Part shown: one piece after another, positions 1 to 64,000 of the stretch
Position numbering within the stretch: the first letter of the stretch is position 1
Layout of the letters: each line of letters starts with the position of its first letter
NCBI GenBank assembly: GCA_033391075.1
Contig: JAWPMV010000001.1
Location: 4,774,001-4,838,000 of the forward strand
Direction of reading: 5' to 3'
Origin: Bacteroidia bacterium
Lineage (GTDB): Bacteria; Bacteroidota; Bacteroidia; J057
DNA: 64,000 nt
Notes under the pieces: model-generated
Database searches by the model: none
Seen by the model: only the letters and a program-made list of their open reading frames with translations
What the model was told of the DNA's origin: nothing
Program-made: the position numbers and the translations under genes

Positions 1-1
1 C

Positions 2-796
2 TTATTCATTCACTTGCCCGAAGACAATGAAATAAGGATTCAGTAAATTTTCTTTGTTGTAGATCATCACTTCTCCACTTTCGGCTTGAATAACTCTGCC
101 ACCAGCTTCTTCTACGATGATTTGTGCAGATGCAGTATCCCATTCCATAGTAGGTCCCAGGCGAGGATAAATATCTGCTTTCCCTTCTGCAATCAGTACC
201 AGTTTCAGAGAACTCCCCATAGAAACCGTTTCGGGCTTATCGAACTGCTGGACATAGGCCTCTACTTCCGCAGTCATATGCGAACGTGAGCAGACCAAAC
301 GCAAAGCGGAATCTTCCATACTGAAGCTATTGGCGTCGATTTTTTCAGCCCTTGCATCTCCTACTTTTACATAGGCGCCCTCTCCTTTGGCCGCGAAGTA
401 AGTAATATTTTTAACGGGCACATGAACGCAACCCATGATGACTTCATTTCCTTCTACCAAAGCGATATTGACGGTAAACTCCCCATTTCGCTTGATAAAT
501 TCTTTGGTACCGTCCAAAGGATCGACCAGCCAAAAGCGAGACCATGACTTACGCTCTTCATAAGGAATATCTCTGCCTTCCTCTGAAAGAATAGGAATCT
601 CAGGACTCATTTCTGTAAGCCGAGCCTCAATTACATTATGTGCAGCTTTGTCGGCCAGGGTAAGGGGAGAATCATCTGCCTTGAAGTCTACACGATCAAA
701 TTGACTTTCATCATGATAAATCTTCAGGATTTCTTCTCCGGCAATACGAGAAATATCGGTAAGAGCTTTTAGAAAGGTTATGTCTTTTATGTGCAT
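2..796 (-). CDS. cysQ: 3'(2'),5'-bisphosphate nucleotidase CysQ
   Basis: Inositol-monophosphatase-fold enzyme of 264 residues, expected to remove the 3'-phosphate from PAP/PAPS and so recycle the by-product of sulfate assimilation in the cytoplasm. The metal-binding signature is intact: E72-E73 in the SEEG segment, D92-P-L-D95-G-T in the main motif, and D220 in EWDTAS near the C-terminus. The length is normal for CysQ. The ATG at 796 gives the family's usual N-terminus. It lies on the same strand as trxB, but a strong terminator sits between them, so it is probably its own unit. An ordinary inositol monophosphatase is the alternative, but the GTKEF and EWDTAS context favours CysQ. Confidence 0.93.
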   Translation of the reverse strand: MHIKDITFLKALTDISRIAGEEILKIYHDESQFDRVDFKADDSPLTLADKAAHNVIEARLTEMSPEIPILSEEGRDIPYEERKSWSRFWLVDPLDGTKEFIKRNGEFTVNIALVEGNEVIMGCVHVPVKNITYFAAKGEGAYVKVGDARAEKIDANSFSMEDSALRLVCSRSHMTAEVEAYVQQFDKPETVSMGSSLKLVLIAEGKADIYPRLGPTMEWDTASAQIIVEEAGGRVIQAESGEVMIYNKENLLNPYFIVFGQVNE

Positions 797-898
797 GAAG
801 CTAAATTAATTGGACGAAGGTAAAGGTTTAGTACTAAAAAAATTCCAGCAATTCACCTGAAATGCAACAAATCCTGACTGGAAGGAAAATAGGACAAA

Positions 899-945
899 TA
901 AAAAGGCTGGAAAGAGATACAAAATCCTCCTTCCAGCCTTTTTAT
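899..945 (-). terminator. Rho-independent terminator after trxB
   Basis: A perfect 12-bp inverted repeat (901-912 with 931-942, core AAAAGGCTGGAA) is flanked by an A-run and a T-run, so it could end transcription in either direction. It lies just beyond the trxB stop, between trxB and cysQ. Confidence 0.85.
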
Positions 946-956
946 TATCTATTTGA

Positions 957-1916
957 CTAAGCGATAGCTGCTTCTTTCGCAGCCAGCCATCTTTCTGCAT
1001 CCAGGGCAGCCATACAACCGGTTCCGGCAGCAGTTACTGCCTGACGATATACATTATCAGCAGCATCTCCAGAAACAAATACACCTTCGATATTGGTGAG
1101 AGAAGTCCCGGGCTTATTGATGATATATCCAGCTTCATCCATATCCAACTGTCCTTCAAAAATCTCGGTGCTAGGTTTATGACCAATTGCTACGAAGAAA
1201 GCTCCAACAGGAATTACAGATTCTTCCTGCGTTTGATTATTGATTACATGAACTGCTTCTACTTTTTCCTCTCCACTCAAATCTCTGGCTTCTGTATTCC
1301 AGTAAATCTCGATATTCTCGGCAGCTTTTACCCTTGCCTGCATAATCTTGGAAGCTCGCATTTCGTCTCTTCTCACCATCATATGAACTTTCGAACACAC
1401 TTTGGAAAGATAAAGTGCTTCTTCAGCAGCCGTATCTCCAGCACCTACGATCGCAACCTCCTGACCCCGGAAGAAATATCCATCACAAACAGCACAGGCA
1501 CTTACGCCTCTGTTCATATAGCGCTCTTCGGCATCTATACCCAGCCATTTGGCTGATGCACCGGTAGAAATAATGACCGCATCGGCTGTGTACTCATCTC
1601 CTCCATCGGTTACGAGTTTTTTAGGATTTGCATGCAAATCAACCTTCACGATATTCTCATACTTCATACGGGTTCCAAAGCGATCTGCCTGCTTTCTGAA
1701 ATCTTCCATCATCTCAGGTCCCATAATACCCGTAGGATATCCGGGATAGTTCTCAACATCATTGGTGATCATTAACTGTCCACCTGGTTGCAAACCGCTA
1801 AACATCAAAGGATGCAGTTCTGCCCGTGAGGCATAGATAGCTGCAGTGTATCCGGCAGGGCCAGATCCAATGATGATCACTTTTTCATGCTTGTTTTCTC
1901 CGTTTTCAGTACTCAT
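957..1916 (-). CDS. trxB: Thioredoxin-disulfide reductase TrxB
   Basis: FAD- and NADPH-dependent reductase of thioredoxin, 319 residues, the normal length of the low-molecular-weight bacterial type. The N-terminal FAD-binding motif GSGPAG is at residues 17-22, the redox pair C141-A-V-C144 lies in the NADPH domain, and a second nucleotide fold (VGAGDTA) follows. The C-terminal GVFVSGDAAD block, which contacts FAD, is present. It is cytoplasmic, with no signal peptide. A TAnnTTTG-like -7 box lies about 30 bp upstream, and a strong terminator lies immediately downstream, so it is probably transcribed alone. Confidence 0.97.
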   Translation of the reverse strand: MSTENGENKHEKVIIIGSGPAGYTAAIYASRAELHPLMFSGLQPGGQLMITNDVENYPGYPTGIMGPEMMEDFRKQADRFGTRMKYENIVKVDLHANPKKLVTDGGDEYTADAVIISTGASAKWLGIDAEERYMNRGVSACAVCDGYFFRGQEVAIVGAGDTAAEEALYLSKVCSKVHMMVRRDEMRASKIMQARVKAAENIEIYWNTEARDLSGEEKVEAVHVINNQTQEESVIPVGAFFVAIGHKPSTEIFEGQLDMDEAGYIINKPGTSLTNIEGVFVSGDAADNVYRQAVTAAGTGCMAALDAERWLAAKEAAIA

Positions 1917-1947
1917 TATGCTCCTTTATATAAATTAGTATCGGCTA

Positions 1948-1955
1948 CAAAGGTA
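1948..1955 (-). promoter_or_regulatory. Putative Bacteroidota -7 promoter box of trxB
   Basis: On the minus strand the sequence reads TACCTTTG, an exact match to the TAnnTTTG -7 element, 32 bp upstream of the trxB ATG. I see no good -33 TTTG at the usual distance, so this is tentative. Confidence 0.4.
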
Positions 1956-2017
1956 CAACAATTTTAAAATAAAAATGTCCGCTGGCTTACCAGTTCAGAG
2001 GCAGAAATACAGGACAG

Positions 2018-2641
2018 CTAGACGCTCTTTACAGGAATCTTATTGATCCAATACGTCTCAAGTGTATAAGGAATATTGAAGAGTTGTACCAACTCCTGTG
2101 GTTCAAGAATCAAACTCGAAACCGTGACACTATATCCCCCTTTCAAACGGAGATTGAGGTAATTGATTTTGTAGGGAAAAAGGAGGCTTAGGCGAATGGT
2201 GCAGTTTTCAATCTGGCTTTCGTGAAACAAGATATTCTTTCCGCTCTCCGGCTTTTCATATTTGATCAGTCCATGTTTTGCATCTACTTCTATGCGCGTA
2301 TCCTGTTCCTTCTGCAAACATTTGAAATAGTAATAAATGCCCGGGAGATAAAAGGGCCCAAAAATGGCGAGGAGGCAAAAGAATATTTGCGCAACCAGGT
2401 GATTATCCCAAATCAAAAAAGAGGCAAAACCGGCTATAGTAAAAGCCAGCAAACTCCAGCCAATTACTTTAAATGGCAGGACAAATAGTTCTTTTTCTTT
2501 ACTATAGATATCATAATAGGCAACATGCGGTTCCAGATAGTCACTTGCTTTATTTCTGGGTTGCTTGTTGGGTTGTTGATCAGCAAGGTCAGTTAAAATA
2601 TTAAACATATTGAAGCCCGAGTATAAACTGCCTAGCTGCAA
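2018..2641 (-). CDS. Hypothetical two-helix membrane protein
   Basis: Not recognised. The 207-residue product has a hydrophilic N-terminus, then two hydrophobic segments (roughly residues 58-78 and 85-107) with a short loop, then a soluble C-terminal half that is mostly beta-strand-like and rich in charged and aromatic residues. This layout resembles small bacterial PH-like membrane proteins, but no motif proves it. ATG codons at 2641 and 2608 are both possible starts. The coding frame is clean and it diverges from the acyltransferase pair, with an inverted repeat in the space between. Confidence 0.65.
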   Translation of the reverse strand: MQLGSLYSGFNMFNILTDLADQQPNKQPRNKASDYLEPHVAYYDIYSKEKELFVLPFKVIGWSLLAFTIAGFASFLIWDNHLVAQIFFCLLAIFGPFYLPGIYYYFKCLQKEQDTRIEVDAKHGLIKYEKPESGKNILFHESQIENCTIRLSLLFPYKINYLNLRLKGGYSVTVSSLILEPQELVQLFNIPYTLETYWINKIPVKSV

Positions 2642-2726
2642 TTTATGCTAAACAAAAAGGGGTGCATAACGCTTTATGAAGTCAAGCTTACAAGGACAAT
2701 GCAAAAAATATGCTAACTCATTTCGT

Positions 2727-2753
2727 TAATGATATAAAGCATAAATATCATTA
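2727..2753. promoter_or_regulatory. Operator-like dyad between divergent genes
   Basis: TAATGATAT (2727-2735) and its exact reverse complement ATATCATTA (2745-2753) are separated by 9 bp. The dyad lies between the divergent start codons at 2641 and 2919, where a regulator controlling both sides could bind. AT-rich dyads do arise by chance. Confidence 0.35.
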
Positions 2754-2918
2754 CTGAAAGGTTCTTTTTCCATTCAGAACGGCTTGAGTTGAGCCCTAAA
2801 TAGAAAGGAGGCTTTGCTTTAAGGCCAAATAAAAGAGGAGCAAAATTGGGAAGGGCTTTTCAATTTGCGTATCCTTGGGCAGCCAAAGGTGAAAAACACA
2901 AGAATATTCATCAGGACT

Positions 2919-3698
2919 ATGTGGCAATTTGTAAAAAAAAGTATCCAGTTCCTTTACAGCCTATATGCCTTCTTTGTGTTTTTTAGCACGGGTATAATTA
3001 CTCTTTTATATTATGTAATCATCTCCCCTCTACCGAATAATAAACGCTTGAGGGCTGTATATGCATTTAATAGAGTTTGGATGAAAACCTGGGGCTATCT
3101 CACCGGTTTCATTTTTGAGATCAATGACCATGATCATATACAAAGGGATGAAGTCTACGTCATCATGGCTAATCATGTCAATATTCTTGACATCTTCACC
3201 ATGGCCTCTCATATTCAGCATCCCTTTATGCCGCTTGCCAAAAAGGAGGTTTATCGTATTCCAATCCTGGGGCAATTGGTTGCCTTGAATGCCATTCCCG
3301 TGGACAGATCAAGTCCGGAAAGTCGGGCTGAGAGCATGAGAAATATGGTACAGAAAATGGAAGACGGGACCTCTATCCTTATTTTCCCGGAAGGCACTCG
3401 AAATCGAAGCGGCAAACCTCTGAAAAAGTTTTATGACGGTGGCTTTCGCTTGGCTATTGAATCTCAAAAACCCCTCATTCCAACAATCATCCTTAATACC
3501 CGGAATCTTCAACCCGTAAAATCGGTATTTCTTCGACCTGGCAGGATCAGGGTGGATTTTCTTTCCCCAATACCCACAAAGGGATTGACACAAGATGATC
3601 TACCAGCATTTAAAGAGCGCGTAAGAAAACTCATGTATGAGCATATCGTAAAAGAAGATAAATCTTTTAAAGATTTTTCACCTTCTGAAACGGATTAA
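2919..3698 (+). CDS. 1-acyl-glycerol-3-phosphate acyltransferase (PlsC family), copy 1
   Basis: Membrane-associated acyltransferase of phospholipid synthesis that would add the second acyl chain to lysophosphatidate. The HX4D catalytic motif is H86-V-N-I-L-D91, the substrate-binding block FPEGTR is at residues 156-161, and a hydrophobic segment spans about 10-35. I chose the ATG at 2919 (259 residues) over an upstream TTG at 2865 because the protein then aligns end to end with the next gene, with both motifs at identical residue numbers. It forms an operon with that paralogue, with a 14-bp gap. Acyl acceptors other than lysophosphatidate, such as ornithine lipids, are possible. Confidence 0.88.
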   Translation: MWQFVKKSIQFLYSLYAFFVFFSTGIITLLYYVIISPLPNNKRLRAVYAFNRVWMKTWGYLTGFIFEINDHDHIQRDEVYVIMANHVNILDIFTMASHIQHPFMPLAKKEVYRIPILGQLVALNAIPVDRSSPESRAESMRNMVQKMEDGTSILIFPEGTRNRSGKPLKKFYDGGFRLAIESQKPLIPTIILNTRNLQPVKSVFLRPGRIRVDFLSPIPTKGLTQDDLPAFKERVRKLMYEHIVKEDKSFKDFSPSETD

Positions 3699-3712
3699 CG
3701 ATATTTACAACC

Positions 3713-4495
3713 ATGGAAAAGATGATTAAAGACCTTTTCGGAGCTCTTTATACCGCCTACGGCATTCTGGTATTTATCCTTCCTATGCCCCTCGTCCTGC
3801 TTTTCCATATTTATGCAAGCATTCTACCCGAAAAGAAACGCCTCGTACGCATTTACAAAGCGCATAGCTACTGGATTCGATTCTGGACATTTGTTATAGG
3901 GACAGAATTTATTTTGGAGAATGAAGAGAAAGTTGATCCCCAGAAATCATACGTCTTCGTTGGGAATCATGTCAATATGCTGGATGTCGCAATGGTAGGC
4001 TCGATGTTGTTTCATCCATGGAAACCCCTCACGAAAAAAGAAATCAAGGACATTCCTTTACTGGGTTGGTTGATAGGGAATATATCTATTGTGGTAGATC
4101 GTAGAAGTCCCCAAAGCCGAAGCAATAGCTTGCTGGATATGGTAGATCATCTGAAAAAAGGAATATCCATTCTCATTTTCCCTGAAGGAAGTCGAAACCG
4201 TAAAGATATTCCCCTCAGTAAGTTTTATCCAGGAGCTTTCAAAACCGCGATAGAAGCACAGGCGCCCATTCTCCCTCTCGTAATTTATAATACCCGAAAG
4301 TTGAAACCGGTAAATGAGTTTCGTCTTTATCCGGGGAAAGGTTATGTACGACTTCTTGATCCCATTTCTACCGAGGGAAAAACCCTCGAGGATCTGGAAG
4401 ATCTGATGAAGGAAGTGCATGAAATCATGGAACGTCAGATTTTGGAACTTGACGACACTTTCCAAACAGATGCAGGAATAAGCCTTGCTACTTAG
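3713..4495 (+). CDS. 1-acyl-glycerol-3-phosphate acyltransferase (PlsC family), copy 2
   Basis: Tandem paralogue of the preceding gene, 260 residues, with NHVNMLD at H86/D91 and FPEGSR at 156-161. An N-terminal hydrophobic stretch (about 12-36) should tether it to the inner membrane. The two copies keep both catalytic motifs but differ widely in between, which suggests an old duplication and perhaps different acyl or acceptor specificity. Its stop codon overlaps the stop of the convergent glycosyltransferase gene by three bases, so no dedicated terminator fits between them. Confidence 0.88.
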   Translation: MEKMIKDLFGALYTAYGILVFILPMPLVLLFHIYASILPEKKRLVRIYKAHSYWIRFWTFVIGTEFILENEEKVDPQKSYVFVGNHVNMLDVAMVGSMLFHPWKPLTKKEIKDIPLLGWLIGNISIVVDRRSPQSRSNSLLDMVDHLKKGISILIFPEGSRNRKDIPLSKFYPGAFKTAIEAQAPILPLVIYNTRKLKPVNEFRLYPGKGYVRLLDPISTEGKTLEDLEDLMKEVHEIMERQILELDDTFQTDAGISLAT

Positions 4496-5541
4496 GCTGC
4501 AGATTCTTCTTTCATCGAAAGACCAAAGGCTTGAATGTGAGCGATTTCTCCAAAATTCCTGTACTCATCAAGTATCGTATCCATGACCTCCTCCAGGTGA
4601 TCGGGATAGTTTTGGGAGAACCAAAGCGGATTATTCAGCCACTTTTCCAGTTCAGATAAACGTTTTTCTTTAAGGTTCTTCAGCACTGGTACTCCCATTT
4701 TCTTCAAGGCCGCAGCATTACATTGTTGTTCATATTGGGTTTTCATGGGAATGACCATCAGTTTTTTACCCAAATACAAAGCTTCTGCAGGAGTTTCAAA
4801 ACCTGCACCACATAATACCCCCATACTTTCTGCCATGCTTTTGATGAAGGCTTTATTATTTGCCGGAAAGATCTCAATATCTCCAATTTTGATTGCTTCT
4901 TTAGCCTTGGGAGAAAAGATTTGCCATTTCGCTCCGCTAAACCTTCCCAATTTTACGATTAGTTTTTTGATCGAATAAGCAGGTAGATAAACCGTATAAT
5001 GCCCTTTATTCTGAACTTCCTGCTCTCGAATTTCTTTTCTGATAACAGGGGTGTAAATCCTTTGGTCATAGGATTCAAAATGGAACCCATACTGGACATC
5101 CGTAGGAGCATAATATTTCAATACCGCTTTTCCAGGCAGGTCGGGATGCTTGGGCTTGGGAGCATTTTTATGAAGAACGGCTGCCTGATGACTCAAGGAA
5201 ATCGAAGGGACTCTATGGATCTTGGAGGCCCAGGCAGAAATGGGTTCAAAATCATTGATCAGTAAATCATATTGAGCAATGGGTAAATCTCTGATCTCTT
5301 TCTGGGCATTGCGAAACTCCGCTTTCTTCCAGCTTTCCCAGAAGTCTATGCCTCCTTTTTTTCCAAAGGTATAGCCCAATCCTTTACAAGTATAGGTGAT
5401 TTCAAAAGGCAATTGAGGCCTTGATTTCAAACCAGAGACCAGTACATCTACTTCAGCTCTCTGTTTCAGTAATGGGACAATATCACGGGAACGGCTTAAA
5501 TGACCATTGCCTGTCCCTTGAATCGCATAAAGGATTTTCAT
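4492..5541 (-). CDS. MurG-like glycosyltransferase (GT28-type fold)
   Basis: 349-residue predicted glycosyltransferase. The N-terminus opens with MKILYAIQGTGNGHLSR, the glycine-rich loop typical of MurG/GT-B enzymes. The C-terminal half has GAGFETPAEALYLGKK followed by a QYEQQ-type segment, the nucleotide-sugar binding region of this fold. It resembles a conserved family of uncharacterised MurG relatives rather than MurG itself, and no peptidoglycan genes are near. It is translationally coupled to the upstream phosphoesterase gene by an ATGA overlap, so the two probably act in one pathway, perhaps glycolipid synthesis. The sugar donor and acceptor cannot be read from the sequence. Confidence 0.78.
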   Translation of the reverse strand: MKILYAIQGTGNGHLSRSRDIVPLLKQRAEVDVLVSGLKSRPQLPFEITYTCKGLGYTFGKKGGIDFWESWKKAEFRNAQKEIRDLPIAQYDLLINDFEPISAWASKIHRVPSISLSHQAAVLHKNAPKPKHPDLPGKAVLKYYAPTDVQYGFHFESYDQRIYTPVIRKEIREQEVQNKGHYTVYLPAYSIKKLIVKLGRFSGAKWQIFSPKAKEAIKIGDIEIFPANNKAFIKSMAESMGVLCGAGFETPAEALYLGKKLMVIPMKTQYEQQCNAAALKKMGVPVLKNLKEKRLSELEKWLNNPLWFSQNYPDHLEEVMDTILDEYRNFGEIAHIQAFGLSMKEESAA

Positions 5542-6452
5542 AGCTGTATAGTTAAGTTATTTTCTATTTCGGTTTTATTCTGTGCATTTACCTGAAATTC
5601 CGCGATCAGCTCTTCAAAAAGCTCTTTGTTTTTATAGCCTGCCTTCTGCAATTCCATTTCCTTTGACGAATCTGCAGGACTCATATTCTGCGCATCCTGA
5701 TCCTGAGCATATTCATAAATGGACCACTCGCCTGCATGATACTCCAGGGCTGTCAGGTTTTCGATCCAATCTCCCGAATTCAGGTAGATGACACTTTCCC
5801 CTTGCTTATTTACTACTTCTCGCATTTGGGCTTGATGAATATGTCCACAAACAACAAAGTCATAGCCATTTGAAATGGCGATCTCGGCTGCTGTTTCCTC
5901 AAAGTCATCGATAAATTTCACCGCCGACTTCACACTATTTTTGATTTTTTTGGAAAGAGAAATCCGCCCTTTCCCAAAGAGTTCGCTGATCCTGTTGGCC
6001 AGGGTATTGATCATGATAAGGAGATCATAGCCCATCCCACCCAGGCGCGCCAACCATTTAGAATGCTTCATGCTAACATCAAAAACATCTCCATGGAAAA
6101 ACCAGGCTTTCTTTCCATCCAATTCCAACACCACTTTGTTCACAATCTCAAAGTTTCCCAATTGAAATCCCTTAAACTTGCGGAGCATTTCATCATGGTT
6201 GCCCGTGATATAATAGACCCTGGTGCCAGATGCCAGAAGAGAGGTAATATATTTGATCACCTTCATATGGGACTTGGGAAAGTAGCGTTTATTGAATTGC
6301 CATATATCAATAAAATCTCCATTCAGAATCAGGATTTTGGGATTAAGCGTTTTTAGATAATTGAGGAGTTCTTTGGCTCTGCAACCAAAGGTTCCCAGGT
6401 GCACATCTGATATTACCAGGAGATCGATTTTACGTTTTTTATGCTTCTTCAT
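5538..6452 (-). CDS. LpxH-like calcineurin-fold phosphoesterase
   Basis: Metallophosphoesterase of 304 residues related to UDP-2,3-diacylglucosamine diphosphatase. All metal-site motifs are present: D16-V-H18 near the start, NGDFID with D46, G-N85-H86-D, H120-G-D, and G-H204-I-H206. The C-terminal 60 residues extend beyond the fold and look polar. In LpxH enzymes the reaction yields lipid X in lipid A synthesis, and coupling with a glycosyltransferase gene (4-bp ATGA overlap) fits an envelope-lipid role. Longer homologues of this kind are common in Bacteroidota and their substrate is less certain than for true LpxH. Confidence 0.82.
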   Translation of the reverse strand: MKKHKKRKIDLLVISDVHLGTFGCRAKELLNYLKTLNPKILILNGDFIDIWQFNKRYFPKSHMKVIKYITSLLASGTRVYYITGNHDEMLRKFKGFQLGNFEIVNKVVLELDGKKAWFFHGDVFDVSMKHSKWLARLGGMGYDLLIMINTLANRISELFGKGRISLSKKIKNSVKSAVKFIDDFEETAAEIAISNGYDFVVCGHIHQAQMREVVNKQGESVIYLNSGDWIENLTALEYHAGEWSIYEYAQDQDAQNMSPADSSKEMELQKAGYKNKELFEELIAEFQVNAQNKTEIENNLTIQL

Positions 6453-6767
6453 AGCCAGAGATTTTTATAGGCTTCGTGTGTACAAAAAAATAAGCTGCCC
6501 ATAAAGAGCAGCTGCATAGTCCAAAGCAAAGATTTGCTTTTCAAGAAAGGTAGGATGAGAGTTTCGGAACATGCAATAAAATTATTTGCTTATGTCGCGC
6601 TCTCCCAGATAGATTCTGTAAGCGTTTTTCAATTGATTTCAATCCAAAATTCCTAATCAAGTATTAGCTCTTGATTAGGAATAGGTGTGTTGCTGGTTAA
6701 TTTTTGATGAATAGGGAATGAAGAAAAGATTCTCTAAATGTTATGCTGATCGAATAGCCCAAACTTT
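6453..6767. other. 315-bp intergenic region
   Basis: No gene is apparent. It holds the promoter region of the phosphoesterase gene and, at 6649-6682, a perfect inverted repeat that probably ends the aminopeptidase transcript. A smaller AGCTGC/GCAGCT hairpin lies near 6493-6513. Confidence 0.6.
6649..6682 (-). terminator. Hairpin downstream of the M1 peptidase gene
   Basis: Perfect 13-bp inverted repeat (ATTCCTAATCAAG at 6649-6661 with 6670-6682) and an 8-bp loop, about 85 bp beyond the stop codon. Read on the minus strand it is followed only by a short T-run, so termination efficiency is uncertain. Confidence 0.55.
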
Positions 6768-8507
6768 CTACCCCTTTGGTTTCAACTGATTGCTTTTTAT
6801 CATCCGCACATATGCATTTACTCGGGGAAATTTTGGTTTTGAGCCTTTAGACATTGTATGAACTTTGATCTCTCGGGAAGCATGTAGTGTCAATCTACCC
6901 TTGGGAGTTTGAATTTGGAAGGGAAGTTCAAGCGTCTCTGATTTCGAGTTTAATTGATAATAAAAATCCGTCTTTTCAGGTCCTTTAACTGCGTACCATT
7001 TGATCATAGGTACCCGGGTTTTATCCAGGTATTGACTAAAAAATTCAGTATAGTCTTTAGCCGTCTTTCGGTTTACCAGTTCAATAAAATCTGCTGTTGA
7101 GGTAATCGAATTTCTTCTTTCTGCATAAAAGCTTCTCAGGATATCAAAAAATAATTCGTCATTGTCCAGCGATAATCTAAAGCTATGCATGAGGATTGCT
7201 CCTTTGACATAAACATCCGTCCGAATTCCAATACTCCCCTGAGGAATAGGATCCGAGACAGGCTTCTGATTCGTGATCCTTTCTTTCAGGTATTTGATAT
7301 ATTTCAGGTAGTTTTTATATCCTCCTATTTCTTCCGCATAAAGTGCCTCTGCGTAGGTAGCCATTCCCTCTTGCAACCAGACATCTTTAAAATCTCCGAC
7401 TGTAATGCTATTGCCCCACCATTCATGGGCTGCTTCATGAAGAATAATATCATCGAAGCTAAATCCACTCAAATTTTGGAAACCATTCCCATAAGAAATC
7501 GCAGTTTGATGCTCCATGCCATGATAAGGACTCACGATTAGTTTAAAGCCCTCCTCCCACCAGGGATATTCGCCATACGTTTTTTCCAAAAATTCCATCA
7601 TGGGCAGGGTTTGATGGAAGTGCTTCATTCCATAAGGAAGATGTTCCTTCAATAAAAAGAAATCCAGCTTTTTTCCAGAATCCTTTTCGCCATAGGGAAG
7701 AGAAAAATGTTGATAGGCGCCGATGTCGAAAGTTACATTATAAACATTCATCGGATATAAGGTTTTCCACACAAAAGTTTGACGGGAACCTTGCACTCTT
7801 CTCTCTTGTAATTTCCCATTGCTCAGGCAAACCAATCCCAGAGGTATCGTAAACTGCAGCAACATACTATCGGGCTCATCTGCTAAATCATCTTTAACGG
7901 GCCACCACACACTCGCCCCAAAGGTTTGACAAGCCACACCAAGCCAGGGATATCCATCTACATCATTTCGCCATACAAAGCCTCCTTCCCAAGGAGCAAA
8001 CTGACTTTCTCTGGGAACCCCATGATAATTGACCCGGATCACTGCTTGTTCTCCTTTCTTCAACTCCTCTTTTAACTGAATCACGATCACATTTTTTTGC
8101 CGTTCAAAATTGAGGGAGCTACTGTCCAGAAAAGCCGAGTCCATTTTCAGATTTTTATACAAATCCATCTGAACTACTTTCAAATCTGCTAAAGCAGTAA
8201 AATGCATCACTACCTCGCCCTGAATGGATTTTCTATCCAGATTGAAATCAATGTCGAGTTCGTAGTAGGAAACATCATAGCCGTATTTGGGTCCTTCTTT
8301 GGCCCATAGATCAGGTCCCGATACAAATAGGTATAGCCCAAATAATAAGACAGTCCATGTGAATCCGGAAAAAGACCAATGAGACAGATTGTTGAAAAAT
8401 GGGAGGCAAGGAGTGAAATGAGAAGTTTCTGTTCGAAACATTAAGCGGATTTGATTGTGCGACGGAATCTTTTGTAGGGGAATAAAGATACGCACAAACT
8501 CCTTCAC
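6768..8507 (-). CDS. M1 family metallo-aminopeptidase
   Basis: Zinc aminopeptidase of the gluzincin M1 family, 579 residues. The zinc site is complete: H357-E-A-A-H361 and the third ligand E380 in WLQEGMATY, with the exopeptidase region GMEH at 330-333. A hydrophobic segment at about 51-64 followed by the mature beta-rich domain suggests a signal anchor or export signal. An alternative ATG at 8441 would shorten the odd N-terminal extension by 22 residues and bring the hydrophobic segment nearer the start. The ERAP-like C-terminal helical domain is absent, so this is a short M1 type. Likely role: periplasmic or surface peptide breakdown. Confidence 0.88.
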   Translation of the reverse strand: MKEFVRIFIPLQKIPSHNQIRLMFRTETSHFTPCLPFFNNLSHWSFSGFTWTVLLFGLYLFVSGPDLWAKEGPKYGYDVSYYELDIDFNLDRKSIQGEVVMHFTALADLKVVQMDLYKNLKMDSAFLDSSSLNFERQKNVIVIQLKEELKKGEQAVIRVNYHGVPRESQFAPWEGGFVWRNDVDGYPWLGVACQTFGASVWWPVKDDLADEPDSMLLQFTIPLGLVCLSNGKLQERRVQGSRQTFVWKTLYPMNVYNVTFDIGAYQHFSLPYGEKDSGKKLDFFLLKEHLPYGMKHFHQTLPMMEFLEKTYGEYPWWEEGFKLIVSPYHGMEHQTAISYGNGFQNLSGFSFDDIILHEAAHEWWGNSITVGDFKDVWLQEGMATYAEALYAEEIGGYKNYLKYIKYLKERITNQKPVSDPIPQGSIGIRTDVYVKGAILMHSFRLSLDNDELFFDILRSFYAERRNSITSTADFIELVNRKTAKDYTEFFSQYLDKTRVPMIKWYAVKGPEKTDFYYQLNSKSETLELPFQIQTPKGRLTLHASREIKVHTMSKGSKPKFPRVNAYVRMIKSNQLKPKG

Positions 8508-8640
8508 TCATATCATTAGTTCAGGAAATTGCTTTTCCAAAAGCTGTGTAGCATCCGGGATCAAGGAGATTGCTTCGCTCCCTTCGCAATAAGAGAGATT
8601 CTGTCTTTGATTTATAGTCTGGTCCAAAGCCCAAAGAGGC

Positions 8641-9774
8641 TTAACTATCCACCTCAAATAGCACCTCATGCGCTTCTTTAACAGAAGGAATTTCCCATTT
8701 ACCCATCATCTTTGCTATTGCTATTTCCGGGACCATGTATTCCCGGTTTTTATTTTGGGAAAGCAACTTTTGAAAAGGAACCTCGACATAGACGATCTTT
8801 ACTCTAGCCCCATAGGACACAAATAAATCTACCCATCGGCCTCTCATCTGACTGCTGATATTGGTGGCATTGTAAACGAAATTCTGGCGAGCCCGCAGGA
8901 ATTCCTTTGCCTTCTCCTTACCCAATTGAATGATCTGCCCATTTTTCTTTTTATTCCTAGGATCGACCTTATGCATACGTCTTAAATCATCCAGGGATAG
9001 GACGGGCAAATCGAAGTGGCGATTGATATAATAATCCTTTCCACTACCCGGCAAAGCTGACATGAGAATGACTTCTGACTTATGATCTTCGAAGGGTTCA
9101 TAATCGGGGGAAATATTCGGCTTATTCAGATACTCATATCGCCCATAAGCCGATTTAAAAGTCTTTGGCTTACCGAAGCAATCATTCTCTTTGCAGAGTT
9201 CTTCAAACATCTCTATCCTCAACAACATTTCTTCCTGATCGGGACATATTCTGCCCAATACATCAGCTCTGGCCAGCAAGGCCAATTTTTGGGTATCGAC
9301 TAAAAGGCTTGCAAGTATCACAGCTTTTTGTGGATCTTCCTTTTCTATGGCCCAAATCGGAAGCCCATGTAAGCGTACCAATTTTGCGACTTCTTCCCGA
9401 AGAGGAAAGGGACTTGGGATTGAACGATAGAGAAAATCTCTGCTGCTGTATTCTCCCTTTTTCGCATGTCCCGGAGAAGTGATTCTTTCCTCCCCCTCTA
9501 TTTGTTCCCTTTGCGTTGTCGAGCGTTTCTCTACATCATGTAATAAGGCGGCAGCGACCATCGCATGTTTTTCCTCATCAGAAAGCAGCTTGAATTCTGG
9601 CTGATCAATAAGGGATTCCAACACCATTTGGGTATGGACAAAAACATCCCCCTCAGCATGCCAGAGCGGATCCTGTGCTACGTCTTTCATGTCTTCGATC
9701 CAGGAAAATTTTCGACTCATTTTTTCCCAGTTCAAAGGCGAATCAATCTCATATGTGGGGAACTTCCAACTCAT
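8641..9774 (-). CDS. HD-domain phosphohydrolase fused to polynucleotide kinase
   Basis: Two-domain nucleic-acid end-processing protein, 377 residues. Residues about 30-190 form an HD domain like that of CCA-adding enzymes (H47, H79-D80, D171), a possible 2',3'-cyclic phosphate or 3'-phosphate remover. Residues about 233-350 form a P-loop kinase (G243-S-G-K246, then LDDLR at 261-265) resembling the 5'-OH kinase of T4 Pnkp. The residue after the P-loop lysine is D247 where Ser/Thr is usual. The gene overlaps the upstream RNA ligase gene by an ATGA junction, so the pair probably heals and seals cut RNA. The functions of the HD and kinase halves are inferred from fold and context. Confidence 0.82.
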   Translation of the reverse strand: MSWKFPTYEIDSPLNWEKMSRKFSWIEDMKDVAQDPLWHAEGDVFVHTQMVLESLIDQPEFKLLSDEEKHAMVAAALLHDVEKRSTTQREQIEGEERITSPGHAKKGEYSSRDFLYRSIPSPFPLREEVAKLVRLHGLPIWAIEKEDPQKAVILASLLVDTQKLALLARADVLGRICPDQEEMLLRIEMFEELCKENDCFGKPKTFKSAYGRYEYLNKPNISPDYEPFEDHKSEVILMSALPGSGKDYYINRHFDLPVLSLDDLRRMHKVDPRNKKKNGQIIQLGKEKAKEFLRARQNFVYNATNISSQMRGRWVDLFVSYGARVKIVYVEVPFQKLLSQNKNREYMVPEIAIAKMMGKWEIPSVKEAHEVLFEVDS

Positions 9775-10571
9775 TTTTTCGATAAATATTCATATCCAAA
9801 CCAGCGATGCCTGCTATAGTCAATCAGAGGAGCCGGCTTCCAGGTCTTTGTCCAGTGAACATCCGTTTTTACATGGCTTTTCCGAACCAGTTTAAAGAGA
9901 TTATTAAACTCATTGGGGGCTACTGGAATGGGGCCTTCATTGGTTTTGAATGCTGCCTTATTCCTAACTACAAAACCCTCTGAACAATCCTTCTCGCTTT
10001 CTGGATCATAGCCTCCGAGCAAACCAGGCGTTTCCACACTTTCCTCCCAACTCATCCCCAGATTAGCAATCAACCATTTCCGCAAAAGCTCATTTTCATC
10101 CTCCTCCGCTTTGTACATTCCCTTTAAAGGATGGCTAATCTTGATCTCAGGTACGGTAGGGAAATCCAGCATGGCCGCATAGAATTTCACTTCCTCCCAG
10201 GAAAGCCATTGATCTCCTTCTCTGACAGCAAAGACATAGAAATAGGATTCCAAGTCTTTATAAGCGATGGAATGTATGCCGTACATATTTTCCCCGAAAA
10301 TCTCCAACTCATTCAAATCATGCTTGATGAGCTCCCATCTTTCTCTCATGGGTTTATCCCAGGGATGGGTAGTCGGGGCTGTATGAGAACGGGCAAAAAC
10401 GCCTTTCTTATTGAAACAATTGTTTTGCCCATCCAGCTTTTCCGTCAAAACCAACTCCTCCATCTCTGCAAAAGCAGAGACGTATCCAGCAGGCATAAAT
10501 CGATCATCGGAAGTAGTTCCGAGACTGATATGCGCATGCAAGCTTCTACAATATTTTCGGGAAGGGTTCAT
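9771..10571 (-). CDS. ATP-dependent RNA ligase family protein
   Basis: Covalent nucleotidyltransferase of the RNA ligase superfamily, 266 residues. Motif I is K45-L-D-G48-Q-N, whose lysine would carry AMP. The GEN-x-YGIHSIAY block is the ligase's next conserved element, followed by YFYVFAVR, SEGFVVR (motif IV) and LFKLVRK (motif V). No separate OB or zinc domain is visible, as in small Rnl2-like ligases. It is the first gene of a two-gene operon, coupled by a 4-bp overlap to a kinase/HD protein that could prepare 5' and 3' ends. A DNA ligase role is less likely given the motif spacing and the kinase partner. Confidence 0.88.
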   Translation of the reverse strand: MNPSRKYCRSLHAHISLGTTSDDRFMPAGYVSAFAEMEELVLTEKLDGQNNCFNKKGVFARSHTAPTTHPWDKPMRERWELIKHDLNELEIFGENMYGIHSIAYKDLESYFYVFAVREGDQWLSWEEVKFYAAMLDFPTVPEIKISHPLKGMYKAEEDENELLRKWLIANLGMSWEESVETPGLLGGYDPESEKDCSEGFVVRNKAAFKTNEGPIPVAPNEFNNLFKLVRKSHVKTDVHWTKTWKPAPLIDYSRHRWFGYEYLSKK

Positions 10572-10766
10572 GGTTCTCTACTATATACAAACAGCAATTC
10601 CTTCAAGCCGTTCTAAAACCGCCTGAAGGAAGATAAAAAATATCTTTTTGCTGAGAGATGTGCTATGTCAAGACATAGCGGGATGGTGTTGTTTGTGTTT
10701 GTTTGAAGTAAAACTTCCCTTATTTGTACGGGATTTCGGAGGAAAGGGTTTAGTTCAGGACTAAAT

Positions 10767-11336
10767 TTAATCTATAAGCAAACCATATTTTCCTAAAAGC
10801 CCCTTCAAACCTGGAGAAGAAAATTTAGCTCCTTTCACCCGATTAAGGTCCAGGTCCATGCTGTACCCATGAGAAGTTTTGAAATCTGTTCCCTGAAGAT
10901 TGCAGGATTCAAAAACAGATCGATCCAGTTTACAGTTTTTGAAGATCACCTTTTCGAGATTAGCCTCTGTAAAATCTGCTTCTTCAATCAGGCAATCATA
11001 AAATGTAGAATCTCTCAGGTCCAATTTAAAAAAGGAGGCGAAGCTTAATTGAGACTTCTCAAAGCGAATGGCCATCCGAAAACTATTGCATTCATTGAAA
11101 TGAACGCCCAGCATTTTGCAGTTCACCAATTCCACCTGACGAAAAGCCGTTTCGTCCAAGCGGATATTGCTAAAGTCACAATCTTCAAATCGACATTCCT
11201 CAAAACTGATTCCCGAGATATTCGCATCTACAAAATTACAGTTCAAAAAACTACAGTCATTGTATTCTTTGACTTCAATTTCCTGATTGGAAAAATCTTC
11301 TTTTTCGAAGGTTTGATCGTCAATGAATTTGGCCAT
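10767..11336 (-). CDS. Pentapeptide-repeat protein
   Basis: Right-handed quadrilateral beta-helix protein of 189 residues built from A(D/N)LXX-like fives. Repeats run almost the whole length, for example CRFEDCDFSNI, LDLRDSTFYDC, ADFTEANLEKV and CDLQGTDF-type steps, with F or L at the central position. It resembles the Qnr/MfpA-type architecture but gives no evidence of gyrase binding. It has no signal peptide and is probably cytoplasmic. I chose the ATG at 11336, since the longer frame from 11384 begins inside an intergenic palindrome and would add a repeated MSCPY segment. Confidence 0.85.
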   Translation of the reverse strand: MAKFIDDQTFEKEDFSNQEIEVKEYNDCSFLNCNFVDANISGISFEECRFEDCDFSNIRLDETAFRQVELVNCKMLGVHFNECNSFRMAIRFEKSQLSFASFFKLDLRDSTFYDCLIEEADFTEANLEKVIFKNCKLDRSVFESCNLQGTDFKTSHGYSMDLDLNRVKGAKFSSPGLKGLLGKYGLLID

Positions 11337-11350
11337 GGGATATTTAATAT

Positions 11351-11397
11351 GGTAGGGGCAGCTCATGAGGTAGGGGCAGCTCATGAGCTGCCCCTAC
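11351..11397. repeat. Tandem and palindromic GTAGGGGCAG element
   Basis: An 18-bp unit GTAGGGGCAGCTCATGAG occurs twice in tandem (11352-11369 and 11370-11387). The second copy runs into its own reverse complement, so 11370-11397 is a perfect 28-bp palindrome. It lies between the oxidoreductase gene stop and the pentapeptide gene start and may act as a terminator. A related hairpin with core GTAGGGACAG is at 42612-42641. Confidence 0.8.
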
Positions 11398-11421
11398 ATG
11401 AAATTCATTTAATCGGTATTT

Positions 11422-12894
11422 CTATATCAATTTCCATCCATCTCTGTACGGACGGCTAACAAACTGATTAGCATCATCAAAATTGGTGATTTTGGTATTC
11501 TCTCCATCCCATATCAGTTTCTTTCTTCCGTAGAAATTGCGCCCATTGCCTTCCTTTTTGGTGAGGGAATAGCTACGGATGGCGAGGTTACCCATCAGAA
11601 CTGTTTCGGTCAAGGGTCCTGAGTAATCAAAGGAAGAAGTCAGGCCTTTATGTTCAGGGCTATCGAAACCAGCTTTACAAGCTTCTGTCCAGGAAACCTG
11701 ATGGCCAAATTCTCTCATGCCCGAATTAGGAAGAAGATCGGTTTTGAAATTTTTAGGCATTTCGATGACTTCTCCGTCTGGCAGATACACCTTGGGTGAA
11801 TTTCCATAGACATCACAAGTCATGATGCCTTTTTCTCCGATCATGATCACGCCATTGCTACTATTGTTTCCTCCCAAGGGATGATCAGCAGGAATAAGGT
11901 CTGGATGGAAAGGACGAATACCTCCATCGGACCAGATCATTTTGAGTGGAATTTTATTTTTTTCAGATGGACCAAAGGAAAGTTGCACTTGGGAAGAAGG
12001 AGGACATCCTTCTGGATTATGCTCAGGCACCCAGTCCCTTTTATATACCTGTCCTACACTACATTCAACCTCAGTTGGATATCCGAGGCCCAATACACGG
12101 AAGGGAGGATCAATAATATGGCAGCCCATATCGCCCAATGCTCCGGTTCCGAAGTTCCACCAACCTCTCCATTTGAAGGGATGGAAAAGGGGATGATATT
12201 CTACCGGCTCAGCAGGCCCTATAAAAAGATCCCAGTCTTCTTTAGATAGCTGTTCGGGCATTTTCACCTTATCAGTAGGAAATGGCTGTCCTTGCGGCCA
12301 TACAGGACGGTCGGTCCAGCAATAGAGGGTATGAACATTGCCAATCATACCTTCGTCAAACCACTGCATCATTTGGACCTGTGCAGGATTGGAAGCGCCC
12401 TGATTTCCCATTTGGCTAACGACCTTGTATTTACGTGCTCCTTCGGTCAGTTGGCGAGCTTCATAAATATTGTGGGTCAGGGGTTTCTGGACGTATACGT
12501 GCATGCCCAATTGCATTGCACTCATGGCTGCGATACCATGCAGATGATCAGGAGTCGAAATGGTAACTGCATCAATTTCGTCCTTCATTTCTTCCAGCAT
12601 GATGCGCCAATCTTTGTAGAATTTGGCCTTATTAAAGCTTTTCATAGAAGCTTTTGCCAGATTGGTATCAACATCGGCCAGAGCCACAACATTGTTTTTT
12701 CCACCATTGGCGGCATTGGCAATGTCGCTTCTTCCTTTTCCTCCCGCGCCAATAGCAGCCAGGTTGAGCTTATCACTCGGAGCCGTATATCCTCTGCCCA
12801 GGACATGGCGCGGAACAATCATAAATCCGGCGCCTGCCAGGGCTGAATTCTTGAGAAATTCCCGGCGTTTCTTTTGGTTTTTATTCTTTTGCAT
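11422..12894 (-). CDS. Tat-exported Gfo/Idh/MocA family oxidoreductase
   Basis: NAD(P)-dependent sugar oxidoreductase-type protein, 490 residues, expected in the periplasm. The N-terminus carries a twin-arginine signal (K-R-R-E-F-L-K at about 9-15, then a hydrophobic stretch of Ala and Gly). The Rossmann region reads AAIGAGGKGR, and the dinucleotide-binding EKP-like site appears as VQKPLTHN. The C-terminal half has the large family-specific beta domain with GDMGCHIIDPPF. Periplasmic members of this family in Bacteroidota often act on oligosaccharides. No sugar transporter or SusCD pair is nearby, so the substrate is unknown. Confidence 0.87.
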   Translation of the reverse strand: MQKNKNQKKRREFLKNSALAGAGFMIVPRHVLGRGYTAPSDKLNLAAIGAGGKGRSDIANAANGGKNNVVALADVDTNLAKASMKSFNKAKFYKDWRIMLEEMKDEIDAVTISTPDHLHGIAAMSAMQLGMHVYVQKPLTHNIYEARQLTEGARKYKVVSQMGNQGASNPAQVQMMQWFDEGMIGNVHTLYCWTDRPVWPQGQPFPTDKVKMPEQLSKEDWDLFIGPAEPVEYHPLFHPFKWRGWWNFGTGALGDMGCHIIDPPFRVLGLGYPTEVECSVGQVYKRDWVPEHNPEGCPPSSQVQLSFGPSEKNKIPLKMIWSDGGIRPFHPDLIPADHPLGGNNSSNGVIMIGEKGIMTCDVYGNSPKVYLPDGEVIEMPKNFKTDLLPNSGMREFGHQVSWTEACKAGFDSPEHKGLTSSFDYSGPLTETVLMGNLAIRSYSLTKKEGNGRNFYGRKKLIWDGENTKITNFDDANQFVSRPYRDGWKLI

Positions 12895-13165
12895 AGGGAT
12901 TTTAGTAGTAAGTTCTTGGATTGAAACTTAAGTTAAGGATTTCGGGGAAAATCTATGAGGAGAGAAGGAATATTTCTGCGATTTAGGAGGGCGACTCGAT
13001 AAAACCCACCGCCTCAGGCTCTCACTCCCTTATTCGCACGGAATAATGGCACGCGCGCAAAGCCATGTAGGGATAAGTGATTTACAGTAAGAGCAGCTTA
13101 CAATTTGCCCCAAAAAGGATCAAACAGGAAACGGGGCCTGCAACGGAAGGGTTCCAGAGGAAGAC

Positions 13166-14401
13166 TCACTTCTTCTTTCGTTTCTTACGCTTCTTGTCCT
13201 CTTGCTCGATTTCTTGCATCACCGTTCGCCAGTCCTGACTAGCATCAAGGCTCATTTCTTTGGTTTCAAGCTGATCTCCTTTGCCATATTCCAGAACCTT
13301 GATCCTATGGCCAAGAAATTCTTCAATCTTTACAAGCAATTCTTTTTCATGTTCGGAACAGAAGGATAGGGCCTGTCCCCTCTCTCGCCCACGACCGGTT
13401 CGTCCTACGCGGTGAACGTAGTTTTCGGCTTGCTCCGGGAGGTCATAATTGATAACATAAGCGATACCAGATATATCAATTCCCCGTGCACTTACATCGG
13501 TTGCAATTAAAACTCTTGTGCCGCCACCCTGGAAGGTTTTCATCACCTTCATCCGATCCTTCTGGTCTTTATCCCCATGCAAAGTCAGGGATTTAATGCC
13601 TACTCGTTCCATGGCTTTCATAACCCTTTCTGCCCGAACTTTGGTCCTGACAAAAACGAGAATCTTGCTACTTTCATGCTCTTTTACTATGCGCTCCAGG
13701 ATAAAGCGTTTTTCATCCATATCCACATAGATCATCGCATGGTCTATATTTTTGGCAACCGGATTTTTAGGGGAAATCTGAATCCTGATCGCATTTTTCA
13801 CCAATGAATACGCCAGCTTCTTGATCTTTTCATTGATAGTTGCTGAAAAGAAGAGTGTTTGTCTTTTTCGGGGTAAAAAACGGAGCAAGTCCTGGATGTC
13901 TTTGTAAAAGCCCAGATCCAGCATATGATCTGCCTCATCCAGCACCAGAATTTCTACTTTACCCAAATTCAGGTACCTCTGGCTCACCAGGTCAAACAAG
14001 CGGCCGGGAGTGGCAATCAAAACATCCAGCCCCGCCTGCAATTTTTGAATCTGTCGGTCCTGCTCAACCCCGCCAAAAATTGCATAGGTTTTTACAAGGG
14101 TATGCTGTCCAATCTCCTCAAATACCTCTTTGATTTGAATCGCCAGTTCATGGGTTGGAACCATAACTACACATTTCAGCCCCTCTGATCTTTTGGAGGT
14201 CTTATTCTCCTGGATCATGTCAATGATCGGAATGGCAAAAGCAGCCGTTTTACCGGTACCTGTTTGCGCAATAGCCAACACATCCTCTCCTTTTTGAATG
14301 GCAGGAATAGCCTTATACTGAATATCCGTAGGCTTTTTAAAATTCAGCTTCTCAAGGCTCCGAATGATCTCCGGTTGTATGCGAAATTTCTCGAATTTCA
14401 T
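13166..14401 (-). CDS. DEAD-box RNA helicase (RhlE-like)
   Basis: ATP-dependent RNA helicase, 411 residues. The motifs come in order: Q motif around F3-Q28, QTGTGKT at 46-52, PTHELA, TPGR, DEAD at 155-158, SAT, and the C-terminal core with ATDVSARGIDI and HRVGRTGRG. The tail after the core is short and very basic (a run of K and R), typical of RhlE/CsdA types that bind RNA or ribosomes. It has a free SD-less start at 14401, only 18 bp below the DUF255 gene stop, so both may be cotranscribed. The likely role is ribosome assembly or mRNA turnover. Confidence 0.94.
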   Translation of the reverse strand: MKFEKFRIQPEIIRSLEKLNFKKPTDIQYKAIPAIQKGEDVLAIAQTGTGKTAAFAIPIIDMIQENKTSKRSEGLKCVVMVPTHELAIQIKEVFEEIGQHTLVKTYAIFGGVEQDRQIQKLQAGLDVLIATPGRLFDLVSQRYLNLGKVEILVLDEADHMLDLGFYKDIQDLLRFLPRKRQTLFFSATINEKIKKLAYSLVKNAIRIQISPKNPVAKNIDHAMIYVDMDEKRFILERIVKEHESSKILVFVRTKVRAERVMKAMERVGIKSLTLHGDKDQKDRMKVMKTFQGGGTRVLIATDVSARGIDISGIAYVINYDLPEQAENYVHRVGRTGRGRERGQALSFCSEHEKELLVKIEEFLGHRIKVLEYGKGDQLETKEMSLDASQDWRTVMQEIEQEDKKRKKRKKK

Positions 14402-14419
14402 ATTTCTATATGCCGCAAT

Positions 14420-16420
14420 TTAGGCTTTCATTTGTTCCAATGCAGCTTCAACTTCAGAAACAGGCAATTGACAGCTATTTTGTTGACAGATATAGATCAT
14501 ACTTTGATCCGTAAATCTTTGATCCAGGATGGGAAGCTTACTTTCTGAAACTGCTCCTGCAAAGAGTCTATTGGGATTATAGCTTTTTCCAATTTCTTTT
14601 CTGAATGTCAGGGCTTTTTCTCCGGTTATAGCTACTTCGAAATGAGGGAAAAGATCTTTTAATGCCAACTGTCCCCAATGGGCAAACCAGGCCGGATACA
14701 TCATCAAATCTTCTTTGATCGTAGCAAACATAGTTCGGGCTTTATCCTGGTAGTCCATCTTATGATAAAGCAAGCCTAAATTATAGAGGCTATGCGCTAT
14801 GGCAGCATTAGAAGAAGGGATAACATCATCCTGGGTTTCGATCTTTCTATGGATTAATACCGGATCTTCGTCCGAGCTATAGAAATACAATTCGGAATCT
14901 GAATCATGAAAATGTTCCTCTACATATTCCATATGAACTTTCGCCTGCTCTAACCACTCCTCCTCAAAAGTCTGTTGATACAAACTGATATAGGCTTCGA
15001 TCAGCATAGCATAGTCATCCAGGAAAGCGTTTATACTCCTCTTTCCATTCTTGTAATTTCTATATAGTTGAGGACCATCCGTCAATTTCTCCCGAATAAA
15101 GCGAGCATTTTTCAAGGCCGTTTGAAGAAAGGCTTCTTCTCCAAATACTCTATATGCATCCAGGTAGCCCTGAAGCATCAACGCATTCCAGGAACAAAGA
15201 ATCTTATCATCCAATCCCGGACGGATGCGTTTGGCTCTGGCTTCAAGAAGTTTTGCTCTCCCCTCTGCCATTTTCTGACTAAAACTATCTGGGTTCAGGT
15301 TCCATCTCCTGGCAAATTCAGCTTCCGTTTCCAGGCTAAACAGGACATTGGTCTCTTCCCAATTTCCTTGTGGGATCACATTATAGAAATCAGAAAAAAG
15401 CTGGGCATCTTCTTCCAGAATTTCCTTTACTTCCTGATGAGACCATACATAAAATTTCCCTTCTACCCCCTCACTATCTGCGTCCAAAGAAGAATAGAAG
15501 CCTCCTTCTTCAGACATCAGTTCCCGCTCTATAAATTCGAGGCTACGATATACAACTTCTTTGTAAAGATCCTGAGGATCCTGTTCATAGGCTTCGGCAT
15601 ATAAACTCAGCAATTGCCCATTGTCGTAGAGCATCTTTTCAAAGTGGGGAATTTTCCAGTATTTGTCGACAGAATATCGGGCAAATCCTCCTCCCAATTG
15701 GTCATAAATTCCTCCGAACGCCATCCTTCTTAAGCTGACCCGAGCTGCTTCCAGCATCTCTTCATTCTGGAGGAAATGACCGGCTCTCAGCAACATGCGT
15801 AGGTTGGCAGGAACCGGAAATTTATTTTGCTCTACCTTTCTTCCTCCCCATTCAAAATCTATTCGCTCTTTCCAGGTTTCCCAGACCTTTTCCAATAAAG
15901 TCAGTGAAAAACTTCCGGGCATAGGAGGTTTAACCTGTACCATGCTCTTCATGGCCGTAACCATTTCATCAGCATAGGAGAGTACTTGTTGAGGATCATT
16001 TTGGTAAAGGCCGGCCAATTGTCTCAACACATCTATCCATTGGTCCTTGCGAAAATAGGTCCCACCATAGACGGGCCTTCCATCCGGCAAAGCGAAAGCA
16101 TTTAGGGGCCAACCTCCCTGACGGGTCATCAACTGAACCGCATCCATATAAATCTTGTCTATATCCGGACGTTCTTCGCGATCGACCTTTATACAAACGA
16201 AATGTTCATTCATGATTTTGGCTACCTGCTCGTCCTCGAAAGATTCATGTTCCATCACATGACACCAATGACAAGCAGCATAGCCGATACTGACCAGGAT
16301 CAACTTATTTTCCTCTTTGGCTTTCTTCAAAGCCTTCTCTCCCCAGGGATGCCAATCAACGGGATTGTTTGCATGCTGGAGTAAATAAGGACTGCTTTCA
16401 TGAATCAGCTGATTGGGCAT
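14420..16420 (-). CDS. Thioredoxin-fold DUF255 protein (YyaL/SPATA20 type)
   Basis: Large cytoplasmic protein of 666 residues from the DUF255 family. The N-terminal thioredoxin-like domain includes the highly conserved NPVDWHPW block (about 19-26) and the C50-H-W-C53 pair. The rest is an (alpha/alpha)6 barrel like the N-acylglucosamine 2-epimerase/cellulase fold, with motifs such as [17 protein letters not shown] and [13 protein letters not shown]. Biochemistry of the family is poorly defined, so I give no reaction. Length and motifs are normal. The ATG lies just after a -7-like box. Confidence 0.9.
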
Positions 16421-16436
16421 AGGGATATCTTTGGCG

Positions 16437-16444
16437 CAAAGATA
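16437..16444 (-). promoter_or_regulatory. Putative -7 box upstream of the DUF255 gene
   Basis: The minus strand reads TATCTTTG, matching TAnnTTTG, 17 bp upstream of the ATG at 16420. This would make the leader very short. No clear -33 element is seen. Confidence 0.3.
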
Positions 16445-16464
16445 ACACCTATTTTATCATTGTT

Positions 16465-17301
16465 TCAGAAGGCCAGGTCAATCAGAAGTCCCAATGAGAG
16501 TAATTTGTCGCGGCTGAGACTTTGCTGGCCATCCTCCTGCCACTGCTGTCCATCCAGGAGGTCGTCGCCAAAGAAAAGGTAATTGCCTTCGAGGCCTAAA
16601 CCCAGGGCATCTGTTAAGTGAAAGCGGATCCCTCCTCCGCTTTGGAAAAATGTTTTCAGGGTATAGGGTCCCAGGAAGGTACTATTGATCTGATCCTGAT
16701 CGCCCATACTTTCGTAGGTATTATCCAGAAGATCATAGAGATTTTCCTGCCGAACAGAAATGCTGCTTGAATTAGCCCGGTCAAAATTATACAATTGCCC
16801 AAATTCATTGAGCGCATTGATACGGGTTTCATAACCATAAGCACCAAAACCTCCCAAAAGGTAGAGGTCCCACCTTTCTCCTCCCAGCACCGTAAATATT
16901 CGGTTAATATTTAGCTTAAAGGATACCCCAAGACTTCCATAGGTATGCTGGTAATTATGGAAATAAAGGGATGCACTATCGTATTGCACTTCCGGATTTA
17001 AGTTTCCATTGAGTGCTTGATTGTGGTAAGGAGAATTTGAAGCGAATAGATTCTGGCCAAAGGTCTGGCCAATATTGGCCTCTATTCTCACATCAATGAT
17101 GCGAGATATGGTCTTTTCAAAAAAGAGGCTTCCCTGTTTCCCAAAATTTTGGGGGTCTACATCTCCGTCCAGCAGAGAGGCTGAGACTTTGATCCCCATG
17201 GACCAGGAAGAGGGAGTGGAAGTTTCTTCACCGAAATATTGAGCGTATGCAAGAGAAGGTAAGAGCAAGAAGCATAAAACTTCTGTGAGCTTACGAAGCA
17301 T
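16465..17301 (-). CDS. Outer-membrane beta-barrel protein
   Basis: 278 residues with a cleavable signal peptide (hydrophobic about 8-18, ending near AYAQ). The mature part shows alternating aromatic and polar strands and ends in LGLLIDLAF, a terminal Phe typical of proteins inserted by BamA. Segments such as VSASLLDGDVDPQNFGKQGSL and YLLGGFGAYGYET look like porin/OmpA-like barrels with about eight strands. No ligand is evident. It is followed by the OmpH genes on the same strand but separated from them by a terminator. Confidence 0.72.
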   Translation of the reverse strand: MLRKLTEVLCFLLLPSLAYAQYFGEETSTPSSWSMGIKVSASLLDGDVDPQNFGKQGSLFFEKTISRIIDVRIEANIGQTFGQNLFASNSPYHNQALNGNLNPEVQYDSASLYFHNYQHTYGSLGVSFKLNINRIFTVLGGERWDLYLLGGFGAYGYETRINALNEFGQLYNFDRANSSSISVRQENLYDLLDNTYESMGDQDQINSTFLGPYTLKTFFQSGGGIRFHLTDALGLGLEGNYLFFGDDLLDGQQWQEDGQQSLSRDKLLSLGLLIDLAF

Positions 17302-17351
17302 GAATATTTGCCTTAATTAAAATATTTACTAAAAATACATTTTGATAAGAG

Positions 17352-17383
17352 CAAAAAAAAAGCCCAGATTGCTCTGGGCTTTC
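17352..17383 (-). terminator. Rho-independent terminator of the ompH cluster
   Basis: AGCCCAGA (17361-17368) pairs with TCTGGGCT (17373-17380) around a 4-bp loop. On the minus strand it is followed by an 8-9 base T-run, a classic intrinsic terminator just after the last ompH gene. Confidence 0.9.
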
Positions 17384-17403
17384 ATCGTTTGAAATATTTT
17401 TTA

Positions 17404-17955
17404 CTATTGTCCTCCCTGACCTTCTGGAAGCTTAACTCCCAACTTAGTCATGAGTTTTTTAGTAACATCATTTTCTTCAGGTCCGTGAAGAACGATGGAG
17501 ATTCCGTTTCCATCAACAGAGTTGATGATCACATCATATCCGTCTTCAGCAGCCAGTTCTTTGATAGCACCTTGCATTTTTTCAATGATAGGTTCCATCA
17601 GGGTTTGGCGTCTTTCGAGCAATTTCTGCTGAGACTCCTGCTGCTTGTTTTGAAGTTCTTTCTCAACTTCAATGATCTTCTCTTGCTTAGGCTTCAAAGT
17701 AGCCTCTTCCTGTGTTTCTGCAGCTAATTGCTGATATTCTTCAATCAGACTTTGGTAATATTGTTGACGGCTCTGAAGGTCTTGTGTCAATTTATCACTA
17801 AAAGTCTTCAGGTTCTGATTCATTGTCTGAGTTTCAGGCATATAAAGCAGAATTGCTTCAATATTAGCATATCCAATCTTCAAGTCCTGGGCCTGAATCG
17901 AAGTCAGCATTCCCAGAGAAATCACCAGGGCCAGAATTGTTGCTTTCAATTTCAT
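17404..17955 (-). CDS. OmpH/Skp-family periplasmic chaperone, copy 1
   Basis: Skp-like holdase for unfolded outer-membrane proteins, 183 residues. The signal peptide ends SIQAQ, followed by KIGYANIEAILLYMPE, the beginning of the OmpH domain. The middle is a long Q/E-rich coiled coil (about 50-125) and the C-terminal strands carry DVIINSV. I chose the ATG at 17955, since the frame's first Met at 17979 adds 8 residues before the signal. It is the closest paralogue of the next gene, with which it shares the HGxExxDxTKxxxTKLGVK pattern. It is part of the three-gene OmpH run downstream of bamA. Confidence 0.9.
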   Translation of the reverse strand: MKLKATILALVISLGMLTSIQAQDLKIGYANIEAILLYMPETQTMNQNLKTFSDKLTQDLQSRQQYYQSLIEEYQQLAAETQEEATLKPKQEKIIEVEKELQNKQQESQQKLLERRQTLMEPIIEKMQGAIKELAAEDGYDVIINSVDGNGISIVLHGPEENDVTKKLMTKLGVKLPEGQGGQ

Positions 17956-17998
17956 AATGGTATTGTTAGTCTTTTTCATTTTAGATTGATGCGTTAAA

Positions 17999-18006
17999 CA
18001 AAGGTA
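17999..18006 (-). promoter_or_regulatory. Putative -7 box of ompH copy 1
   Basis: The minus strand reads TACCTTTG, 44 bp upstream of the ATG at 17955. Only the -7 element is convincing. Confidence 0.35.
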
Positions 18007-18081
18007 ACCATATCAGGCTAGTTTTGCTTGTATTTAACGCTTTGTTAACTTTTTTGACAATTTATTATGAGTTGTCAATCC

Positions 18082-18621
18082 CTACTGCTTAGCCTCAGGG
18101 ATTTTAACTCCTAATTTTGTCAATACGGCCTTGGTAATGTTATCTGTTTCTGTCCCGTGAAGGATGATGCTGGTACCGTTGGAGGAAGTATTGAGGATAT
18201 ATGTATACCCATTTGCATCCGCATATTCTTTCATCGCTGTTTCGAGCTTACCAAGGATAGGTCCCATCAATTCAGCCTGCTTGGATTGAAAGTTTTGTTG
18301 AGATTGAGATTGAGCCTGTTGAAGCTCAGCCTGCATATTACGGATTTGATCTTCCTTTGGCTTTAATTCTTCCTGAGTGATTCCCTCAGTTGCAGCAAGC
18401 TCCTGATATTCTGCAATCAGCGTTCTCAGGTAATTGTCTTTGGACTGAAGGTTTTGAGTTAATTTTTGGTTATAGGTCTGCAGATCTTGATTAGCCTTGG
18501 CCGTTTCAGGCATAAGGGCAATCGCAGCTTCCAGATCCATATAGCCAATCTTTTGGGCTTGAAGGCCGGAAAGGCTAAAGAAGAACGTAAAGAATACGAG
18601 TATAAAGGATATTTGTCTCAT
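18082..18621 (-). CDS. OmpH/Skp-family periplasmic chaperone, copy 2
   Basis: Second OmpH chaperone, 179 residues, with signal peptide (hydrophobic 5-20, ending LQAQ), the opening KIGYMDLEAAIALMPE, a glutamine-rich coiled coil about 45-125, and a C-terminal TNGTSIILHGTE-type strand region. It is a recent relative of copy 1 and more distant from copy 3. Its role should be the same, ferrying barrel proteins to BamA. It is separated from copy 3 by about 75 bp holding a -7 box, so it may have its own promoter. Confidence 0.9.
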   Translation of the reverse strand: MRQISFILVFFTFFFSLSGLQAQKIGYMDLEAAIALMPETAKANQDLQTYNQKLTQNLQSKDNYLRTLIAEYQELAATEGITQEELKPKEDQIRNMQAELQQAQSQSQQNFQSKQAELMGPILGKLETAMKEYADANGYTYILNTSSNGTSIILHGTETDNITKAVLTKLGVKIPEAKQ

Positions 18622-18688
18622 TGGTGGTTTGATTAAAAAGGGAGGGAGGAAAACTTAGTCATTACAGGTCCTCCCTCATTATTTTCCG

Positions 18689-18696
18689 CAAAGGTA
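18689..18696 (-). promoter_or_regulatory. Putative -7 box of ompH copy 2
   Basis: TACCTTTG on the minus strand, 68 bp upstream of the ATG at 18621 and directly after the copy 3 stop codon. No clear -33 element. Confidence 0.3.
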
Positions 18697-19221
18697 TTAA
18701 TTTCTTTCGTCAGTTATACCCAATTCTTCCATAACATCATTAGAGAGGTCATAAACAGCATTGGTATATAACCAGGTAGTTTCTCCTGATTTATCGAATA
18801 CAAAGTCGATTCTTTTTCTTTTGGCAATGGTTTCCACTGCACGGAAAACTTTGTCCTGAATAGGCTTCACTTTGTTTTCCTGCAGGTCAAACAGTTCACC
18901 GTTGTAGCCAAATTTCTTTTCACGATACTCTTTGGCTTCGCGCTCTGCCTGGAAGATTTCTTCCTGCTTTTCTTTTTTTACATCTTCAGACAACAAGACT
19001 TCACGAGCCTGGTATTCTGAATACATTTCTTCTATCTCTTGATATTTGGCCTCCAGTTCTTTTTGCCAACGCTCAGAGATCCTTTCAATATCCTCCTGGG
19101 CTTCTTTGTACTCAGGAATCTTTTCCATGATCATTTCAGTGTCTACATAACCTGTTTTTTGAGCTGTGGCAAAGCTCATGGCACTAATCAATATGATGGC
19201 GAGTGTGAATAATTTTTTCAT
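18697..19221 (-). CDS. OmpH/Skp-family periplasmic chaperone, copy 3
   Basis: First of the three OmpH genes after bamA and the most divergent one. The 174-residue product has a signal peptide ending FATAQ, then KTGYVDTEMIMEKIPEYKEA, a charged K/E-rich coiled coil (not the Q-rich coil of the other two), and VDFVFDKSGE at the C-terminal strand. The ATG at 19221 gives a compact signal; the Met at 19239 adds six residues. The K/E-rich coil suggests a different client set from copies 1 and 2. The two kinds of ompH together are common in Bacteroidota after bamA. Confidence 0.9.
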   Translation of the reverse strand: MKKLFTLAIILISAMSFATAQKTGYVDTEMIMEKIPEYKEAQEDIERISERWQKELEAKYQEIEEMYSEYQAREVLLSEDVKKEKQEEIFQAEREAKEYREKKFGYNGELFDLQENKVKPIQDKVFRAVETIAKRKRIDFVFDKSGETTWLYTNAVYDLSNDVMEELGITDERN

Positions 19222-19374
19222 GTTCTTGTATTTTGTCAATTATGAAGTGCTGTTCTAGCTTAGCACATGAATCTACCAATTAAACGTATTCTTTAGCTGA
19301 AATTCTGTGTATATGAAAAGCGAAGCTACACGAATATGCACAAAAATAACACCCTCAGGACTCTCCTATAAACT

Positions 19375-19417
19375 TTTTGGGCTTTTATTCGCCAGTTTGT
19401 CGAATAAAAGCCCAAAA
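19375..19417. terminator. Strong hairpin between bamA and ompH
   Basis: A perfect 17-bp inverted repeat (TTTTGGGCTTTTATTCG at 19375-19391 with 19401-19417, 9-bp loop) 33 bp beyond the bamA stop. The flanks on the minus strand do not give a U-run, so it may be a terminator, a partial attenuator that sets the bamA:ompH ratio, or an mRNA-stabilising end. Confidence 0.55.
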
Positions 19418-19449
19418 TATCTATGTCCTCAACTATAATCAGATTGCAT

Positions 19450-21948
19450 CTAGAATTGCTGCCCAATTACAAAGTGGAATTGTCCAGCGCTGATCTCCTG
19501 ATTATCTCCATCGAGGTCAAATCCGTAGGCCCAGTCAAGTCCGAGTAGACCTACCATTGGTAGCATTACCCGTAGACCTGCACCAGCAGCTCTTCTCAGC
19601 TTAAACGGATTGTATTCGCGGAATGTAGAATATCCATTACCCGCTTCCAGGAAGGCCTGCATCCAGATCGGTGCTGACTGATTCAAACTGATGGGGTAAC
19701 GAAGCTCCATAATGAAGCGGTTATAGATCGGATATCCATTGTTGTTGTTATCAATGGTTGCGTCATCATATCCTCTTAGTGGCACGATATCACGTCCATC
19801 CAGTCCCCACAATCCATTTCCTACCATACCAGATCCACCGAGGAAGAAACGTTCGAAAGGAGAGATACCCAGGTTTTCATTATATGCACCAAGATAACCC
19901 GCTTCAATTTTCGCATTAAGAACCATATCTCCTACGATATTGAAGAACCAATTGCTATTGAATTGCCATTTGTGGAATTCAAGCAGGTTGAACTTCTCCT
20001 GTGGACTCAGGTCGGTAAAATCCTGATCACTTTTAAAGATAGACCAGGGAGGAGTTGCTTCAACAGAGAGGTTCATGATAGAACCGGAACGAGGATAGAT
20101 AGGTGCATCCACACTACTACGATCCAGAGAGTAACGGAAAGAGAGTGAGTTTACATAAGCTACATCCTCTCCAATAAAGGCACGGAATACGTTTCCAGGC
20201 TGAAGGATGTCATAGTACTTATATGCGATGCTATATCTTGCAGTAAAGAAGTCATCAGGGAACTGCAATTGTTTACCAAGGTCAACAGATATGTTGAAGA
20301 TGTTGTTTCGGTAATTGGTTCTAACGTTTTGGAACAAGAGATAAGAAGTACTAACTCCCAAAGAAGTTGGCTTTTTGCCTCCTAGCCATGGCTCCAGGAA
20401 GGAAACGGAGAAGTTTTTATAGCCAACTCCATTCATTTGGAATGACAGGCTCAACTTCTGTCCATCACCAGAAGGAACAGGTCTCCATGCTCCGGGTTGA
20501 AGGATACGCTTGGCGGCAAAGTTGTTGAAGGCAAGCTGTACGGTACCTACAAAACCTCCTGCAATAATCTGGTTGGTTTGTGGATCCCGAAGCTGACCTC
20601 CCCATCCTCCTTGCAATTGCAATTGGTCAGAAGGTCTTTCCTCTACGGTATATTTAATGTCTACTGTCCCTGTCGCTTGATTTGGAATGGGATCTACTCC
20701 CAGGGTTTCCTGATCAAAGTAATTCAAGGCCAGAATCTCACGTTGAGAACGAATGATGTCTCTTCTTCTGAATTTATCTCCAGGAGTAGTCCGTATCTCA
20801 CGACGGATAACAAAATCACTGGTTTTGCTGTTTCCAATGATCGGAACTTTCCGTATAGTGGCCTGAGGTCCCTCAGAAATCCTCATTTCCAAATCAATAG
20901 AATCTCCTACAATGGCAACTTCTACCGGATCAAGGTTGAAGAAGAGGTATCCGTCATCCAAATAGAGAGAACTTACATCTCCTCCCTGTGGGTCTCCAAA
21001 GAGCCGACGGTCGATAGCGGCTTTGCTATAGATGTCTCCTTTTTTGATTCGGAGGAATTGTCCCAGGAGATCTGAATTATATTTAAAGTTTCCAGACCAG
21101 GATATGTTTCTATGATAGTAACGAATCCCCTCATACATATTCAGGGTAACATTCACATGCTTATCATCGACTCTATATACTGTATCTGTAAGAACAATCG
21201 CATCTCTGAAGCCATCTTCATTATAGAATTCGATTAGTCCTGCTTTAGATTCTTCAAACTGTTTTGGGAAATACTTGGATCTTGCCCAAACTCTCCACCA
21301 GGCTTTCTGGTGAATTTTCTTCAGCTTTTTGCGAAGTTTTGCATCATCAAATGCTGTATTATTTTCAAAAGTCAGCTCCTTGATTCGAATCTTGGGGCCT
21401 TTGTCAACTTTAATGTTAACGGTTACCCCGTTTTTCAGAATCTTATCAGCTTCGGAAATGATATCGACAGCTACATTGTAGTGTCCTTTTTCCACATAAA
21501 AGTTTCTGATGATCCTTTTTGCAGACTTTTCTTTTGATTCTGTAAGGATGGTACCCCGGATGAAGTTGATTTTTTCCCTCAAATCCTCTGCATGTCCTTT
21601 ACTGATTCCCTCAAAGGAAAATTGAGAGATTCTTGGACGCTCTTTTACCTCAATAGTCAGGAAAATATTGGGGCCTTCAATTTTATCAACCCTAACTTTC
21701 ACATCTGCGAAGAGGTTTTCTTTCCACAATCTTTTCAAAACCTCCGACACCTGCAAACCGGGCACAGTAATCTGTTCACCAACTACCAATCCACTAAGAG
21801 AGATAATTGCATTTTTGTCGCTATACTCAGAGCCTTCAACTTCCAGTCCCTTCAGTATGTAGGTTTTAGGATTTTCTCGATCGAGCTGAGCTTGAGTGAT
21901 CCCAAAGCTCATGCCCAACATTAAGCAAAAAACTAGTAGTTTTTTCAT
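19450..21948 (-). CDS. bamA: Outer-membrane protein assembly factor BamA
   Basis: Omp85 protein that inserts beta-barrel proteins into the outer membrane, 832 residues. A signal peptide (about 1-21, ending TQAQ) precedes five POTRA-like repeats up to about residue 430. The 16-strand barrel then includes the lid/loop region and the conserved VRGF-like segment, here PLRGYDD, and ends with FHFVIGQQF, a C-terminal Phe. The ATG at 21948 lies one base after the uppS stop, so the two genes are tightly linked. An earlier Met at 21966 would overlap uppS. Length and order of parts fit BamA of Bacteroidota. Confidence 0.96.
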   Translation of the reverse strand: MKKLLVFCLMLGMSFGITQAQLDRENPKTYILKGLEVEGSEYSDKNAIISLSGLVVGEQITVPGLQVSEVLKRLWKENLFADVKVRVDKIEGPNIFLTIEVKERPRISQFSFEGISKGHAEDLREKINFIRGTILTESKEKSAKRIIRNFYVEKGHYNVAVDIISEADKILKNGVTVNIKVDKGPKIRIKELTFENNTAFDDAKLRKKLKKIHQKAWWRVWARSKYFPKQFEESKAGLIEFYNEDGFRDAIVLTDTVYRVDDKHVNVTLNMYEGIRYYHRNISWSGNFKYNSDLLGQFLRIKKGDIYSKAAIDRRLFGDPQGGDVSSLYLDDGYLFFNLDPVEVAIVGDSIDLEMRISEGPQATIRKVPIIGNSKTSDFVIRREIRTTPGDKFRRRDIIRSQREILALNYFDQETLGVDPIPNQATGTVDIKYTVEERPSDQLQLQGGWGGQLRDPQTNQIIAGGFVGTVQLAFNNFAAKRILQPGAWRPVPSGDGQKLSLSFQMNGVGYKNFSVSFLEPWLGGKKPTSLGVSTSYLLFQNVRTNYRNNIFNISVDLGKQLQFPDDFFTARYSIAYKYYDILQPGNVFRAFIGEDVAYVNSLSFRYSLDRSSVDAPIYPRSGSIMNLSVEATPPWSIFKSDQDFTDLSPQEKFNLLEFHKWQFNSNWFFNIVGDMVLNAKIEAGYLGAYNENLGISPFERFFLGGSGMVGNGLWGLDGRDIVPLRGYDDATIDNNNNGYPIYNRFIMELRYPISLNQSAPIWMQAFLEAGNGYSTFREYNPFKLRRAAGAGLRVMLPMVGLLGLDWAYGFDLDGDNQEISAGQFHFVIGQQF

Positions 21949-21949
21949 T

Positions 21950-22690
21950 TCATTTAATTTGTTCACTAATCAGACCAAATCTACGTTCGCGTTGCTGATA
22001 GTCAAGTATGGCTTCATAGAGATCTTCCCTTCTAAAATCCGGCCACAACTTTGGTGTAAAATAGATCTCCGTATATGCGATCTCCCAGAGTAAAAAGTTA
22101 CTGATCCTGTGTTCGCCCGATGTACGGATGAGCAATTCGGGATCAGGGATAGTTGCTGTGCTCAGGAAGCCGCTAATTGTTTCCTCGTTTATATCTTCTG
22201 TTTGTAATTCTCCATTTTTGATGGCATCTCCCATATTTTTCATGGCCTGCACGATATCACTTCTCGATCCATAACTCAGTGCCAATGTCAGGGTCATGCG
22301 CGTGTTATCTTGTGTAATCCTCATGGTTTCATTGAGACTTCTTACACAAGCTTTCGGCAAATCCTGGATGTTCCCAATAGCATTTAGCCTAATCTTGTTA
22401 TCCATCAAGGTAGCTCGCTCCTTGGCGATTGTTTCTACCAGCAGGGTCATCAAGGCATCGACTTCCGCTTTTGGTCTTTTCCAGTTTTCGGTTGAAAAAG
22501 CATACAGGGTAAGATTCTCCACTCCTATCTCAGCAGCAGCCTCAGTCGTATCCCTTACTGCTTTGATCGCATTTCTATGTCCAAAAACCCGCATGTTCCC
22601 ACGCTTGCGCGCCCATCTCCCATTTCCGTCCATAATGACCGCAATGTGTTTGGGAATCTCGTTGGGGTTTAATTGATCTGCTAGACTCAT
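21950..22690 (-). CDS. uppS: Isoprenyl transferase (undecaprenyl diphosphate synthase)
   Basis: Cis-prenyltransferase making the C55 lipid carrier for peptidoglycan and O-antigen, 246 residues. It carries HIAVIMDGNGRWA with the catalytic Asp, GHRNA, LTLYAFSTENWKRP, SYGSRSDIV and the ISNFLLWEIAYTEIYFT segment near the end, all family hallmarks. I trimmed the frame to the ATG at 22690. The upstream extension of 39 residues is hydrophobic, has no family match and crosses the promoter region. It sits directly upstream of bamA, the usual order in this phylum. Confidence 0.96.
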   Translation of the reverse strand: MSLADQLNPNEIPKHIAVIMDGNGRWARKRGNMRVFGHRNAIKAVRDTTEAAAEIGVENLTLYAFSTENWKRPKAEVDALMTLLVETIAKERATLMDNKIRLNAIGNIQDLPKACVRSLNETMRITQDNTRMTLTLALSYGSRSDIVQAMKNMGDAIKNGELQTEDINEETISGFLSTATIPDPELLIRTSGEHRISNFLLWEIAYTEIYFTPKLWPDFRREDLYEAILDYQQRERRFGLISEQIK

Positions 22691-22761
22691 TGATGTATGC
22701 TCCGGAAAATGTAGCCTAATAACGGCACACACTTTAATTGGTTGCTTTTTAAAAGCAGCTA

Positions 22762-22769
22762 CAAAGGTA
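22762..22769 (-). promoter_or_regulatory. Putative -7 box of the uppS-bamA unit
   Basis: The minus strand reads TACCTTTG, 72 bp upstream of the uppS ATG. A weak TTTAG lies about 16 bp further upstream. It falls inside the rejected N-terminal extension of uppS, supporting the shorter start. Confidence 0.4.
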
Positions 22770-22851
22770 ATAAATAGCACATTGTCTAAAAAGAGAAATT
22801 TAAGCATACACCCTTCAAGATGAAAAATCTGTCAAGCAGGTTGCATAACGT

Positions 22852-22883
22852 AAAAAAGGCCCCCTAAAAGGCGGCCTTTTTTT
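22852..22883 (-). terminator. Rho-independent terminator after the DUF6089 gene
   Basis: AAAAAAGGCC (22852-22861) pairs with GGCCTTTTTT (22873-22882). On the minus strand the stem is followed by T residues, 22 bp beyond the DUF6089 stop, separating it from uppS. Confidence 0.85.
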
Positions 22884-22904
22884 ATAATTCATCAGGTTTT
22901 TTAC

Positions 22905-23753
22905 TTAGAAGGACGGACATTTCACCCAATCGATGATGAAATTGATCCTGACATTGGTATAGATATACCAGTCTTGTTGGGTATTATCTCCCCTAATTCC
23001 GTTGGTTACTGCTGCACCATCAGGAAATTGGGTGAGGTCTATTCTGTCAGATAATAGAGCGGCGACGGGATTCTGAGCCCTCAATTCATCCAGATTGGGA
23101 TAAGTTCCGCTCACATCATCCAGATAATCTGTAAATATTTTTCTAAATCCGGTTTCTATTTCCAGGTCCCAGCGTTTTGCAATCGCAAAGCGAACTCCGG
23201 CTCCCATTGGGATGGCCAATTGAGTCAGGGCATAAGGCGCAGGATTGGTATCATTAGGGTCGATCAGGAATTGACCTTCTGTACCCAGGGGCTGAAGATC
23301 GATCAATTCACCACCCAGTTCGGCCTGAGGCCTAAAGGTAAATACCCCCACTCCCCCAAACACATAAGGTGTATATCGAGGTCTGTAAATATAGCTCCTG
23401 TCAGATGGCAGGAAGTCGAATGATACAGTTGCGCTAAATTCTGTAATGGGGCTCCGAAAGCTCAAGTTCCTTCTTTGACGCACTTCATTGGTCGAATTAG
23501 CATCAGTTGCGCTAATCCAGCCTTTGAAGAAACCCAGACGGGCAGTCATAAAAGGATTGAAACGGTAAGAGCCGGTAATACCTACACCCGGACGGGTGAA
23601 TTTAAAGGTAAAGTCGTCATCCAGGTCACCCAAATAGTGCGTAGTACCTGCGGATACACCTACGCGGAAATAATCGTATCTGTATTGGGCAGAAAGGTCG
23701 GTGCCAAAGAAGAGAACCAATACCAAAAAGAAGAAAATCCTCAAGTCCCTCAT
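22905..23753 (-). CDS. DUF6089-type outer-membrane beta-barrel protein
   Basis: 282 residues, with a signal peptide ending LSAQ and a mature part of alternating strands starting YRYDYFRVGVSAGTTHYLGDL. This start, the SYRFNPFMTARLGFFKG segment and the position between nadK and uppS match the conserved DUF6089 family of Bacteroidota. Function is unknown, though steady linkage to bamA suggests a role in outer-membrane assembly or structure. It ends NFIIDWVKCPSF. The ORF is complete and is bounded downstream by a terminator. Confidence 0.85.
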   Translation of the reverse strand: MRDLRIFFFLVLVLFFGTDLSAQYRYDYFRVGVSAGTTHYLGDLDDDFTFKFTRPGVGITGSYRFNPFMTARLGFFKGWISATDANSTNEVRQRRNLSFRSPITEFSATVSFDFLPSDRSYIYRPRYTPYVFGGVGVFTFRPQAELGGELIDLQPLGTEGQFLIDPNDTNPAPYALTQLAIPMGAGVRFAIAKRWDLEIETGFRKIFTDYLDDVSGTYPNLDELRAQNPVAALLSDRIDLTQFPDGAAVTNGIRGDNTQQDWYIYTNVRINFIIDWVKCPSF

Positions 23754-24069
23754 GCTGAGTCTTATGATTAAAGCTTGACGTTAAAACTATAAACCTTTTT
23801 TCTTAACGTGCGGTAATAAAGAATAATTATATATGCAGGTTCATTATTTGCCTGCCAAAATTACCCCAAGTCAATCAAAATAAAAATTGTAAAATTTTCT
23901 TCATTCAGTTGCTATTTACGGGTATTATTTGGCTCTTCAAAGTTTCTATTTCAATCTCACTTACATCCTCAGGCCTTCTTGCATGTGAATGTAATAGTTT
24001 CGTGAATACCCTACTAAATGAAGGATAAATCCGGCATGTCAAAAGACAATTTTTCAGCCGTAAAGTTGC
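23754..24069. other. 316-bp intergenic region upstream of the DUF6089 gene
   Basis: No gene found. It is AT-rich and should hold the DUF6089 promoter. The minus strand has TAATTTTG at 23856-23863, a -7-like box, but no matching -33 element. Confidence 0.5.
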
Positions 24070-24957
24070 CTAATTGCGTACATCACTTCCCCACATCAGA
24101 CTTCTCCTCAGGTTATCGACATGTTTACTTCCAGGTAGTTTTATCAATTTAACCTTGAAATTAGCCTTCCTGACCGCAATTGCAGTACCTGCTTCTACCA
24201 ATTCTGTACGTGTATCCAGAGCGACCATTGCTCCTTTGGATCGGGACTCAATTTCAAAAGAAACTACCCAGTCTTCAGGGATTACTACCGGGCGCACTGT
24301 CAAGGAATGACTCGCAACAGGCGTGATCACAAAAGCGGAGGAACTTGGGAAAATAATAGGACCTCCACAGGAGAGGCTATAGGCTGTCGATCCGGTAGGG
24401 GTAGCAACGATCAAGCCATCCCCCCAATAAGAATTTAAAAACTCTCCATTGATATAAGTGTGGACCGTAATCATCTCATTGGAATAACTCTTCAGAATGG
24501 AAAGATCATTGATCCCATAAGGATTGTCCTTGAAGATACCCGGAGGATCGGAGATCACGCTAAGCAGGCTCCGTTTATCTATCCGGTACATATCTTTCAT
24601 CAGCTCTTCGGTAGTAGGAATAAGCTCATGCTGAGAGATACTGGTCAGATAGCCCATTCGTCCGAAGTTTACTCCCAGAATCGGCTTTCCCAATTGGCCA
24701 CAAAACCGTACCGCTTCTAATACAGTCCCATCCCCTCCAAAACAAAACAGAAATTTAGCTGATTCAACCTCCTCTTGTGTATCAAAGATTTCAGCTTTCT
24801 TCAGAGCTTTATGCGTAGGCAAATGTTTCTGTAAGGCCTCGGCATAAGGCTTATACAAACTGTACTGGATTCCTACTTCCTCCAGATAATCGAAAAAATG
24901 TACCAGGACATTTAATTCCGTATTATCTGTGATTCTTCCGAAGATTGCTATTCTCAT
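24070..24957 (-). CDS. nadK: NAD kinase
   Basis: ATP-NAD kinase making NADP in the cytoplasm, 295 residues. The catalytic GGDG motif is at 74-77 (F-G-G-D-G-T), followed by GVNFGRMGYLTS and TPTGSTAYSLSCGGPI, which bind NAD and the metal. Its start overlaps the end of the upstream Omp85-like gene by four bases, so translation is coupled. Length is normal. Confidence 0.97.
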   Translation of the reverse strand: MRIAIFGRITDNTELNVLVHFFDYLEEVGIQYSLYKPYAEALQKHLPTHKALKKAEIFDTQEEVESAKFLFCFGGDGTVLEAVRFCGQLGKPILGVNFGRMGYLTSISQHELIPTTEELMKDMYRIDKRSLLSVISDPPGIFKDNPYGINDLSILKSYSNEMITVHTYINGEFLNSYWGDGLIVATPTGSTAYSLSCGGPIIFPSSSAFVITPVASHSLTVRPVVIPEDWVVSFEIESRSKGAMVALDTRTELVEAGTAIAVRKANFKVKLIKLPGSKHVDNLRRSLMWGSDVRN

Positions 24958-26402
24958 TTTATTGGTACACTTCCGTGCAAATATACGCCTCCCTGATTTA
25001 AATGATTGCGGGCATATTCTAATCGGAGGAGAATATCGTAAAATCCTACAATATTTAAGCCGACTCCATAGCCATGAAGCAATTGATTTTTCAGAAAATC
25101 GTCGTTATTATTAAAACTATCGTCCCGTACAAAGCCCAATTCGTAAAAGGCGGTTACATATAAGGCTGAAGGAGATTGCTTCCATTTTTTGGGAAGAAAA
25201 CCGACACCACTCAAATCCGCGATATGATAGGGAATGATTCCATATTTGATTTCAGCCTTGTTCATATTCACTGCAGAACCTGCAATTACAAAAGGCTGGT
25301 ATCCTCTTAAATTAGTACTAATTCCCAGAAATTCTCTTCGCTTTACCCCAATAAAATTTTTCTCAAAGTAAGGAATAGAATCTCCTATAGAAAGTACCAA
25401 ATGAGTTCCGTATGCAAAGTTCCATCTTTTACTCAGGGGGATATGATGGGCAAAAGTCAGGCCCAGTTTGCCAAACTGCGAAGAAGAGATTCCTTTGATC
25501 CCGGTAAATCTCCCAAAGAATTGATACTTAAATCCTTTTAACGGAAATCGCCTGATATCTCTACGATCTACAGTATACTGAAGAATAAAGGAGGGATAGG
25601 CTTCTTTTCCATCCAATTCAGTAATAAAATTGTTACGGCTGGGATCAATTTCCAGGACATACAAGCTATCGGAAAAACTCAGCCATTTATAGTTCATCTC
25701 AAAATAGAGATTTTCATAGAGGCTTATTCGCTTGCGAATTGCAATAAAAGGTTCATGGGATACTTGAAAAGGTTCTGTCTCAGTTCCTCTCCACTGAACG
25801 GCTCCTTCATTTGTACCCACAATGATTTCTTTCTCATTGATAAATCTATATCCGAACCTCAGATCCACATTGCTTTTTCTAAACATGGCCGGGCGAAGGA
25901 AGTCTATACGTAAGCGTTTTGAGAAACCCAGTTGACCAGAAAATGTCAGGGTTTCATTGCGACCCGTTATATTTCGCCAACTCACATTTAAGCCATAGAC
26001 CAATCTTCTGAAATTGCGCTCCCGAATGGTGTTTACAATGTCGTAGGTATTCCTTTCTTCCAATCGTAGAATAGGCGCACCAAAAACAAACCATCTTTCT
26101 TTGACTTCAATGATTACATGCAACTGATCTCCGATCACCTGCGCCTTCATTTGTACATCATTAAAGAGCCCCAGATTGTAGATGTTTTGCCGACTCTTTT
26201 CTAATCTGGCTTCTACTTCCTCCAACTCTATCATATCCCCACGCTTGAAATTCAGCTCTCTGAGGACTACCCAGGATTTGGTTTTATCTGCCCCGATAAT
26301 TGCCAGAGTCATGACTTTAACCGGATGATCGGCCATAGCAAATTCAGCCTTCATGAGGCAAAAGAGCATCAGGAGGAAAATACGAAGGTGGCTTTTAGGC
26401 AT
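24954..26402 (-). CDS. Short Omp85-superfamily outer-membrane protein
   Basis: 482 residues: signal peptide (about 8-25), a single POTRA-like domain of about 75 residues with the pattern LEEVEARLEKSRQNIYNLGLFNDVQMKAQ, and a C-terminal beta barrel including YTVDRRDIRRFPLKGFKYQFFGR. The FxxT-like and LRGYQPF elements support membership in the BamA/TamA superfamily. Unlike BamA it has one POTRA and does not end in Phe (terminal SVPIK). The position between a CBS protein and nadK is unusual. It may export or insert a particular client, or serve as a porin. No client is obvious nearby. Confidence 0.78.
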   Translation of the reverse strand: MPKSHLRIFLLMLFCLMKAEFAMADHPVKVMTLAIIGADKTKSWVVLRELNFKRGDMIELEEVEARLEKSRQNIYNLGLFNDVQMKAQVIGDQLHVIIEVKERWFVFGAPILRLEERNTYDIVNTIRERNFRRLVYGLNVSWRNITGRNETLTFSGQLGFSKRLRIDFLRPAMFRKSNVDLRFGYRFINEKEIIVGTNEGAVQWRGTETEPFQVSHEPFIAIRKRISLYENLYFEMNYKWLSFSDSLYVLEIDPSRNNFITELDGKEAYPSFILQYTVDRRDIRRFPLKGFKYQFFGRFTGIKGISSSQFGKLGLTFAHHIPLSKRWNFAYGTHLVLSIGDSIPYFEKNFIGVKRREFLGISTNLRGYQPFVIAGSAVNMNKAEIKYGIIPYHIADLSGVGFLPKKWKQSPSALYVTAFYELGFVRDDSFNNNDDFLKNQLLHGYGVGLNIVGFYDILLRLEYARNHLNQGGVYLHGSVPIK

Positions 26403-26458
26403 TTACACGCGAAAGAATTTGGGTTTGCTTCTTTCAGGCCAATAACAGGAATTACAGC

Positions 26459-27124
26459 CTACATATCAAGGTATTTTAGAAGACCTTCAAGGTTTTGGTT
26501 AAAATTGTCTCTGCTGGCTCCTCTGTGGTAGAGTTGGATGATCTTATATCCGAAACGCTCCATACTGGCGGTAATACGATCCAGGTCCTCAACATTGATC
26601 TTCAAGGTAAGCAGCATATCCTGGGTATTTCGGATCGGCGCGAGGTACATACTCAAAATAATGGCATTTTCCTCTTCCACCCTTCTGGCAATCTCCGACA
26701 AAACAAAGCTCTTGCTGGGAATTTCCATTACCATGATACTCCCCGGTTCCTGAATGGCAAATAGTTGCCCCAGATAAAGTGCCAGATCGCGCAAGGTAAT
26801 TACTCCCAGGTATTTGTTTTCTTCATCAAGCACTGGCAACATCTCCAATTTGAAATTGCTCATGAGCTCGATGGCTTCATAGACATGGCTCTCCTCATAG
26901 AGGAAAGCACTTTCCATCATAGCAGATTTGATCTGTCCGACAGTCATACTCAGATCAGCAGCATCCATGATCTGATCCTCACTGATCATCCCGACATATC
27001 TTCCGGAATCTACGATGGGGAGTTGGTGTAGCTTGAACTCATTCATCCAGTTTAGGGCCCGCCCTGCCTGATCGGAGGACTTGGCCGAAGGAAAGATGTC
27101 TGATATGAGTTCTCTTGCTATCAT
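26459..27124 (-). CDS. CBS-domain pair protein with ACT-like C-terminus
   Basis: 221-residue regulatory protein. The first 125 residues hold two CBS repeats (LPIVDSGRYVGMISEDQIMD and LPVLDEENKYLGVITLRDLA), which usually bind adenine nucleotides. The last 75 residues (from about VMEIPSKSFVLSEIARRVEEENA) resemble an ACT-type fold. It has no membrane segment. The start shares one base with the stop of the upstream hydrolase gene (TAATG), so they form an operon, and nadK follows. This gene order recurs across Bacteroidota, hinting at nucleotide-sensing control of an envelope or NADP function. Confidence 0.85.
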   Translation of the reverse strand: MIARELISDIFPSAKSSDQAGRALNWMNEFKLHQLPIVDSGRYVGMISEDQIMDAADLSMTVGQIKSAMMESAFLYEESHVYEAIELMSNFKLEMLPVLDEENKYLGVITLRDLALYLGQLFAIQEPGSIMVMEIPSKSFVLSEIARRVEEENAIILSMYLAPIRNTQDMLLTLKINVEDLDRITASMERFGYKIIQLYHRGASRDNFNQNLEGLLKYLDM

Positions 27125-27894
27125 TATGCAGTTACTTCTATGTGGGTGGCCAGAAAATTGGCCAATAATTTATTGAATTCTTCGGGCTGCTCCATCATGG
27201 GTGCATGCCCACATTTATCTATAAACCTTAACTCCGAATTGGGCAAGAGCTTGTTAAACTCATGTGCCACATGAGGAGGAGTAATATTATCGTTTAGTCC
27301 CCATATCAGTAGTACGGGTGCTTTGATTTCATGGAGGTCATCAGCCATATTATGTCTTTGAGCTGAACGAGCGACTTTTATAATTCGTAAAGTCTTGTAA
27401 TTGTCCATGAATATCTCAAAGACCTCATCAACCAGCTCTTTGGTTGCAGTCTTAGGATCATAAAAGGTATATCCTACCCTTTCTTCTATAAAATCATAAT
27501 TACTTCTGCGTGGAAAACCTGTACCCATGCCCGATTCAAAAAGTCCGGAACTGCCCGTTAAAACCACAGAGCTTACAATCTCAGGTCTCCGCAAAGAGAA
27601 TACCAAAGCAATGTGTCCCCCCAGGGAATTACCCACAATTGAGCATTTTTTAATTCCTTTATAATCCAGGAAGTCTTCAACATAGCTGGTAAGACCATTG
27701 ACAGATGCTTCTACTTCAGTTTCAGAGTAGATAGGTAAAATGGGAATCAGAACCTTATAGTCTTTGGAGAAAGTCTCAAAGAGATCTTTAAAATTGCTCA
27801 GTGCACCAAAAAGTCCGTGTAACAGCAATAATATAGGGCCTTCGCCCCTTTCTACATATTCAAATCCCTTCTCTTTTAGTATCTGTGGGTCCAT
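27124..27894 (-). CDS. Alpha/beta-hydrolase
   Basis: Cytoplasmic alpha/beta-hydrolase fold enzyme, 256 residues. The oxyanion region is LLLLHGLFG at 22-30, the nucleophile is S90 in GNSLGG, the acid is D202 in WGLNDNITPPH and the histidine is H230 in CGHAPM. The catalytic triad is therefore complete. Substrate is unknown. It is the first gene of the operon with CBS, Omp85-like and nadK genes. Confidence 0.88.
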   Translation of the reverse strand: MDPQILKEKGFEYVERGEGPILLLLHGLFGALSNFKDLFETFSKDYKVLIPILPIYSETEVEASVNGLTSYVEDFLDYKGIKKCSIVGNSLGGHIALVFSLRRPEIVSSVVLTGSSGLFESGMGTGFPRRSNYDFIEERVGYTFYDPKTATKELVDEVFEIFMDNYKTLRIIKVARSAQRHNMADDLHEIKAPVLLIWGLNDNITPPHVAHEFNKLLPNSELRFIDKCGHAPMMEQPEEFNKLLANFLATHIEVTA

Positions 27895-28228
27895 TGAGAC
27901 AATTTAATCATCTGTAATAGGGGATATAGGTTCGTCCGGGCAGTTATCCCCTGAAGTTTGTATAAAGAAAGATCTCTCGTAAAGAAATTAGTCTTGGCCC
28001 GCAAATTATACATTTTCAGGAGAATATCCATGCGAAATGCATACTCCCTCTATATGTTTCCTGGCTTAACAGACGATCTCTTTTGTTTTACATAGATCCC
28101 TATATAAACTAACGACCAAAAGTGGGAAATAGTTGGAAAGGGGCTTGGGAAAAATATCTACCCAAAGAGGAAGGCTATTCCTCCTCTCCGGGCAGTTTCC
28201 TTCTCAGAAAAAAATTCTCTTTCTCTGC
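27895..28228. other. 334-bp intergenic region
   Basis: No gene seen. It contains the upstream region of the hydrolase operon and, near 28167-28183, a small GAGGAA/TTCCTC hairpin downstream of the fused oxidoreductase that could be a weak terminator. Confidence 0.5.
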
Positions 28229-30736
28229 CTATTTCAGCTTGACAATCAAGCCTTCACTAGGGGGTATCTTTCCTTCACATACAGCGGGATGTATCTTGGC
28301 CAATTCTTCCAGCCCATCTATTTCCTTAAAAGTGAGCCATTCTTTGGTTTTGGCTGCTGTCTCGCGCATAAAGCTGGAAGTCTTTGCTTCGAATCCTGCA
28401 GGACCCCATTCTTTCATGCGTTTCTGTATATGACCGGGTGCAAAAAAGAATTCGCTTCTTTCCTTTATAATGCCTTTTTGAGGGAGAGCATCCGTCCAAT
28501 GGGTGAGGCCTACATTGATGGTGAATTTCATCTGATCTCCCAATAGGCTATGGAGTTTCACCAAAAGGCTGGAGTTCCCGGACATATCTACGATAACAGT
28601 AGCTTTTGTCAGGTCAAGACTTTCTACAGCATCATAACTGGTACTTTCGTCATAAATCTCCAATCCTTTCACCATCTCTAAATTGCGGGCAGAAGTCAGT
28701 CCTATGGTTTTAGGAGCTTTTTCATCAGCCTCCAAAGCATATCCCAGTCCAATACTGGTTTTACTCGAAGCACTCAAAACAAGGATCTGCTCTGCTCCAT
28801 ACCAGTCTTTATCCTGTAAAGCATCCCACAAGCAAAAAGAAGTCAGATGCAAAGGGGTAAGCAGCATACGCTCCCGATCATAAGCAGGATTGTATCCCTT
28901 TTCATGCTGAACACGCGTATAGTAATTATAACCGGATGGTAATTTGCTGCGGTGCTCTGAGGCGTCGAGGAATCTTTGTTCGCTAATCCTGTCCGGAAGC
29001 ATTTTGAGAAAACGAGCCGGGGGAAAATATCCAAACAAACGCTCTCCTACCGGTATAGCTCCATGGCGGGATTCCGTAACTTCTGCAAATCCCCAAACCG
29101 GAATCACTCCCCATCCATCTTTATCATTTCCTTGTGGGGGAAAGAATTGCCAGTACCCAATCATATCTCCGGCTACTGCATAGGTGATATTATTAGCGGT
29201 ATAGGCAAATTGATCTACTTTCAGCAAAATCTCTCCTTCCTCCAGGCTCAAGGCAGACTCATCCATTTCTACCAGGCGATTTTGGAAGAAGGCTTTCTTC
29301 TTTACCTGCAACTGAGGATTTTCCAATGAAGCTTGTTCTGATTTATCCAGTTCTTTCATGAATTGCTGGAGCTTCATGATGGCTGGAAAAGCACTGTCTC
29401 TCATTCTCTTCAGAATGGACATTTTCTTTTCGTCATGTCGATCAATTCCTGCAACCAGTTTTCCAAACCCATCCAGTCGGTTATTCCTCACCCAGCGTCG
29501 CAAAGGCTTATCCTGGGACCAGGTAAACTGATTTTGCATCTGCGCAGCTGTCATGGGTATCCAGTCTACATCATGATTGGGCAATTGAACTACCTGACAG
29601 AGTTCATTCTTCTTTTTATCATCTTCATAATTTGCCTCCACATAGGCAACCACAGAAGCACTAAATACGGGCTGATAGGCGCGTACAGTCTGTGGCGTGA
29701 TCAAATCTCCCTGAAAGATCGGCTTGATTTCGAGATTGGGAATAGCACTGGCAGAACAGTCCACATGGATATAGCGATTGCTTGTAGGAACTTTGCCTTG
29801 ATCCAATTCTATAAAATCCTGGCTTATGTGTGAGACTCTGCCCATCCGAATCACCTGTTTTATTTTTCTCAGCTCTTCCAGTTCCATCTCACTTACCGTC
29901 GCTCCATGAAACATTTTCGGACGTACAGATTTGTCAAGCCTCACAAAGACTCCTGCAGCTTCCAATCGGTCAAACATATTCTCTACAGAATCGGCCTGAG
30001 CAATGGCCTCCATTTGAGCTGCCTGATTATTGAAAGTTTGCTCAAAAAAATCTTCGGTCGGCTGGGTATTCTTTCGGTCAATCAACCAGGCATCGCGCGA
30101 TACAATCCAGCTGATTTTATCCGGCTCCACCTGATTCTCCAATAACCAAAGACAGGCATCAATCCCGGTTTTCCCTCCTCCAATGACGACAAAGCCTTCC
30201 GGAGATTCTTTTAGTTTAGGTAAGTCATTTAGGGGCATAAAGGGAACGCCCTCTTCCACACTAAAACTGGGAGTATGAGTAGCAGGCACGCTGGTGTTTA
30301 AATAAGTGCAGTCTACCACTTTCCTATTCACCTTTACCCTATATGCTTTGCCCGTCAGAATGGAACTAAAAGAATGCTCTCCTTTATAATCATGCAAGGG
30401 GAAATATTGTACGCGGCCAGATGGGAGGAAGTGATCCCGCATGACTTCATCAAAATAAGCACTTACTTCTGCACCTGAAGCCAAATCTGAAAGGCCTTTA
30501 TTCAAGCCTGTTTTATCAATCCTACCTTTGCTCAATTCTCGTGAGCTGACTCCATAAAATTGAGAAGGTTGATGCAGGCTAACGAAGGGATAGGCATGGT
30601 TCCAGTGTCCTCCGGGTTTTCCGTAGCGATCCACCATAATAATTTGGGCATCTGTTTCTTCCAATAAGGTATCTACAAAAGCCATTCCCATGGCACCACT
30701 TCCAATTACCAGGTAGTCCGTTTCGAGGGTAGTCAT
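28229..30736 (-). CDS. FAD-dependent oxidoreductase fused to DUF2855 domain
   Basis: 835-residue fusion. Residues 1 to about 450 form a flavin monooxygenase-like oxidoreductase with an N-terminal dinucleotide fold (VIGSGAMG about 10-17) and a second one (VVIGGGKTG about 183-191). Residues about 480-835 match the DUF2855 family, a zinc-free relative of medium-chain alcohol dehydrogenases: the VDQFAYTANNITYAV opening, VIPVWGFAEVTES and PPARFLKM are visible. I do not know the substrate; a ketone or aldehyde intermediate passed between the two halves is a guess. A dyad and a Crp/Fnr-type gene lie just upstream. No signal peptide. The joined frame is intact, without a stop. Confidence 0.82.
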   Translation of the reverse strand: MTTLETDYLVIGSGAMGMAFVDTLLEETDAQIIMVDRYGKPGGHWNHAYPFVSLHQPSQFYGVSSRELSKGRIDKTGLNKGLSDLASGAEVSAYFDEVMRDHFLPSGRVQYFPLHDYKGEHSFSSILTGKAYRVKVNRKVVDCTYLNTSVPATHTPSFSVEEGVPFMPLNDLPKLKESPEGFVVIGGGKTGIDACLWLLENQVEPDKISWIVSRDAWLIDRKNTQPTEDFFEQTFNNQAAQMEAIAQADSVENMFDRLEAAGVFVRLDKSVRPKMFHGATVSEMELEELRKIKQVIRMGRVSHISQDFIELDQGKVPTSNRYIHVDCSASAIPNLEIKPIFQGDLITPQTVRAYQPVFSASVVAYVEANYEDDKKKNELCQVVQLPNHDVDWIPMTAAQMQNQFTWSQDKPLRRWVRNNRLDGFGKLVAGIDRHDEKKMSILKRMRDSAFPAIMKLQQFMKELDKSEQASLENPQLQVKKKAFFQNRLVEMDESALSLEEGEILLKVDQFAYTANNITYAVAGDMIGYWQFFPPQGNDKDGWGVIPVWGFAEVTESRHGAIPVGERLFGYFPPARFLKMLPDRISEQRFLDASEHRSKLPSGYNYYTRVQHEKGYNPAYDRERMLLTPLHLTSFCLWDALQDKDWYGAEQILVLSASSKTSIGLGYALEADEKAPKTIGLTSARNLEMVKGLEIYDESTSYDAVESLDLTKATVIVDMSGNSSLLVKLHSLLGDQMKFTINVGLTHWTDALPQKGIIKERSEFFFAPGHIQKRMKEWGPAGFEAKTSSFMRETAAKTKEWLTFKEIDGLEELAKIHPAVCEGKIPPSEGLIVKLK

Positions 30737-30763
30737 CGCGTTGTCTATTTTATTGAGTAAAAG

Positions 30764-30789
30764 GAACAGATCTGTGCTTCTATCTGTTC
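30764..30789. promoter_or_regulatory. Inverted repeat before the DUF2855 fusion gene
   Basis: GAACAGAT (30764-30771) and ATCTGTTC (30782-30789) face each other across 10 bp, starting 28 bp upstream of the fusion gene's ATG. The left arm also belongs to a 10-bp palindrome ACAGATCTGT (30766-30775). It is placed to serve as an operator, possibly for the Crp/Fnr regulator beside it. Confidence 0.45.
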
Positions 30790-30854
30790 AGAATTTGAAA
30801 GATATACGAATTAAACATACTTATCCAAGAATACACTTGATGTAGGTTAATTAA

Positions 30855-31439
30855 TCAGGATTCGGCGAGTTGTTTGCGAATGCGGCTCAGGGATTCTGGC
30901 TGTATGCCCAGATAGGAGGCGATGTATTTGAGGGGAATGTTTTGAATCAGTCGAGGATAGCGATCGTTCAGCTCCTTATACCTCTCCGTTGCAGAGAGGG
31001 TGAGCAGGGCGATTTCACGTTCTTCTTTCCTCCGATAAATTCGCTCGGCATTCAAGCGCCCAATTCTCTCTGCATTTTTGTAGCGATCGCAGAGATCATC
31101 CAGTCCTGTCTTGCTGATAGATATCAGGGTAGTCGAACTCAGGGCTTCTATCCCCATCAGAGAAGGACGCTGGGTCAGGAATGAATAATATGCACTTACA
31201 TAATCGCCAGGGAACATGAAGGCTACAGAAATTTCTTCTCCTTTTTTCTGGTAAAAAGCACGACAAACTCCTTCGTAGATGATGGAGAGGTATTGCTCAG
31301 CCTCTCCGATCTTACAAAGGAGTTCGCCTTTCTGGAAGGTTCTTTCAATTAAACAGGATTTTGTAGCCTGCCATTCTTCCTCACTCAGAGGAACCAGCTG
31401 ATTGAAAGCGTTTCGAAGGATTTCCGTTTTATCTATCAA
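30855..31439 (-). CDS. Crp/Fnr family transcriptional regulator
   Basis: 194 residues. An N-terminal cyclic-nucleotide-binding-like beta roll (about 25-115, with FQKGELLCKIGE and AFMFPGDYVSAYY) is followed by a helix and a C-terminal winged helix ending IPLKYIASYLGIQPESLSRIRKQLAES, the recognition-helix region. There are no Fnr-type clustered cysteines. The ligand is not evident, as is common for these small Bacteroidota members. It lies on the same strand as the FAD/DUF2855 gene, 118 bp away, and probably regulates it. Confidence 0.88.
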   Translation of the reverse strand: MIDKTEILRNAFNQLVPLSEEEWQATKSCLIERTFQKGELLCKIGEAEQYLSIIYEGVCRAFYQKKGEEISVAFMFPGDYVSAYYSFLTQRPSLMGIEALSSTTLISISKTGLDDLCDRYKNAERIGRLNAERIYRRKEEREIALLTLSATERYKELNDRYPRLIQNIPLKYIASYLGIQPESLSRIRKQLAES

Positions 31440-31470
31440 AGCAAAGTATCATGGGCTTTGAAAGACATCG

Positions 31471-32079
31471 CTACCTAATAGCTTTTGGTTTTTCGCTACT
31501 GGTAGGTGGTGGGCCGGGATTAGGTGCATCGCGAGAAGCCGGAGGGGCTCCCAATCCATGCTTATTGATCTGGATATTTGCCTCTTTCAAGGCACTAGCT
31601 CCCAGGCCTACGGCATAACGGGAAAAATTTCGTACATGAGGATAGAGATATGAATCCTGCGAATGCACCCGGGAGGGGAAATTCGCATAAGACAATATGA
31701 TAAAGGCTACGCTCAGACCCAATGTATAAATAAGTCCTCCCAGCACAGCTCCCAGAGCATCGTCAATATTTACATTTACCTTATCCAGGCTTTTTGTAAG
31801 AAATCCCAGTACAGAGGAAACGACGATATAAGCGATCGCGAAAGCTGTAGCAAAACCAAGGACTGCTACCACCTCTCCCGAGATATTTACATTGAGGTAA
31901 TCCTGGTACATACTTTCGGCAAAAGGCCTGAACCTCCAACCCAGTATAACACCAGCTCCAATTGCTACAATACGATTGATGTTTCCGGAGAAACCTTTTT
32001 TGGCACCCCTTACCATGCCAAATATGATGATACCGGCTATGATTAGATCAAGTGGGTTGAGTACTATGGGATCTTCCAT
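31471..32079 (-). CDS. CvpA family membrane protein
   Basis: 202-residue inner-membrane protein with four hydrophobic segments (about 10-28, 34-52, 67-90, 103-125) in the CvpA pattern, including PLDLIIAGIIIFGMVRGAKKGF at the start. In enterobacteria CvpA is tied to colicin V secretion and envelope stress, but its role is not settled. The C-terminus is proline-rich and soluble. It directly follows the yqeY-like gene with an 8-bp gap, so they share a transcript. Confidence 0.82.
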   Translation of the reverse strand: MEDPIVLNPLDLIIAGIIIFGMVRGAKKGFSGNINRIVAIGAGVILGWRFRPFAESMYQDYLNVNISGEVVAVLGFATAFAIAYIVVSSVLGFLTKSLDKVNVNIDDALGAVLGGLIYTLGLSVAFIILSYANFPSRVHSQDSYLYPHVRNFSRYAVGLGASALKEANIQINKHGLGAPPASRDAPNPGPPPTSSEKPKAIR

Positions 32080-32087
32080 GGGAGAAT

Positions 32088-32540
32088 TTAGCTGAGAATT
32101 TGCTTGACAATCTGGGAAATCGCTTTGCCATCGGCTTTTCCGGCCATGGCTTTACTTGCCATGCCCATGACCTTGCCCATATCTTTCATGGAACTGGCCC
32201 CGGTCTGTTCGATTATCTTTTTTACCTCAGCTTCAATTTCTTCGGTCGAAAGGGCTTTCGGCAGGTATTTTTCAATTACCTCCAATTCCTCTTTTTCCTT
32301 TTCAGCGAGGTCATCTCTTCCGTTGTCTTTGAATTGCTGCCAGGAGTCTTTTCTTTGTTTCGCCTGCTTGGCAAGCAGTTTCATCTCTTCTGCTTCTGAC
32401 AAAGCTTCCTCTTTTCGTCCTCCGGCAGTTTCTGCTAATAAAATTTGAGATTTTATCGCACGCAAAGCCCTCAGACTCACCTGGTCTTTGGATCTCATTG
32501 CATCCTTAATGTCCTGATCAATAGTAGATTTAAGGCTCAT
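32088..32540 (-). CDS. GatB/YqeY-domain protein
   Basis: 150 residues, the standard length of YqeY, with MSLKSTIDQDIKDAMRSKDQ at the start, the LRAIKSQIL segment and the C-terminal DMGKVMGMASKAMAGKADG block shared with the tail of GatB. It is thought to bind tRNA or act in translation, but the function is not established. It is cytoplasmic. In an operon with cvpA and the thioredoxin-like gene. Confidence 0.93.
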   Translation of the reverse strand: MSLKSTIDQDIKDAMRSKDQVSLRALRAIKSQILLAETAGGRKEEALSEAEEMKLLAKQAKQRKDSWQQFKDNGRDDLAEKEKEELEVIEKYLPKALSTEEIEAEVKKIIEQTGASSMKDMGKVMGMASKAMAGKADGKAISQIVKQILS

Positions 32541-32564
32541 ACTTAAAGTGTTGGTTCAACAAAT

Positions 32565-33035
32565 CTACAAATATTTTAATAAAACTTCAGCTTTTTGTTC
32601 ACTGCCGAAATATTTTGGCTGTTTTTTCCCCGGTTTATAGAGATAAATGTTGACTGCGTCATCGGTATAGCCAAAATAGTCCTCAAATTTGAAGTTAAGA
32701 TCCTGTAAGAAATGCAGGTTAGGAAGATCGACTTCACTAAAGTGTCTTTCTTTGAAGGCCTTGATGGGTTCCTTCTCTGGCTCAATGGTAATGAAGACAA
32801 ATTGTATATGCTTCATTTCCTGAGCCGCTCCGGCGATCCACTCGGCCTGTTTATCACAATGATCACAATAAGGATCAAAAAGCATGATCATGGTTGGAAT
32901 ATCCTGAACAAGATTTGCATTGGTAAATCCTTTCCCCTCCATATCAGTGAAATAAAAAGAAGGAACATAGATCTGTGCTTGCAGACTTGCCAGACTAAGG
33001 CTAAAAAACAGTAGAATCAAAGATGATAACTTCAT
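32565..33035 (-). CDS. Secreted thioredoxin-like protein
   Basis: 156 residues with a signal peptide (about 1-21, ending SLQAQ) and a TlpA/redoxin-type fold. The active-site pair is C57-D-H-C60 in FDPYCDHC, and the fold continues with FVFITIEPEKEP and LNFKFEDYFGYTD. It may keep periplasmic proteins reduced or serve in cytochrome c maturation; no partner genes are close. It is the first gene of a possible transcript with yqeY and cvpA. Confidence 0.8.
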   Translation of the reverse strand: MKLSSLILLFFSLSLASLQAQIYVPSFYFTDMEGKGFTNANLVQDIPTMIMLFDPYCDHCDKQAEWIAGAAQEMKHIQFVFITIEPEKEPIKAFKERHFSEVDLPNLHFLQDLNFKFEDYFGYTDDAVNIYLYKPGKKQPKYFGSEQKAEVLLKYL

Positions 33036-33270
33036 GTAAGGTCAATTTTTTCGTTTATTCCGCTTAATTAAACGAGAAATCTATGAATTTGATTGGTTTT
33101 TACTACCAAATTTTTATTCTAATGGTTAAATTGTTCAGCTCATAGGATCATCTCATATCGAATCTCCCCCAAAATTAGAATTTGCTTCGTTCTTTTTAAC
33201 TTGTATTTTAAGAACCAAATCTATCAGCTTCTGTGTACAGGCATTTATCTTGTAAAATAAAGCCGACAAA

Positions 33271-34941
33271 TTGGGCGTATTAACTCGACTCTTCTTACTT
33301 GCTTCACTTTGTTTCCTGCTCAGTTCATCTGTGCCGGAAAGTCCATTTGCTACTGTCAAACGCGAATTCAGAGCCGTTTGGGTAGCTACCTTCCATAATA
33401 TAGACTGGCCATCTGGAAAAGGTCTCTCTGCCGATCAACAAAAACGGGAATATGAGGATTTGTTGAACAAACAACAGAGAAATGGCATGAATGCCGTCAT
33501 TGTTCAAGTCAGACCCAGCGGGGATGCTTTCTATGAAAGCAAATTTGCTCCCTGGTCTGAATACCTAACAGGCACACAGGGAGAATCTCCCTATCCATAT
33601 TACGATCCTTTGGGATTTATGGTAAAGGCTACCCATGATAGAAACATGGAATTTCATGCCTGGTTCAATCCTTTTCGGGCCGTATCTCATGTTCGCTTTA
33701 GTAGCGTGGCTTACAATAATATCAGTAAGCGACAACCTGATTGGGTGTTTCAATATGGGGATCGCCTCTATCTGAATCCGGGTTTACCTGCTGTAAGAAA
33801 ATATCTCGTGGCTACGGTCATGGAGCTAGTGAACAATTACGACATTGATGGGCTTCATTTCGATGATTATTTCTACCCTTATACCAAAGATGGGATTCCA
33901 TTGCCGGACAGATCAACTTTCCGCAGATATGGACAGGGGTTTTCCAATATAGATGACTGGAGGCGGAATAATATAGATAGCTTTGTCAAAGAGCTTTCCG
34001 ACTCCCTCAAAATCGTAGCACCTCATATCAAATTTGGAATCAGTCCGGTGGGCATTTGGAGAAATAAATCCAAAGACCAAAGAGGTAGTAATACCCGGGT
34101 TTCCCATACGTCATATGATATGTTATATGCGGATGTGCGGAAATGGCTGGAGTTGGGCTGGATTGACTATGTTGCACCTCAGTTGTATTGGAGTACGCGA
34201 CATCCTTCCGCCAATTACGAGGCACTTCTCCCCTGGTGGGCTGATAATAGTTTCGGCAGACATTGTTATATCGGTCATGCCATGTTTAAGGTAAAGAAGG
34301 ACGCCTCCCGTCACTGGGACAATCCTACGCAATTGCCTTTGCAACTGGACATGAAGAAAAAACATCGTTCTTCTATCCAGGGCAGTGTTTTCTATAGTGC
34401 GAATTCTTTCGATGGCAATCCCCATCGCATGGAGGATGCCTTACAAAATAAATATCACAAGTTTCCTGCCCTGATCCCGAGTATGCCGTGGAAAGATAAT
34501 ATCGCGCCCCTCGCCCCGGAGCAACTCCAGGTGTATCGGGATCAGGAGAAAGTTCACCTTCATTGGAATATGCCCAAGCGTGCTTCGGATGGAGATCTTC
34601 CTCGCTATTTCGTGGTGTACAGATACCTTGCCTCTGAGCGCATCGATCTGGAAAATCCCCAAAAGATCATTCATATAGGAAGAGAAACTGCTTTCACTGA
34701 CCTGAGAACAGATCGAAAGGAGAACTACACTTATGCAGTCACCTCCGTTGACAGGCTTCACAATGAAAGTAAAACCCTGGCAGCAGCAATGCTGAGAAGG
34801 ACCGATTATACCCGTCCAGCTTTTAATGCGGATACCTTAAGATCGGATAATAAAGTTTATCCCAGGTATTGGGACAATCGGGGACAGAACCTCAGAAGAG
34901 ATACCAATAATAAAAGTCGCTTTAAGAAAAGCGGGAATTAA
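33271..34941 (+). CDS. Glycosyl hydrolase of the GHL10/DUF187 family
   Basis: 556-residue secreted protein of the DUF187 (GHL10, YngK-like) family. After a signal peptide the catalytic barrel starts REFRAVWVATFHNIDWPS and runs with IVQVRPSGDAFYESKFAPWS, FHAWFNPFRA and IDGLHFDDYFYPY, all characteristic of the family. A C-terminal fibronectin-like region (about 430-530) follows. No ATG lies between the in-frame stop at 33253 and the signal, so I accept the TTG start at 33271. Family members act on cell-wall or surface glycans. A terminator follows. The exact substrate is unknown. Confidence 0.86.
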   Translation: MGVLTRLFLLASLCFLLSSSVPESPFATVKREFRAVWVATFHNIDWPSGKGLSADQQKREYEDLLNKQQRNGMNAVIVQVRPSGDAFYESKFAPWSEYLTGTQGESPYPYYDPLGFMVKATHDRNMEFHAWFNPFRAVSHVRFSSVAYNNISKRQPDWVFQYGDRLYLNPGLPAVRKYLVATVMELVNNYDIDGLHFDDYFYPYTKDGIPLPDRSTFRRYGQGFSNIDDWRRNNIDSFVKELSDSLKIVAPHIKFGISPVGIWRNKSKDQRGSNTRVSHTSYDMLYADVRKWLELGWIDYVAPQLYWSTRHPSANYEALLPWWADNSFGRHCYIGHAMFKVKKDASRHWDNPTQLPLQLDMKKKHRSSIQGSVFYSANSFDGNPHRMEDALQNKYHKFPALIPSMPWKDNIAPLAPEQLQVYRDQEKVHLHWNMPKRASDGDLPRYFVVYRYLASERIDLENPQKIIHIGRETAFTDLRTDRKENYTYAVTSVDRLHNESKTLAAAMLRRTDYTRPAFNADTLRSDNKVYPRYWDNRGQNLRRDTNNKSRFKKSGN

Positions 34942-34960
34942 AAAGGCTTCAAAACATTTA

Positions 34961-35000
34961 TCATCCCGGATTCCTAATAGGTTTCGGGATGACAATTTTT
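34961..35000 (+). terminator. Rho-independent terminator after the GHL10 gene
   Basis: TCATCCCG (34961-34968) pairs with CGGGATGA (34985-34992), followed by a T-run at 34995-35000, 20 bp beyond the stop codon. Confidence 0.8.
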
Positions 35001-35088
35001 TCAGGACTGATAATAGGCGATTTTAAAGACAGAACTCATTTCGCGTTGCATATCAAAAAAGGGAAACGGGCTTTGTGTGGACGGATTG

Positions 35089-35454
35089 CTACAGCTCCAC
35101 CCAGCCTTCATTCAATTCGAGCAAATTCCTCCCGTTTCTGTTATTCAATTTTAACAAATACTCAGCTCCTGAAGGACAGCTGCAGGCTGGAGTTCCCCTA
35201 CAATCTATATCAAAAGGGCTGTGTTTATAATCTATTGCCAAGACCTTTATTCCCTGTTCATTGAGATAGCTTTCTAAATTCACAAGTTCCTGTACAAGAT
35301 TAGGGCCCCTTTCCCAGGGATAGGTACAATTGGTTTGATAGAGGGTATGGGTATAATCTTCTCGCTCCGGTTCAAATTCAGCTTCAGAGCATGAAGAAGT
35401 TGACAAGCCCAAGAGGCAGATGAAGCATAAGAATTTACTGTAGTAGTTTTTCAT
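35089..35454 (-). CDS. Four-cysteine tandem lipoprotein, member 5
   Basis: Not a recognised family. The 121-residue product has a lipoprotein signal with lipobox TSSC near residue 22. The mature part carries the array's shared marks in a divergent form: YQTNCTYPW (where other copies have CSDPWG), C-R-G-T-P-A-C-S-C-PSG, and LNEGWVEL at the end. The gap between the first cysteine of the second cluster and the C-x-C is longer than in the other four copies. It is the last gene of five in the operon. Probably outer-membrane anchored. Confidence 0.75.
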   Translation of the reverse strand: MKNYYSKFLCFICLLGLSTSSCSEAEFEPEREDYTHTLYQTNCTYPWERGPNLVQELVNLESYLNEQGIKVLAIDYKHSPFDIDCRGTPACSCPSGAEYLLKLNNRNGRNLLELNEGWVEL

Positions 35455-35471
35455 GGTTTATAGCTTAAGGA

Positions 35472-35825
35472 TTATAATTCGTACCAGTTTTCCTCCAGGC
35501 CCAGAATCTTCTGCCCATTTCCTTCATCAGTCAAAACCTTAATCATTAAACCCGAAGGACAGTCGCAGGGATTGGCACATCGAATAAAACCTACTAAATA
35601 GGAGTATACCTTGATGGCTTCAATCTCAATATCTTCATCTTTCAGGTAATTCTTGACGTCCCGGGCAAGCCTTCGGTCATCGCTTTCATCTCCCCAGGGA
35701 TCGGAGCAATTGGTTTGGTAATAGACATGGGTGAAGTCTTCAGGCAAGATTTCTTCTTCGCAGCCGCCTGTAAAAAGAACGCTAAGAGAAAAAATGCTTG
35801 CAAGAAACGTGGATTGTGATTTCAT
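35472..35825 (-). CDS. Four-cysteine tandem lipoprotein, member 4
   Basis: 117 residues, with lipobox TGGC at about residue 22, then YQTNCSDPWG, a helical middle (about 50-75) and C-A-N-P-C-D-C-PSG. The C-terminus, EENWYEL, is a changed form of the NEGW ending. It is closest in its middle to member 5 and starts 17 bp upstream of it. Function unknown. Confidence 0.78.
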   Translation of the reverse strand: MKSQSTFLASIFSLSVLFTGGCEEEILPEDFTHVYYQTNCSDPWGDESDDRRLARDVKNYLKDEDIEIEAIKVYSYLVGFIRCANPCDCPSGLMIKVLTDEGNGQKILGLEENWYEL

Positions 35826-35843
35826 GGTGTATACGTTAAAGCT

Positions 35844-36185
35844 TTATCGGGACTTCCAACCTTCGTTCAAGTCCAGAAGTTTTTGTCCATCCTGATCGCT
35901 TAGATTGATCACAATACTCCTCCCGGTAACACAGGTACAAGCTCGACAACTGGCTATTTCTCCTCCTTCTACCTGACTTGCTAATACTTCTATTTCTTTA
36001 GCTGCCAAATAGTCGCTTACCAGAGAATCCAGTTCAGCAGCTTCGTTTGTATTTCCCCAAGGATCGCTACAATGCGTTTGTTCATACGCATATTGACTGG
36101 AGAGTAAGAGCGGATCCTCTCCATCGCAAGCGACAAAGAGGATAGCTGAAATAAGAATCAGGTAAAGGCCTTTAATATTCTTCAT
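35844..36185 (-). CDS. Four-cysteine tandem lipoprotein, member 3
   Basis: 113 residues, with lipobox FVAC near residue 20 and then the full conserved set: YEQTHCSDPWGNT, C-R-A-C-T-C-VTG, the LSDQDGQKLLDLNEGW tail. Residues about 50-75 are a helical stretch rich in Leu, Asp and Ala. It has the same length as members 1 and 2. The mature cysteines (one in the DPWG segment and three in the C-x2-C-x-C cluster) could form two disulfides or a metal site. Confidence 0.8.
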   Translation of the reverse strand: MKNIKGLYLILISAILFVACDGEDPLLLSSQYAYEQTHCSDPWGNTNEAAELDSLVSDYLAAKEIEVLASQVEGGEIASCRACTCVTGRSIVINLSDQDGQKLLDLNEGWKSR

Positions 36186-36201
36186 CTACTAACAAATATA
36201 C

Positions 36202-36543
36202 TTAATCTGAATTCCAGCCTTCATTCAGGCCCAGGAGTTTCTGCCCATCCGCTTCACTGAGCTTTACATAGATCGTCTTTCCACTTGGGCAATTACAGGC
36301 GCTACAGAAAGTTCCATCTGCAACGAGTACGGTACTTTCTATTACAGAAATGCTTTGGCCATCCAGGTAATCAGCAACCAGGGTCTCGAGTTCAGAACTG
36401 CTATTTGTATTGCCCCAGGGATCAGAGCATTGTGTTTGTTCATAGGTATAAAAGGAAGCTTCAGGTAAAACTTCCTGCGTACATCCCACAGCCAAAAAGA
36501 AGAAGGCCAGAGGAATCAGATATATAAATTTATAGGACTTCAT
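36202..36543 (-). CDS. Four-cysteine tandem lipoprotein, member 2
   Basis: 113 residues, with lipobox AVGC near residue 21, YEQTQCSDPWGNT, C-S-A-C-N-C-PSG and LSEADGQKLLGLNEGW. It is close to members 1 and 3. It begins 13 bp downstream of the member 1 stop. It should be lipid-anchored and exported through Sec. No cofactor or enzyme motif is visible. Confidence 0.8.
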   Translation of the reverse strand: MKSYKFIYLIPLAFFFLAVGCTQEVLPEASFYTYEQTQCSDPWGNTNSSSELETLVADYLDGQSISVIESTVLVADGTFCSACNCPSGKTIYVKLSEADGQKLLGLNEGWNSD

Positions 36544-36556
36544 GGGTTCAGGGTTT

Positions 36557-36898
36557 TTAGTTTTCTATCCAACCTTCATTTAAATCTATCAACTTTTGAC
36601 CGTCTTCTTCAGACAATTTAATCAAAATGGTACTACCTGTGAGGCAGTTACAGGCTTCGCAGCTTTGGCCATTTTCGCTTTCAATATCCGATTCTAAAAC
36701 TGTAATCAATTTATCATTCAAATACTGGATCACTGCCTGAGTAAAGGCATTTGCCTCCCGGTCATTTCCCCAGGGATCGCTACATTTGGTCTGCTCATAT
36801 TTGTGGGTAAACTCGGCAGGCGATAAATCCTCTTCGCAGGAGGTCCCTGCAAGGCTAAGGAATATTGCCAAAGCCATCATTAAATGCTTCAATTTCAT
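36557..36898 (-). CDS. Four-cysteine tandem lipoprotein, member 1
   Basis: First gene of the five-copy array, 113 residues. The lipoprotein signal ends GTSC near residue 21. The mature protein has YEQTKCSDPWGND, a helix about 48-65, C-E-A-C-N-C-LTG and LSEEDGQKLIDLNEGW. Any promoter for the array should lie in the 114 bp upstream (36899-37012), where I see a hairpin-like ACGTAGC/GCTGCGT but no strong promoter. I do not recognise the family. Confidence 0.8.
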   Translation of the reverse strand: MKLKHLMMALAIFLSLAGTSCEEDLSPAEFTHKYEQTKCSDPWGNDREANAFTQAVIQYLNDKLITVLESDIESENGQSCEACNCLTGSTILIKLSEEDGQKLIDLNEGWIEN

Positions 36899-37012
36899 AT
36901 TTTACGTATTTACTGTGTTTGCTTTATATCTATTAAGACGTAGCAAAAGAAAGCTTCGCTGCGTATCAGGCGACACGCATATTCAAAATTCAGACACAGT
37001 AAAAGAAGATTG

Positions 37013-37630
37013 TTAGGGGAGTTTTGATTCCAGATGATTGCTGAGAACTTCTACCGATTTGTCCACTTTGTCTACATTCAATACGATCATATCACAGTAC
37101 TTCTTGGTAGGCTCGACAAACTCAGTATACATAGGTGCAACAAAGCGCTCATAGTCTCGAAGAACTGCCGAATTGGAATATCCCCTTTCTATCTCATCTC
37201 TTTTCAAGCGTCGATAAAGTCTCAGATATTCCGGAGCATCTACAAAAACTTTCAAGTCTATAAGATCTCTGAGTTTGGGGAGGTGGTATATAAAAAGGCC
37301 TTCCAGGATAAGAATAGGCGCGGGTGCCATGATAATATCATTGGCAGTATGTGCGGGATTGTTGAAGGTGTATTCTTTGATTCTGACCGTTTCGCCTCCC
37401 AGGATACGCATCATATCCACATGAAGCAGTTCGAGGTCAATAGATTTGGGATGGTCGAAATTTACGAGACCTTCTGCGTCCTGGTCTTGTTTTTCGTAAG
37501 GGAGGTAATAATTGTCCTGAGAAACCAGCGTCAAATGGCTGGCTGGCAATTTTGATAGTAACTGATTGAGTAAATAGGTCTTTCCGGAGCCACTTCCTCC
37601 GCAAATCCCCATCACATAAGGTTTAATCAT
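37013..37630 (-). CDS. udk: Uridine kinase
   Basis: 205-residue nucleoside kinase that salvages uridine and cytidine. The Walker A is GGSGSGKT at about residues 10-17, with QDNYYLP, NFDHPKSIDLELL and the LILEGLFIYH segment following, all in the udk pattern. The ATG at 37630 overlaps the last eight bases of rdgB; an upstream Met at 37642 would add four residues. Cytoplasmic. Confidence 0.9.
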   Translation of the reverse strand: MIKPYVMGICGGSGSGKTYLLNQLLSKLPASHLTLVSQDNYYLPYEKQDQDAEGLVNFDHPKSIDLELLHVDMMRILGGETVRIKEYTFNNPAHTANDIIMAPAPILILEGLFIYHLPKLRDLIDLKVFVDAPEYLRLYRRLKRDEIERGYSNSAVLRDYERFVAPMYTEFVEPTKKYCDMIVLNVDKVDKSVEVLSNHLESKLP

Positions 37631-38213
37631 TGATCTGTTCATTTAGAAAAGCAGCGAACTCACGCACAGCTTTACCACGATGTGAAATGGCATTCTTCTC
37701 CTCAGGGCTCATTTCTGCAAAACTCTTGTCATGTTCCAACGGAACAAAAAGAGGGTCATATCCAAAACCTCCCTTTCCCTTCTCTTCCCGGCTGATCTCA
37801 CCTTCCACTTTGCCCTCAAAGGTATGCAAGTTTTCTCCATCGAAAAAAGATATAACCGTTCGAAAGCGCGCAGTCCGTTCTGATTTGTCAGCCATTTCTC
37901 GAAGCATCTTATCTACATTGTCCTGATAGGAACAATTCTCTCCCGCATAACGCGCGCTATAAACACCAGGTCTGCCATCCAGGGCATCCACTTCTAAACC
38001 TGTATCATCAGAAAAACAAGGAATACCAGCAGCGGCATAAAAACTTTTCGCCTTTAAGGTCGCATTGCCTTCGAGGGTATCTTCGGTTTCCTCCACATCC
38101 ATATCAAGTTCTATGTCTCTCAAACTCAGGATATGAAATTTTTGTCCTACTAGTTCCTGGATTTCTTTTAGCTTGTCTTTATTGTTGGTTCCGAAAAGGA
38201 TTTTTGTTGGCAT
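37623..38213 (-). CDS. rdgB: XTP/dITP diphosphatase (RdgB/HAM1)
   Basis: House-cleaning pyrophosphatase of 196 residues that hydrolyses XTP and dITP to keep them out of DNA. It shows GTNNKDKLKEI at the start, CFSDDTGLEVDALDGRPGVYSARYAG, and the GGFGYDPLFVP and SHRGKA blocks, all diagnostic. I trimmed the frame to the ATG at 38213, because the longer frame's 38 extra residues (PKHKNPRTPEHL and others) are a translation of the repeat element upstream. It is cotranscribed with udk (overlap). Confidence 0.96.
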   Translation of the reverse strand: MPTKILFGTNNKDKLKEIQELVGQKFHILSLRDIELDMDVEETEDTLEGNATLKAKSFYAAAGIPCFSDDTGLEVDALDGRPGVYSARYAGENCSYQDNVDKMLREMADKSERTARFRTVISFFDGENLHTFEGKVEGEISREEKGKGGFGYDPLFVPLEHDKSFAEMSPEEKNAISHRGKAVREFAAFLNEQIND

Positions 38214-38222
38214 AATAAATAA

Positions 38223-38344
38223 GTGTTCTGGTGTTCTCGGGTTCTTGTGTTTAGGGGGATATGCATGAAGTGTTATAGTGTTGTGGTTTTGTAGTTTTTC
38301 AGTAATCCTAAAATAACACGAGAACATAAGCGCACTACAACACC
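38223..38344. repeat. GTGTTC-family inverted-repeat element, copy 1
   Basis: The left part has GTGTTCTGGTGTTCTCGGGTT (from 38223), the right part AACACGAGAACA (38315-38326), matching with one mismatch to TGTTCTCGGGTT (38232-38243). A second pair is AGTGTTATAGTG (38269-38280) with CACTACAACACC (38333-38344). It fills the gap between a hypothetical gene and rdgB. Confidence 0.75.
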
Positions 38345-38350
38345 TCCCCT

Positions 38351-38920
38351 TTACATCTCCCCTGCTACTTCTTTCATAATTGTTTCCAACTCAGTCTTTG
38401 CTGAAACCTCTTTTATTGCTTCAGCCAGATGAGGACTCAGCCAGATCTTTTTTCCTTCCATTTCTACAGGCGAACTTAAGCTGCTATCCAATTTATCACA
38501 AAGTACTGCAAAGGGCACGCCCATATCTCTCAAATCCAAAGTCCTGGCATCATCTTCAATTACTCCAAAGCCGATTTGCGTAAGATCGATAGCTGCTGTT
38601 AGCATAGAGGCTTTCAATAAGCCAGTGAATTCTTTATTGCTGAATTCGGATTTATGGAGAATGAGGGCAAGGCGTGCACCCGGTTTCATCTTCCAGACAG
38701 GCTGCTGACCGCTTTGCAAAGGACTTAGGTCTATCACAGGAACTACTTCCTCTTTCACTTCCTCAACGATAGCTTCAACTGTAGGAACAGCGGCTACCTC
38801 CAGCGTTTCTTCCTTTGCTTCCTGAACGGGTTCCTCAGCGAGCTGAGACTTTTCTGGTTCAGGGAGAATGAAGAGTTTATCTCCATAAAGACGTTTGATA
38901 TCTGAGGGACTGAGTTTCAT
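38351..38920 (-). CDS. Conserved-looking hypothetical protein
   Basis: Not recognised with confidence. The 189-residue protein has an acidic, E/V/P-rich linker (about 24-62) between a short N-terminal segment (KLSPSDIKRLYGDKLFIL) and a C-terminal globular domain with GARLALILHKSEF, LTQIGFGVIEDD and GVPFAVLCDKL. The order of alternating strand and helix is reminiscent of the HolD (DNA polymerase III psi) fold, but I see no defining motif. No signal peptide. Confidence 0.65.
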   Translation of the reverse strand: MKLSPSDIKRLYGDKLFILPEPEKSQLAEEPVQEAKEETLEVAAVPTVEAIVEEVKEEVVPVIDLSPLQSGQQPVWKMKPGARLALILHKSEFSNKEFTGLLKASMLTAAIDLTQIGFGVIEDDARTLDLRDMGVPFAVLCDKLDSSLSSPVEMEGKKIWLSPHLAEAIKEVSAKTELETIMKEVAGEM

Positions 38921-38936
38921 AATTCTTTTGCTTCTG

Positions 38937-38944
38937 CAAAGATA
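38937..38944 (-). promoter_or_regulatory. Putative -7 box upstream of the 38.9-kb hypothetical gene
   Basis: TATCTTTG on the minus strand, 17 bp upstream of the ATG at 38920. No convincing -33 element. Confidence 0.3.
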
Positions 38945-39042
38945 TTAAGCTTTGGATAAATTACGATTGCTTCTAACAAAAGATCCGAACAAATTTCTTT
39001 GCCCGGATCCACCTATGTTTTTCCTGTATTAAACAGAAGGTA

Positions 39043-40761
39043 TTACCATTTTGCGGCGCGCTCCAGCTGTGTCATTTTAAATGCATGCTTGGGCGCTTTA
39101 TAAGAGACTTTGAGGTCCTTAAGTTCCTCATGTTTGGCCTGCATATCTTTGAATACATCCGCATGACTTCCATAGGCCATTTCGTTTTCTGTATGAGCAG
39201 AAACTTTGGCGATTAGTTGCCAGCTTGGAAGCACATCAAAAATATTGTCCAGATTTCTCCAACGGTCTACGGCCACAGCTCCTTTGTCCAGGCGGCTTTT
39301 GGGCAATTGCATCCATTGCTCAGGACTCATTTGACGAATTTGCTTGGCAAGACTGGAAACCTGAGCCATGCCTTTTCCATTGATGTAAGTTCCTTCACCC
39401 TCGATGGAGGTGGCAGCGGGAAGTACCACAGCGGCCAAATCCAGGGCATCAGTATTGTGCAGGGAGTGAACTACAGCATTTGTTTTGCCAAGTTCTGAAC
39501 CCAGTTTTGAAAAGCTTTGATCATCTTCAAGGGCATAGAGGTTCTTGATCTTTCCTCCGGCCAATTGCTTTTGGAAATCTTCAAAACTCATGGCTTTGAA
39601 TCCCAGAAGTTCACAGGCAGCTGCATTGGGTGTCTTATCATCAGATAAGAGCCATTCATCACCTGAACCTTTTTCCACATGGGTGATATAGTGAATGCTA
39701 CGTTTCCCGAAGGAAGCAGCCAGTTTCTTCAGGGCGAAATTGCTTTCCATAGAAGCGGAAGCAGATCCCAGGAAGAAAATATCTTTATCAGCATTGTTCA
39801 ATAGCTGGGCAGCTCTTTCCAGGCCTTCTTCAAAGTTTACCGGAATACCGCCCTTAATCTTTGTACCAGAAGTACGGTTCTCATTGTAGTAAGCTACATT
39901 GAGGCGATAGGCATCTGGCATCCAGTGGCCATTTACAGCTTCATTTTCGCGAGGCGTGATTCTCATCACTTCATTATCCCGAATCCAAACATAAATATTG
40001 GTTCCGGTGCTATCATTCATATCTATGCCAGGTGCATAAGCCATTTCCCAGGGTCTCGCTTTAAAACGATGGGCTCTGGAAGTAAGGGCTCCTACCGGAC
40101 AGATATCTATGGTATTCATGGAATAAGGATCGTCGAAGGTCTCTCCGGGAGGAGTTGCCGGGCAATTTTTATCTCCACGACCTACGATACTCAATTGATG
40201 AGAACCTGATATTTCACTGGTGAAACGCGTACAACGAGTACAGTTGATACAGCGTTCTTCATCCAACATAACTCTGGGTCCTAATTCTACACGCTTGTTT
40301 TTATGCCCTTTTTGTACCTCAAAACGAGAACCTTCTGGTCCATATTTATAGGTCCAAACCTGTAAAGGACATTCACCTGCCTGATCACAAATCGGACAAT
40401 CCAGGGGATGGTTTACCAACATGTATTCCAGTACACCTGCCTGCGCTTTTTTGATCTCAGGAGAAGTACGATGGGTTTTGACAAACATTTTATCTCCAAC
40501 AGGTGTATTACAAGCTGTATTGGGCTTGCGTCCCCATTGAATAACCGGATTGCCTTCCTCGTCGTATTGATACTCACCCGAAGCACGGTCTCGCGCATGA
40601 TATCCAACTTCTACCAGACACATCCGGCAGTTGGTGGGAATACTCATAGTAGGGTGGTAACAGAAGTAGGGAATTTCGATTCCGTTGTCGAGTGCGAATT
40701 GCAGTAGTTTGTGGCTGCCCTCAAATTCGATTTCTTTCCCGTCAATATTTACAGTTGGCAT
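39043..40761 (-). CDS. nuoG: NADH:quinone oxidoreductase subunit G (NuoG-like)
   Basis: Iron-sulfur subunit of complex I, 572 residues. The N-terminal 2Fe-2S domain has C34, C45, C48 and C84, followed by the His-Cys 4Fe-4S cluster (NHPLDCPICDQAGECPLQ) and another cluster segment (EERCINCTRCTRF ... DICPVGAL). The molybdopterin-oxidoreductase-like C-terminal part is present but short compared with the roughly 900-residue E. coli protein. No other nuo gene is in the window; the flanking genes are unrelated. Either the operon is split or this is a NuoG-like subunit for another oxidoreductase. Confidence 0.9.
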   Translation of the reverse strand: MPTVNIDGKEIEFEGSHKLLQFALDNGIEIPYFCYHPTMSIPTNCRMCLVEVGYHARDRASGEYQYDEEGNPVIQWGRKPNTACNTPVGDKMFVKTHRTSPEIKKAQAGVLEYMLVNHPLDCPICDQAGECPLQVWTYKYGPEGSRFEVQKGHKNKRVELGPRVMLDEERCINCTRCTRFTSEISGSHQLSIVGRGDKNCPATPPGETFDDPYSMNTIDICPVGALTSRAHRFKARPWEMAYAPGIDMNDSTGTNIYVWIRDNEVMRITPRENEAVNGHWMPDAYRLNVAYYNENRTSGTKIKGGIPVNFEEGLERAAQLLNNADKDIFFLGSASASMESNFALKKLAASFGKRSIHYITHVEKGSGDEWLLSDDKTPNAAACELLGFKAMSFEDFQKQLAGGKIKNLYALEDDQSFSKLGSELGKTNAVVHSLHNTDALDLAAVVLPAATSIEGEGTYINGKGMAQVSSLAKQIRQMSPEQWMQLPKSRLDKGAVAVDRWRNLDNIFDVLPSWQLIAKVSAHTENEMAYGSHADVFKDMQAKHEELKDLKVSYKAPKHAFKMTQLERAAKW

Positions 40762-40873
40762 GCGTTAGTAATTTTTCGATCCTTTTACTAAGGAAATAAA
40801 GCAACTAAAATTAGGAATAAATTTCAATTATTTTGGATAAAATTGGAATTTGGAACTGATTACCAAATAATTC

Positions 40874-41986
40874 ATGCATTTACACATTGTCTCCTTTGAA
40901 ATTCCGTTTCCAGCCAATTATGGAGGGGTCATAGATGTATATGCCAAAATTGAGGCTCTATTTGAAGCAGGAGCGAAAATCCATTTGCATTGTTTTTATA
41001 AAGACAGAGCACGAGCAGATGAGCTAAATCTCTTTTGTGAGGAGGTCATTTACTATCCCCGCAAGGCCATTGCACGCTCCCTTCCCCTCAATTATCCTTA
41101 CATCGTTCAGTCTCGAAATTCCGGCAAATTGCTCAAACGCCTCAAGCAAGATGATTATCCCATCTTATTTGAAGGCATCCATACGACCTATTATCTGGGT
41201 CATCCTCGTTTTGAAGGAAGAAAGCAGTTTGTCCGCATGCACAATGTCGAGTGGGAGTATTATTATCAATTGGCTCAACGGGAGGAAAATTTTGTCAAGA
41301 AACAATACTACCAGGTAGAATCCCGCCAACTACAGCATTTTGAAGGCATATTGGCACATGCAGACAAAATTCTCTGCATTTCCCCCAAGGATACCGACTA
41401 TTATGCAAATGCCTTTGATCAGGTAGAATATTTACCTGCATTCCATAAAAACCTCTCGGTGAGTAGTAAAAGCGGCAAAGGAGAATACTGCTTATATCAT
41501 GGCAATCTGAGTGTTTCCGAAAATCATGAGGCAGTCATGTTCCTGATTCATGAGGTATTTTCTCAGATGGAAATCCCCTTCTTTATAGCGGGGAAAGATC
41601 CCAGACCGGAACTGATCGCCCTGATCAATGAATTTGATCATATCACCCTTAGACACAATCCGGGAGATGGGGAGATGCTGGATCTGATGCGAGATGCCCA
41701 TGTTCATGTTTTACCAACCTTCCAAAGCACAGGCATCAAACTAAAGTTGATCAATAGCCTTTACAATGGTAGATTCGTCCTCGTCAATCCACAGATGGTT
41801 CACAAAACAGGTCTGGAATTTGGCTGCATCATTGCGCACGAAGGAGAAGAGTTTCGCGAGATATTGAAAGAGCTCATGGATGTACCTTTCTCGGAAATAG
41901 ACTTGGCTCAGCGGAAAGCTTCTTTAGGAGATATGTTTTCCAATAAGGCCAATGCAGAGAAACTACTCAACTGGTTTCAAGAATAA
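40874..41986 (+). CDS. GT4-like glycosyltransferase
   Basis: 370-residue GT-B glycosyltransferase. The N-terminal half begins with HIVSFEIPFPANYGGVIDVY, as in GT4 enzymes (PFPANYGG), and the C-terminal part contains LRHNPGDGEMLDLMRDAHVHVLPTFQSTGIKLKLINSLYNGRFVL, where the acidic/GxK element of this clade sits. No membrane segment. It is in an operon with the HAD gene (15-bp gap). Sugar specificity is not known. Confidence 0.82.
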   Translation: MHLHIVSFEIPFPANYGGVIDVYAKIEALFEAGAKIHLHCFYKDRARADELNLFCEEVIYYPRKAIARSLPLNYPYIVQSRNSGKLLKRLKQDDYPILFEGIHTTYYLGHPRFEGRKQFVRMHNVEWEYYYQLAQREENFVKKQYYQVESRQLQHFEGILAHADKILCISPKDTDYYANAFDQVEYLPAFHKNLSVSSKSGKGEYCLYHGNLSVSENHEAVMFLIHEVFSQMEIPFFIAGKDPRPELIALINEFDHITLRHNPGDGEMLDLMRDAHVHVLPTFQSTGIKLKLINSLYNGRFVLVNPQMVHKTGLEFGCIIAHEGEEFREILKELMDVPFSEIDLAQRKASLGDMFSNKANAEKLLNWFQE

Positions 41987-42001
41987 GCTATACACAAATA
42001 C

Positions 42002-42607
42002 ATGCCCATTAAAAACATGCTGATCGACCTCGGAGGCGTACTCCTTGAGATCGATATCGATTCTACCTTGCAAAAATATCGTGCATTGAGAGCTCCTGAA
42101 GCAGGCCAATTGGACTATGGCAAAGAAGGACAGGATCTCTGGTTTTCCAAACTGGACAAAGGCGAAGTAAGTATAGAGGAGTTTGCTGATGGATTAAAAG
42201 AAAGTTTCCAACTACATGCCAGCCAGGAGGAAATCATCCAGATTTGGGCTGACCTGCTCAAGCCTGTCTTTCCCGGCAGAATAGAAGCAATCCAGCAATT
42301 GAGTGAGAAATACAATCTCGCCCTTCTCAGCAACACCAGCGAATATCACTTTGGTATCTATGAACCAGCGTGCAGACCCATGTTTGAACAAATGGATCAT
42401 ATCTTCACTTCTTTCGAAATGGGAGTAAGCAAACCCGATGCGGTCATTTATGAACAAGCTTTGGAAAAAAGTGGATGGAAGGCTGAGGAGACTATTTTTC
42501 TGGATGATTCAAAACAAAATATTGAGGGGGCGAAAGCAGTGGGATTACATACCTTCTGGATAGAAACTCCAGATCACTTCCTAAAGATGATGGAGGAATA
42601 TGGATAA
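42002..42607 (+). CDS. HAD-family hydrolase, YihX-like
   Basis: 201-residue haloacid dehalogenase-type phosphatase. Motif I is D-L-G-G-V near residue 9, motif II the Ser/Thr in LLSNTSEYH, motif III K in VSKPDA, and motif IV DD in IFLDDSKQN. The DLGGV form, which lacks the second Asp of classical DxD, is typical of the YihX (glucose-1-phosphatase-like) branch. Context with a glycosyltransferase is compatible with sugar phosphate turnover. Confidence 0.86.
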   Translation: MPIKNMLIDLGGVLLEIDIDSTLQKYRALRAPEAGQLDYGKEGQDLWFSKLDKGEVSIEEFADGLKESFQLHASQEEIIQIWADLLKPVFPGRIEAIQQLSEKYNLALLSNTSEYHFGIYEPACRPMFEQMDHIFTSFEMGVSKPDAVIYEQALEKSGWKAEETIFLDDSKQNIEGAKAVGLHTFWIETPDHFLKMMEEYG

Positions 42608-42611
42608 AAAC

Positions 42612-42641
42612 AGTAGGGACAGATAATAATCTGTCCCTACT
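42612..42641. terminator. Bidirectional hairpin between convergent genes
   Basis: Perfect 13-bp inverted repeat AGTAGGGACAGAT (42612-42624) with 42629-42641 and a 4-bp loop, flanked by an A-run on the left. It lies between the convergent HAD and TPR genes. Its core resembles the palindrome at 11370-11397. Confidence 0.75.
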
Positions 42642-42663
42642 CAATATGTATTTTAAGATATCT

Positions 42664-43386
42664 TTATTCTTCTCCATTGCAATGCTTGCGGATGCGATCA
42701 TAGGCACTTACATCTCCTAATTCTCCCGCTTTACTCCAATCCAGACAGGCGCCATTTACATCTCCTCCCTGCATTTTGATGGTAGCTCTTGCATTGTAGG
42801 CTTGCGGATCGCGAGGACGAATTTTCACCAATCTATCCAAATCCTTTACGGCAGAAGGAAAATCTCGCAAAGCAATAAAGGCTTCTGCGCGGTCAAAAAT
42901 AATACTCAGGTCTTTACCTTTGGTCAACTTGATCGCATGGTTCAAGTCAGAAATAGAACCTCTATAGTCTTGTAGTCCCTGCTTGGCTTTGGCTCGGGCC
43001 CGGTAATATTTACTGGATTTTGGCTTCCCCTTGATGGCAATATTGAAATCCTGCATGGCAGCCAGGTGATTTCCCAGGCCTATTTTTGCATTTCCACGCT
43101 GATAATACGCTTCCGCATTGATGGGATTTATATCGAGAGAAAGGCTAAAGTCCTGAACGGCTTTACTGTATTCACCCAATTTCAAACGAGTGAAGCCCCG
43201 ATTAAAATAGGCAGCATCATTCCTTGGATTCAGTTTGAGTACCATACTGAAATCAACAAAAGCGCCCCGGTAATCGTGAATCTCCATTTTTGAGATACCT
43301 CGTTTAAATAACTCCTTCTCCGTTTGAGCCTGTCCGGAAAAAAGAAAGCATATCAACAAGATATGTAAGCTGAAGAAAGTCTTCAT
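42664..43386 (-). CDS. Secreted TPR protein
   Basis: 240 residues with signal peptide (ending FSGQAQ) followed by a run of tetratricopeptide repeats covering the rest: EIHDYRGAFVDFSMVLKLNPRNDAAYFNRGFTR, EYSKAVQDFSLSLDINPINAEAYYQRG and later copies. It ends GGDVNGACLDWSKAGELGDVSAYDRIRKHC, a form often seen in Bacteroidota TPR proteins. The longer frame to 43467 adds 27 residues and crosses a promoter; I chose the ATG at 43386. Confidence 0.88.
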   Translation of the reverse strand: MKTFFSLHILLICFLFSGQAQTEKELFKRGISKMEIHDYRGAFVDFSMVLKLNPRNDAAYFNRGFTRLKLGEYSKAVQDFSLSLDINPINAEAYYQRGNAKIGLGNHLAAMQDFNIAIKGKPKSSKYYRARAKAKQGLQDYRGSISDLNHAIKLTKGKDLSIIFDRAEAFIALRDFPSAVKDLDRLVKIRPRDPQAYNARATIKMQGGDVNGACLDWSKAGELGDVSAYDRIRKHCNGEE

Positions 43387-43409
43387 GATCGGATTATTTC
43401 GCATACCTT

Positions 43410-43441
43410 CAAATTTAGAGAATCGAGCTTTATATGCAAAA
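43410..43441 (-). promoter_or_regulatory. Bacteroidota-type promoter of the TPR gene
   Basis: On the minus strand TTTTG (43441-43437) and TAAATTTG (43417-43410) are separated by exactly 19 bp, fitting the TTTG-N19-TAnnTTTG promoter of the phylum. The expected start site is about 20 bp upstream of the ATG at 43386, which also supports that start codon. Confidence 0.65.
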
Positions 43442-43551
43442 GATTCCCTTTTGCGACTCTTACACATGTTATCATAACGATTTTTACTTGCATTATTTTC
43501 TTTTTGAAGGATTTTTTCGCCGAAAGTAACCCAAGCTATTGATTAAGCTAC

Positions 43552-43559
43552 TACCTTTG
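43552..43559 (+). promoter_or_regulatory. Putative -7 box of the FkbM gene
   Basis: TACCTTTG on the plus strand 70 bp upstream of the ATG at 43629, an exact -7 match without a clear -33 element. Confidence 0.35.
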
Positions 43560-43628
43560 GGCCTTCCTTATAACTCAGATAGAATTTCCCTATAAACTTT
43601 CTGAGGAAAAAGGAAGCAAAACAGCTAT

Positions 43629-44390
43629 ATGAAAAAAGGTATTCAGGCATTTTTACAAGCTCTTCTGGGTTTTGAAAATTATCTGGTAGTTTTCTCACTC
43701 TTTAAGATCTATACCCTTCGTTGGGATAGTCAAAACAAAGAAGGGGATTTCAACTACTTCCTGAAATTTCTCAAACCCGAGGACCATGTACTGGATATTG
43801 GTGCGAATATTGGGATTATGGCTGCCTTAATGGCCAAAAAGTGTAAGGATGGACGTGTCCTGGCTTTTGAGCCTATTCCGGAAAATTGCCGGGCCTTGCT
43901 CAGGGTCAAAAAGTTCCTGGCCCTAAAAAACATAGAACTATATCCTATTGCTTTAGGGGAAGATGAAGGTGAAATAAAGATGGAAATGCCCATCATGAAA
44001 GGGGTAAGGATGCAGGGATTGAGCCATGTCAACCATTCGAGCATAAAAGGTTATCAGGAAAATGGCGTAACATTTACTGTTCGCCAAAAGTGCCTGGACA
44101 AGATGGAGGAGCTTCAGGATTTGAACATTTCGGCCATAAAAATGGATGTAGAAAACTATGAACAATTTGTCCTAAAAGGAGGCCTTGAGCTCTTCAGAAA
44201 GCATAAACCCGTATTATATTGTGAGCTCTGGGACAACGAAAATCGGCAGGAATGTTTCCGCCTTTTAGGAGATTTGGACTACGAATTTTTTGTTCTCTCA
44301 GAGCTTGGATTGAAAGTCTTTGAGGCGGGTAAAGATTTACAGCATAATTTTTTCTTCATTCCCGCTGAAAGGAAAAAAGAATTTCTTTAA
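43629..44390 (+). CDS. FkbM-family methyltransferase
   Basis: 253-residue SAM-dependent methyltransferase. The SAM loop reads VLDIGANIGIMAALMA at about 56-71, followed by VLAFEPIPENCRALL, and the family's ISAIKMDVENYEQFVLKGG with the acidic motif is in the second half. Such enzymes O-methylate sugars or polyketides; neighbouring genes do not identify the substrate. It is the first gene of a likely unit with aroA (34-bp gap). Confidence 0.87.
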   Translation: MKKGIQAFLQALLGFENYLVVFSLFKIYTLRWDSQNKEGDFNYFLKFLKPEDHVLDIGANIGIMAALMAKKCKDGRVLAFEPIPENCRALLRVKKFLALKNIELYPIALGEDEGEIKMEMPIMKGVRMQGLSHVNHSSIKGYQENGVTFTVRQKCLDKMEELQDLNISAIKMDVENYEQFVLKGGLELFRKHKPVLYCELWDNENRQECFRLLGDLDYEFFVLSELGLKVFEAGKDLQHNFFFIPAERKKEFL

Positions 44391-44424
44391 CTTTGGGCGC
44401 TTTAAAAACAGGCAATCCTTATCC

Positions 44425-45651
44425 ATGGTTTCACTTAGTTACAAAGATCAATCTCTCAAGGCTACCATTCCTTTGCCCTCTTCCAAAAGTGAGAGCAACC
44501 GAGCTCTTATCATCCAGGCATTGAGTCAGGGTAAGGTGGAGTTGGACAATTTGTCCTCCGCGAGAGACACCCAAACCATGATTCGCCTGCTCAGCTCTGA
44601 GGGGCATGTACTGGATGTAATTGATGCCGGTACCACTATGCGCTTCCTCACAGCTTATTTTTCTGCTGTGAGCCGCGATCAGATCCTCACAGGCACCCCA
44701 CGCATGTGCAAGCGTCCTATTGGGATACTTGTTGAGGCGCTTCGTGAACTTGGTGCAGAAATAGAATACTGGAAACAGGAAGGATTCCCTCCTTTGCATA
44801 TCATCAGCAAAGGGAGTCATATGGAAGGCGGAGAGATCAGCATGAAGGGGAATGTTAGTAGCCAGTACATAACAGCCCTTTTGATGATCGGACCGACCTT
44901 GAAAGGAGGTTTGAGGATCAATTTGGAAGGAGAAATCAGTTCTCGACCTTACATAGAGATGACACGTGGCTTGATGGCTCATTTTGGAGTGGAGAGTCAT
45001 TGGGAGAATCAGAGCATCATTGTTAAAGAGCAAGCCTACCAAAAAAACAACTATACCATAGAGTCCGATTGGTCAGCAGCCAGCTATTGGTATGCGATGG
45101 TGGCCATTGCGGAGGATGCAGAAGTAAGCCTTGAGGGTTTGAGGAAAGATTCTATGCAAGGAGATAGAGGGATCGTTGAGTTGATGAAGAAATTTGGCGT
45201 AGGCTCCCGCTTCAATAAGGATGGAGTAATCCTCACGAAGATCAAACCTCAGGCTGGCAAAGGCTTATTGGAAATTGATTTCAGCGATATGCCAGATATG
45301 GCGCAGACGGTTGCCGTAGTAAGTGCTGCCAAAGGTATTCCGGTTCGCATGACAGGTCTCCACACCCTCAGGATAAAAGAAACAGATCGCATTGACGCTA
45401 TTTACAATGAACTCGCAAAATTTGGCGTGGAAGTTCAGGTAGATGGCAACATTTGCACCATAGATGGAACGGTCGGAAAAAGCAGTTCTATCATCAAGAC
45501 TTATGACGACCATCGCATGGCGATGGCCTTTGCCCCCCTCTTATTCACCCAAAACTCCCTGATGATCGATGATCCGGAAGTTGTTCAGAAATCTTATCCA
45601 GAGTTCTGGCAGCACCTCAAACTCGCAGGGGTTAAGGTGGATGAATATTAA
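44425..45651 (+). CDS. aroA: 3-phosphoshikimate 1-carboxyvinyltransferase (EPSP synthase)
   Basis: Enzyme of the shikimate pathway, 408 residues. The KSESNRALI motif at about 20-28 binds the shikimate phosphate, DAGTTMRFLTAYFS and TGTPRMCKRPI follow, and DDHRMAMAFAPL and the LRIKETDRI region match the family. The ATG at 44425 was chosen because the longer frame from 44320 overlaps the FkbM coding region by 71 bases and adds 35 residues with no match. Confidence 0.96.
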   Translation: MVSLSYKDQSLKATIPLPSSKSESNRALIIQALSQGKVELDNLSSARDTQTMIRLLSSEGHVLDVIDAGTTMRFLTAYFSAVSRDQILTGTPRMCKRPIGILVEALRELGAEIEYWKQEGFPPLHIISKGSHMEGGEISMKGNVSSQYITALLMIGPTLKGGLRINLEGEISSRPYIEMTRGLMAHFGVESHWENQSIIVKEQAYQKNNYTIESDWSAASYWYAMVAIAEDAEVSLEGLRKDSMQGDRGIVELMKKFGVGSRFNKDGVILTKIKPQAGKGLLEIDFSDMPDMAQTVAVVSAAKGIPVRMTGLHTLRIKETDRIDAIYNELAKFGVEVQVDGNICTIDGTVGKSSSIIKTYDDHRMAMAFAPLLFTQNSLMIDDPEVVQKSYPEFWQHLKLAGVKVDEY

Positions 45652-45660
45652 ACCGTAGGC

Positions 45661-45734
45661 GGGTGTTGGTGTGTTAGCGTGTTAGTGTTTACCTCTCTAA
45701 CACCCATCCAGCCTGAAACGCTAACACTTTTTTT
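45661..45734. repeat. GTGTT-family inverted-repeat element, copy 2
   Basis: GTGTTAGCGT (45671-45680) pairs with ACGCTAACAC (45718-45727), and GGGTGTTGG (45661-45669) nearly matches CTAACACCC (45697-45705). A seven-base T-run (45728-45734) follows directly and ends at the proC ATG. It may work as the aroA terminator. Confidence 0.65.
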
Positions 45735-46538
45735 ATGAAAGTACTCATCATTGGAGCAGGAAACATGGGGATGACCTATGGGCAAAGTTTCGTCAATGCC
45801 AGTATCCTCAGCAGTACGGACCTGCACGTATTAGAAAAACATGGAGGGAAAGAGGAACAGATCAAAGGGATCAGTTCGCATACCATAGAAACTAGTCCGG
45901 GTGAATTTATCCGGGACATGGATTTGATCATTTTGAGTGTAAAACCTCAGGATTTTCAGGAATTGGCAAAAGCGATACGCCCCTACCTTCGTCCAGATCA
46001 CCTGATTTTGTCGATAATGGCAGGAATCAAGGTTTCGGGGATAGAGCGGCAGTTGGGCATCAAAAAGATCGTAAGAGCTATGCCAAATCTTCCCGCTCAA
46101 GTAGGTCTGGGGATGACGGTTTTTACGACTTCATTGGAAGTAAGTCGTCTGGAGATATTTACTGTCCAGAACCTTCTTAATACAACGGGGAAAACCCTCT
46201 ATGTAGAAAATGAAGATCTGCTTGATAGTGCAACCGCCGTTTCAGGTAGTGGGCCAGCCTATGTATTCTACTTCATGGAGTCTATGATGAAAACGGCACG
46301 GGGAATGGGATTTTCAGACGCAGAGGCCCAATTGTTGGTCAAGCAAACTTTCCTCGGTTCTATCAATCTCCTCAATAAAAACAACCTCTCCTGCAGCGAA
46401 TGGATCACCAAAGTTTCCTCTAAAGGAGGAACCACAGAAGCTGCCATCCGGCAATTTGGACAGATCGAGTTGGAAGCTGGAATAAAAGCAGGACTCCTAG
46501 CCGCTGAAAATCGCGCTCAGGAGTTGAGTGAAGGCTAG
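45735..46538 (+). CDS. proC: Pyrroline-5-carboxylate reductase
   Basis: Last enzyme of proline synthesis, 267 residues. N-terminal NAD(P) fold GAGNMG at about 7-12, then ILSVKPQD and the MAGIKVSGIE segment, VRAMPNLPAQVGLGM, and the ATAVSGSGPAYVFYF block. Usual length. The start codon lies directly after the T-run of a repeat element, so little room remains for its own promoter or ribosome-binding site. Confidence 0.96.
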   Translation: MKVLIIGAGNMGMTYGQSFVNASILSSTDLHVLEKHGGKEEQIKGISSHTIETSPGEFIRDMDLIILSVKPQDFQELAKAIRPYLRPDHLILSIMAGIKVSGIERQLGIKKIVRAMPNLPAQVGLGMTVFTTSLEVSRLEIFTVQNLLNTTGKTLYVENEDLLDSATAVSGSGPAYVFYFMESMMKTARGMGFSDAEAQLLVKQTFLGSINLLNKNNLSCSEWITKVSSKGGTTEAAIRQFGQIELEAGIKAGLLAAENRAQELSEG

Positions 46539-46543
46539 GGGAA

Positions 46544-46607
46544 GTGTTCACGTTTTCTGGTGTTCTTGTGTTTTGGTTATACTCCAACGTGAACACAAGA
46601 ACACCAG
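46544..46607. repeat. GTGTTC-family inverted-repeat element, copy 3
   Basis: CTGGTGTTCTTGTGTT (46557-46572) and its perfect 16-bp complement AACACAAGAACACCAG (46592-46607), plus a competing pair GTGTTCACGT (46544-46553) with ACGTGAACAC (46587-46596). Located between the convergent proC and FKBP genes. Confidence 0.8.
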
Positions 46608-46616
46608 AATACGTCT

Positions 46617-47462
46617 CTACTCCACCTCCATCAATTCAATATCGAATATCAATATCGAATTTGGAGGAATGCTGCCCATGTTTTGAGGGCCGTATCCGAG
46701 ATAGGAAGGGATGACAAGTTTTCCTTTACCGCCGACTTTGAATAAAGCGATGCCTTCATCCCATCCGGCGATGACTCTACCACCTCCTAATGGAAAAGCG
46801 ATGGGTTGATTGCGGTCATAAGAAGAATCGAACTTGCCACCGTCTATCAAACGACCGGTATAATGTACGCTTACTGTTTTGCCAGCTTCAGCCTGTGCGC
46901 CTGTCCCTTCTTTCTCCATCACATAATGCAAACCGGAAACGGTTCTTTGCAATTCCAGGCCTTCCTGTTCAGCATAAGCCATGATTTTTGGCATTTCTTC
47001 TGTCATTTGCTTCTCAACATACTCCTGCATCATGCGCTGCTGTTCTTCCATCTTTTCGGCCTCATGTGCCTGATAAGCTGCCTCATCCAGAATCCCCAGT
47101 AGTTCTATTTCGAACATCAAAGTTGCATTGGGAGGAATCACCCCTCCTGCTCCCTGCTCGCCATAGGCAAATTCAGGGGCGAGGTATAAAATTCCTTTCG
47201 AACCTTCTTTAAAAAGAGAAAGTCCAAGGTCCCATCCTTTGATCACATTTCCCTGCCCGAGTTTGAATACAAAAGGAGCTCTGCCTTCAGAGGTATCAAA
47301 CATCTGCCCGTTCAAAAACTTTCCGGTATAATTTACTTTTACATATTCTCCTGCCAGCGGTTTGCGACCTTCTCCCTGCTTTTCGATATGGTAATATATC
47401 CCCTCAGGACTAATGAGGAAAGGAAGTGCATTTTTCTGCAAGAAGGATTCGAGGAAGTTCAT
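46617..47462 (-). CDS. Double-domain FKBP-type peptidyl-prolyl isomerase
   Basis: 281 residues with two FKBP domains (about 15-127 and 163-281), each with GKFLNGQMFDTSEGR or GRLIDGGKFDSSYDR, F-KLGQGNVIKGWDLGLSLFKEG or F-PLGGGRVIAGWDEGIALFKVG, and a carboxyl-terminal PPNA/PPNS strand. A charged, methionine-rich helix (about 128-160) joins them. There is no signal peptide, so it should be cytoplasmic, with each domain a complete isomerase. Tandem FKBPs in Bacteroidota are more often single domain with a signal. Confidence 0.9.
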   Translation of the reverse strand: MNFLESFLQKNALPFLISPEGIYYHIEKQGEGRKPLAGEYVKVNYTGKFLNGQMFDTSEGRAPFVFKLGQGNVIKGWDLGLSLFKEGSKGILYLAPEFAYGEQGAGGVIPPNATLMFEIELLGILDEAAYQAHEAEKMEEQQRMMQEYVEKQMTEEMPKIMAYAEQEGLELQRTVSGLHYVMEKEGTGAQAEAGKTVSVHYTGRLIDGGKFDSSYDRNQPIAFPLGGGRVIAGWDEGIALFKVGGKGKLVIPSYLGYGPQNMGSIPPNSILIFDIELMEVE

Positions 47463-47484
47463 ATAAAGGTGTTAAAGTGTTATT

Positions 47485-47547
47485 GTGTTCAAGTGTTCTT
47501 GTAAGACGGAAGATCAAGAACAGCTGAACACTCGCGCACTTGAACAC
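47485..47547. repeat. GTGTTC-family inverted-repeat element, copy 4
   Basis: GTGTTCAAGTG (47485-47495) pairs with CACTTGAACAC (47537-47547), and AGTGTTCTTG (47492-47501) with a broken CAAGAACAgctGAACACT. It lies between the FKBP start and the AlkD-like stop, which begins at the next base. Confidence 0.7.
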
Positions 47548-48216
47548 TTACAAATATTTACTCGCTTCACGTACACTCAGGGGGGATAATTTTTCTTTGG
47601 ACAGAAAATCCCGCACAGCATCTGCATCGAAGCGACTATATTGCCGAAGGGCCCAGCCTATGGCTTTTCTGATAAAGAACTCATTTGAATGGCTGAGCCG
47701 CCGGATGAAGGCGCAAAGTAAGTCAAAATCTGTCTCATTCCCGTACTTTAATTGAAAAAGCAAAGAAGTTCGCTGCAGCCAGATATTTTCCGAATCCATC
47801 CACCTACGCAAGTAACCCTCTTTCAGTTCTGGATACTTCTTCAAAGATTTCCCTACCGAATTGCTTGCGATAAGGTCCACAGTATCCCACCAGGATTTTG
47901 TAGTTATCAGAGTCTCATAGAGGTCGAGATAATCAGCTGGTGCATATTTATCATACTTTCGCACCAAATCTACCGCCGTTAATTGGTATTCTCTTTCCGG
48001 TAGATCCCATAGGGCAAGCACTATTTCCTTAGGTGCGCTTTTATCCGGATTCTTAACGGATTGAAGGAAGGATTTGGAAAGTTCTGAACGAAGAGGTCGT
48101 TTTAATCCAAAAAATTCATACTGACCACGCATATAATCCTTCATGGCTTGGGCATTTTCCGGATGTCTATGCGCCTGATAGGCCGCTTTTAGTTCTTCCA
48201 ATTCTTTTTCAAACAT
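47548..48216 (-). CDS. DNA alkylation repair protein (AlkD-like)
   Basis: 222-residue HEAT-repeat glycosylase-like protein. The WWDTVDLIASNSVG segment (about 90-104) includes the conserved Asp and Trp of AlkD, and LQRTSLLFQLKYG and FFIRKAIGWALRQYS are diagnostic. AlkD removes N3- and N7-alkylated bases without flipping. The ATG at 48216 was chosen; the Met at 48270 adds 18 residues of poor quality. Confidence 0.87.
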   Translation of the reverse strand: MFEKELEELKAAYQAHRHPENAQAMKDYMRGQYEFFGLKRPLRSELSKSFLQSVKNPDKSAPKEIVLALWDLPEREYQLTAVDLVRKYDKYAPADYLDLYETLITTKSWWDTVDLIASNSVGKSLKKYPELKEGYLRRWMDSENIWLQRTSLLFQLKYGNETDFDLLCAFIRRLSHSNEFFIRKAIGWALRQYSRFDADAVRDFLSKEKLSPLSVREASKYL

Positions 48217-48374
48217 ATAGCTATGATCGAAAAATCCTGTAAAAGAAAAAAGCAGCAAGTCAAAACTCACTGCTAACCCGTAAATACGTATGCTATGAAA
48301 ACAAAAAAACCCTAATTGCGATAAGCTAATTATTTCGCTTATGCACCTTTAAGACCTGACAAATGATATACAGG

Positions 48375-48950
48375 TCACAGCTTTTTGTGATTTTTTTTCA
48401 AATTTTCAAGATAAACCCCTCTCTTTGAGCTCCATACACTTTTCCGCAATTCCATAACTCGCCACTCAATTCCATTATTTACATAGGTATAGGCCCAGAT
48501 AAAGCCTGCTTTTTGATAAGCACGAAATGCCCGAGGATTCCGGCTGAGCACCTCTATCACACATTTCCTTAAAGACATATACTCAAAGAGATGATCAGAA
48601 AGTAGCTTGATAGCTTCCGTCCCATAGCCTTTGCCATGATGCCCTGCCTGTCCGATGATGATATCCATATCGGATCGCCCTTCTACAGGATCAATTTCAT
48701 TGTAGTTTACCTGCCCAATAAGTTCCTGCTCTAAATAAATCCCAAAACACCTTCCTTTATCAGGATCTTCATCCTTGAAATAATGATCAGGCCATTCATG
48801 CTTAAAAATAGTATAGGAAGGAATCGTATCTCCATACAAATCCCCATACCAAAAAGGAGTAGAATCCGATTCGGTTGCCATCAGGAAGAACTTATAGCGC
48901 TCTTTCATAGAAAGAGGTCGGAGTTCAATATGTGGCCCCTTCAATGTCAT
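48375..48950 (-). CDS. GNAT-family N-acetyltransferase
   Basis: 191 residues. Acyl-CoA binding element IIIGQAGHHGKGYGTEAIKLL (the Q/R-x-x-G-x-G/A segment) is clear, followed by LRKCVIEVLSRNPRAFRAYQKAGFI, the last conserved part of RimJ/RimL-type GNATs. The substrate is unknown. I chose the ATG at 48950 because it starts at MTLKGPHIELRPL, the usual opening. Confidence 0.85.
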   Translation of the reverse strand: MTLKGPHIELRPLSMKERYKFFLMATESDSTPFWYGDLYGDTIPSYTIFKHEWPDHYFKDEDPDKGRCFGIYLEQELIGQVNYNEIDPVEGRSDMDIIIGQAGHHGKGYGTEAIKLLSDHLFEYMSLRKCVIEVLSRNPRAFRAYQKAGFIWAYTYVNNGIEWRVMELRKSVWSSKRGVYLENLKKNHKKL

Positions 48951-49070
48951 AATAACAACTTCTGCCTGGAGGATCTCATCCCAAATTCTCACATCAGTTT
49001 CAAAGCTTAGGCTAAGCGAAATCAGGAAAAATCACTCCATTTTTCCGAAATAAAGGAAGCTAGATGTGCA

Positions 49071-49109
49071 GATAATCATATATCTTAATAAGATAATATG
49101 TTGATTATC
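49071..49109. other. Nested dyad downstream of smc
   Basis: GATAATCA (49071-49078) with TGATTATC (49102-49109), and inside it TATCTT (49081-49086) with AAGATA (49090-49095). Together they would make a long, AT-rich hairpin between smc and the GNAT gene. No T-run follows. Confidence 0.4.
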
Positions 49110-49200
49110 AAGGAAATACTACGATGAAATTGCCAGAAAAACAAATAGGCTTTTGTGTATATAGGCCCTAAGAATTGGGAATCGATGTTTTAACAAAGAA

Positions 49201-52200
49201 TTAATTCAGATTAAGGGCTTGCAAGTCGACGGGAAGTACCCGGGAGACTCCCATATTCTCCATGGTTACCCCGTACATGACATTGGTAGATGCCATGGTC
49301 CGCTTGTTGTGAGTAACGATGATAAACTGGGAAGTTTCGGAGAAACGTCGGATGATATTATTGAATTTATCAATATTGGCATCATCCAGGGGTGCATCGA
49401 CCTCATCAAAAATACAGAAGGGGGCAGGCTTGATCAAGTAGATGGAAAAAAGTAAGGCCACAGCCGTAAGGGTCTTTTCTCCACCGGAAAGCTGCTTGAT
49501 GGTAAGCGGTCGTTTGCCTTTAGGCCTTGCAATGATAGAGATCTCGGATTCGAGAGGATTGTCCTCATCGAGTAGCATCAGGTCACAGGAATCGTCCTCT
49601 GAGAAAAGGCTGCGGAAAACCACCATAAAATGATCCCGAACCTGAACGAAGGTTTCCAGGAATTTTTCTTTAGCTGTCTGGTCAATCTCAGCAATGGTTT
49701 CCAGCAGGGACTTTTTCGCGCTGAGGAGGTCTTCTTTCTGGCTGGTAATGAAATCAAATCTTTCTTTCATCTCATTATAAGCCTCAACTGCCATGGGATT
49801 GATTTCACCATATCCCTGCACCCGACTCCTGATGCTCATCATTTTATTTTCCAGCTCACTGACATCATATTTATCAATGCCTTTGCTAAAGATTTCTTCC
49901 TCATTCAAATCCTGCACCTCTATCTGGAATTCTACCGACATCCGTTCTCTCAATCCATTGAGTTCTATTCGAATTTCAGTAGCGTTTTCTTTCAGTTCGC
50001 TTTGCTTTCGCAGGATATCCTCTCTCTTTCTCCGCTCTGAACCCAGACTTTCTTCCACTTGATAAATGGAGTTCTTGGTTTGAGCGACCTTTTCTTCCCG
50101 AATCCCAACCGCACGTTCCAATTCTTTCTTCTGGTTGTACATACCTACGATCACCTCATCATTCTGCAAATTGCTATTGATCAGATTCTCGGTATCCTCC
50201 CGAACCTGATTAAGCTCTTCCCGCATTTGCTCATTCTGCTCTCCATAGCGCACAATGGCTTCATTCTTCTGCCCAAGTTCTCTGGATAAATTCTCAACCT
50301 GGTTGCGTAGATGAATCAGTCGAATATTCTCCTGGTTATAGATTTGATTATGAGAAGAAAGTTTCTGGGCGGAATCCTGAGCATCTCCTCTCATTTGAGC
50401 CAGTTTGGCGGTATGTTGCTGCAGCTCTTCCAATTTGATCCGGATGCTTGGGTCAATCTCCAGGATTGCTTTCTGCAGAGTCTCCAACTCATCATTCAAA
50501 CTCTCTGTTCTTTGCCCAACGCGCATCATAAATTCCCGATGCTCTTTCTCTCGGGATTGTAAGACAGATAAATCTCTCTGTTTTTCGAGGAGTTGTTTGC
50601 GTAAAGGCTCCAGATCTTTGAGGTGATCGATCTTTTTCAGGTTTTCCAGCTTGGCAATACTTCTATCCAGCTCCACCTTTTCACCCGTCAGCTGTTTTTG
50701 AAGCTTCCCAATCTCTTTGTCCAGCTTTTCCAGGTTCTTGGCCCGCCCCAATCGTTTCCCTTCAAACAGCCCCAATGATCCTCCACTAAGCATAAATCTC
50801 CTTCTGGAAAGATTGCCTATTCTTGTCAGGAATATAATGCCTTCAGGCACCTCATCAGGGATATCGATTTCATCATTGACGATGTAAACCTTATCCAGTA
50901 GATAAGCCGCCAGTTTTTTGTAAGCATCCGCAAATTCAATTGCGTCTATCGCTGCTTTGGCCTGTGTAAATAATAAAGGGGTCGAAGGTTTATAGGCCTC
51001 CAGTTCCTCCAGAATAAAGAAGTTTGCACGTCCCTTTGCTGCTTCTGCCAACATATGGACAGAGAGGATGGCATCCTGACGGGTCTTTACCACATAATAA
51101 CTAAGGTAGGGCTCCAGGTAATTCTCAAAAGCTACTTTGTACTCCTCAGGAACTGAGAACACATCTGAAAGCAAAGGAGCGTCCTTGATCCAACGGGCAT
51201 TCTTCTTCAAAAATTTCACACTGGCAGGAAAGCCTTCCAGGTTCTCCACCAAACTCTTGGTCAGATTGTATTCATTTTGACGAGCATCCAGACTCCGATT
51301 GGTCTTGTAGACTTTATCCTTTAGCTCATTGAGGATTTTTTCTGTTGTATCCAGTTCAATGATATGGGAATCTCTTTTGGCAGCGATCTCATTGACCTGT
51401 TTTTCCAAATTGCTGCATTCAGCCTGCAACTGAATATCCTTTTCCTCAAAGGCATCGAGGTCAAAGGAACGGTTGGATTTATCTTCTTCTGCACGATTCA
51501 GCTCAGCTCCCAGACTTTCAATCTGGACTTTCTTCACTTCTTTCTCACGCGTCAGTTCCTGTAAAGTTTGCTCGGTCTCTTTATGTAATTCGTTGAGTTC
51601 TTCTACTGCCTGGGAAAGTTCATTGGAGGTTTTGGAAAGCGAACTTTGTTCAGCGAGCAAAGCTTCAACCTTTTTTTCCTGCTCCCCCTGCTCTTTTTGC
51701 AAGCCTTCTTGCTGGATTTTCAGTTCCGAAACCGATTCTTCATTTCGGCTCAATTGCCGTCTTTCAGATTCCATCTGGTTTTGCAAGGCAATCTCTCGCT
51801 GTTGCAAATACTTGAGTCTCTCGTTTTTGATGGATTTTTCTGTCTCCACCGATTGAATCTTGCGGCTGTGGTTGTTGAGGTCTACCTGACCTTGAGAAAG
51901 GTTTTTCTCTTCATCCAGCAGGTTTTTCTTCAACTCCATGATCCGGGCCTCGCGCTGGGCCATTTCGGATTGCATAGACCCTATCTGATCTTGCAGACTT
52001 TGGTCCAATACCTGAATCTGCCTTTGCCTCTCGCGAATATTGCGCATGCTTAGGTAGGCATACTGAGAACTGATCTCTTTGTATTGTTCTTTCAGTTCGA
52101 AATAGCGTTGAGTCCTCCGGGCCTGCTTCTCCAGACTTTTGAGGTTCTTTTCGATTTCAAACAGCAGATCTTCTACCCTCTCGAGGTCGGCATCTGTATC

Positions 52201-52746
52201 TTTTAGTCTGTTGAGGGTTTGTTTCTTGCGAATCTTGTATTTGGAAATACCGGAAGCTTCTTCCAGGAATTTTCGTCTTTCATTATTCTTATTGGTCAGT
52301 ATCTCATCCACCATTTTCAACTCGATGATGGCATAAGAATCAGAACTCACCCCTGTATCCATAAAAAGGTTCTGGATATCTTTCAATCGGCAGGTCACTC
52401 CATTTATCTGGTACTCTGAATCTCCGCTTCTGTACAACTTGCGGGTGATGCTGACCGTAGAGTATTCTGTAGGAAGTATATTTTTGGTATTTTCAAAAGT
52501 CAGAGATACTTCGGCAAAATTGGATTTACGACGGGATTTGGTACCATTAAAGATGATGTTCTCCATCTTATCCGAGCGAAGATTTTTTGTTTTCTGCTCT
52601 CCCAGTACCCAGCGGATCGAATCAACAATATTCGATTTTCCGCAGCCATTAGGGCCTACAATGCCCGTAATTCCATCATCAAAGACGAATTTTGTTCTCT
52701 CTGCAAAGCTCTTAAAGCCAAATATTTCCAGACTTTTTAATTGCAT
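49201..52746 (-). CDS. smc: Chromosome segregation protein SMC
   Basis: 1181-residue SMC ATPase that organises the chromosome. N-terminal head with GPNGCGKSNIVDSIRWVLGEQ at about 32-52, long coiled coil, a hinge in the middle (about 510-680), a second coil and the C-terminal head with LSGGEKTLTAVALLF and the FCIFDEVDAPLDDANI Walker B. Length is typical. I chose the ATG at 52746 (MQLKSLEIFGFKSF); the longer frame to 52803 overlaps the divergent gene. It starts 29 bp from that gene's ATG. Confidence 0.96.
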   Translation of the reverse strand: MQLKSLEIFGFKSFAERTKFVFDDGITGIVGPNGCGKSNIVDSIRWVLGEQKTKNLRSDKMENIIFNGTKSRRKSNFAEVSLTFENTKNILPTEYSTVSITRKLYRSGDSEYQINGVTCRLKDIQNLFMDTGVSSDSYAIIELKMVDEILTNKNNERRKFLEEASGISKYKIRKKQTLNRLKDTDADLERVEDLLFEIEKNLKSLEKQARRTQRYFELKEQYKEISSQYAYLSMRNIRERQRQIQVLDQSLQDQIGSMQSEMAQREARIMELKKNLLDEEKNLSQGQVDLNNHSRKIQSVETEKSIKNERLKYLQQREIALQNQMESERRQLSRNEESVSELKIQQEGLQKEQGEQEKKVEALLAEQSSLSKTSNELSQAVEELNELHKETEQTLQELTREKEVKKVQIESLGAELNRAEEDKSNRSFDLDAFEEKDIQLQAECSNLEKQVNEIAAKRDSHIIELDTTEKILNELKDKVYKTNRSLDARQNEYNLTKSLVENLEGFPASVKFLKKNARWIKDAPLLSDVFSVPEEYKVAFENYLEPYLSYYVVKTRQDAILSVHMLAEAAKGRANFFILEELEAYKPSTPLLFTQAKAAIDAIEFADAYKKLAAYLLDKVYIVNDEIDIPDEVPEGIIFLTRIGNLSRRRFMLSGGSLGLFEGKRLGRAKNLEKLDKEIGKLQKQLTGEKVELDRSIAKLENLKKIDHLKDLEPLRKQLLEKQRDLSVLQSREKEHREFMMRVGQRTESLNDELETLQKAILEIDPSIRIKLEELQQHTAKLAQMRGDAQDSAQKLSSHNQIYNQENIRLIHLRNQVENLSRELGQKNEAIVRYGEQNEQMREELNQVREDTENLINSNLQNDEVIVGMYNQKKELERAVGIREEKVAQTKNSIYQVEESLGSERRKREDILRKQSELKENATEIRIELNGLRERMSVEFQIEVQDLNEEEIFSKGIDKYDVSELENKMMSIRSRVQGYGEINPMAVEAYNEMKERFDFITSQKEDLLSAKKSLLETIAEIDQTAKEKFLETFVQVRDHFMVVFRSLFSEDDSCDLMLLDEDNPLESEISIIARPKGKRPLTIKQLSGGEKTLTAVALLFSIYLIKPAPFCIFDEVDAPLDDANIDKFNNIIRRFSETSQFIIVTHNKRTMASTNVMYGVTMENMGVSRVLPVDLQALNLN

Positions 52747-52775
52747 AGTTCCTTTCCGAGGATTATTTTTCCGAT

Positions 52776-53144
52776 ATGAGCACCTTAAATATACTTGTAA
52801 CAATAGCAGCCATTGTCGTTTTTGGCCTGCTGTTCTTGTTAATCCGGTCGCTAAGAATCAGATTTGGGCTCAAAGATAATAATTCCGGAGCAGTTCAGCA
52901 TCTTCGTAAATTACTTCCTCCCCCATCTGCTGAGGATTTGTTTCTTCCAGGTAGTCATATGGAGGTTAGTGGGAGTGATCTCCTGAAGCAACACATAAAT
53001 GAAACCCCTGAAATTGAAATCCTTTCGCCCAAGAAAAAAAGAAAGAGATTATTTCAAAGCAAACAGGATATACTCAGGGCTTATATTGCGGATACGGTTT
53101 TGGATAAGCCGAAATGGAAGGACAACAAGAAAGGGGGTTCATAA
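52776..53144 (+). CDS. Hypothetical single-span membrane protein divergent from smc
   Basis: 122 residues, with one N-terminal membrane helix (about 5-24, LVTIAAIVVFGLLFLLI) and a basic, hydrophilic remainder containing PKKKRKRLFQSKQDILRAYI. Not recognised. The start lies 29 bp from the start of smc, so the promoters overlap or the gene is divergently regulated with it. The reading frame is clean and non-overlapping with smc. Confidence 0.6.
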   Translation: MSTLNILVTIAAIVVFGLLFLLIRSLRIRFGLKDNNSGAVQHLRKLLPPPSAEDLFLPGSHMEVSGSDLLKQHINETPEIEILSPKKKRKRLFQSKQDILRAYIADTVLDKPKWKDNKKGGS

Positions 53145-53245
53145 GTCCTTTATAACCGTTGAGGCAGGAATACAGCCAATAATGTAAGTCTTGTAACCGT
53201 ATTGAGTTTGAGTCGTAAGTTATAGAAGATATATTTAAGATAAAT

Positions 53246-53461
53246 ATGCAAATAACAGGTACCGTATCTTATATAGACCTATCCGGAGGATTCTGGGGCA
53301 TTATTGGAGATGATGGCATGAAATATAATCCGCTGAGTGGTCTGCCTATCCAAATGCGAAAGGAAGGAACCAAGATCAGGGCAAATTGTAAGCCTTCAAC
53401 TGATTTTAGTATCCATATGTGGGGTAAGAACGTTGACCTTGAAAATATAGAACAGATCTAA
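53246..53461 (+). CDS. Small conserved-looking protein of 71 residues
   Basis: Not matched to a named family, but its composition is protein-like: alternating hydrophobic strands, GTVSYIDLSGGFWGIIGDDG at the start, and FSIHMWGKNVDLENI at the end. The pattern suggests a small beta-barrel domain of the OB type. It is encoded between the membrane protein gene and the S8 peptidase gene on the same strand. Confidence 0.65.
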   Translation: MQITGTVSYIDLSGGFWGIIGDDGMKYNPLSGLPIQMRKEGTKIRANCKPSTDFSIHMWGKNVDLENIEQI

Positions 53462-53530
53462 AGCAGGTATTTCCAACTGAAATAGCTGTTTTTTCTTTTA
53501 AAAAAACATTCTCGAAAAAGTCCCAAACCT

Positions 53531-55033
53531 ATGTTATCTCACGTCATTGGTATAGCACTCACAGCTCTGGCTTTTCTGGTCTTTGGCCATGGAATTGTAA
53601 AGCGCGTTAATGGAAAAGCGTTCAATCCTCTACCAGCATTCATATTGATTCTGGTGGCATTGGCTTATGAACTGTTTTTCAGCTCAGGTAGCTTTTTTGC
53701 CCGCCTCCCTCATATCCTGACCGACTTCGGTATAGGCATGATCATCGCATCGCTTTACCTCGCAGTGAGAAATGCTAATTCCAAGCTCCTTTGGGTGCCT
53801 GGAGCTTTGGCACTTATTGTAGGTTCAGTCATGTATGTGGTCTCCTTTGGGTACGACTGGGTTTCCAAAACCATGAATAACGATCAGCAACTGCTGGTTG
53901 AATTGGGACCAGATGATGAAATATCAGAAATTGAAGATATCCTCAATCGCCATGGTGCAGAATGGGAGAAAGCCTTCCCTGAAGTTGATCTTTCAGAGGA
54001 TGAGGATTTGGCGCAGTATTATTTGGTGAATGTTTGCGAAGAGCAATTAGAAAATCTGAAAGCAGCTCTTTCCCTGGATGGAGAGAATGTGGATCAATGG
54101 GAAATGAACAATCCCGTATATTTAATTGAGCCTCTATCTGTAGAGAATAGCAGAGATGGTAAAACCGGCTTTCTGGCCAATGACCCTCAATTAGGAAAAC
54201 AGTGGTTTGCAGATAAACTCGATTATAATGATGTGTACAAATTTCTCGCACATCACCAACCCAAGAAAAAAGTTAAACTAGCTATTGTAGATACCGGAGT
54301 GGATAAAGACCATGAAGACCTCAATAGCATTTATCAGAAAAGCGGTACAGACGGAGATTATGATAAGCATAGTCATGGTAGCCATTGTGCGGGTATCGCT
54401 GGTGCAGCCACAAATAATGGAAAAGGCGTAGGCTCCCTTAACTGGGAAGGTCGCCATATCACCATCAGTGGTTATGCAGCATTGGATGATAATGGCAGGG
54501 GGACAGACCAAAGAGTTTCCAGAGCCATCATCAAAGCAGCCGAGGACGGTGCAGATGTAATTTCTATGTCTTTGGGAGGATTTTCACCCTTCCCGCCAAA
54601 AGCTCAAAAAGATGCGATCAATTACGCCATCAAAAAAGGAGCAACTGTGGTAGTCGCTGCAGGTAATAGCAATGACGATTCTCGTCGCTATTCTCCAGCT
54701 AATATCCCAGGGGTAATTGTAGTATCCGCTGCTGACCAAAATCTCAACAAAGCAAGTTTCTCAAATATCAATACTAAATTGAAAATGCCTATCGCAGCTC
54801 CCGGTGTAGATATCCTTTCTACTATCCCCGGAGGTTCTTATCAGGCCTACAGTGGTACCTCAATGGCAACTCCACTTGTAGCCGGACTTATAGGCATGAT
54901 GAAATCCTACAAACCCGATCTGACCAATAAAGAGGTATATGATATCCTCAAGAATACCGGAAGAGAGGTAAAAGACTCTGGAAAGATTGGTAAAGTAGTT
55001 GATCCTTTGAAAGCAATCGAAGCCGTTCAATAG
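53531..55033 (+). CDS. Membrane-anchored subtilisin-like serine protease
   Basis: 500-residue peptidase S8. Four membrane helices (about 5-22, 35-52, 62-80, 90-110) precede a propeptide-like region (about 118-200) and the catalytic domain, with D254 (AIVDTGVD), H282 (HSHGSHCAG), N379 (AAGNSND) and S444 (GTSMATP). With an even number of helices and a positively charged loop after the first, the protease should face the periplasm. Soluble, secreted subtilases of this phylum normally have a cleaved signal instead. Substrate unknown. A terminator follows. Confidence 0.87.
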   Translation: MLSHVIGIALTALAFLVFGHGIVKRVNGKAFNPLPAFILILVALAYELFFSSGSFFARLPHILTDFGIGMIIASLYLAVRNANSKLLWVPGALALIVGSVMYVVSFGYDWVSKTMNNDQQLLVELGPDDEISEIEDILNRHGAEWEKAFPEVDLSEDEDLAQYYLVNVCEEQLENLKAALSLDGENVDQWEMNNPVYLIEPLSVENSRDGKTGFLANDPQLGKQWFADKLDYNDVYKFLAHHQPKKKVKLAIVDTGVDKDHEDLNSIYQKSGTDGDYDKHSHGSHCAGIAGAATNNGKGVGSLNWEGRHITISGYAALDDNGRGTDQRVSRAIIKAAEDGADVISMSLGGFSPFPPKAQKDAINYAIKKGATVVVAAGNSNDDSRRYSPANIPGVIVVSAADQNLNKASFSNINTKLKMPIAAPGVDILSTIPGGSYQAYSGTSMATPLVAGLIGMMKSYKPDLTNKEVYDILKNTGREVKDSGKIGKVVDPLKAIEAVQ

Positions 55034-55058
55034 GCTAAAAAGATAATGTATAAGCGAG

Positions 55059-55085
55059 AGGCATTCCAATGGAATGCCTTTTTGC
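55059..55085 (+). terminator. Rho-independent terminator after the S8 peptidase
   Basis: AGGCATTCC (55059-55067) pairs perfectly with GGAATGCCT (55071-55079) around a 3-bp loop and is followed by a T-rich tract. It may also end the convergent oxidase-like gene. Confidence 0.85.
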
Positions 55086-55097
55086 TTTTATAGAAAC

Positions 55098-55625
55098 TTA
55101 AATGAGTAATAAACCTATCAGATAGATCCACAGAAGACCCAGGAAGTGCCAGAAGAACAATGCACTCTCCAGATAGCTTTTTCCTTTCCCCTCATAAGCC
55201 ACATATACATAGGCCAGAAAGCCCAGCCCTCCAACAATATGCAAGGCATGTAGGCCAGTCAGGACATATAAGTAGGAAGCCATCTGACCGCTGTTCGCCA
55301 AATCAATCCCACTGCCATACAATTGTCCCCAGGCGATCCCTTGACTAATCAGGAAGCCCAGGCCCATGATCACAGCCAGACTTACATAGAAACGAGCTTT
55401 GGGTGCATCTTTTCCCATCCAGGCCAGATGAAGGAAAACACTACTTCCCAGCAGCATGAGGGTATTGATATAAAAAAGGACAGGGAGTTCGAATTGTATA
55501 TGCTTGTTTGCTCTAACAAATGCAGCACCCAAAGTGCTAAAGAGAACGATGATCGTCAGCATCAATAATGCTATCCCTAGTTTGGATACCCCTTTAGACG
55601 CATTATCTCCCTGTATATTATCCAT
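55098..55625 (-). CDS. Heme-copper oxidase subunit III-like protein
   Basis: 175 residues with five hydrophobic segments (about 17-40, 47-66, 80-98, 119-143, 152-175) and motifs of cytochrome c/quinol oxidase subunit III, for example LTGLHALHIVGGLGFLAY and FFWHFLGLLWIYL with the conserved H and E. The length matches the five-helix form. No other oxidase subunits are adjacent, which is unusual. It could serve with an oxidase coded elsewhere or in another complex. Confidence 0.8.
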   Translation of the reverse strand: MDNIQGDNASKGVSKLGIALLMLTIIVLFSTLGAAFVRANKHIQFELPVLFYINTLMLLGSSVFLHLAWMGKDAPKARFYVSLAVIMGLGFLISQGIAWGQLYGSGIDLANSGQMASYLYVLTGLHALHIVGGLGFLAYVYVAYEGKGKSYLESALFFWHFLGLLWIYLIGLLLI

Positions 55626-55700
55626 ATATATGCCTTGAATTGCTTACTACCATTAACTCATAAGAAAGGCACGAAGTTCAGTTTTAGGGCCTAAATTTTA

Positions 55701-55736
55701 AAATTCGATCAATAAATTTCAAAAATTCGATTGAAA
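55701..55736. promoter_or_regulatory. Direct and inverted repeats in a divergent promoter region
   Basis: AAATTCGAT occurs twice, at 55701-55709 and 55723-55731, spaced 22 bp, about two helix turns. TTTCAA (55717-55722) and TTGAAA (55731-55736) form a dyad around the second copy. The region lies between the oxidase III-like and HEAT/SirB1 genes. Confidence 0.35.
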
Positions 55737-55889
55737 GTTTTTGGATATATAGGTCAAAAAATAGCCTTTAATGAACCTAAAGCATGATTTTAGGACAAAA
55801 AATTCATGTTAAAGATTCGTAATTTTTAATTGGTGTACTATTTAGACTTTCCTTAATCTTATATTCTCATTTCGGACAAACTAAATTGA

Positions 55890-56735
55890 ATGACGAATAA
55901 AGCAGATCTACCTTTTTTACTTAGCCTTCTGGATGATGATAGCGCGGTGGTACAAAAGGAGGTGCAAAAAGCGCTCCTTGCCTACGGTACTTCTCTGGAA
56001 AGAGTGATTGAACCCTTTAAAGCTCAGTTGTCAGATTTGCAAAACGAGATCCTGTCTTTTCTTTGTGCGCAAGCTTTTGAAGAAAAATATGGGCAAGATT
56101 GGTTGGGCTGGCTGGACATGCAAAATGATAAAGAAGCGCTCGAACATGCTTTGGTCCAATTGGCATATCTGGATTATAGCAAAGATGCCTATCTGATCAG
56201 TGAAAGTCTGGATGAACTGGCGGCAGAATATAGTGCCCACAGTGAGAATAAATCTGCTTCTGACCTGATGGAATTCCTCTTTCAGGTGAAAGGCTTTACT
56301 TCCCCAAGCGGAGAAACAGATTTGCCCATTCATAACAATTTGCTTTATGTCATAGATAATCAGAGAGGCAGTCAGATCGCATTATCCTGTCTGGCAATTC
56401 TGGTAGGTTCCAGAGCTGGCCTTGATCTGCACGGCATCAATATCCAGGGAAACTTCATTGCCATCTCTTTTGGAGAACAGGAAATGCAGATGTACAATTC
56501 CTTCAATCAGGGAAAACCTTTGGCCAGAGCTTCGGTCATCTACATTGAAGAGGCTTTCCGAAGAAATCAAATCGCTCCCTACAACATCAAAGCCAAGACC
56601 CATGAGATTGTCCTGGATATATTGACAACAGGGATAGAGGAAAGTTACAGACAAGAGGATGAATTTGAGGCAGAGAGATATAAAGAACTGCATGCAGACC
56701 TCAGCGATGAGCTTAAAAGGAGAGGTCTCTTATAA
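55890..56735 (+). CDS. HEAT-like/SirB1-domain protein
   Basis: 281 residues. The N-terminal part (about 1-130) is all helical and resembles a HEAT-like segment. From about 145, DLPIHNNLLYVIDNQRGSQIALSCLAILVGSRAGLDLHGINIQGNF (split here across 146-189) follows the SirB1/transglutaminase-like core. Where the family's usual GHF histidine sits, this protein has N188. The Cys at position 167 is a possible but unproven nucleophile. SirB1 domains are often non-catalytic, so this is probably a binding module. Function unknown. Confidence 0.65.
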   Translation: MTNKADLPFLLSLLDDDSAVVQKEVQKALLAYGTSLERVIEPFKAQLSDLQNEILSFLCAQAFEEKYGQDWLGWLDMQNDKEALEHALVQLAYLDYSKDAYLISESLDELAAEYSAHSENKSASDLMEFLFQVKGFTSPSGETDLPIHNNLLYVIDNQRGSQIALSCLAILVGSRAGLDLHGINIQGNFIAISFGEQEMQMYNSFNQGKPLARASVIYIEEAFRRNQIAPYNIKAKTHEIVLDILTTGIEESYRQEDEFEAERYKELHADLSDELKRRGLL

Positions 56736-56857
56736 AGGAAAGCTAAAAGAAAGAGTATATCTGCCAGAGAAGCACTGCTTCTTTGGCATTTTAATTTTAG
56801 GGAAAGGCACAAAATTCTGTAATTTAAAGATAAGATACTGAAATACGATTTTCCAAT

Positions 56858-59800
56858 ATGAAGTTTCTACCTACTACGAGATATCTCATCCTGGGAGCTA
56901 TTCCCATTTCCATATTCATTTTTTTATTCTCCTGCCAAAGTTCCTATACCCCCAGTCAGGAAATAAGTGAACGATTGCCTGAAATAGTTGATTTCAATTA
57001 TCATATCAAACCGATCCTCTCAGACCGCTGCTTTAAATGCCATGGCCCAGACGCCAATCAGCGTAAAGCAGAACTCCGTCTCGACAATGCCTCTCAGGCT
57101 TTTGAGAAACGAGAAAGAGAAGATGGCTCCGGTTTTTATCCTTTGGTAGCTGGCAATGCGACAAATAGTGATGTTTTTCAGCGGATCATGTCTGAGGATG
57201 CAGAGTATATGATGCCACCTCCAGAGGCCAATTTAAGCCTGACAGAATTTGAAAAGGCCATGATTGCCAAATGGATTGACCAGGGCGCAGAATACAAGGA
57301 TCACTGGTCATTTGTAAGTCCTAACAAACCCGAGCTACCCGAAAGTAGTTTTGAAGCGTGGAGCAGAAATCCTATCGATCATTTTATTGGGAATGAAATT
57401 CAGAAAAGAGGTCTGAGTCCTTCTGAAGAAGCACAAAAAGAAAACCTCCTGAGAAGAATTACCCTCGACCTTAGCGGCCTTCCTCCTACTCCGGAAGAAA
57501 TCCAGACATTTATGGCGGATAAGCGTGAGGATGCCTACGAAAAAGCCATAGATCGTTTATTGGAAAGCCCGCACTATGGCGAACGCATGGCGCTGGAATG
57601 GTTGGATGTAGCGCGCTATGCAGATTCCCATGGCTACCAGGATGATGGCATGCGCAATACCTGGCCCTGGCGCGATTGGGTAATTCGCATGTTCAATGAA
57701 AATATGCCCTATGATCAATTTCTGGTCGAACAATTAGCTGGAGACCTTCTTCCGGATCCCAGCAAAGATCAATTGCTGGCAACCTGTTTCAACCGAAATC
57801 ATCCCCAGTCTCAGGAAGGGGGAGTAGTTGATGAAGAATATCGAGTTGAATACGTAGTGGACCGAACCAATACCTTTGGGAAAGCCCTTATGGGAATCAC
57901 CGTAGAATGTGCTCAATGTCATGATCATAAATACGACCCCATTAGCCAGGAGGACTATTATTCCCTCTACGCATACTTCAACAACAACAATGATGCAGGC
58001 ATAGTTCCCTATAATGGAGAAGCTGCTCCCACCGTTATGCTGCCCACCGAAGAAGAAGAACAGAAATTGGCTGAACTAAAAAATAAAATGGGGCCTTTGG
58101 AGGCGGCTATTGAAAAAGAGAACTATGTAGATGATCTCAAGAAATGGCTAGGTAATCGCAGTCCAAAAATTGCGAAACCCAAAGGTTTGAAAGCTGAGTT
58201 TTCCTTCGAAAAAGAAATGACGGTACAGCGAGCAGCTCTCAATCTGGACGGGAAGAAAAGTCCGGGTTGGGCGGGTATTGGCAAACAGGGTACAGTTACC
58301 TCCTACTTCAATAAAGCCAAAGGCAAAGCTGATGCTGCCATCCTGGGAGATAAAGACCGCAAACCGGAATTGGTGGAAGGAGTACAAGGTAAGGGCCTGA
58401 AATTTCTGGGAGATGCAGGTATTCGCTTCAATCGGGATATGGATTTCGACAGGCATCAGCCTTTTTCTGTGAGCATTTGGGTGAAAGTTCTTAAGGAAGG
58501 AGAAAAAGGGCCCATTTTCAACAATACCAATGGTGATTTCGAAGGTTATCGAGGTTGGATTTGCAAACTCAATCCTGATGGCAGCCTTTCCTTTCAGTTA
58601 AACTATGTATGGCCGGACAACTGCATTGATTATAAAACGACAGATAAGATTGAGGTAGGTGAATGGACGCATATTGCGATGACTTATGATGGCAGTAGCA
58701 AAGCCTCTGGCCTGAAATTCTTTGTCAATGGAAAAGTGCCTGCTCATAAATTGATCAAGGATAATCTGAATAAAAGTCTGCAACATGGAGTAAAAGGCTC
58801 CAATTGGTCCAGCTTTCCTTTTATGCTCGGCAGAGAAAAAGAGCGTTCTATTGAAAATATCGTCATGGACGAACTCAAAGTTTATGAACGACAATTATCA
58901 GAACTGGAAGTAGCTTATCTATTTGATCCTAAGATCAAAGTCGAGCCGACCCAATCCCAATGGCTGGAATATTATGTTCTCAGTGGAAAGAATAAATCCT
59001 TTAATCAAAACCTGAAAACTCTTACGAATTTACGTGAGGAAGAAAATCAAATCAGTACTGATGTCCTGGAAGTCATGGTCATGAATGATCGGGAAGAGGT
59101 TCGACCTACTTTTATTTTGGACAGAGGTCAATATGATGCTCCTACATCAGAAGTAAGTCCCAGAATACCCTCTGTATTTGCTACTAATGCTTCTGAAGAC
59201 ATTCCTAAAAACAGATTGGGTCTGGCGAAATGGCTGGTTTCCGCTGAACATCCTCTTACCGCTCGAGTTGCCGTCAATCGTTTCTGGATCATGTTATTTG
59301 GGAAAGGTTTGGTCGAAAGCCAGGGAGATTTCGGTAATCAGGGACGCTTGCCAAGCCATCCGGAGTTGCTGGATTGGTTGGCCATGGATTTTGTAGAAAA
59401 TGGCTGGGACATCAAGGCTTTTATGAAACAAGTCATGATGAGTGCTACCTATCGACAACAATCTATCCCCAGTGCAAAAGCATTGGAGATCGATCCTCAG
59501 AATGACTGGTATTCCCACTTCCCTTCCTATCGACTGCCTGCTGAGACCATCCGAGACAATGCACTGGCGGCAAGTGGCCTGCTTTCCACAAAAATTGGAG
59601 GTCCTAGTGTATATCCCTATCAACCGGATGGCATATGGGCGGCTCTTGCTACCCGAAATGCTACAAAATATGTACAGGGAGAAGGAGATGAATTGTACCG
59701 GAGGAGTATGTACACCATATGGAAAAGAAGTTCGCCTCCGCCCTCTATGATGAATTTCGATGCACCTGACAGATATTATTGCGTGGTTAGGAGGCAGAAA

Positions 59801-60154
59801 ACGGCTACCCCTCTTCAGTCTTTGGTCTTGATGAATGATCCTCAGTTTTTGGAAGCTTCAAAAATGCTGGCTTCAAGAAGTATGAAAGAGATCGGAGGAG
59901 AACTAAAGGAAAGAGTAGAATTTATGTACATGAGTCTCCTGGGGCGCTCGGCCAGAGAAGAAGAGCAAAAGCTCCTGGCAGATTTATACCAGGCAGAATA
60001 CGAGGCTTTCTCCAATGAGCCTGAGCGCATAGAAAAGTTACTGGCGGTTGGGGAAATGAAAATCGATCCAAAACTTGCCCAGGACGATCTTGCAGCCCAT
60101 ACCATCCTCGCTTCTACCATTATGAATTTCGACGAATTTGTCATCAAAAGATAG
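56858..60154 (+). CDS. PSD1-type cytochrome c/DUF1549-DUF1553 protein with LamG insert
   Basis: 1098-residue lipoprotein-like exported protein (lipobox near C26). The N-terminal cytochrome domain has C58-F-K-C61-H62, followed by DUF1549 with CAQCHDHKYDPISQ (about 348), a LamG/concanavalin-like insert (about 440-680) and DUF1553 to the end. This domain set is common in Planctomycetes and is also seen in some Bacteroidota, often near sulfatases, though no sulfatase is here. It is in an operon with a DUF1501 gene (9-bp gap). Possibly involved in electron transfer coupled to polysaccharide or sulfated glycan use, an inference. Confidence 0.9.
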   Translation: MKFLPTTRYLILGAIPISIFIFLFSCQSSYTPSQEISERLPEIVDFNYHIKPILSDRCFKCHGPDANQRKAELRLDNASQAFEKREREDGSGFYPLVAGNATNSDVFQRIMSEDAEYMMPPPEANLSLTEFEKAMIAKWIDQGAEYKDHWSFVSPNKPELPESSFEAWSRNPIDHFIGNEIQKRGLSPSEEAQKENLLRRITLDLSGLPPTPEEIQTFMADKREDAYEKAIDRLLESPHYGERMALEWLDVARYADSHGYQDDGMRNTWPWRDWVIRMFNENMPYDQFLVEQLAGDLLPDPSKDQLLATCFNRNHPQSQEGGVVDEEYRVEYVVDRTNTFGKALMGITVECAQCHDHKYDPISQEDYYSLYAYFNNNNDAGIVPYNGEAAPTVMLPTEEEEQKLAELKNKMGPLEAAIEKENYVDDLKKWLGNRSPKIAKPKGLKAEFSFEKEMTVQRAALNLDGKKSPGWAGIGKQGTVTSYFNKAKGKADAAILGDKDRKPELVEGVQGKGLKFLGDAGIRFNRDMDFDRHQPFSVSIWVKVLKEGEKGPIFNNTNGDFEGYRGWICKLNPDGSLSFQLNYVWPDNCIDYKTTDKIEVGEWTHIAMTYDGSSKASGLKFFVNGKVPAHKLIKDNLNKSLQHGVKGSNWSSFPFMLGREKERSIENIVMDELKVYERQLSELEVAYLFDPKIKVEPTQSQWLEYYVLSGKNKSFNQNLKTLTNLREEENQISTDVLEVMVMNDREEVRPTFILDRGQYDAPTSEVSPRIPSVFATNASEDIPKNRLGLAKWLVSAEHPLTARVAVNRFWIMLFGKGLVESQGDFGNQGRLPSHPELLDWLAMDFVENGWDIKAFMKQVMMSATYRQQSIPSAKALEIDPQNDWYSHFPSYRLPAETIRDNALAASGLLSTKIGGPSVYPYQPDGIWAALATRNATKYVQGEGDELYRRSMYTIWKRSSPPPSMMNFDAPDRYYCVVRRQKTATPLQSLVLMNDPQFLEASKMLASRSMKEIGGELKERVEFMYMSLLGRSAREEEQKLLADLYQAEYEAFSNEPERIEKLLAVGEMKIDPKLAQDDLAAHTILASTIMNFDEFVIKR

Positions 60155-60163
60155 CCCTCGATT

Positions 60164-61621
60164 ATGAGCAAAATGAAAAAAAATATAGATCATATTGTTG
60201 GCGGGATGAACCGTAGGGTCTTTATGCGTAACAGCCTTCTCGGGCTAGGTGGATTAGCAGTCTCTTCTTTGCAAAATCCTCTTGCAGCTTCTCCGATGAT
60301 GGGAGGTATACCAGACCTTCCACATTTCCCTGCCAAGGTAAAACGCATCATTTACCTCTTTCAAAGTGGTGCACCTTCTCAGATGGAGCTTTTCGACTAC
60401 AAACCCAAATTGAAAGAGATGTTTGGGCAGGAGTTACCCGAATCTGTACGAGGAAATCAACGGGTGACCGGGATGACAGCTAATCAAAGAACCTTCCCTA
60501 TTGCCATGGGAGATTTTGAATTTAAGCAACATGGAGAAAGTGGGATTTGGCTGAGCGAGTTTTTGCCTCATCATCAGAAAATTGTTGATGACATTACTGT
60601 CATCAAAAGTATGCATACCGAAGCCATCAATCACGACCCGGCTGTTACCTTCATACAGACCGGTTCACAGATTGCGGGCCGCCCCAGCTTTGGTTCCTGG
60701 TTGAGCTATGGCCTGGGTAGTGAGAATGAAAACCTCCCAAATTTTGTGGTGCTTTTGTCCAGAGCCAGAAAAGATGGCGGAGGCCAACCACTCTACGCAA
60801 AACTTTGGGGCAATGGCTTCCTCCCTTCCGAAAATCAAGGCGTACTTTTCCGCTCGGGAGATGAGCCTGTACTCTACCTTAATGATCCGGAGGGTATGGA
60901 CAGGGCCAGTCGCCGTCGTATGTTGAGTACATTGGAAAAATTGCATGAAAGCCAATACGACCATACCCAGGACGAAAGCGTTAGATCTCGCATCGCACAA
61001 TATGAAATGGCTTTTCGCATGCAGATGTCCGTACCCGAAACCCTGGACCTCAGCAAAGAGCCGGATCATGTGATCGATATGTATGGTCCAGATGCCCGTA
61101 TTCCGGGCACATTCGCCTACAACTGTCTCCTCGCCCGCAAACTATCTGAAGATGGAGTACGCTTTGTCCAGCTATACCACCAGGACTGGGACATGCACGG
61201 CAATCTCCCCAACCTCATGAAAGGTATGGCCAAATCTGTAGATCAACCCTCAGCAGCCCTGGTTCAGGACCTCAAGCAAAGAGGCATGTTGGATGATACC
61301 CTTGTTATCTGGGGCGGAGAATTTGGTCGCGGCGCTTACTCCCAAGGCAAACTTACTCCCACCAACTATGGACGAGACCATCATCCTCGCTGTTTCTCCA
61401 TCTGGATGGCAGGGGCAGGAATCAAACAGGGATTTAGTTATGGAGAAACTGATGACTTCAGCTACAATATCGTCAAGGATCCGGTTCATGTACATGACTT
61501 CCAGGCCACAGTTATGCATCTGATGGGCATAGACCATGAACGATTTACTTTCAAACATCAGGGCAGACGATATCGACTCACAGACGTGCATGGGCATGTG
61601 GTGAAGGATGTCTTGAGTTAA
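60164..61621 (+). CDS. DUF1501 family Tat-exported protein
   Basis: 485 residues with a twin-arginine signal (R17-R18, MRNSLLGLGG). The DUF1501 body has GRPSFGSWLSYGLGSENENLP, WGGEFGR (about 387) and GRDHHPRCFSIWMAGAGIK. The family is related to alkaline-phosphatase-type hydrolases/sulfatases. Always paired with the PSD1-type gene in many genomes. It is the second gene of the operon. A repeat element follows the stop codon. Confidence 0.92.
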   Translation: MSKMKKNIDHIVGGMNRRVFMRNSLLGLGGLAVSSLQNPLAASPMMGGIPDLPHFPAKVKRIIYLFQSGAPSQMELFDYKPKLKEMFGQELPESVRGNQRVTGMTANQRTFPIAMGDFEFKQHGESGIWLSEFLPHHQKIVDDITVIKSMHTEAINHDPAVTFIQTGSQIAGRPSFGSWLSYGLGSENENLPNFVVLLSRARKDGGGQPLYAKLWGNGFLPSENQGVLFRSGDEPVLYLNDPEGMDRASRRRMLSTLEKLHESQYDHTQDESVRSRIAQYEMAFRMQMSVPETLDLSKEPDHVIDMYGPDARIPGTFAYNCLLARKLSEDGVRFVQLYHQDWDMHGNLPNLMKGMAKSVDQPSAALVQDLKQRGMLDDTLVIWGGEFGRGAYSQGKLTPTNYGRDHHPRCFSIWMAGAGIKQGFSYGETDDFSYNIVKDPVHVHDFQATVMHLMGIDHERFTFKHQGRRYRLTDVHGHVVKDVLS

Positions 61622-61624
61622 GAG

Positions 61625-61696
61625 GTGTTCTGGTGTTCATGTTTTCTCGTGTTATAGAGATTTTTCCTTTGTCGGAACACGAGAACACCAGAACAC
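61625..61696. repeat. GTGTTC-family inverted-repeat element, copy 5
   Basis: GTGTTCTGGTGTTC (61625-61638) pairs perfectly with GAACACCAGAACAC (61683-61696), and TTCTCGTGTT (61644-61653) with AACACGAGAA (61676-61685), making an almost continuous stem with a six-base bulge. It starts 4 bp after the DUF1501 stop codon. Confidence 0.85.
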
Positions 61697-61807
61697 TGTA
61701 TCTCCCCCTCATTTTCAAAAAAATCCTCTTTTCTGAAACCGCTGTGTTCTGAGAGATGTCTAAGGCTTGTCAATTAAGACGCATTAGATCATCTCAAGAA
61801 AAAACCC

Positions 61808-62908
61808 ATGAACCTATTCAGCATCTTTCGATTCATTACCCTGGGCATCATAGCTCTTTTCTTTGTACCATCCCTTTCTGCCCAAAAGATCAAAACAGTC
61901 TCAGGGGAAAGTATCAAATCAGATAAACTCAATCAGGAAATCGAGGCCATTATGGAAGGCCTTGATATGCCCGGCTTATCCATAGGCATTATAAACAATA
62001 ATGAACTCGTCTATCACGAAGCTTTTGGGGTATCTAATTCGGAGACCCGGGTTCCCCTGAATAAAGAAAGCATATTTGAGGCCGCTTCTTTATCTAAACC
62101 CATCTTCGCATACTTCGCCCTGAAACTGGTGGAAACAGGAAAGCTGGATTTGGATAAACCCCTTTACGAATACTTTCCCCATCCAGCTATAGAAGAAAAA
62201 GACCAGGAAAACTATAAACTCATTACGCCTCGAATGGTCCTTTCTCACAGCACAGGTTTTCCCAATCACAGCAATGGGGCCAAGATTCAACTGGCTTTTG
62301 AACCGGGTAAAGGATTCTCCTATTCTGGTGAGGCCTATCAATACCTGGCAGCCATTATCGGTATGCAACATGGCGTGGGTTGGAAAGCGGGCCTCAATGA
62401 TATTTTTCGCAAAAATGTAAGCCTAGCCTTGAAAATGGAGCACAGCTCTTTCCTTTGGACCGACTACCTCGCCCAACACAAAGTCTATGGCCATAATGCA
62501 GAAGGTAAACCTACTCACAATGATACAGGTGGATGGAGCGGAGAGACATTCAATGCCTTTTCCAGTCTGCATAGTGAGGCCGCAGAATACGCAAAGTTTA
62601 TCATCGCCATGCTCAAACAGGAAGGTCTCACTAAGAATTCCTTTAAAGAAATGCTGGCCGAACAAAACCATTTTCAGGAAAGCGAACAGCTTTATCTGGA
62701 TACTGGACAAACGGGCTGGGGACTGGGATTTGCTCAAAAACCTACTCCATATGGCCTGATGCACCTACATACCGGAAACAATCACACATTTCAAGCCTAT
62801 ACCATGTTCATCCCTGAGCAAAAATATGGCCTGGTTGTCTTTACAAATAGTGACAAACTTCTCGACTTTTTAGCTGAGTTGGGGTCTGTAATAGGAGAAC
62901 AATTTTAA
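61808..62908 (+). CDS. Beta-lactamase-fold serine hydrolase
   Basis: 366 residues with signal peptide (ending SLSAQ) and the class C/EstB-like fold: S94-L-S-K97 as the SxxK active site, YSGEAYQYL near 178 (YxG variant), and HTG near 321 (third motif). It may be a carboxypeptidase, esterase or a non-resistance homologue; the sequence does not show a beta-lactamase of clinical type. It precedes the small membrane protein by 9 bp. Confidence 0.86.
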   Translation: MNLFSIFRFITLGIIALFFVPSLSAQKIKTVSGESIKSDKLNQEIEAIMEGLDMPGLSIGIINNNELVYHEAFGVSNSETRVPLNKESIFEAASLSKPIFAYFALKLVETGKLDLDKPLYEYFPHPAIEEKDQENYKLITPRMVLSHSTGFPNHSNGAKIQLAFEPGKGFSYSGEAYQYLAAIIGMQHGVGWKAGLNDIFRKNVSLALKMEHSSFLWTDYLAQHKVYGHNAEGKPTHNDTGGWSGETFNAFSSLHSEAAEYAKFIIAMLKQEGLTKNSFKEMLAEQNHFQESEQLYLDTGQTGWGLGFAQKPTPYGLMHLHTGNNHTFQAYTMFIPEQKYGLVVFTNSDKLLDFLAELGSVIGEQF

Positions 62909-62917
62909 GAAAGAGAT

Positions 62918-63247
62918 ATGGAAGCATTAAATGAAACCTTAGGAGGACTCATCATCATGGCTGGAATGATAGCCATCGTGTACATCCTCGCCAAATACAA
63001 TTATCTGATCCGAAAGATGCTGATTGAAAAAGGGATTCCTGCCCCTAGCCTGTTTAGTAAAAACAGACTGATCGATTTCGCCTGCATTTTCCTCTTCCTT
63101 GGGATCGGCGTTCTCATCTCGGCTTTCTATACAAGCTTACAATTAGAAGAAGATACGATGGATCTCCTCATTTGGGGAACCATCCTGATCGTTGGAAGCT
63201 TTGGGCCGGCATTGGCATATACAATTCGAAGAAAGAGTGGGGAATAA
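62918..63247 (+). CDS. Hypothetical membrane protein upstream of an ECF sigma factor
   Basis: 109 residues with three predicted helices (about 8-26, 50-71, 84-101). Not recognised. It lies in the same cluster as the hydrolase and an ECF sigma factor; its stop overlaps the predicted GTG start of that gene. Similar small DUF-type membrane proteins are known beside ECF sigma genes in Bacteroidota, as far as I recall. Confidence 0.7.
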   Translation: MEALNETLGGLIIMAGMIAIVYILAKYNYLIRKMLIEKGIPAPSLFSKNRLIDFACIFLFLGIGVLISAFYTSLQLEEDTMDLLIWGTILIVGSFGPALAYTIRRKSGE

Positions 63248-63812
63248 GCCATCAGCAAAAGAATCGGATTACCTAAAAAAAATAAAGGATGGAGATCTCC
63301 ATGCCTTCCGATTTCTGGTGGATGAAAATAAAGACATTTTATTGAGTCTGGCTCAATCCATTCTCAAAGACAAAAGTTGGGCGGAAGATGTATTGCAGGA
63401 TGCTTTGATAAAGGTATTTCACAAAATTGGGAGCTTTCGGGAGAACTCTTCTTTCAAAACCTGGCTATATCGGATCGTCATCAATACCGCCTATAACGAA
63501 TTGAAAAAGCGGAAAAGTTATCAGACACATAAATTGGCGGCCCAGGAAAATCAGCCGGAAAACATAGAGCGTAAACATCCCCTCAGAGCAGAAGAACGAA
63601 AATTATTCATTCAATCGACTCTGGATAAATTGAAAGCAGATGAGGCCCTGCTATTGCGCCTTTACTATTTATGCGAAATGAATATTGCCGAGATTTCAGC
63701 CAGTACCGGATTTAAAAAAGCCAAGATCAAAACTGCCCTTTACAGAGGGAGGATCAATTTTAAAATAGAATTAGAAAGAATATTGGGAACTGAAATAAAA
63801 GAGATTTTATGA
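63237..63812 (+). CDS. ECF-type RNA polymerase sigma factor
   Basis: 191 residues. Sigma-2 region with FRFLVDENKDILLSLAQSILKD and WAEDVLQDALIKVFHKIGSFRENSSFKTWLYRIVINTAYNELKKRK, then sigma-4 with LRLYYLCEMNIAEISASTGFKKAKIKTALYRGR. No anti-sigma domain is fused. I chose the GTG at 63237 as the start because it overlaps the upstream stop by 11 bases; a TTG at 63192 would overlap by 56 bases. The stop overlaps the next start as ATGA. Confidence 0.88.
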   Translation: MGNKPSAKESDYLKKIKDGDLHAFRFLVDENKDILLSLAQSILKDKSWAEDVLQDALIKVFHKIGSFRENSSFKTWLYRIVINTAYNELKKRKSYQTHKLAAQENQPENIERKHPLRAEERKLFIQSTLDKLKADEALLLRLYYLCEMNIAEISASTGFKKAKIKTALYRGRINFKIELERILGTEIKEIL

Positions 63813-64000
63813 CAGAAAAAGAGATAAAACAGCTAATTCAGCATAGCGGCCTGCAGACCTCCCAGGACTTCACGGAGCGCTTGATGGAAAATATTGAAGT
63901 TGTAGACCTGGAAAAACAAAAAGATATCAAGCTACAGTTAAGTCGGCCAGTCTGGCTCATTCTAAGTTTGACTGTACTACTTAGCTTTTGCTTTGCCTTA
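63809..64000 (+). CDS. Probable anti-sigma factor or membrane protein, 5' part
   Basis: Only the first 64 codons are in the window. The product starts MTEKEIKQLIQHSGLQTS and reaches a hydrophobic stretch (about 49-64, WLILSLTVLLSFCFAL) at the window edge, so it is probably a membrane-anchored regulator. The ATGA overlap with the sigma gene suggests it is the cognate anti-sigma factor, but this needs the rest of the gene. Confidence 0.6.
   Translation, partial: MTEKEIKQLIQHSGLQTSQDFTERLMENIEVVDLEKQKDIKLQLSRPVWLILSLTVLLSFCFAL

Follow-up and report, generated by a model that had tools for sequence, protein, structure and literature searches.

Organization of the array

What might a run of five adjacent genes for small four-cysteine lipoproteins do? 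This question is raised by one locus in the window, the 64,000-nucleotide stretch of a Bacteroidia bacterium genome that was analyzed here. The array consists of five minus-strand open reading frames (35089 to 36898), each starting with ATG. The products have 113 to 121 amino acids, and the intergenic gaps measure 17, 18, 16, and 13 bp, listed from the 35089 end upward. These coordinates bear out the original prediction of five same-strand genes separated by 13 to 18 bp and encoding 113 to 121 residues. The features are as follows.

36899..37012, minus strand: leader of 114 bp between a uridine-kinase-like gene and copy 1; holds an inverted repeat
36557..36898, minus strand: copy 1, first gene of the array; 113-aa lipoprotein with the lipobox Cys, C39, C80, C83, and C85; modeled
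36202..36543, minus strand: copy 2; 113-aa lipoprotein
35844..36185, minus strand: copy 3; 113-aa lipoprotein
35472..35825, minus strand: copy 4; 117-aa lipoprotein with C-x3-C-x-C spacing
35089..35454, minus strand: copy 5, last gene of the array; 121-aa lipoprotein with CTYPW and C-x5-C-x-C spacing

Alignment of the products revealed a signature common to all five copies, namely, a signal peptide with a lipobox, QTxC, [D/Y]PW, C-x(2,3,5)-C-x-C-xxG, and [NE]E[GN]W. DPW is found in copies 1 to 4 and YPW in copy 5. The cysteine ahead of the C-x-C-xx-G cluster is spaced x2, x2, x2, x3, and x5 in copies 1 to 5, respectively, and NEGW or EENW lies close to the C-terminal end. The four mature cysteines are present in 5/5 copies. 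The common order proposed earlier (lipobox, QTxC, DPWG or, in the last copy, CTYPW, C-x(2-5)-C-x-C-xxG, and an NEGW-like end) and the invariance of the four mature cysteines within the array were thus both confirmed by the alignment.

A search of the own genome with copy 1 returned the other four copies at E values of 1.2e-26, 4.1e-25, 4.0e-16, and 8.5e-13; a sixth place matched at E 0.21 was no relative. A profile of the five copies detected no sixth copy at E <= 0.01 in the own genome (77 of 96 candidates scored). Judged by their sequences, the five array proteins are true paralogues.

The leader contains a 13-nt inverted repeat (36909-36921 and 36991-37003) with arms that are 92% complementary and 69 nt apart. 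A scan for sigma-70-type promoters, the coverage of which does not extend to Bacteroidota promoters, was negative for the leader, and no Rfam match was obtained. The leader is a single copy in the own genome at E <= 0.01, and its interpretation as a dispersed repeat was rejected on this ground. The array is flanked by a GHL10 glycosyl-hydrolase-like gene on the opposite strand and by the uridine-kinase-like gene and a Ham1-like gene on the same strand. The GC content of the array is 0.423 versus 0.425 in an 864-kb sample. The five array genes probably form one transcription unit.

Export of the products

A charged N-region, a hydrophobic core, and a lipobox cysteine were found in all five products. 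The lipobox was recognized in 5/5 copies both by sequence and by a scripted detector; a stricter first detector had found it in 3/5. Acidic residues at positions +2 to +6 after the lipid cysteine number 3, 1, 3, 3, and 2 in the array. At least two of them occur in 4/5 copies versus 17/59 other predicted lipoproteins (one-sided Fisher P of 0.036, a post hoc value in which the related array copies count as five dependent observations). With the stricter detector, applied to about half of the sample, 5/28 background lipoproteins were acidic at +2 to +6. According to PMC5080379, surface-exposed lipoproteins of Bacteroidetes carry an acidic export signal.

Relatives of the array proteins were also informative in this respect. 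In one genome, a 1,245-aa protein (L184:3747-7481, G789) has the four-cysteine domain in its central part and matches Por_Secre_tail below threshold (25.0 bits; cut-off, 27). Inspection by eye of L049 and L053 to L055 revealed a signal peptide without a lipobox. The L184 domain and these members indicate that the four-cysteine domain is exported. Of the surface or periplasmic module that had been proposed, export therefore stands, with the lipoboxes in 5/5 copies in further support, and the acidity after the lipid cysteine suggests that the array lipoproteins may be exposed at the cell surface.

Age of the array and recurrence of tandem copies

In a phylogenetic tree, copies 1 to 3 grouped together (support, 97/90), and copies 4 and 5 formed long branches. 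A single clade of all five copies, and with it one origin, was not rejected (P of 0.609). Protein identity between the copies is 27 to 47%, and third-position identity is 0.27 to 0.39. Since both values are low and synonymous sites look saturated, the duplications are old. By these comparisons, the array is one old expansion within a wider family; the amplification with diversification that had been proposed is supported, and the two identity ranges date it as old.

Tandem copies were encountered in five other records: three copies in G119, two in G772, two near-identical ones in G848, two together with a fragment on a single G832 contig, and two on a phage contig described below. Single copies in G213 and G907 lie by the same GT2 glycosyltransferase gene as the three copies of G119. 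In another bacterial family (f49), a GT2 gene adjoins the family member at 7/22 loci examined, and this shared locus was seen in L065:7853-9068, L066, L193, L194, L197, L198, and L200. Mapping of the neighbors of homologues, which the original prediction had advised, was carried out by eye on 30 loci (6, 12, and 12 of 20 fetched stretches) and revealed no neighbor that recurs across families.

In G832, seven small lipoprotein-like genes lie in a run (L188:159-2965). In this island, two family members are interleaved with four paralogues of a lipoprotein family with a DSRCP motif, and the run ends with a further small cysteine-bearing lipoprotein.

Placement against named families

The curated cut-offs of Pfam and NCBIfam were reached by 0/5 array proteins. 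The same held for 13 relatives, seven of which were scanned against both libraries and six against Pfam alone. A match of copy 3 to NF033515 (E 0.00099) was dismissed; it covers only residues 4 to 21, i.e., the signal peptide. PHROGs gave no match to the array proteins better than E 0.14, the PADLOC anti-phage profiles matched 0/12 family members at E <= 1, and PDB sequences yielded nothing for the array proteins at E <= 10. DUF2007 (PF09413) was not matched in the Pfam scans of the array proteins and relatives. Matches to DUF2007 itself were found in 4/26 genomes, three of them above the cut-off, and provided too few rows for a profile comparison. Among the papers listed for general search terms, none was seen to describe this family. 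The claim that no named family has this signature thus held against Pfam, NCBIfam, PHROGs, PADLOC, and PDB sequences. The four-cysteine lipoproteins are an unnamed Bacteroidota family with a precise signature and, by prediction, a known superfold.

Distribution of the family

A scan of genome contigs confirmed five loci among 30 pattern matches, two in Pontibacter and one each in Ulvibacterium marinum, Parafilimonas terrae, and Algoriphagus algorifonticola. Among the genomes of relatives, 7/60 carry the family, and the order-level search found it in 5/22; both counts include the own genome. At least 10/395 genomes in the phylum-level search (own included; one, L037, false) and at least 18/395 in the class-level search (own included; L058 false and L057 weak) gave matches. 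In f49, at least 52/298 genomes did so, with G762 and G785 as the weakest. These counts are lower bounds, with up to 11 candidates scored per genome in the phylum and class searches and up to 15 in the f49 search; individual reading in these searches covered the matches with a fetched locus. L037 and L058 were dropped as members, having no match to the profile of the mature part, and L057 was retained in the family set as a weak homologue. The distribution in Bacteroidota is patchy and spans several bacterial families.

Ulvibacterium carries two unlinked family copies. In Ulvibacterium marinum, a near-identical second lipoprotein gene lies close to each of them (L021:6678-7028 and L154:1533-1883), which suggests a duplicated segment.

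Protein searches of plasmid records gave no match to copy 1 or to L033. Likewise, phage records gave none to the G002 relative, and viral contigs gave none to L033. One of nine pattern matches in viral contigs was a family locus, an IMG/VR contig (L040 and L153) with two tandem copies. This contig matched a terminase large subunit (E 7e-24), a head maturation protease (E 1.5e-54), and, weakly, a portal protein (E 1.2e-4). The tandem lipoprotein genes and the head-gene matches lie on opposite strands, and the former adjoin an invertase-like recombinase gene. The terminase, protease, and weak portal matches together with the recombinase identify the contig as a tailed phage or prophage.

These observations bear on an alternative in which the array is a conflict module that shields the cell surface from phages or from the toxins of competitors by receptor masking, superinfection exclusion, or toxin immunity, with tandem copies diversifying under conflict. 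We consider this unlikely. The patchy distribution (7/60, at least 18/395, and at least 52/298), the recurrence of tandem copies, and the two copies on the phage contig, opposite to the head genes and by a recombinase, would fit it. However, no PADLOC match was found, phage records had none, and the phage association comes down to one contig (1/9 pattern matches). Furthermore, the stable locus adjoining GT2 (7/22 f49 loci) looks like vertical inheritance, and the array copies are old. A bolder version, which we regard as rather improbable, would describe a Bacteroidota-wide, phage-exchangeable family of surface lipoproteins, disulfide stapled and ferredoxin-like, in which tandem arrays provide a diversified shield against phages and competitors, with the stapled DPW end described below as the common binding head. 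If this version were true, the arrays would block phage receptors or bind competitor proteins.

Conservation and covariation of the cysteines

The four mature cysteines are numbered C1 to C4. Among 41 domains from the first searches (the single best domain per protein), C1 and C3 were present in 41/41 and C2 and C4 in 39/41. In a larger set of 77 aligned domains (78 rows minus one truncated row), C1 and C3 were present in 77/77, and C2 and C4 were lost in 2/77 each; the raw count for the C2 column is 74, and the C2 cysteine of copy 4 sits one column off. The prediction that the cysteines are conserved beyond the array was therefore supported in both sets of profile-collected members. This near-universal conservation is in part a selection effect because collection by profile weights cysteines heavily.

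The losses of C2 and C4 fall together in the same two proteins, L050 and L057, which are aligned by substitution. Given two losses per column, the chance of such coincidence is 1/2926. In L050 the change is clean, with G and E replacing the cysteines seen in the family members L044 and L045. A second pair was recognized in an FDQRQC-type branch, in which one cysteine precedes strand 1 and another lies in the tail; both are present in 21 domains, neither in 55, and the edge cysteine only in 1. Most of this co-occurrence comes from one clade and perhaps from one event. Further paired gains were noted by eye in L172/L173/L185 and in L190. Lone extra cysteines occur in L044, L045, L052, L014, L011, and L053, and an odd cysteine total was counted by eye in L030, L157, L159, and L169. 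The parity of cysteine counts within the family is confounded as a disulfide test by lipobox detection and by the lone extra cysteines; therefore, covariation was relied on. The covarying pairs give a disulfide map that can be tested.

The C2-C3-C4 spacing in the 77 domains is (2,1) in 55, (2,2) in 20, (3,1) in 1, and (5,1) in 1, with L050 and L057 counted by alignment column only. The last two spacings are those of array copies 4 and 5. The NEGW ending is limited to the array and L007 (GEGW), and many relatives end in GF or NF.

Two further records deserve mention. The 824-aa fusion that L185 seemed to encode was an artifact, in that a stretch of N separates a DUF5916 gene from the lipoprotein gene; the L185 domain was kept in the 77 rows. 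In the secreted product of L049:1249-1857 (G673), one four-cysteine domain precedes what may be a second copy of the same fold that lacks cysteines; this assignment is weak (E 0.13) and was given no weight.

Predicted fold

The structure prediction advised earlier was carried out on copy 1 with 12 aligned rows that comprise the window's own proteins and related loci. The resulting model has a mean pLDDT of 78.2 and a pTM of 0.64, with 44/113 residues at 90 or above; a single-sequence AlphaFold model (mean pLDDT, 51) was discarded. The model shows strands at residues 29-37, 69-74, and 86-96, helices at 49-62 and 97-105, and two extended residues near the end. The hairpin that holds C80, C83, and C85 is its weak part, with block pLDDT values of 67 to 69. 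A structure search with the model retrieved proteins of the ferredoxin-like superfold. The best match was an ACT domain (Z 7.6), followed by RRM and ribosomal protein S6 chains (Z 7.2 and 6.8), and Z values below 8 may represent a mere common arrangement. Foldseek gave nothing at E <= 0.001 for the copy 1 model, nor did a search of viral protein structures at E <= 0.001. Copy 1 is thus predicted to adopt a ferredoxin-like fold with a confident core and a weak cysteine hairpin.

The usual sheet order of the ferredoxin-like fold is 4-1-3-2. This order brings the end of strand 1 next to the strand 2-3 hairpin and the beginning of that strand next to the end of strand 4. The pairs C1-C3, C2-C4, and edge-tail would agree with this topology.

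The fold also bears on the possibility that the proteins inhibit extracellular enzymes, e.g., proteases, in which case the stapled end or the C-terminal tail would plug an active site and the paralogues would have different targets. Inhibitors are often small, cysteine stapled, and encoded by tandem paralogues, and ferredoxin-like propeptide inhibitors exist. Nevertheless, the Pfam scans of the array proteins and relatives gave no match to an inhibitor family, peptidase inhibitor I9/subtilisin propeptide included, and the C-terminal end differs by subfamily (NEGW versus GF/NF). We regard inhibition as quite doubtful.

Disulfides, metal site, or redox site

It had been proposed that either disulfides or a metal site are conserved in these proteins. 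The conservation of the cysteines holds; between the two options, the covarying pairs and the variable spacing favor disulfides over a metal site, a preference that falls short of certainty, and the evidence from the host is negative. In the own genome, no VKOR match was obtained at E <= 0.001 and no DsbB match at E <= 0.01, which would leave room for a distant or different oxidase. Genome-wide cysteine parity was tried as support for disulfides and gave none. Crude predictors applied to the 864-kb sample, which includes the window, revealed no even-cysteine bias among predicted exported proteins. The 59 other lipoproteins included 24 with even counts (2 to 8 Cys) and 20 with odd counts (1 to 7 Cys), the 102 proteins of the signal-peptide set 20 even and 33 odd, and the remaining proteins of less than 700 aa 173 even and 203 odd.

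If the cysteines form a metal site, the cluster of four would hold a soft metal (zinc, copper(I), or an iron-sulfur center) outside the cytoplasm, and the array would raise the binding capacity. The near-invariant arrangement C...CxxCxC, the existence of metal-binding domains among ferredoxin-like folds, and a host without a VKOR or DsbB match and without an even-cysteine bias speak for it. So does L059:10359-12322 (G002), in which an iron- or cobalamin-type ABC permease and a binding protein were noted by eye two genes off the family member; at the other loci read, including the similar locus L061, such transporters were not seen by eye. Variable spacing within a cysteine trio is unusual for a metal cluster; the spacing here is 2,1, 2,2, 3,1, or 5,1, and two proteins lack exactly two of the four cysteines. 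The profile-profile comparison also argues against kinship with HMA domains, since hhalign of the family versus 21 HMA rows gave a probability of 0.8% over 4 columns. Metal binding is improbable and ranks after defense against phages or competitors, with enzyme inhibition third.

Catalysis of disulfide exchange by the CxxC/CxC cysteines would make the products thiol redox proteins. The x2, x1 spacing of the trio in 55/77 members fits such a role, but copies 4 and 5 interrupt the motif (x3 and x5), and L050 and L057 have lost it. Moreover, the model does not resemble thioredoxin, and the 50 structure matches listed include no thioredoxin. This role is highly improbable.

Proposed role of the array

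The reading that we prefer, to which we give an even chance, is that the array is an old expansion of disulfide-stapled, ferredoxin-like exported lipoproteins that bind an extracytoplasmic partner. It starts from the layout of the array, the kinship of its copies, the conservation and covariation of the cysteines in the members found, and the negative library scans, all of which were observed. Each product would be lipid anchored, most likely in the outer membrane and perhaps facing outward, and would carry a single ferredoxin-like domain (beta-alpha-beta-beta-alpha-beta) that spans about 80 residues. A putative disulfide C39-C83 would tie the hairpin between strands 2 and 3 to the end of strand 1, and a second, C80-C85, would cross this hairpin, so that both staple the same end of the domain. 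In one branch of the family, a third disulfide would join the tail and the start of strand 1. If the copies share a recognition site, the best candidate is the conserved stapled end, formed by the QT-x-C-x-DPW loop and the CxC-xxG hairpin; the remainder differs from copy to copy. Binding of the partner, with no metal or thiol chemistry, would be the mode of action, and parallel copies may broaden or strengthen it. The five-gene array and its single-copy relatives are simple deletion targets for studying a role of small lipoproteins, and the 77-domain set is sufficient to seed a family model.

Comparison with known systems

Like the surface-exported lipoproteins of Bacteroidetes described in PMC5080379, 4/5 array copies have a lipobox followed by at least two acidic residues. 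The exact K-(D/E)2, SDDDD, and SDDFE motifs are absent from the array, and surface exposure is therefore only suggested. With HMA domains (PF00403), the array proteins share a small predicted ferredoxin-like domain and a conserved cysteine near the first loop; in contrast to HMA domains, they lack the MxCxxC motif and have no Pfam match. Ferredoxin-like folds are common, as is paralogy among lipoproteins, and the family is therefore moderately interesting as a user of a known superfold rather than as a new kind of system. ACT-domain aspartokinases, RRM proteins, and ribosomal protein S6 are intracellular. The array proteins have the same predicted order of strands and helices as the ACT domains of aspartokinase, RRM, and S6. 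The best VIA-align match to the ferredoxin-like superfold (Z 7.6) covers 73 residues at an rmsd of 2.7, and with 2 to 19% identity among the matches listed, the likeness is one of fold only.
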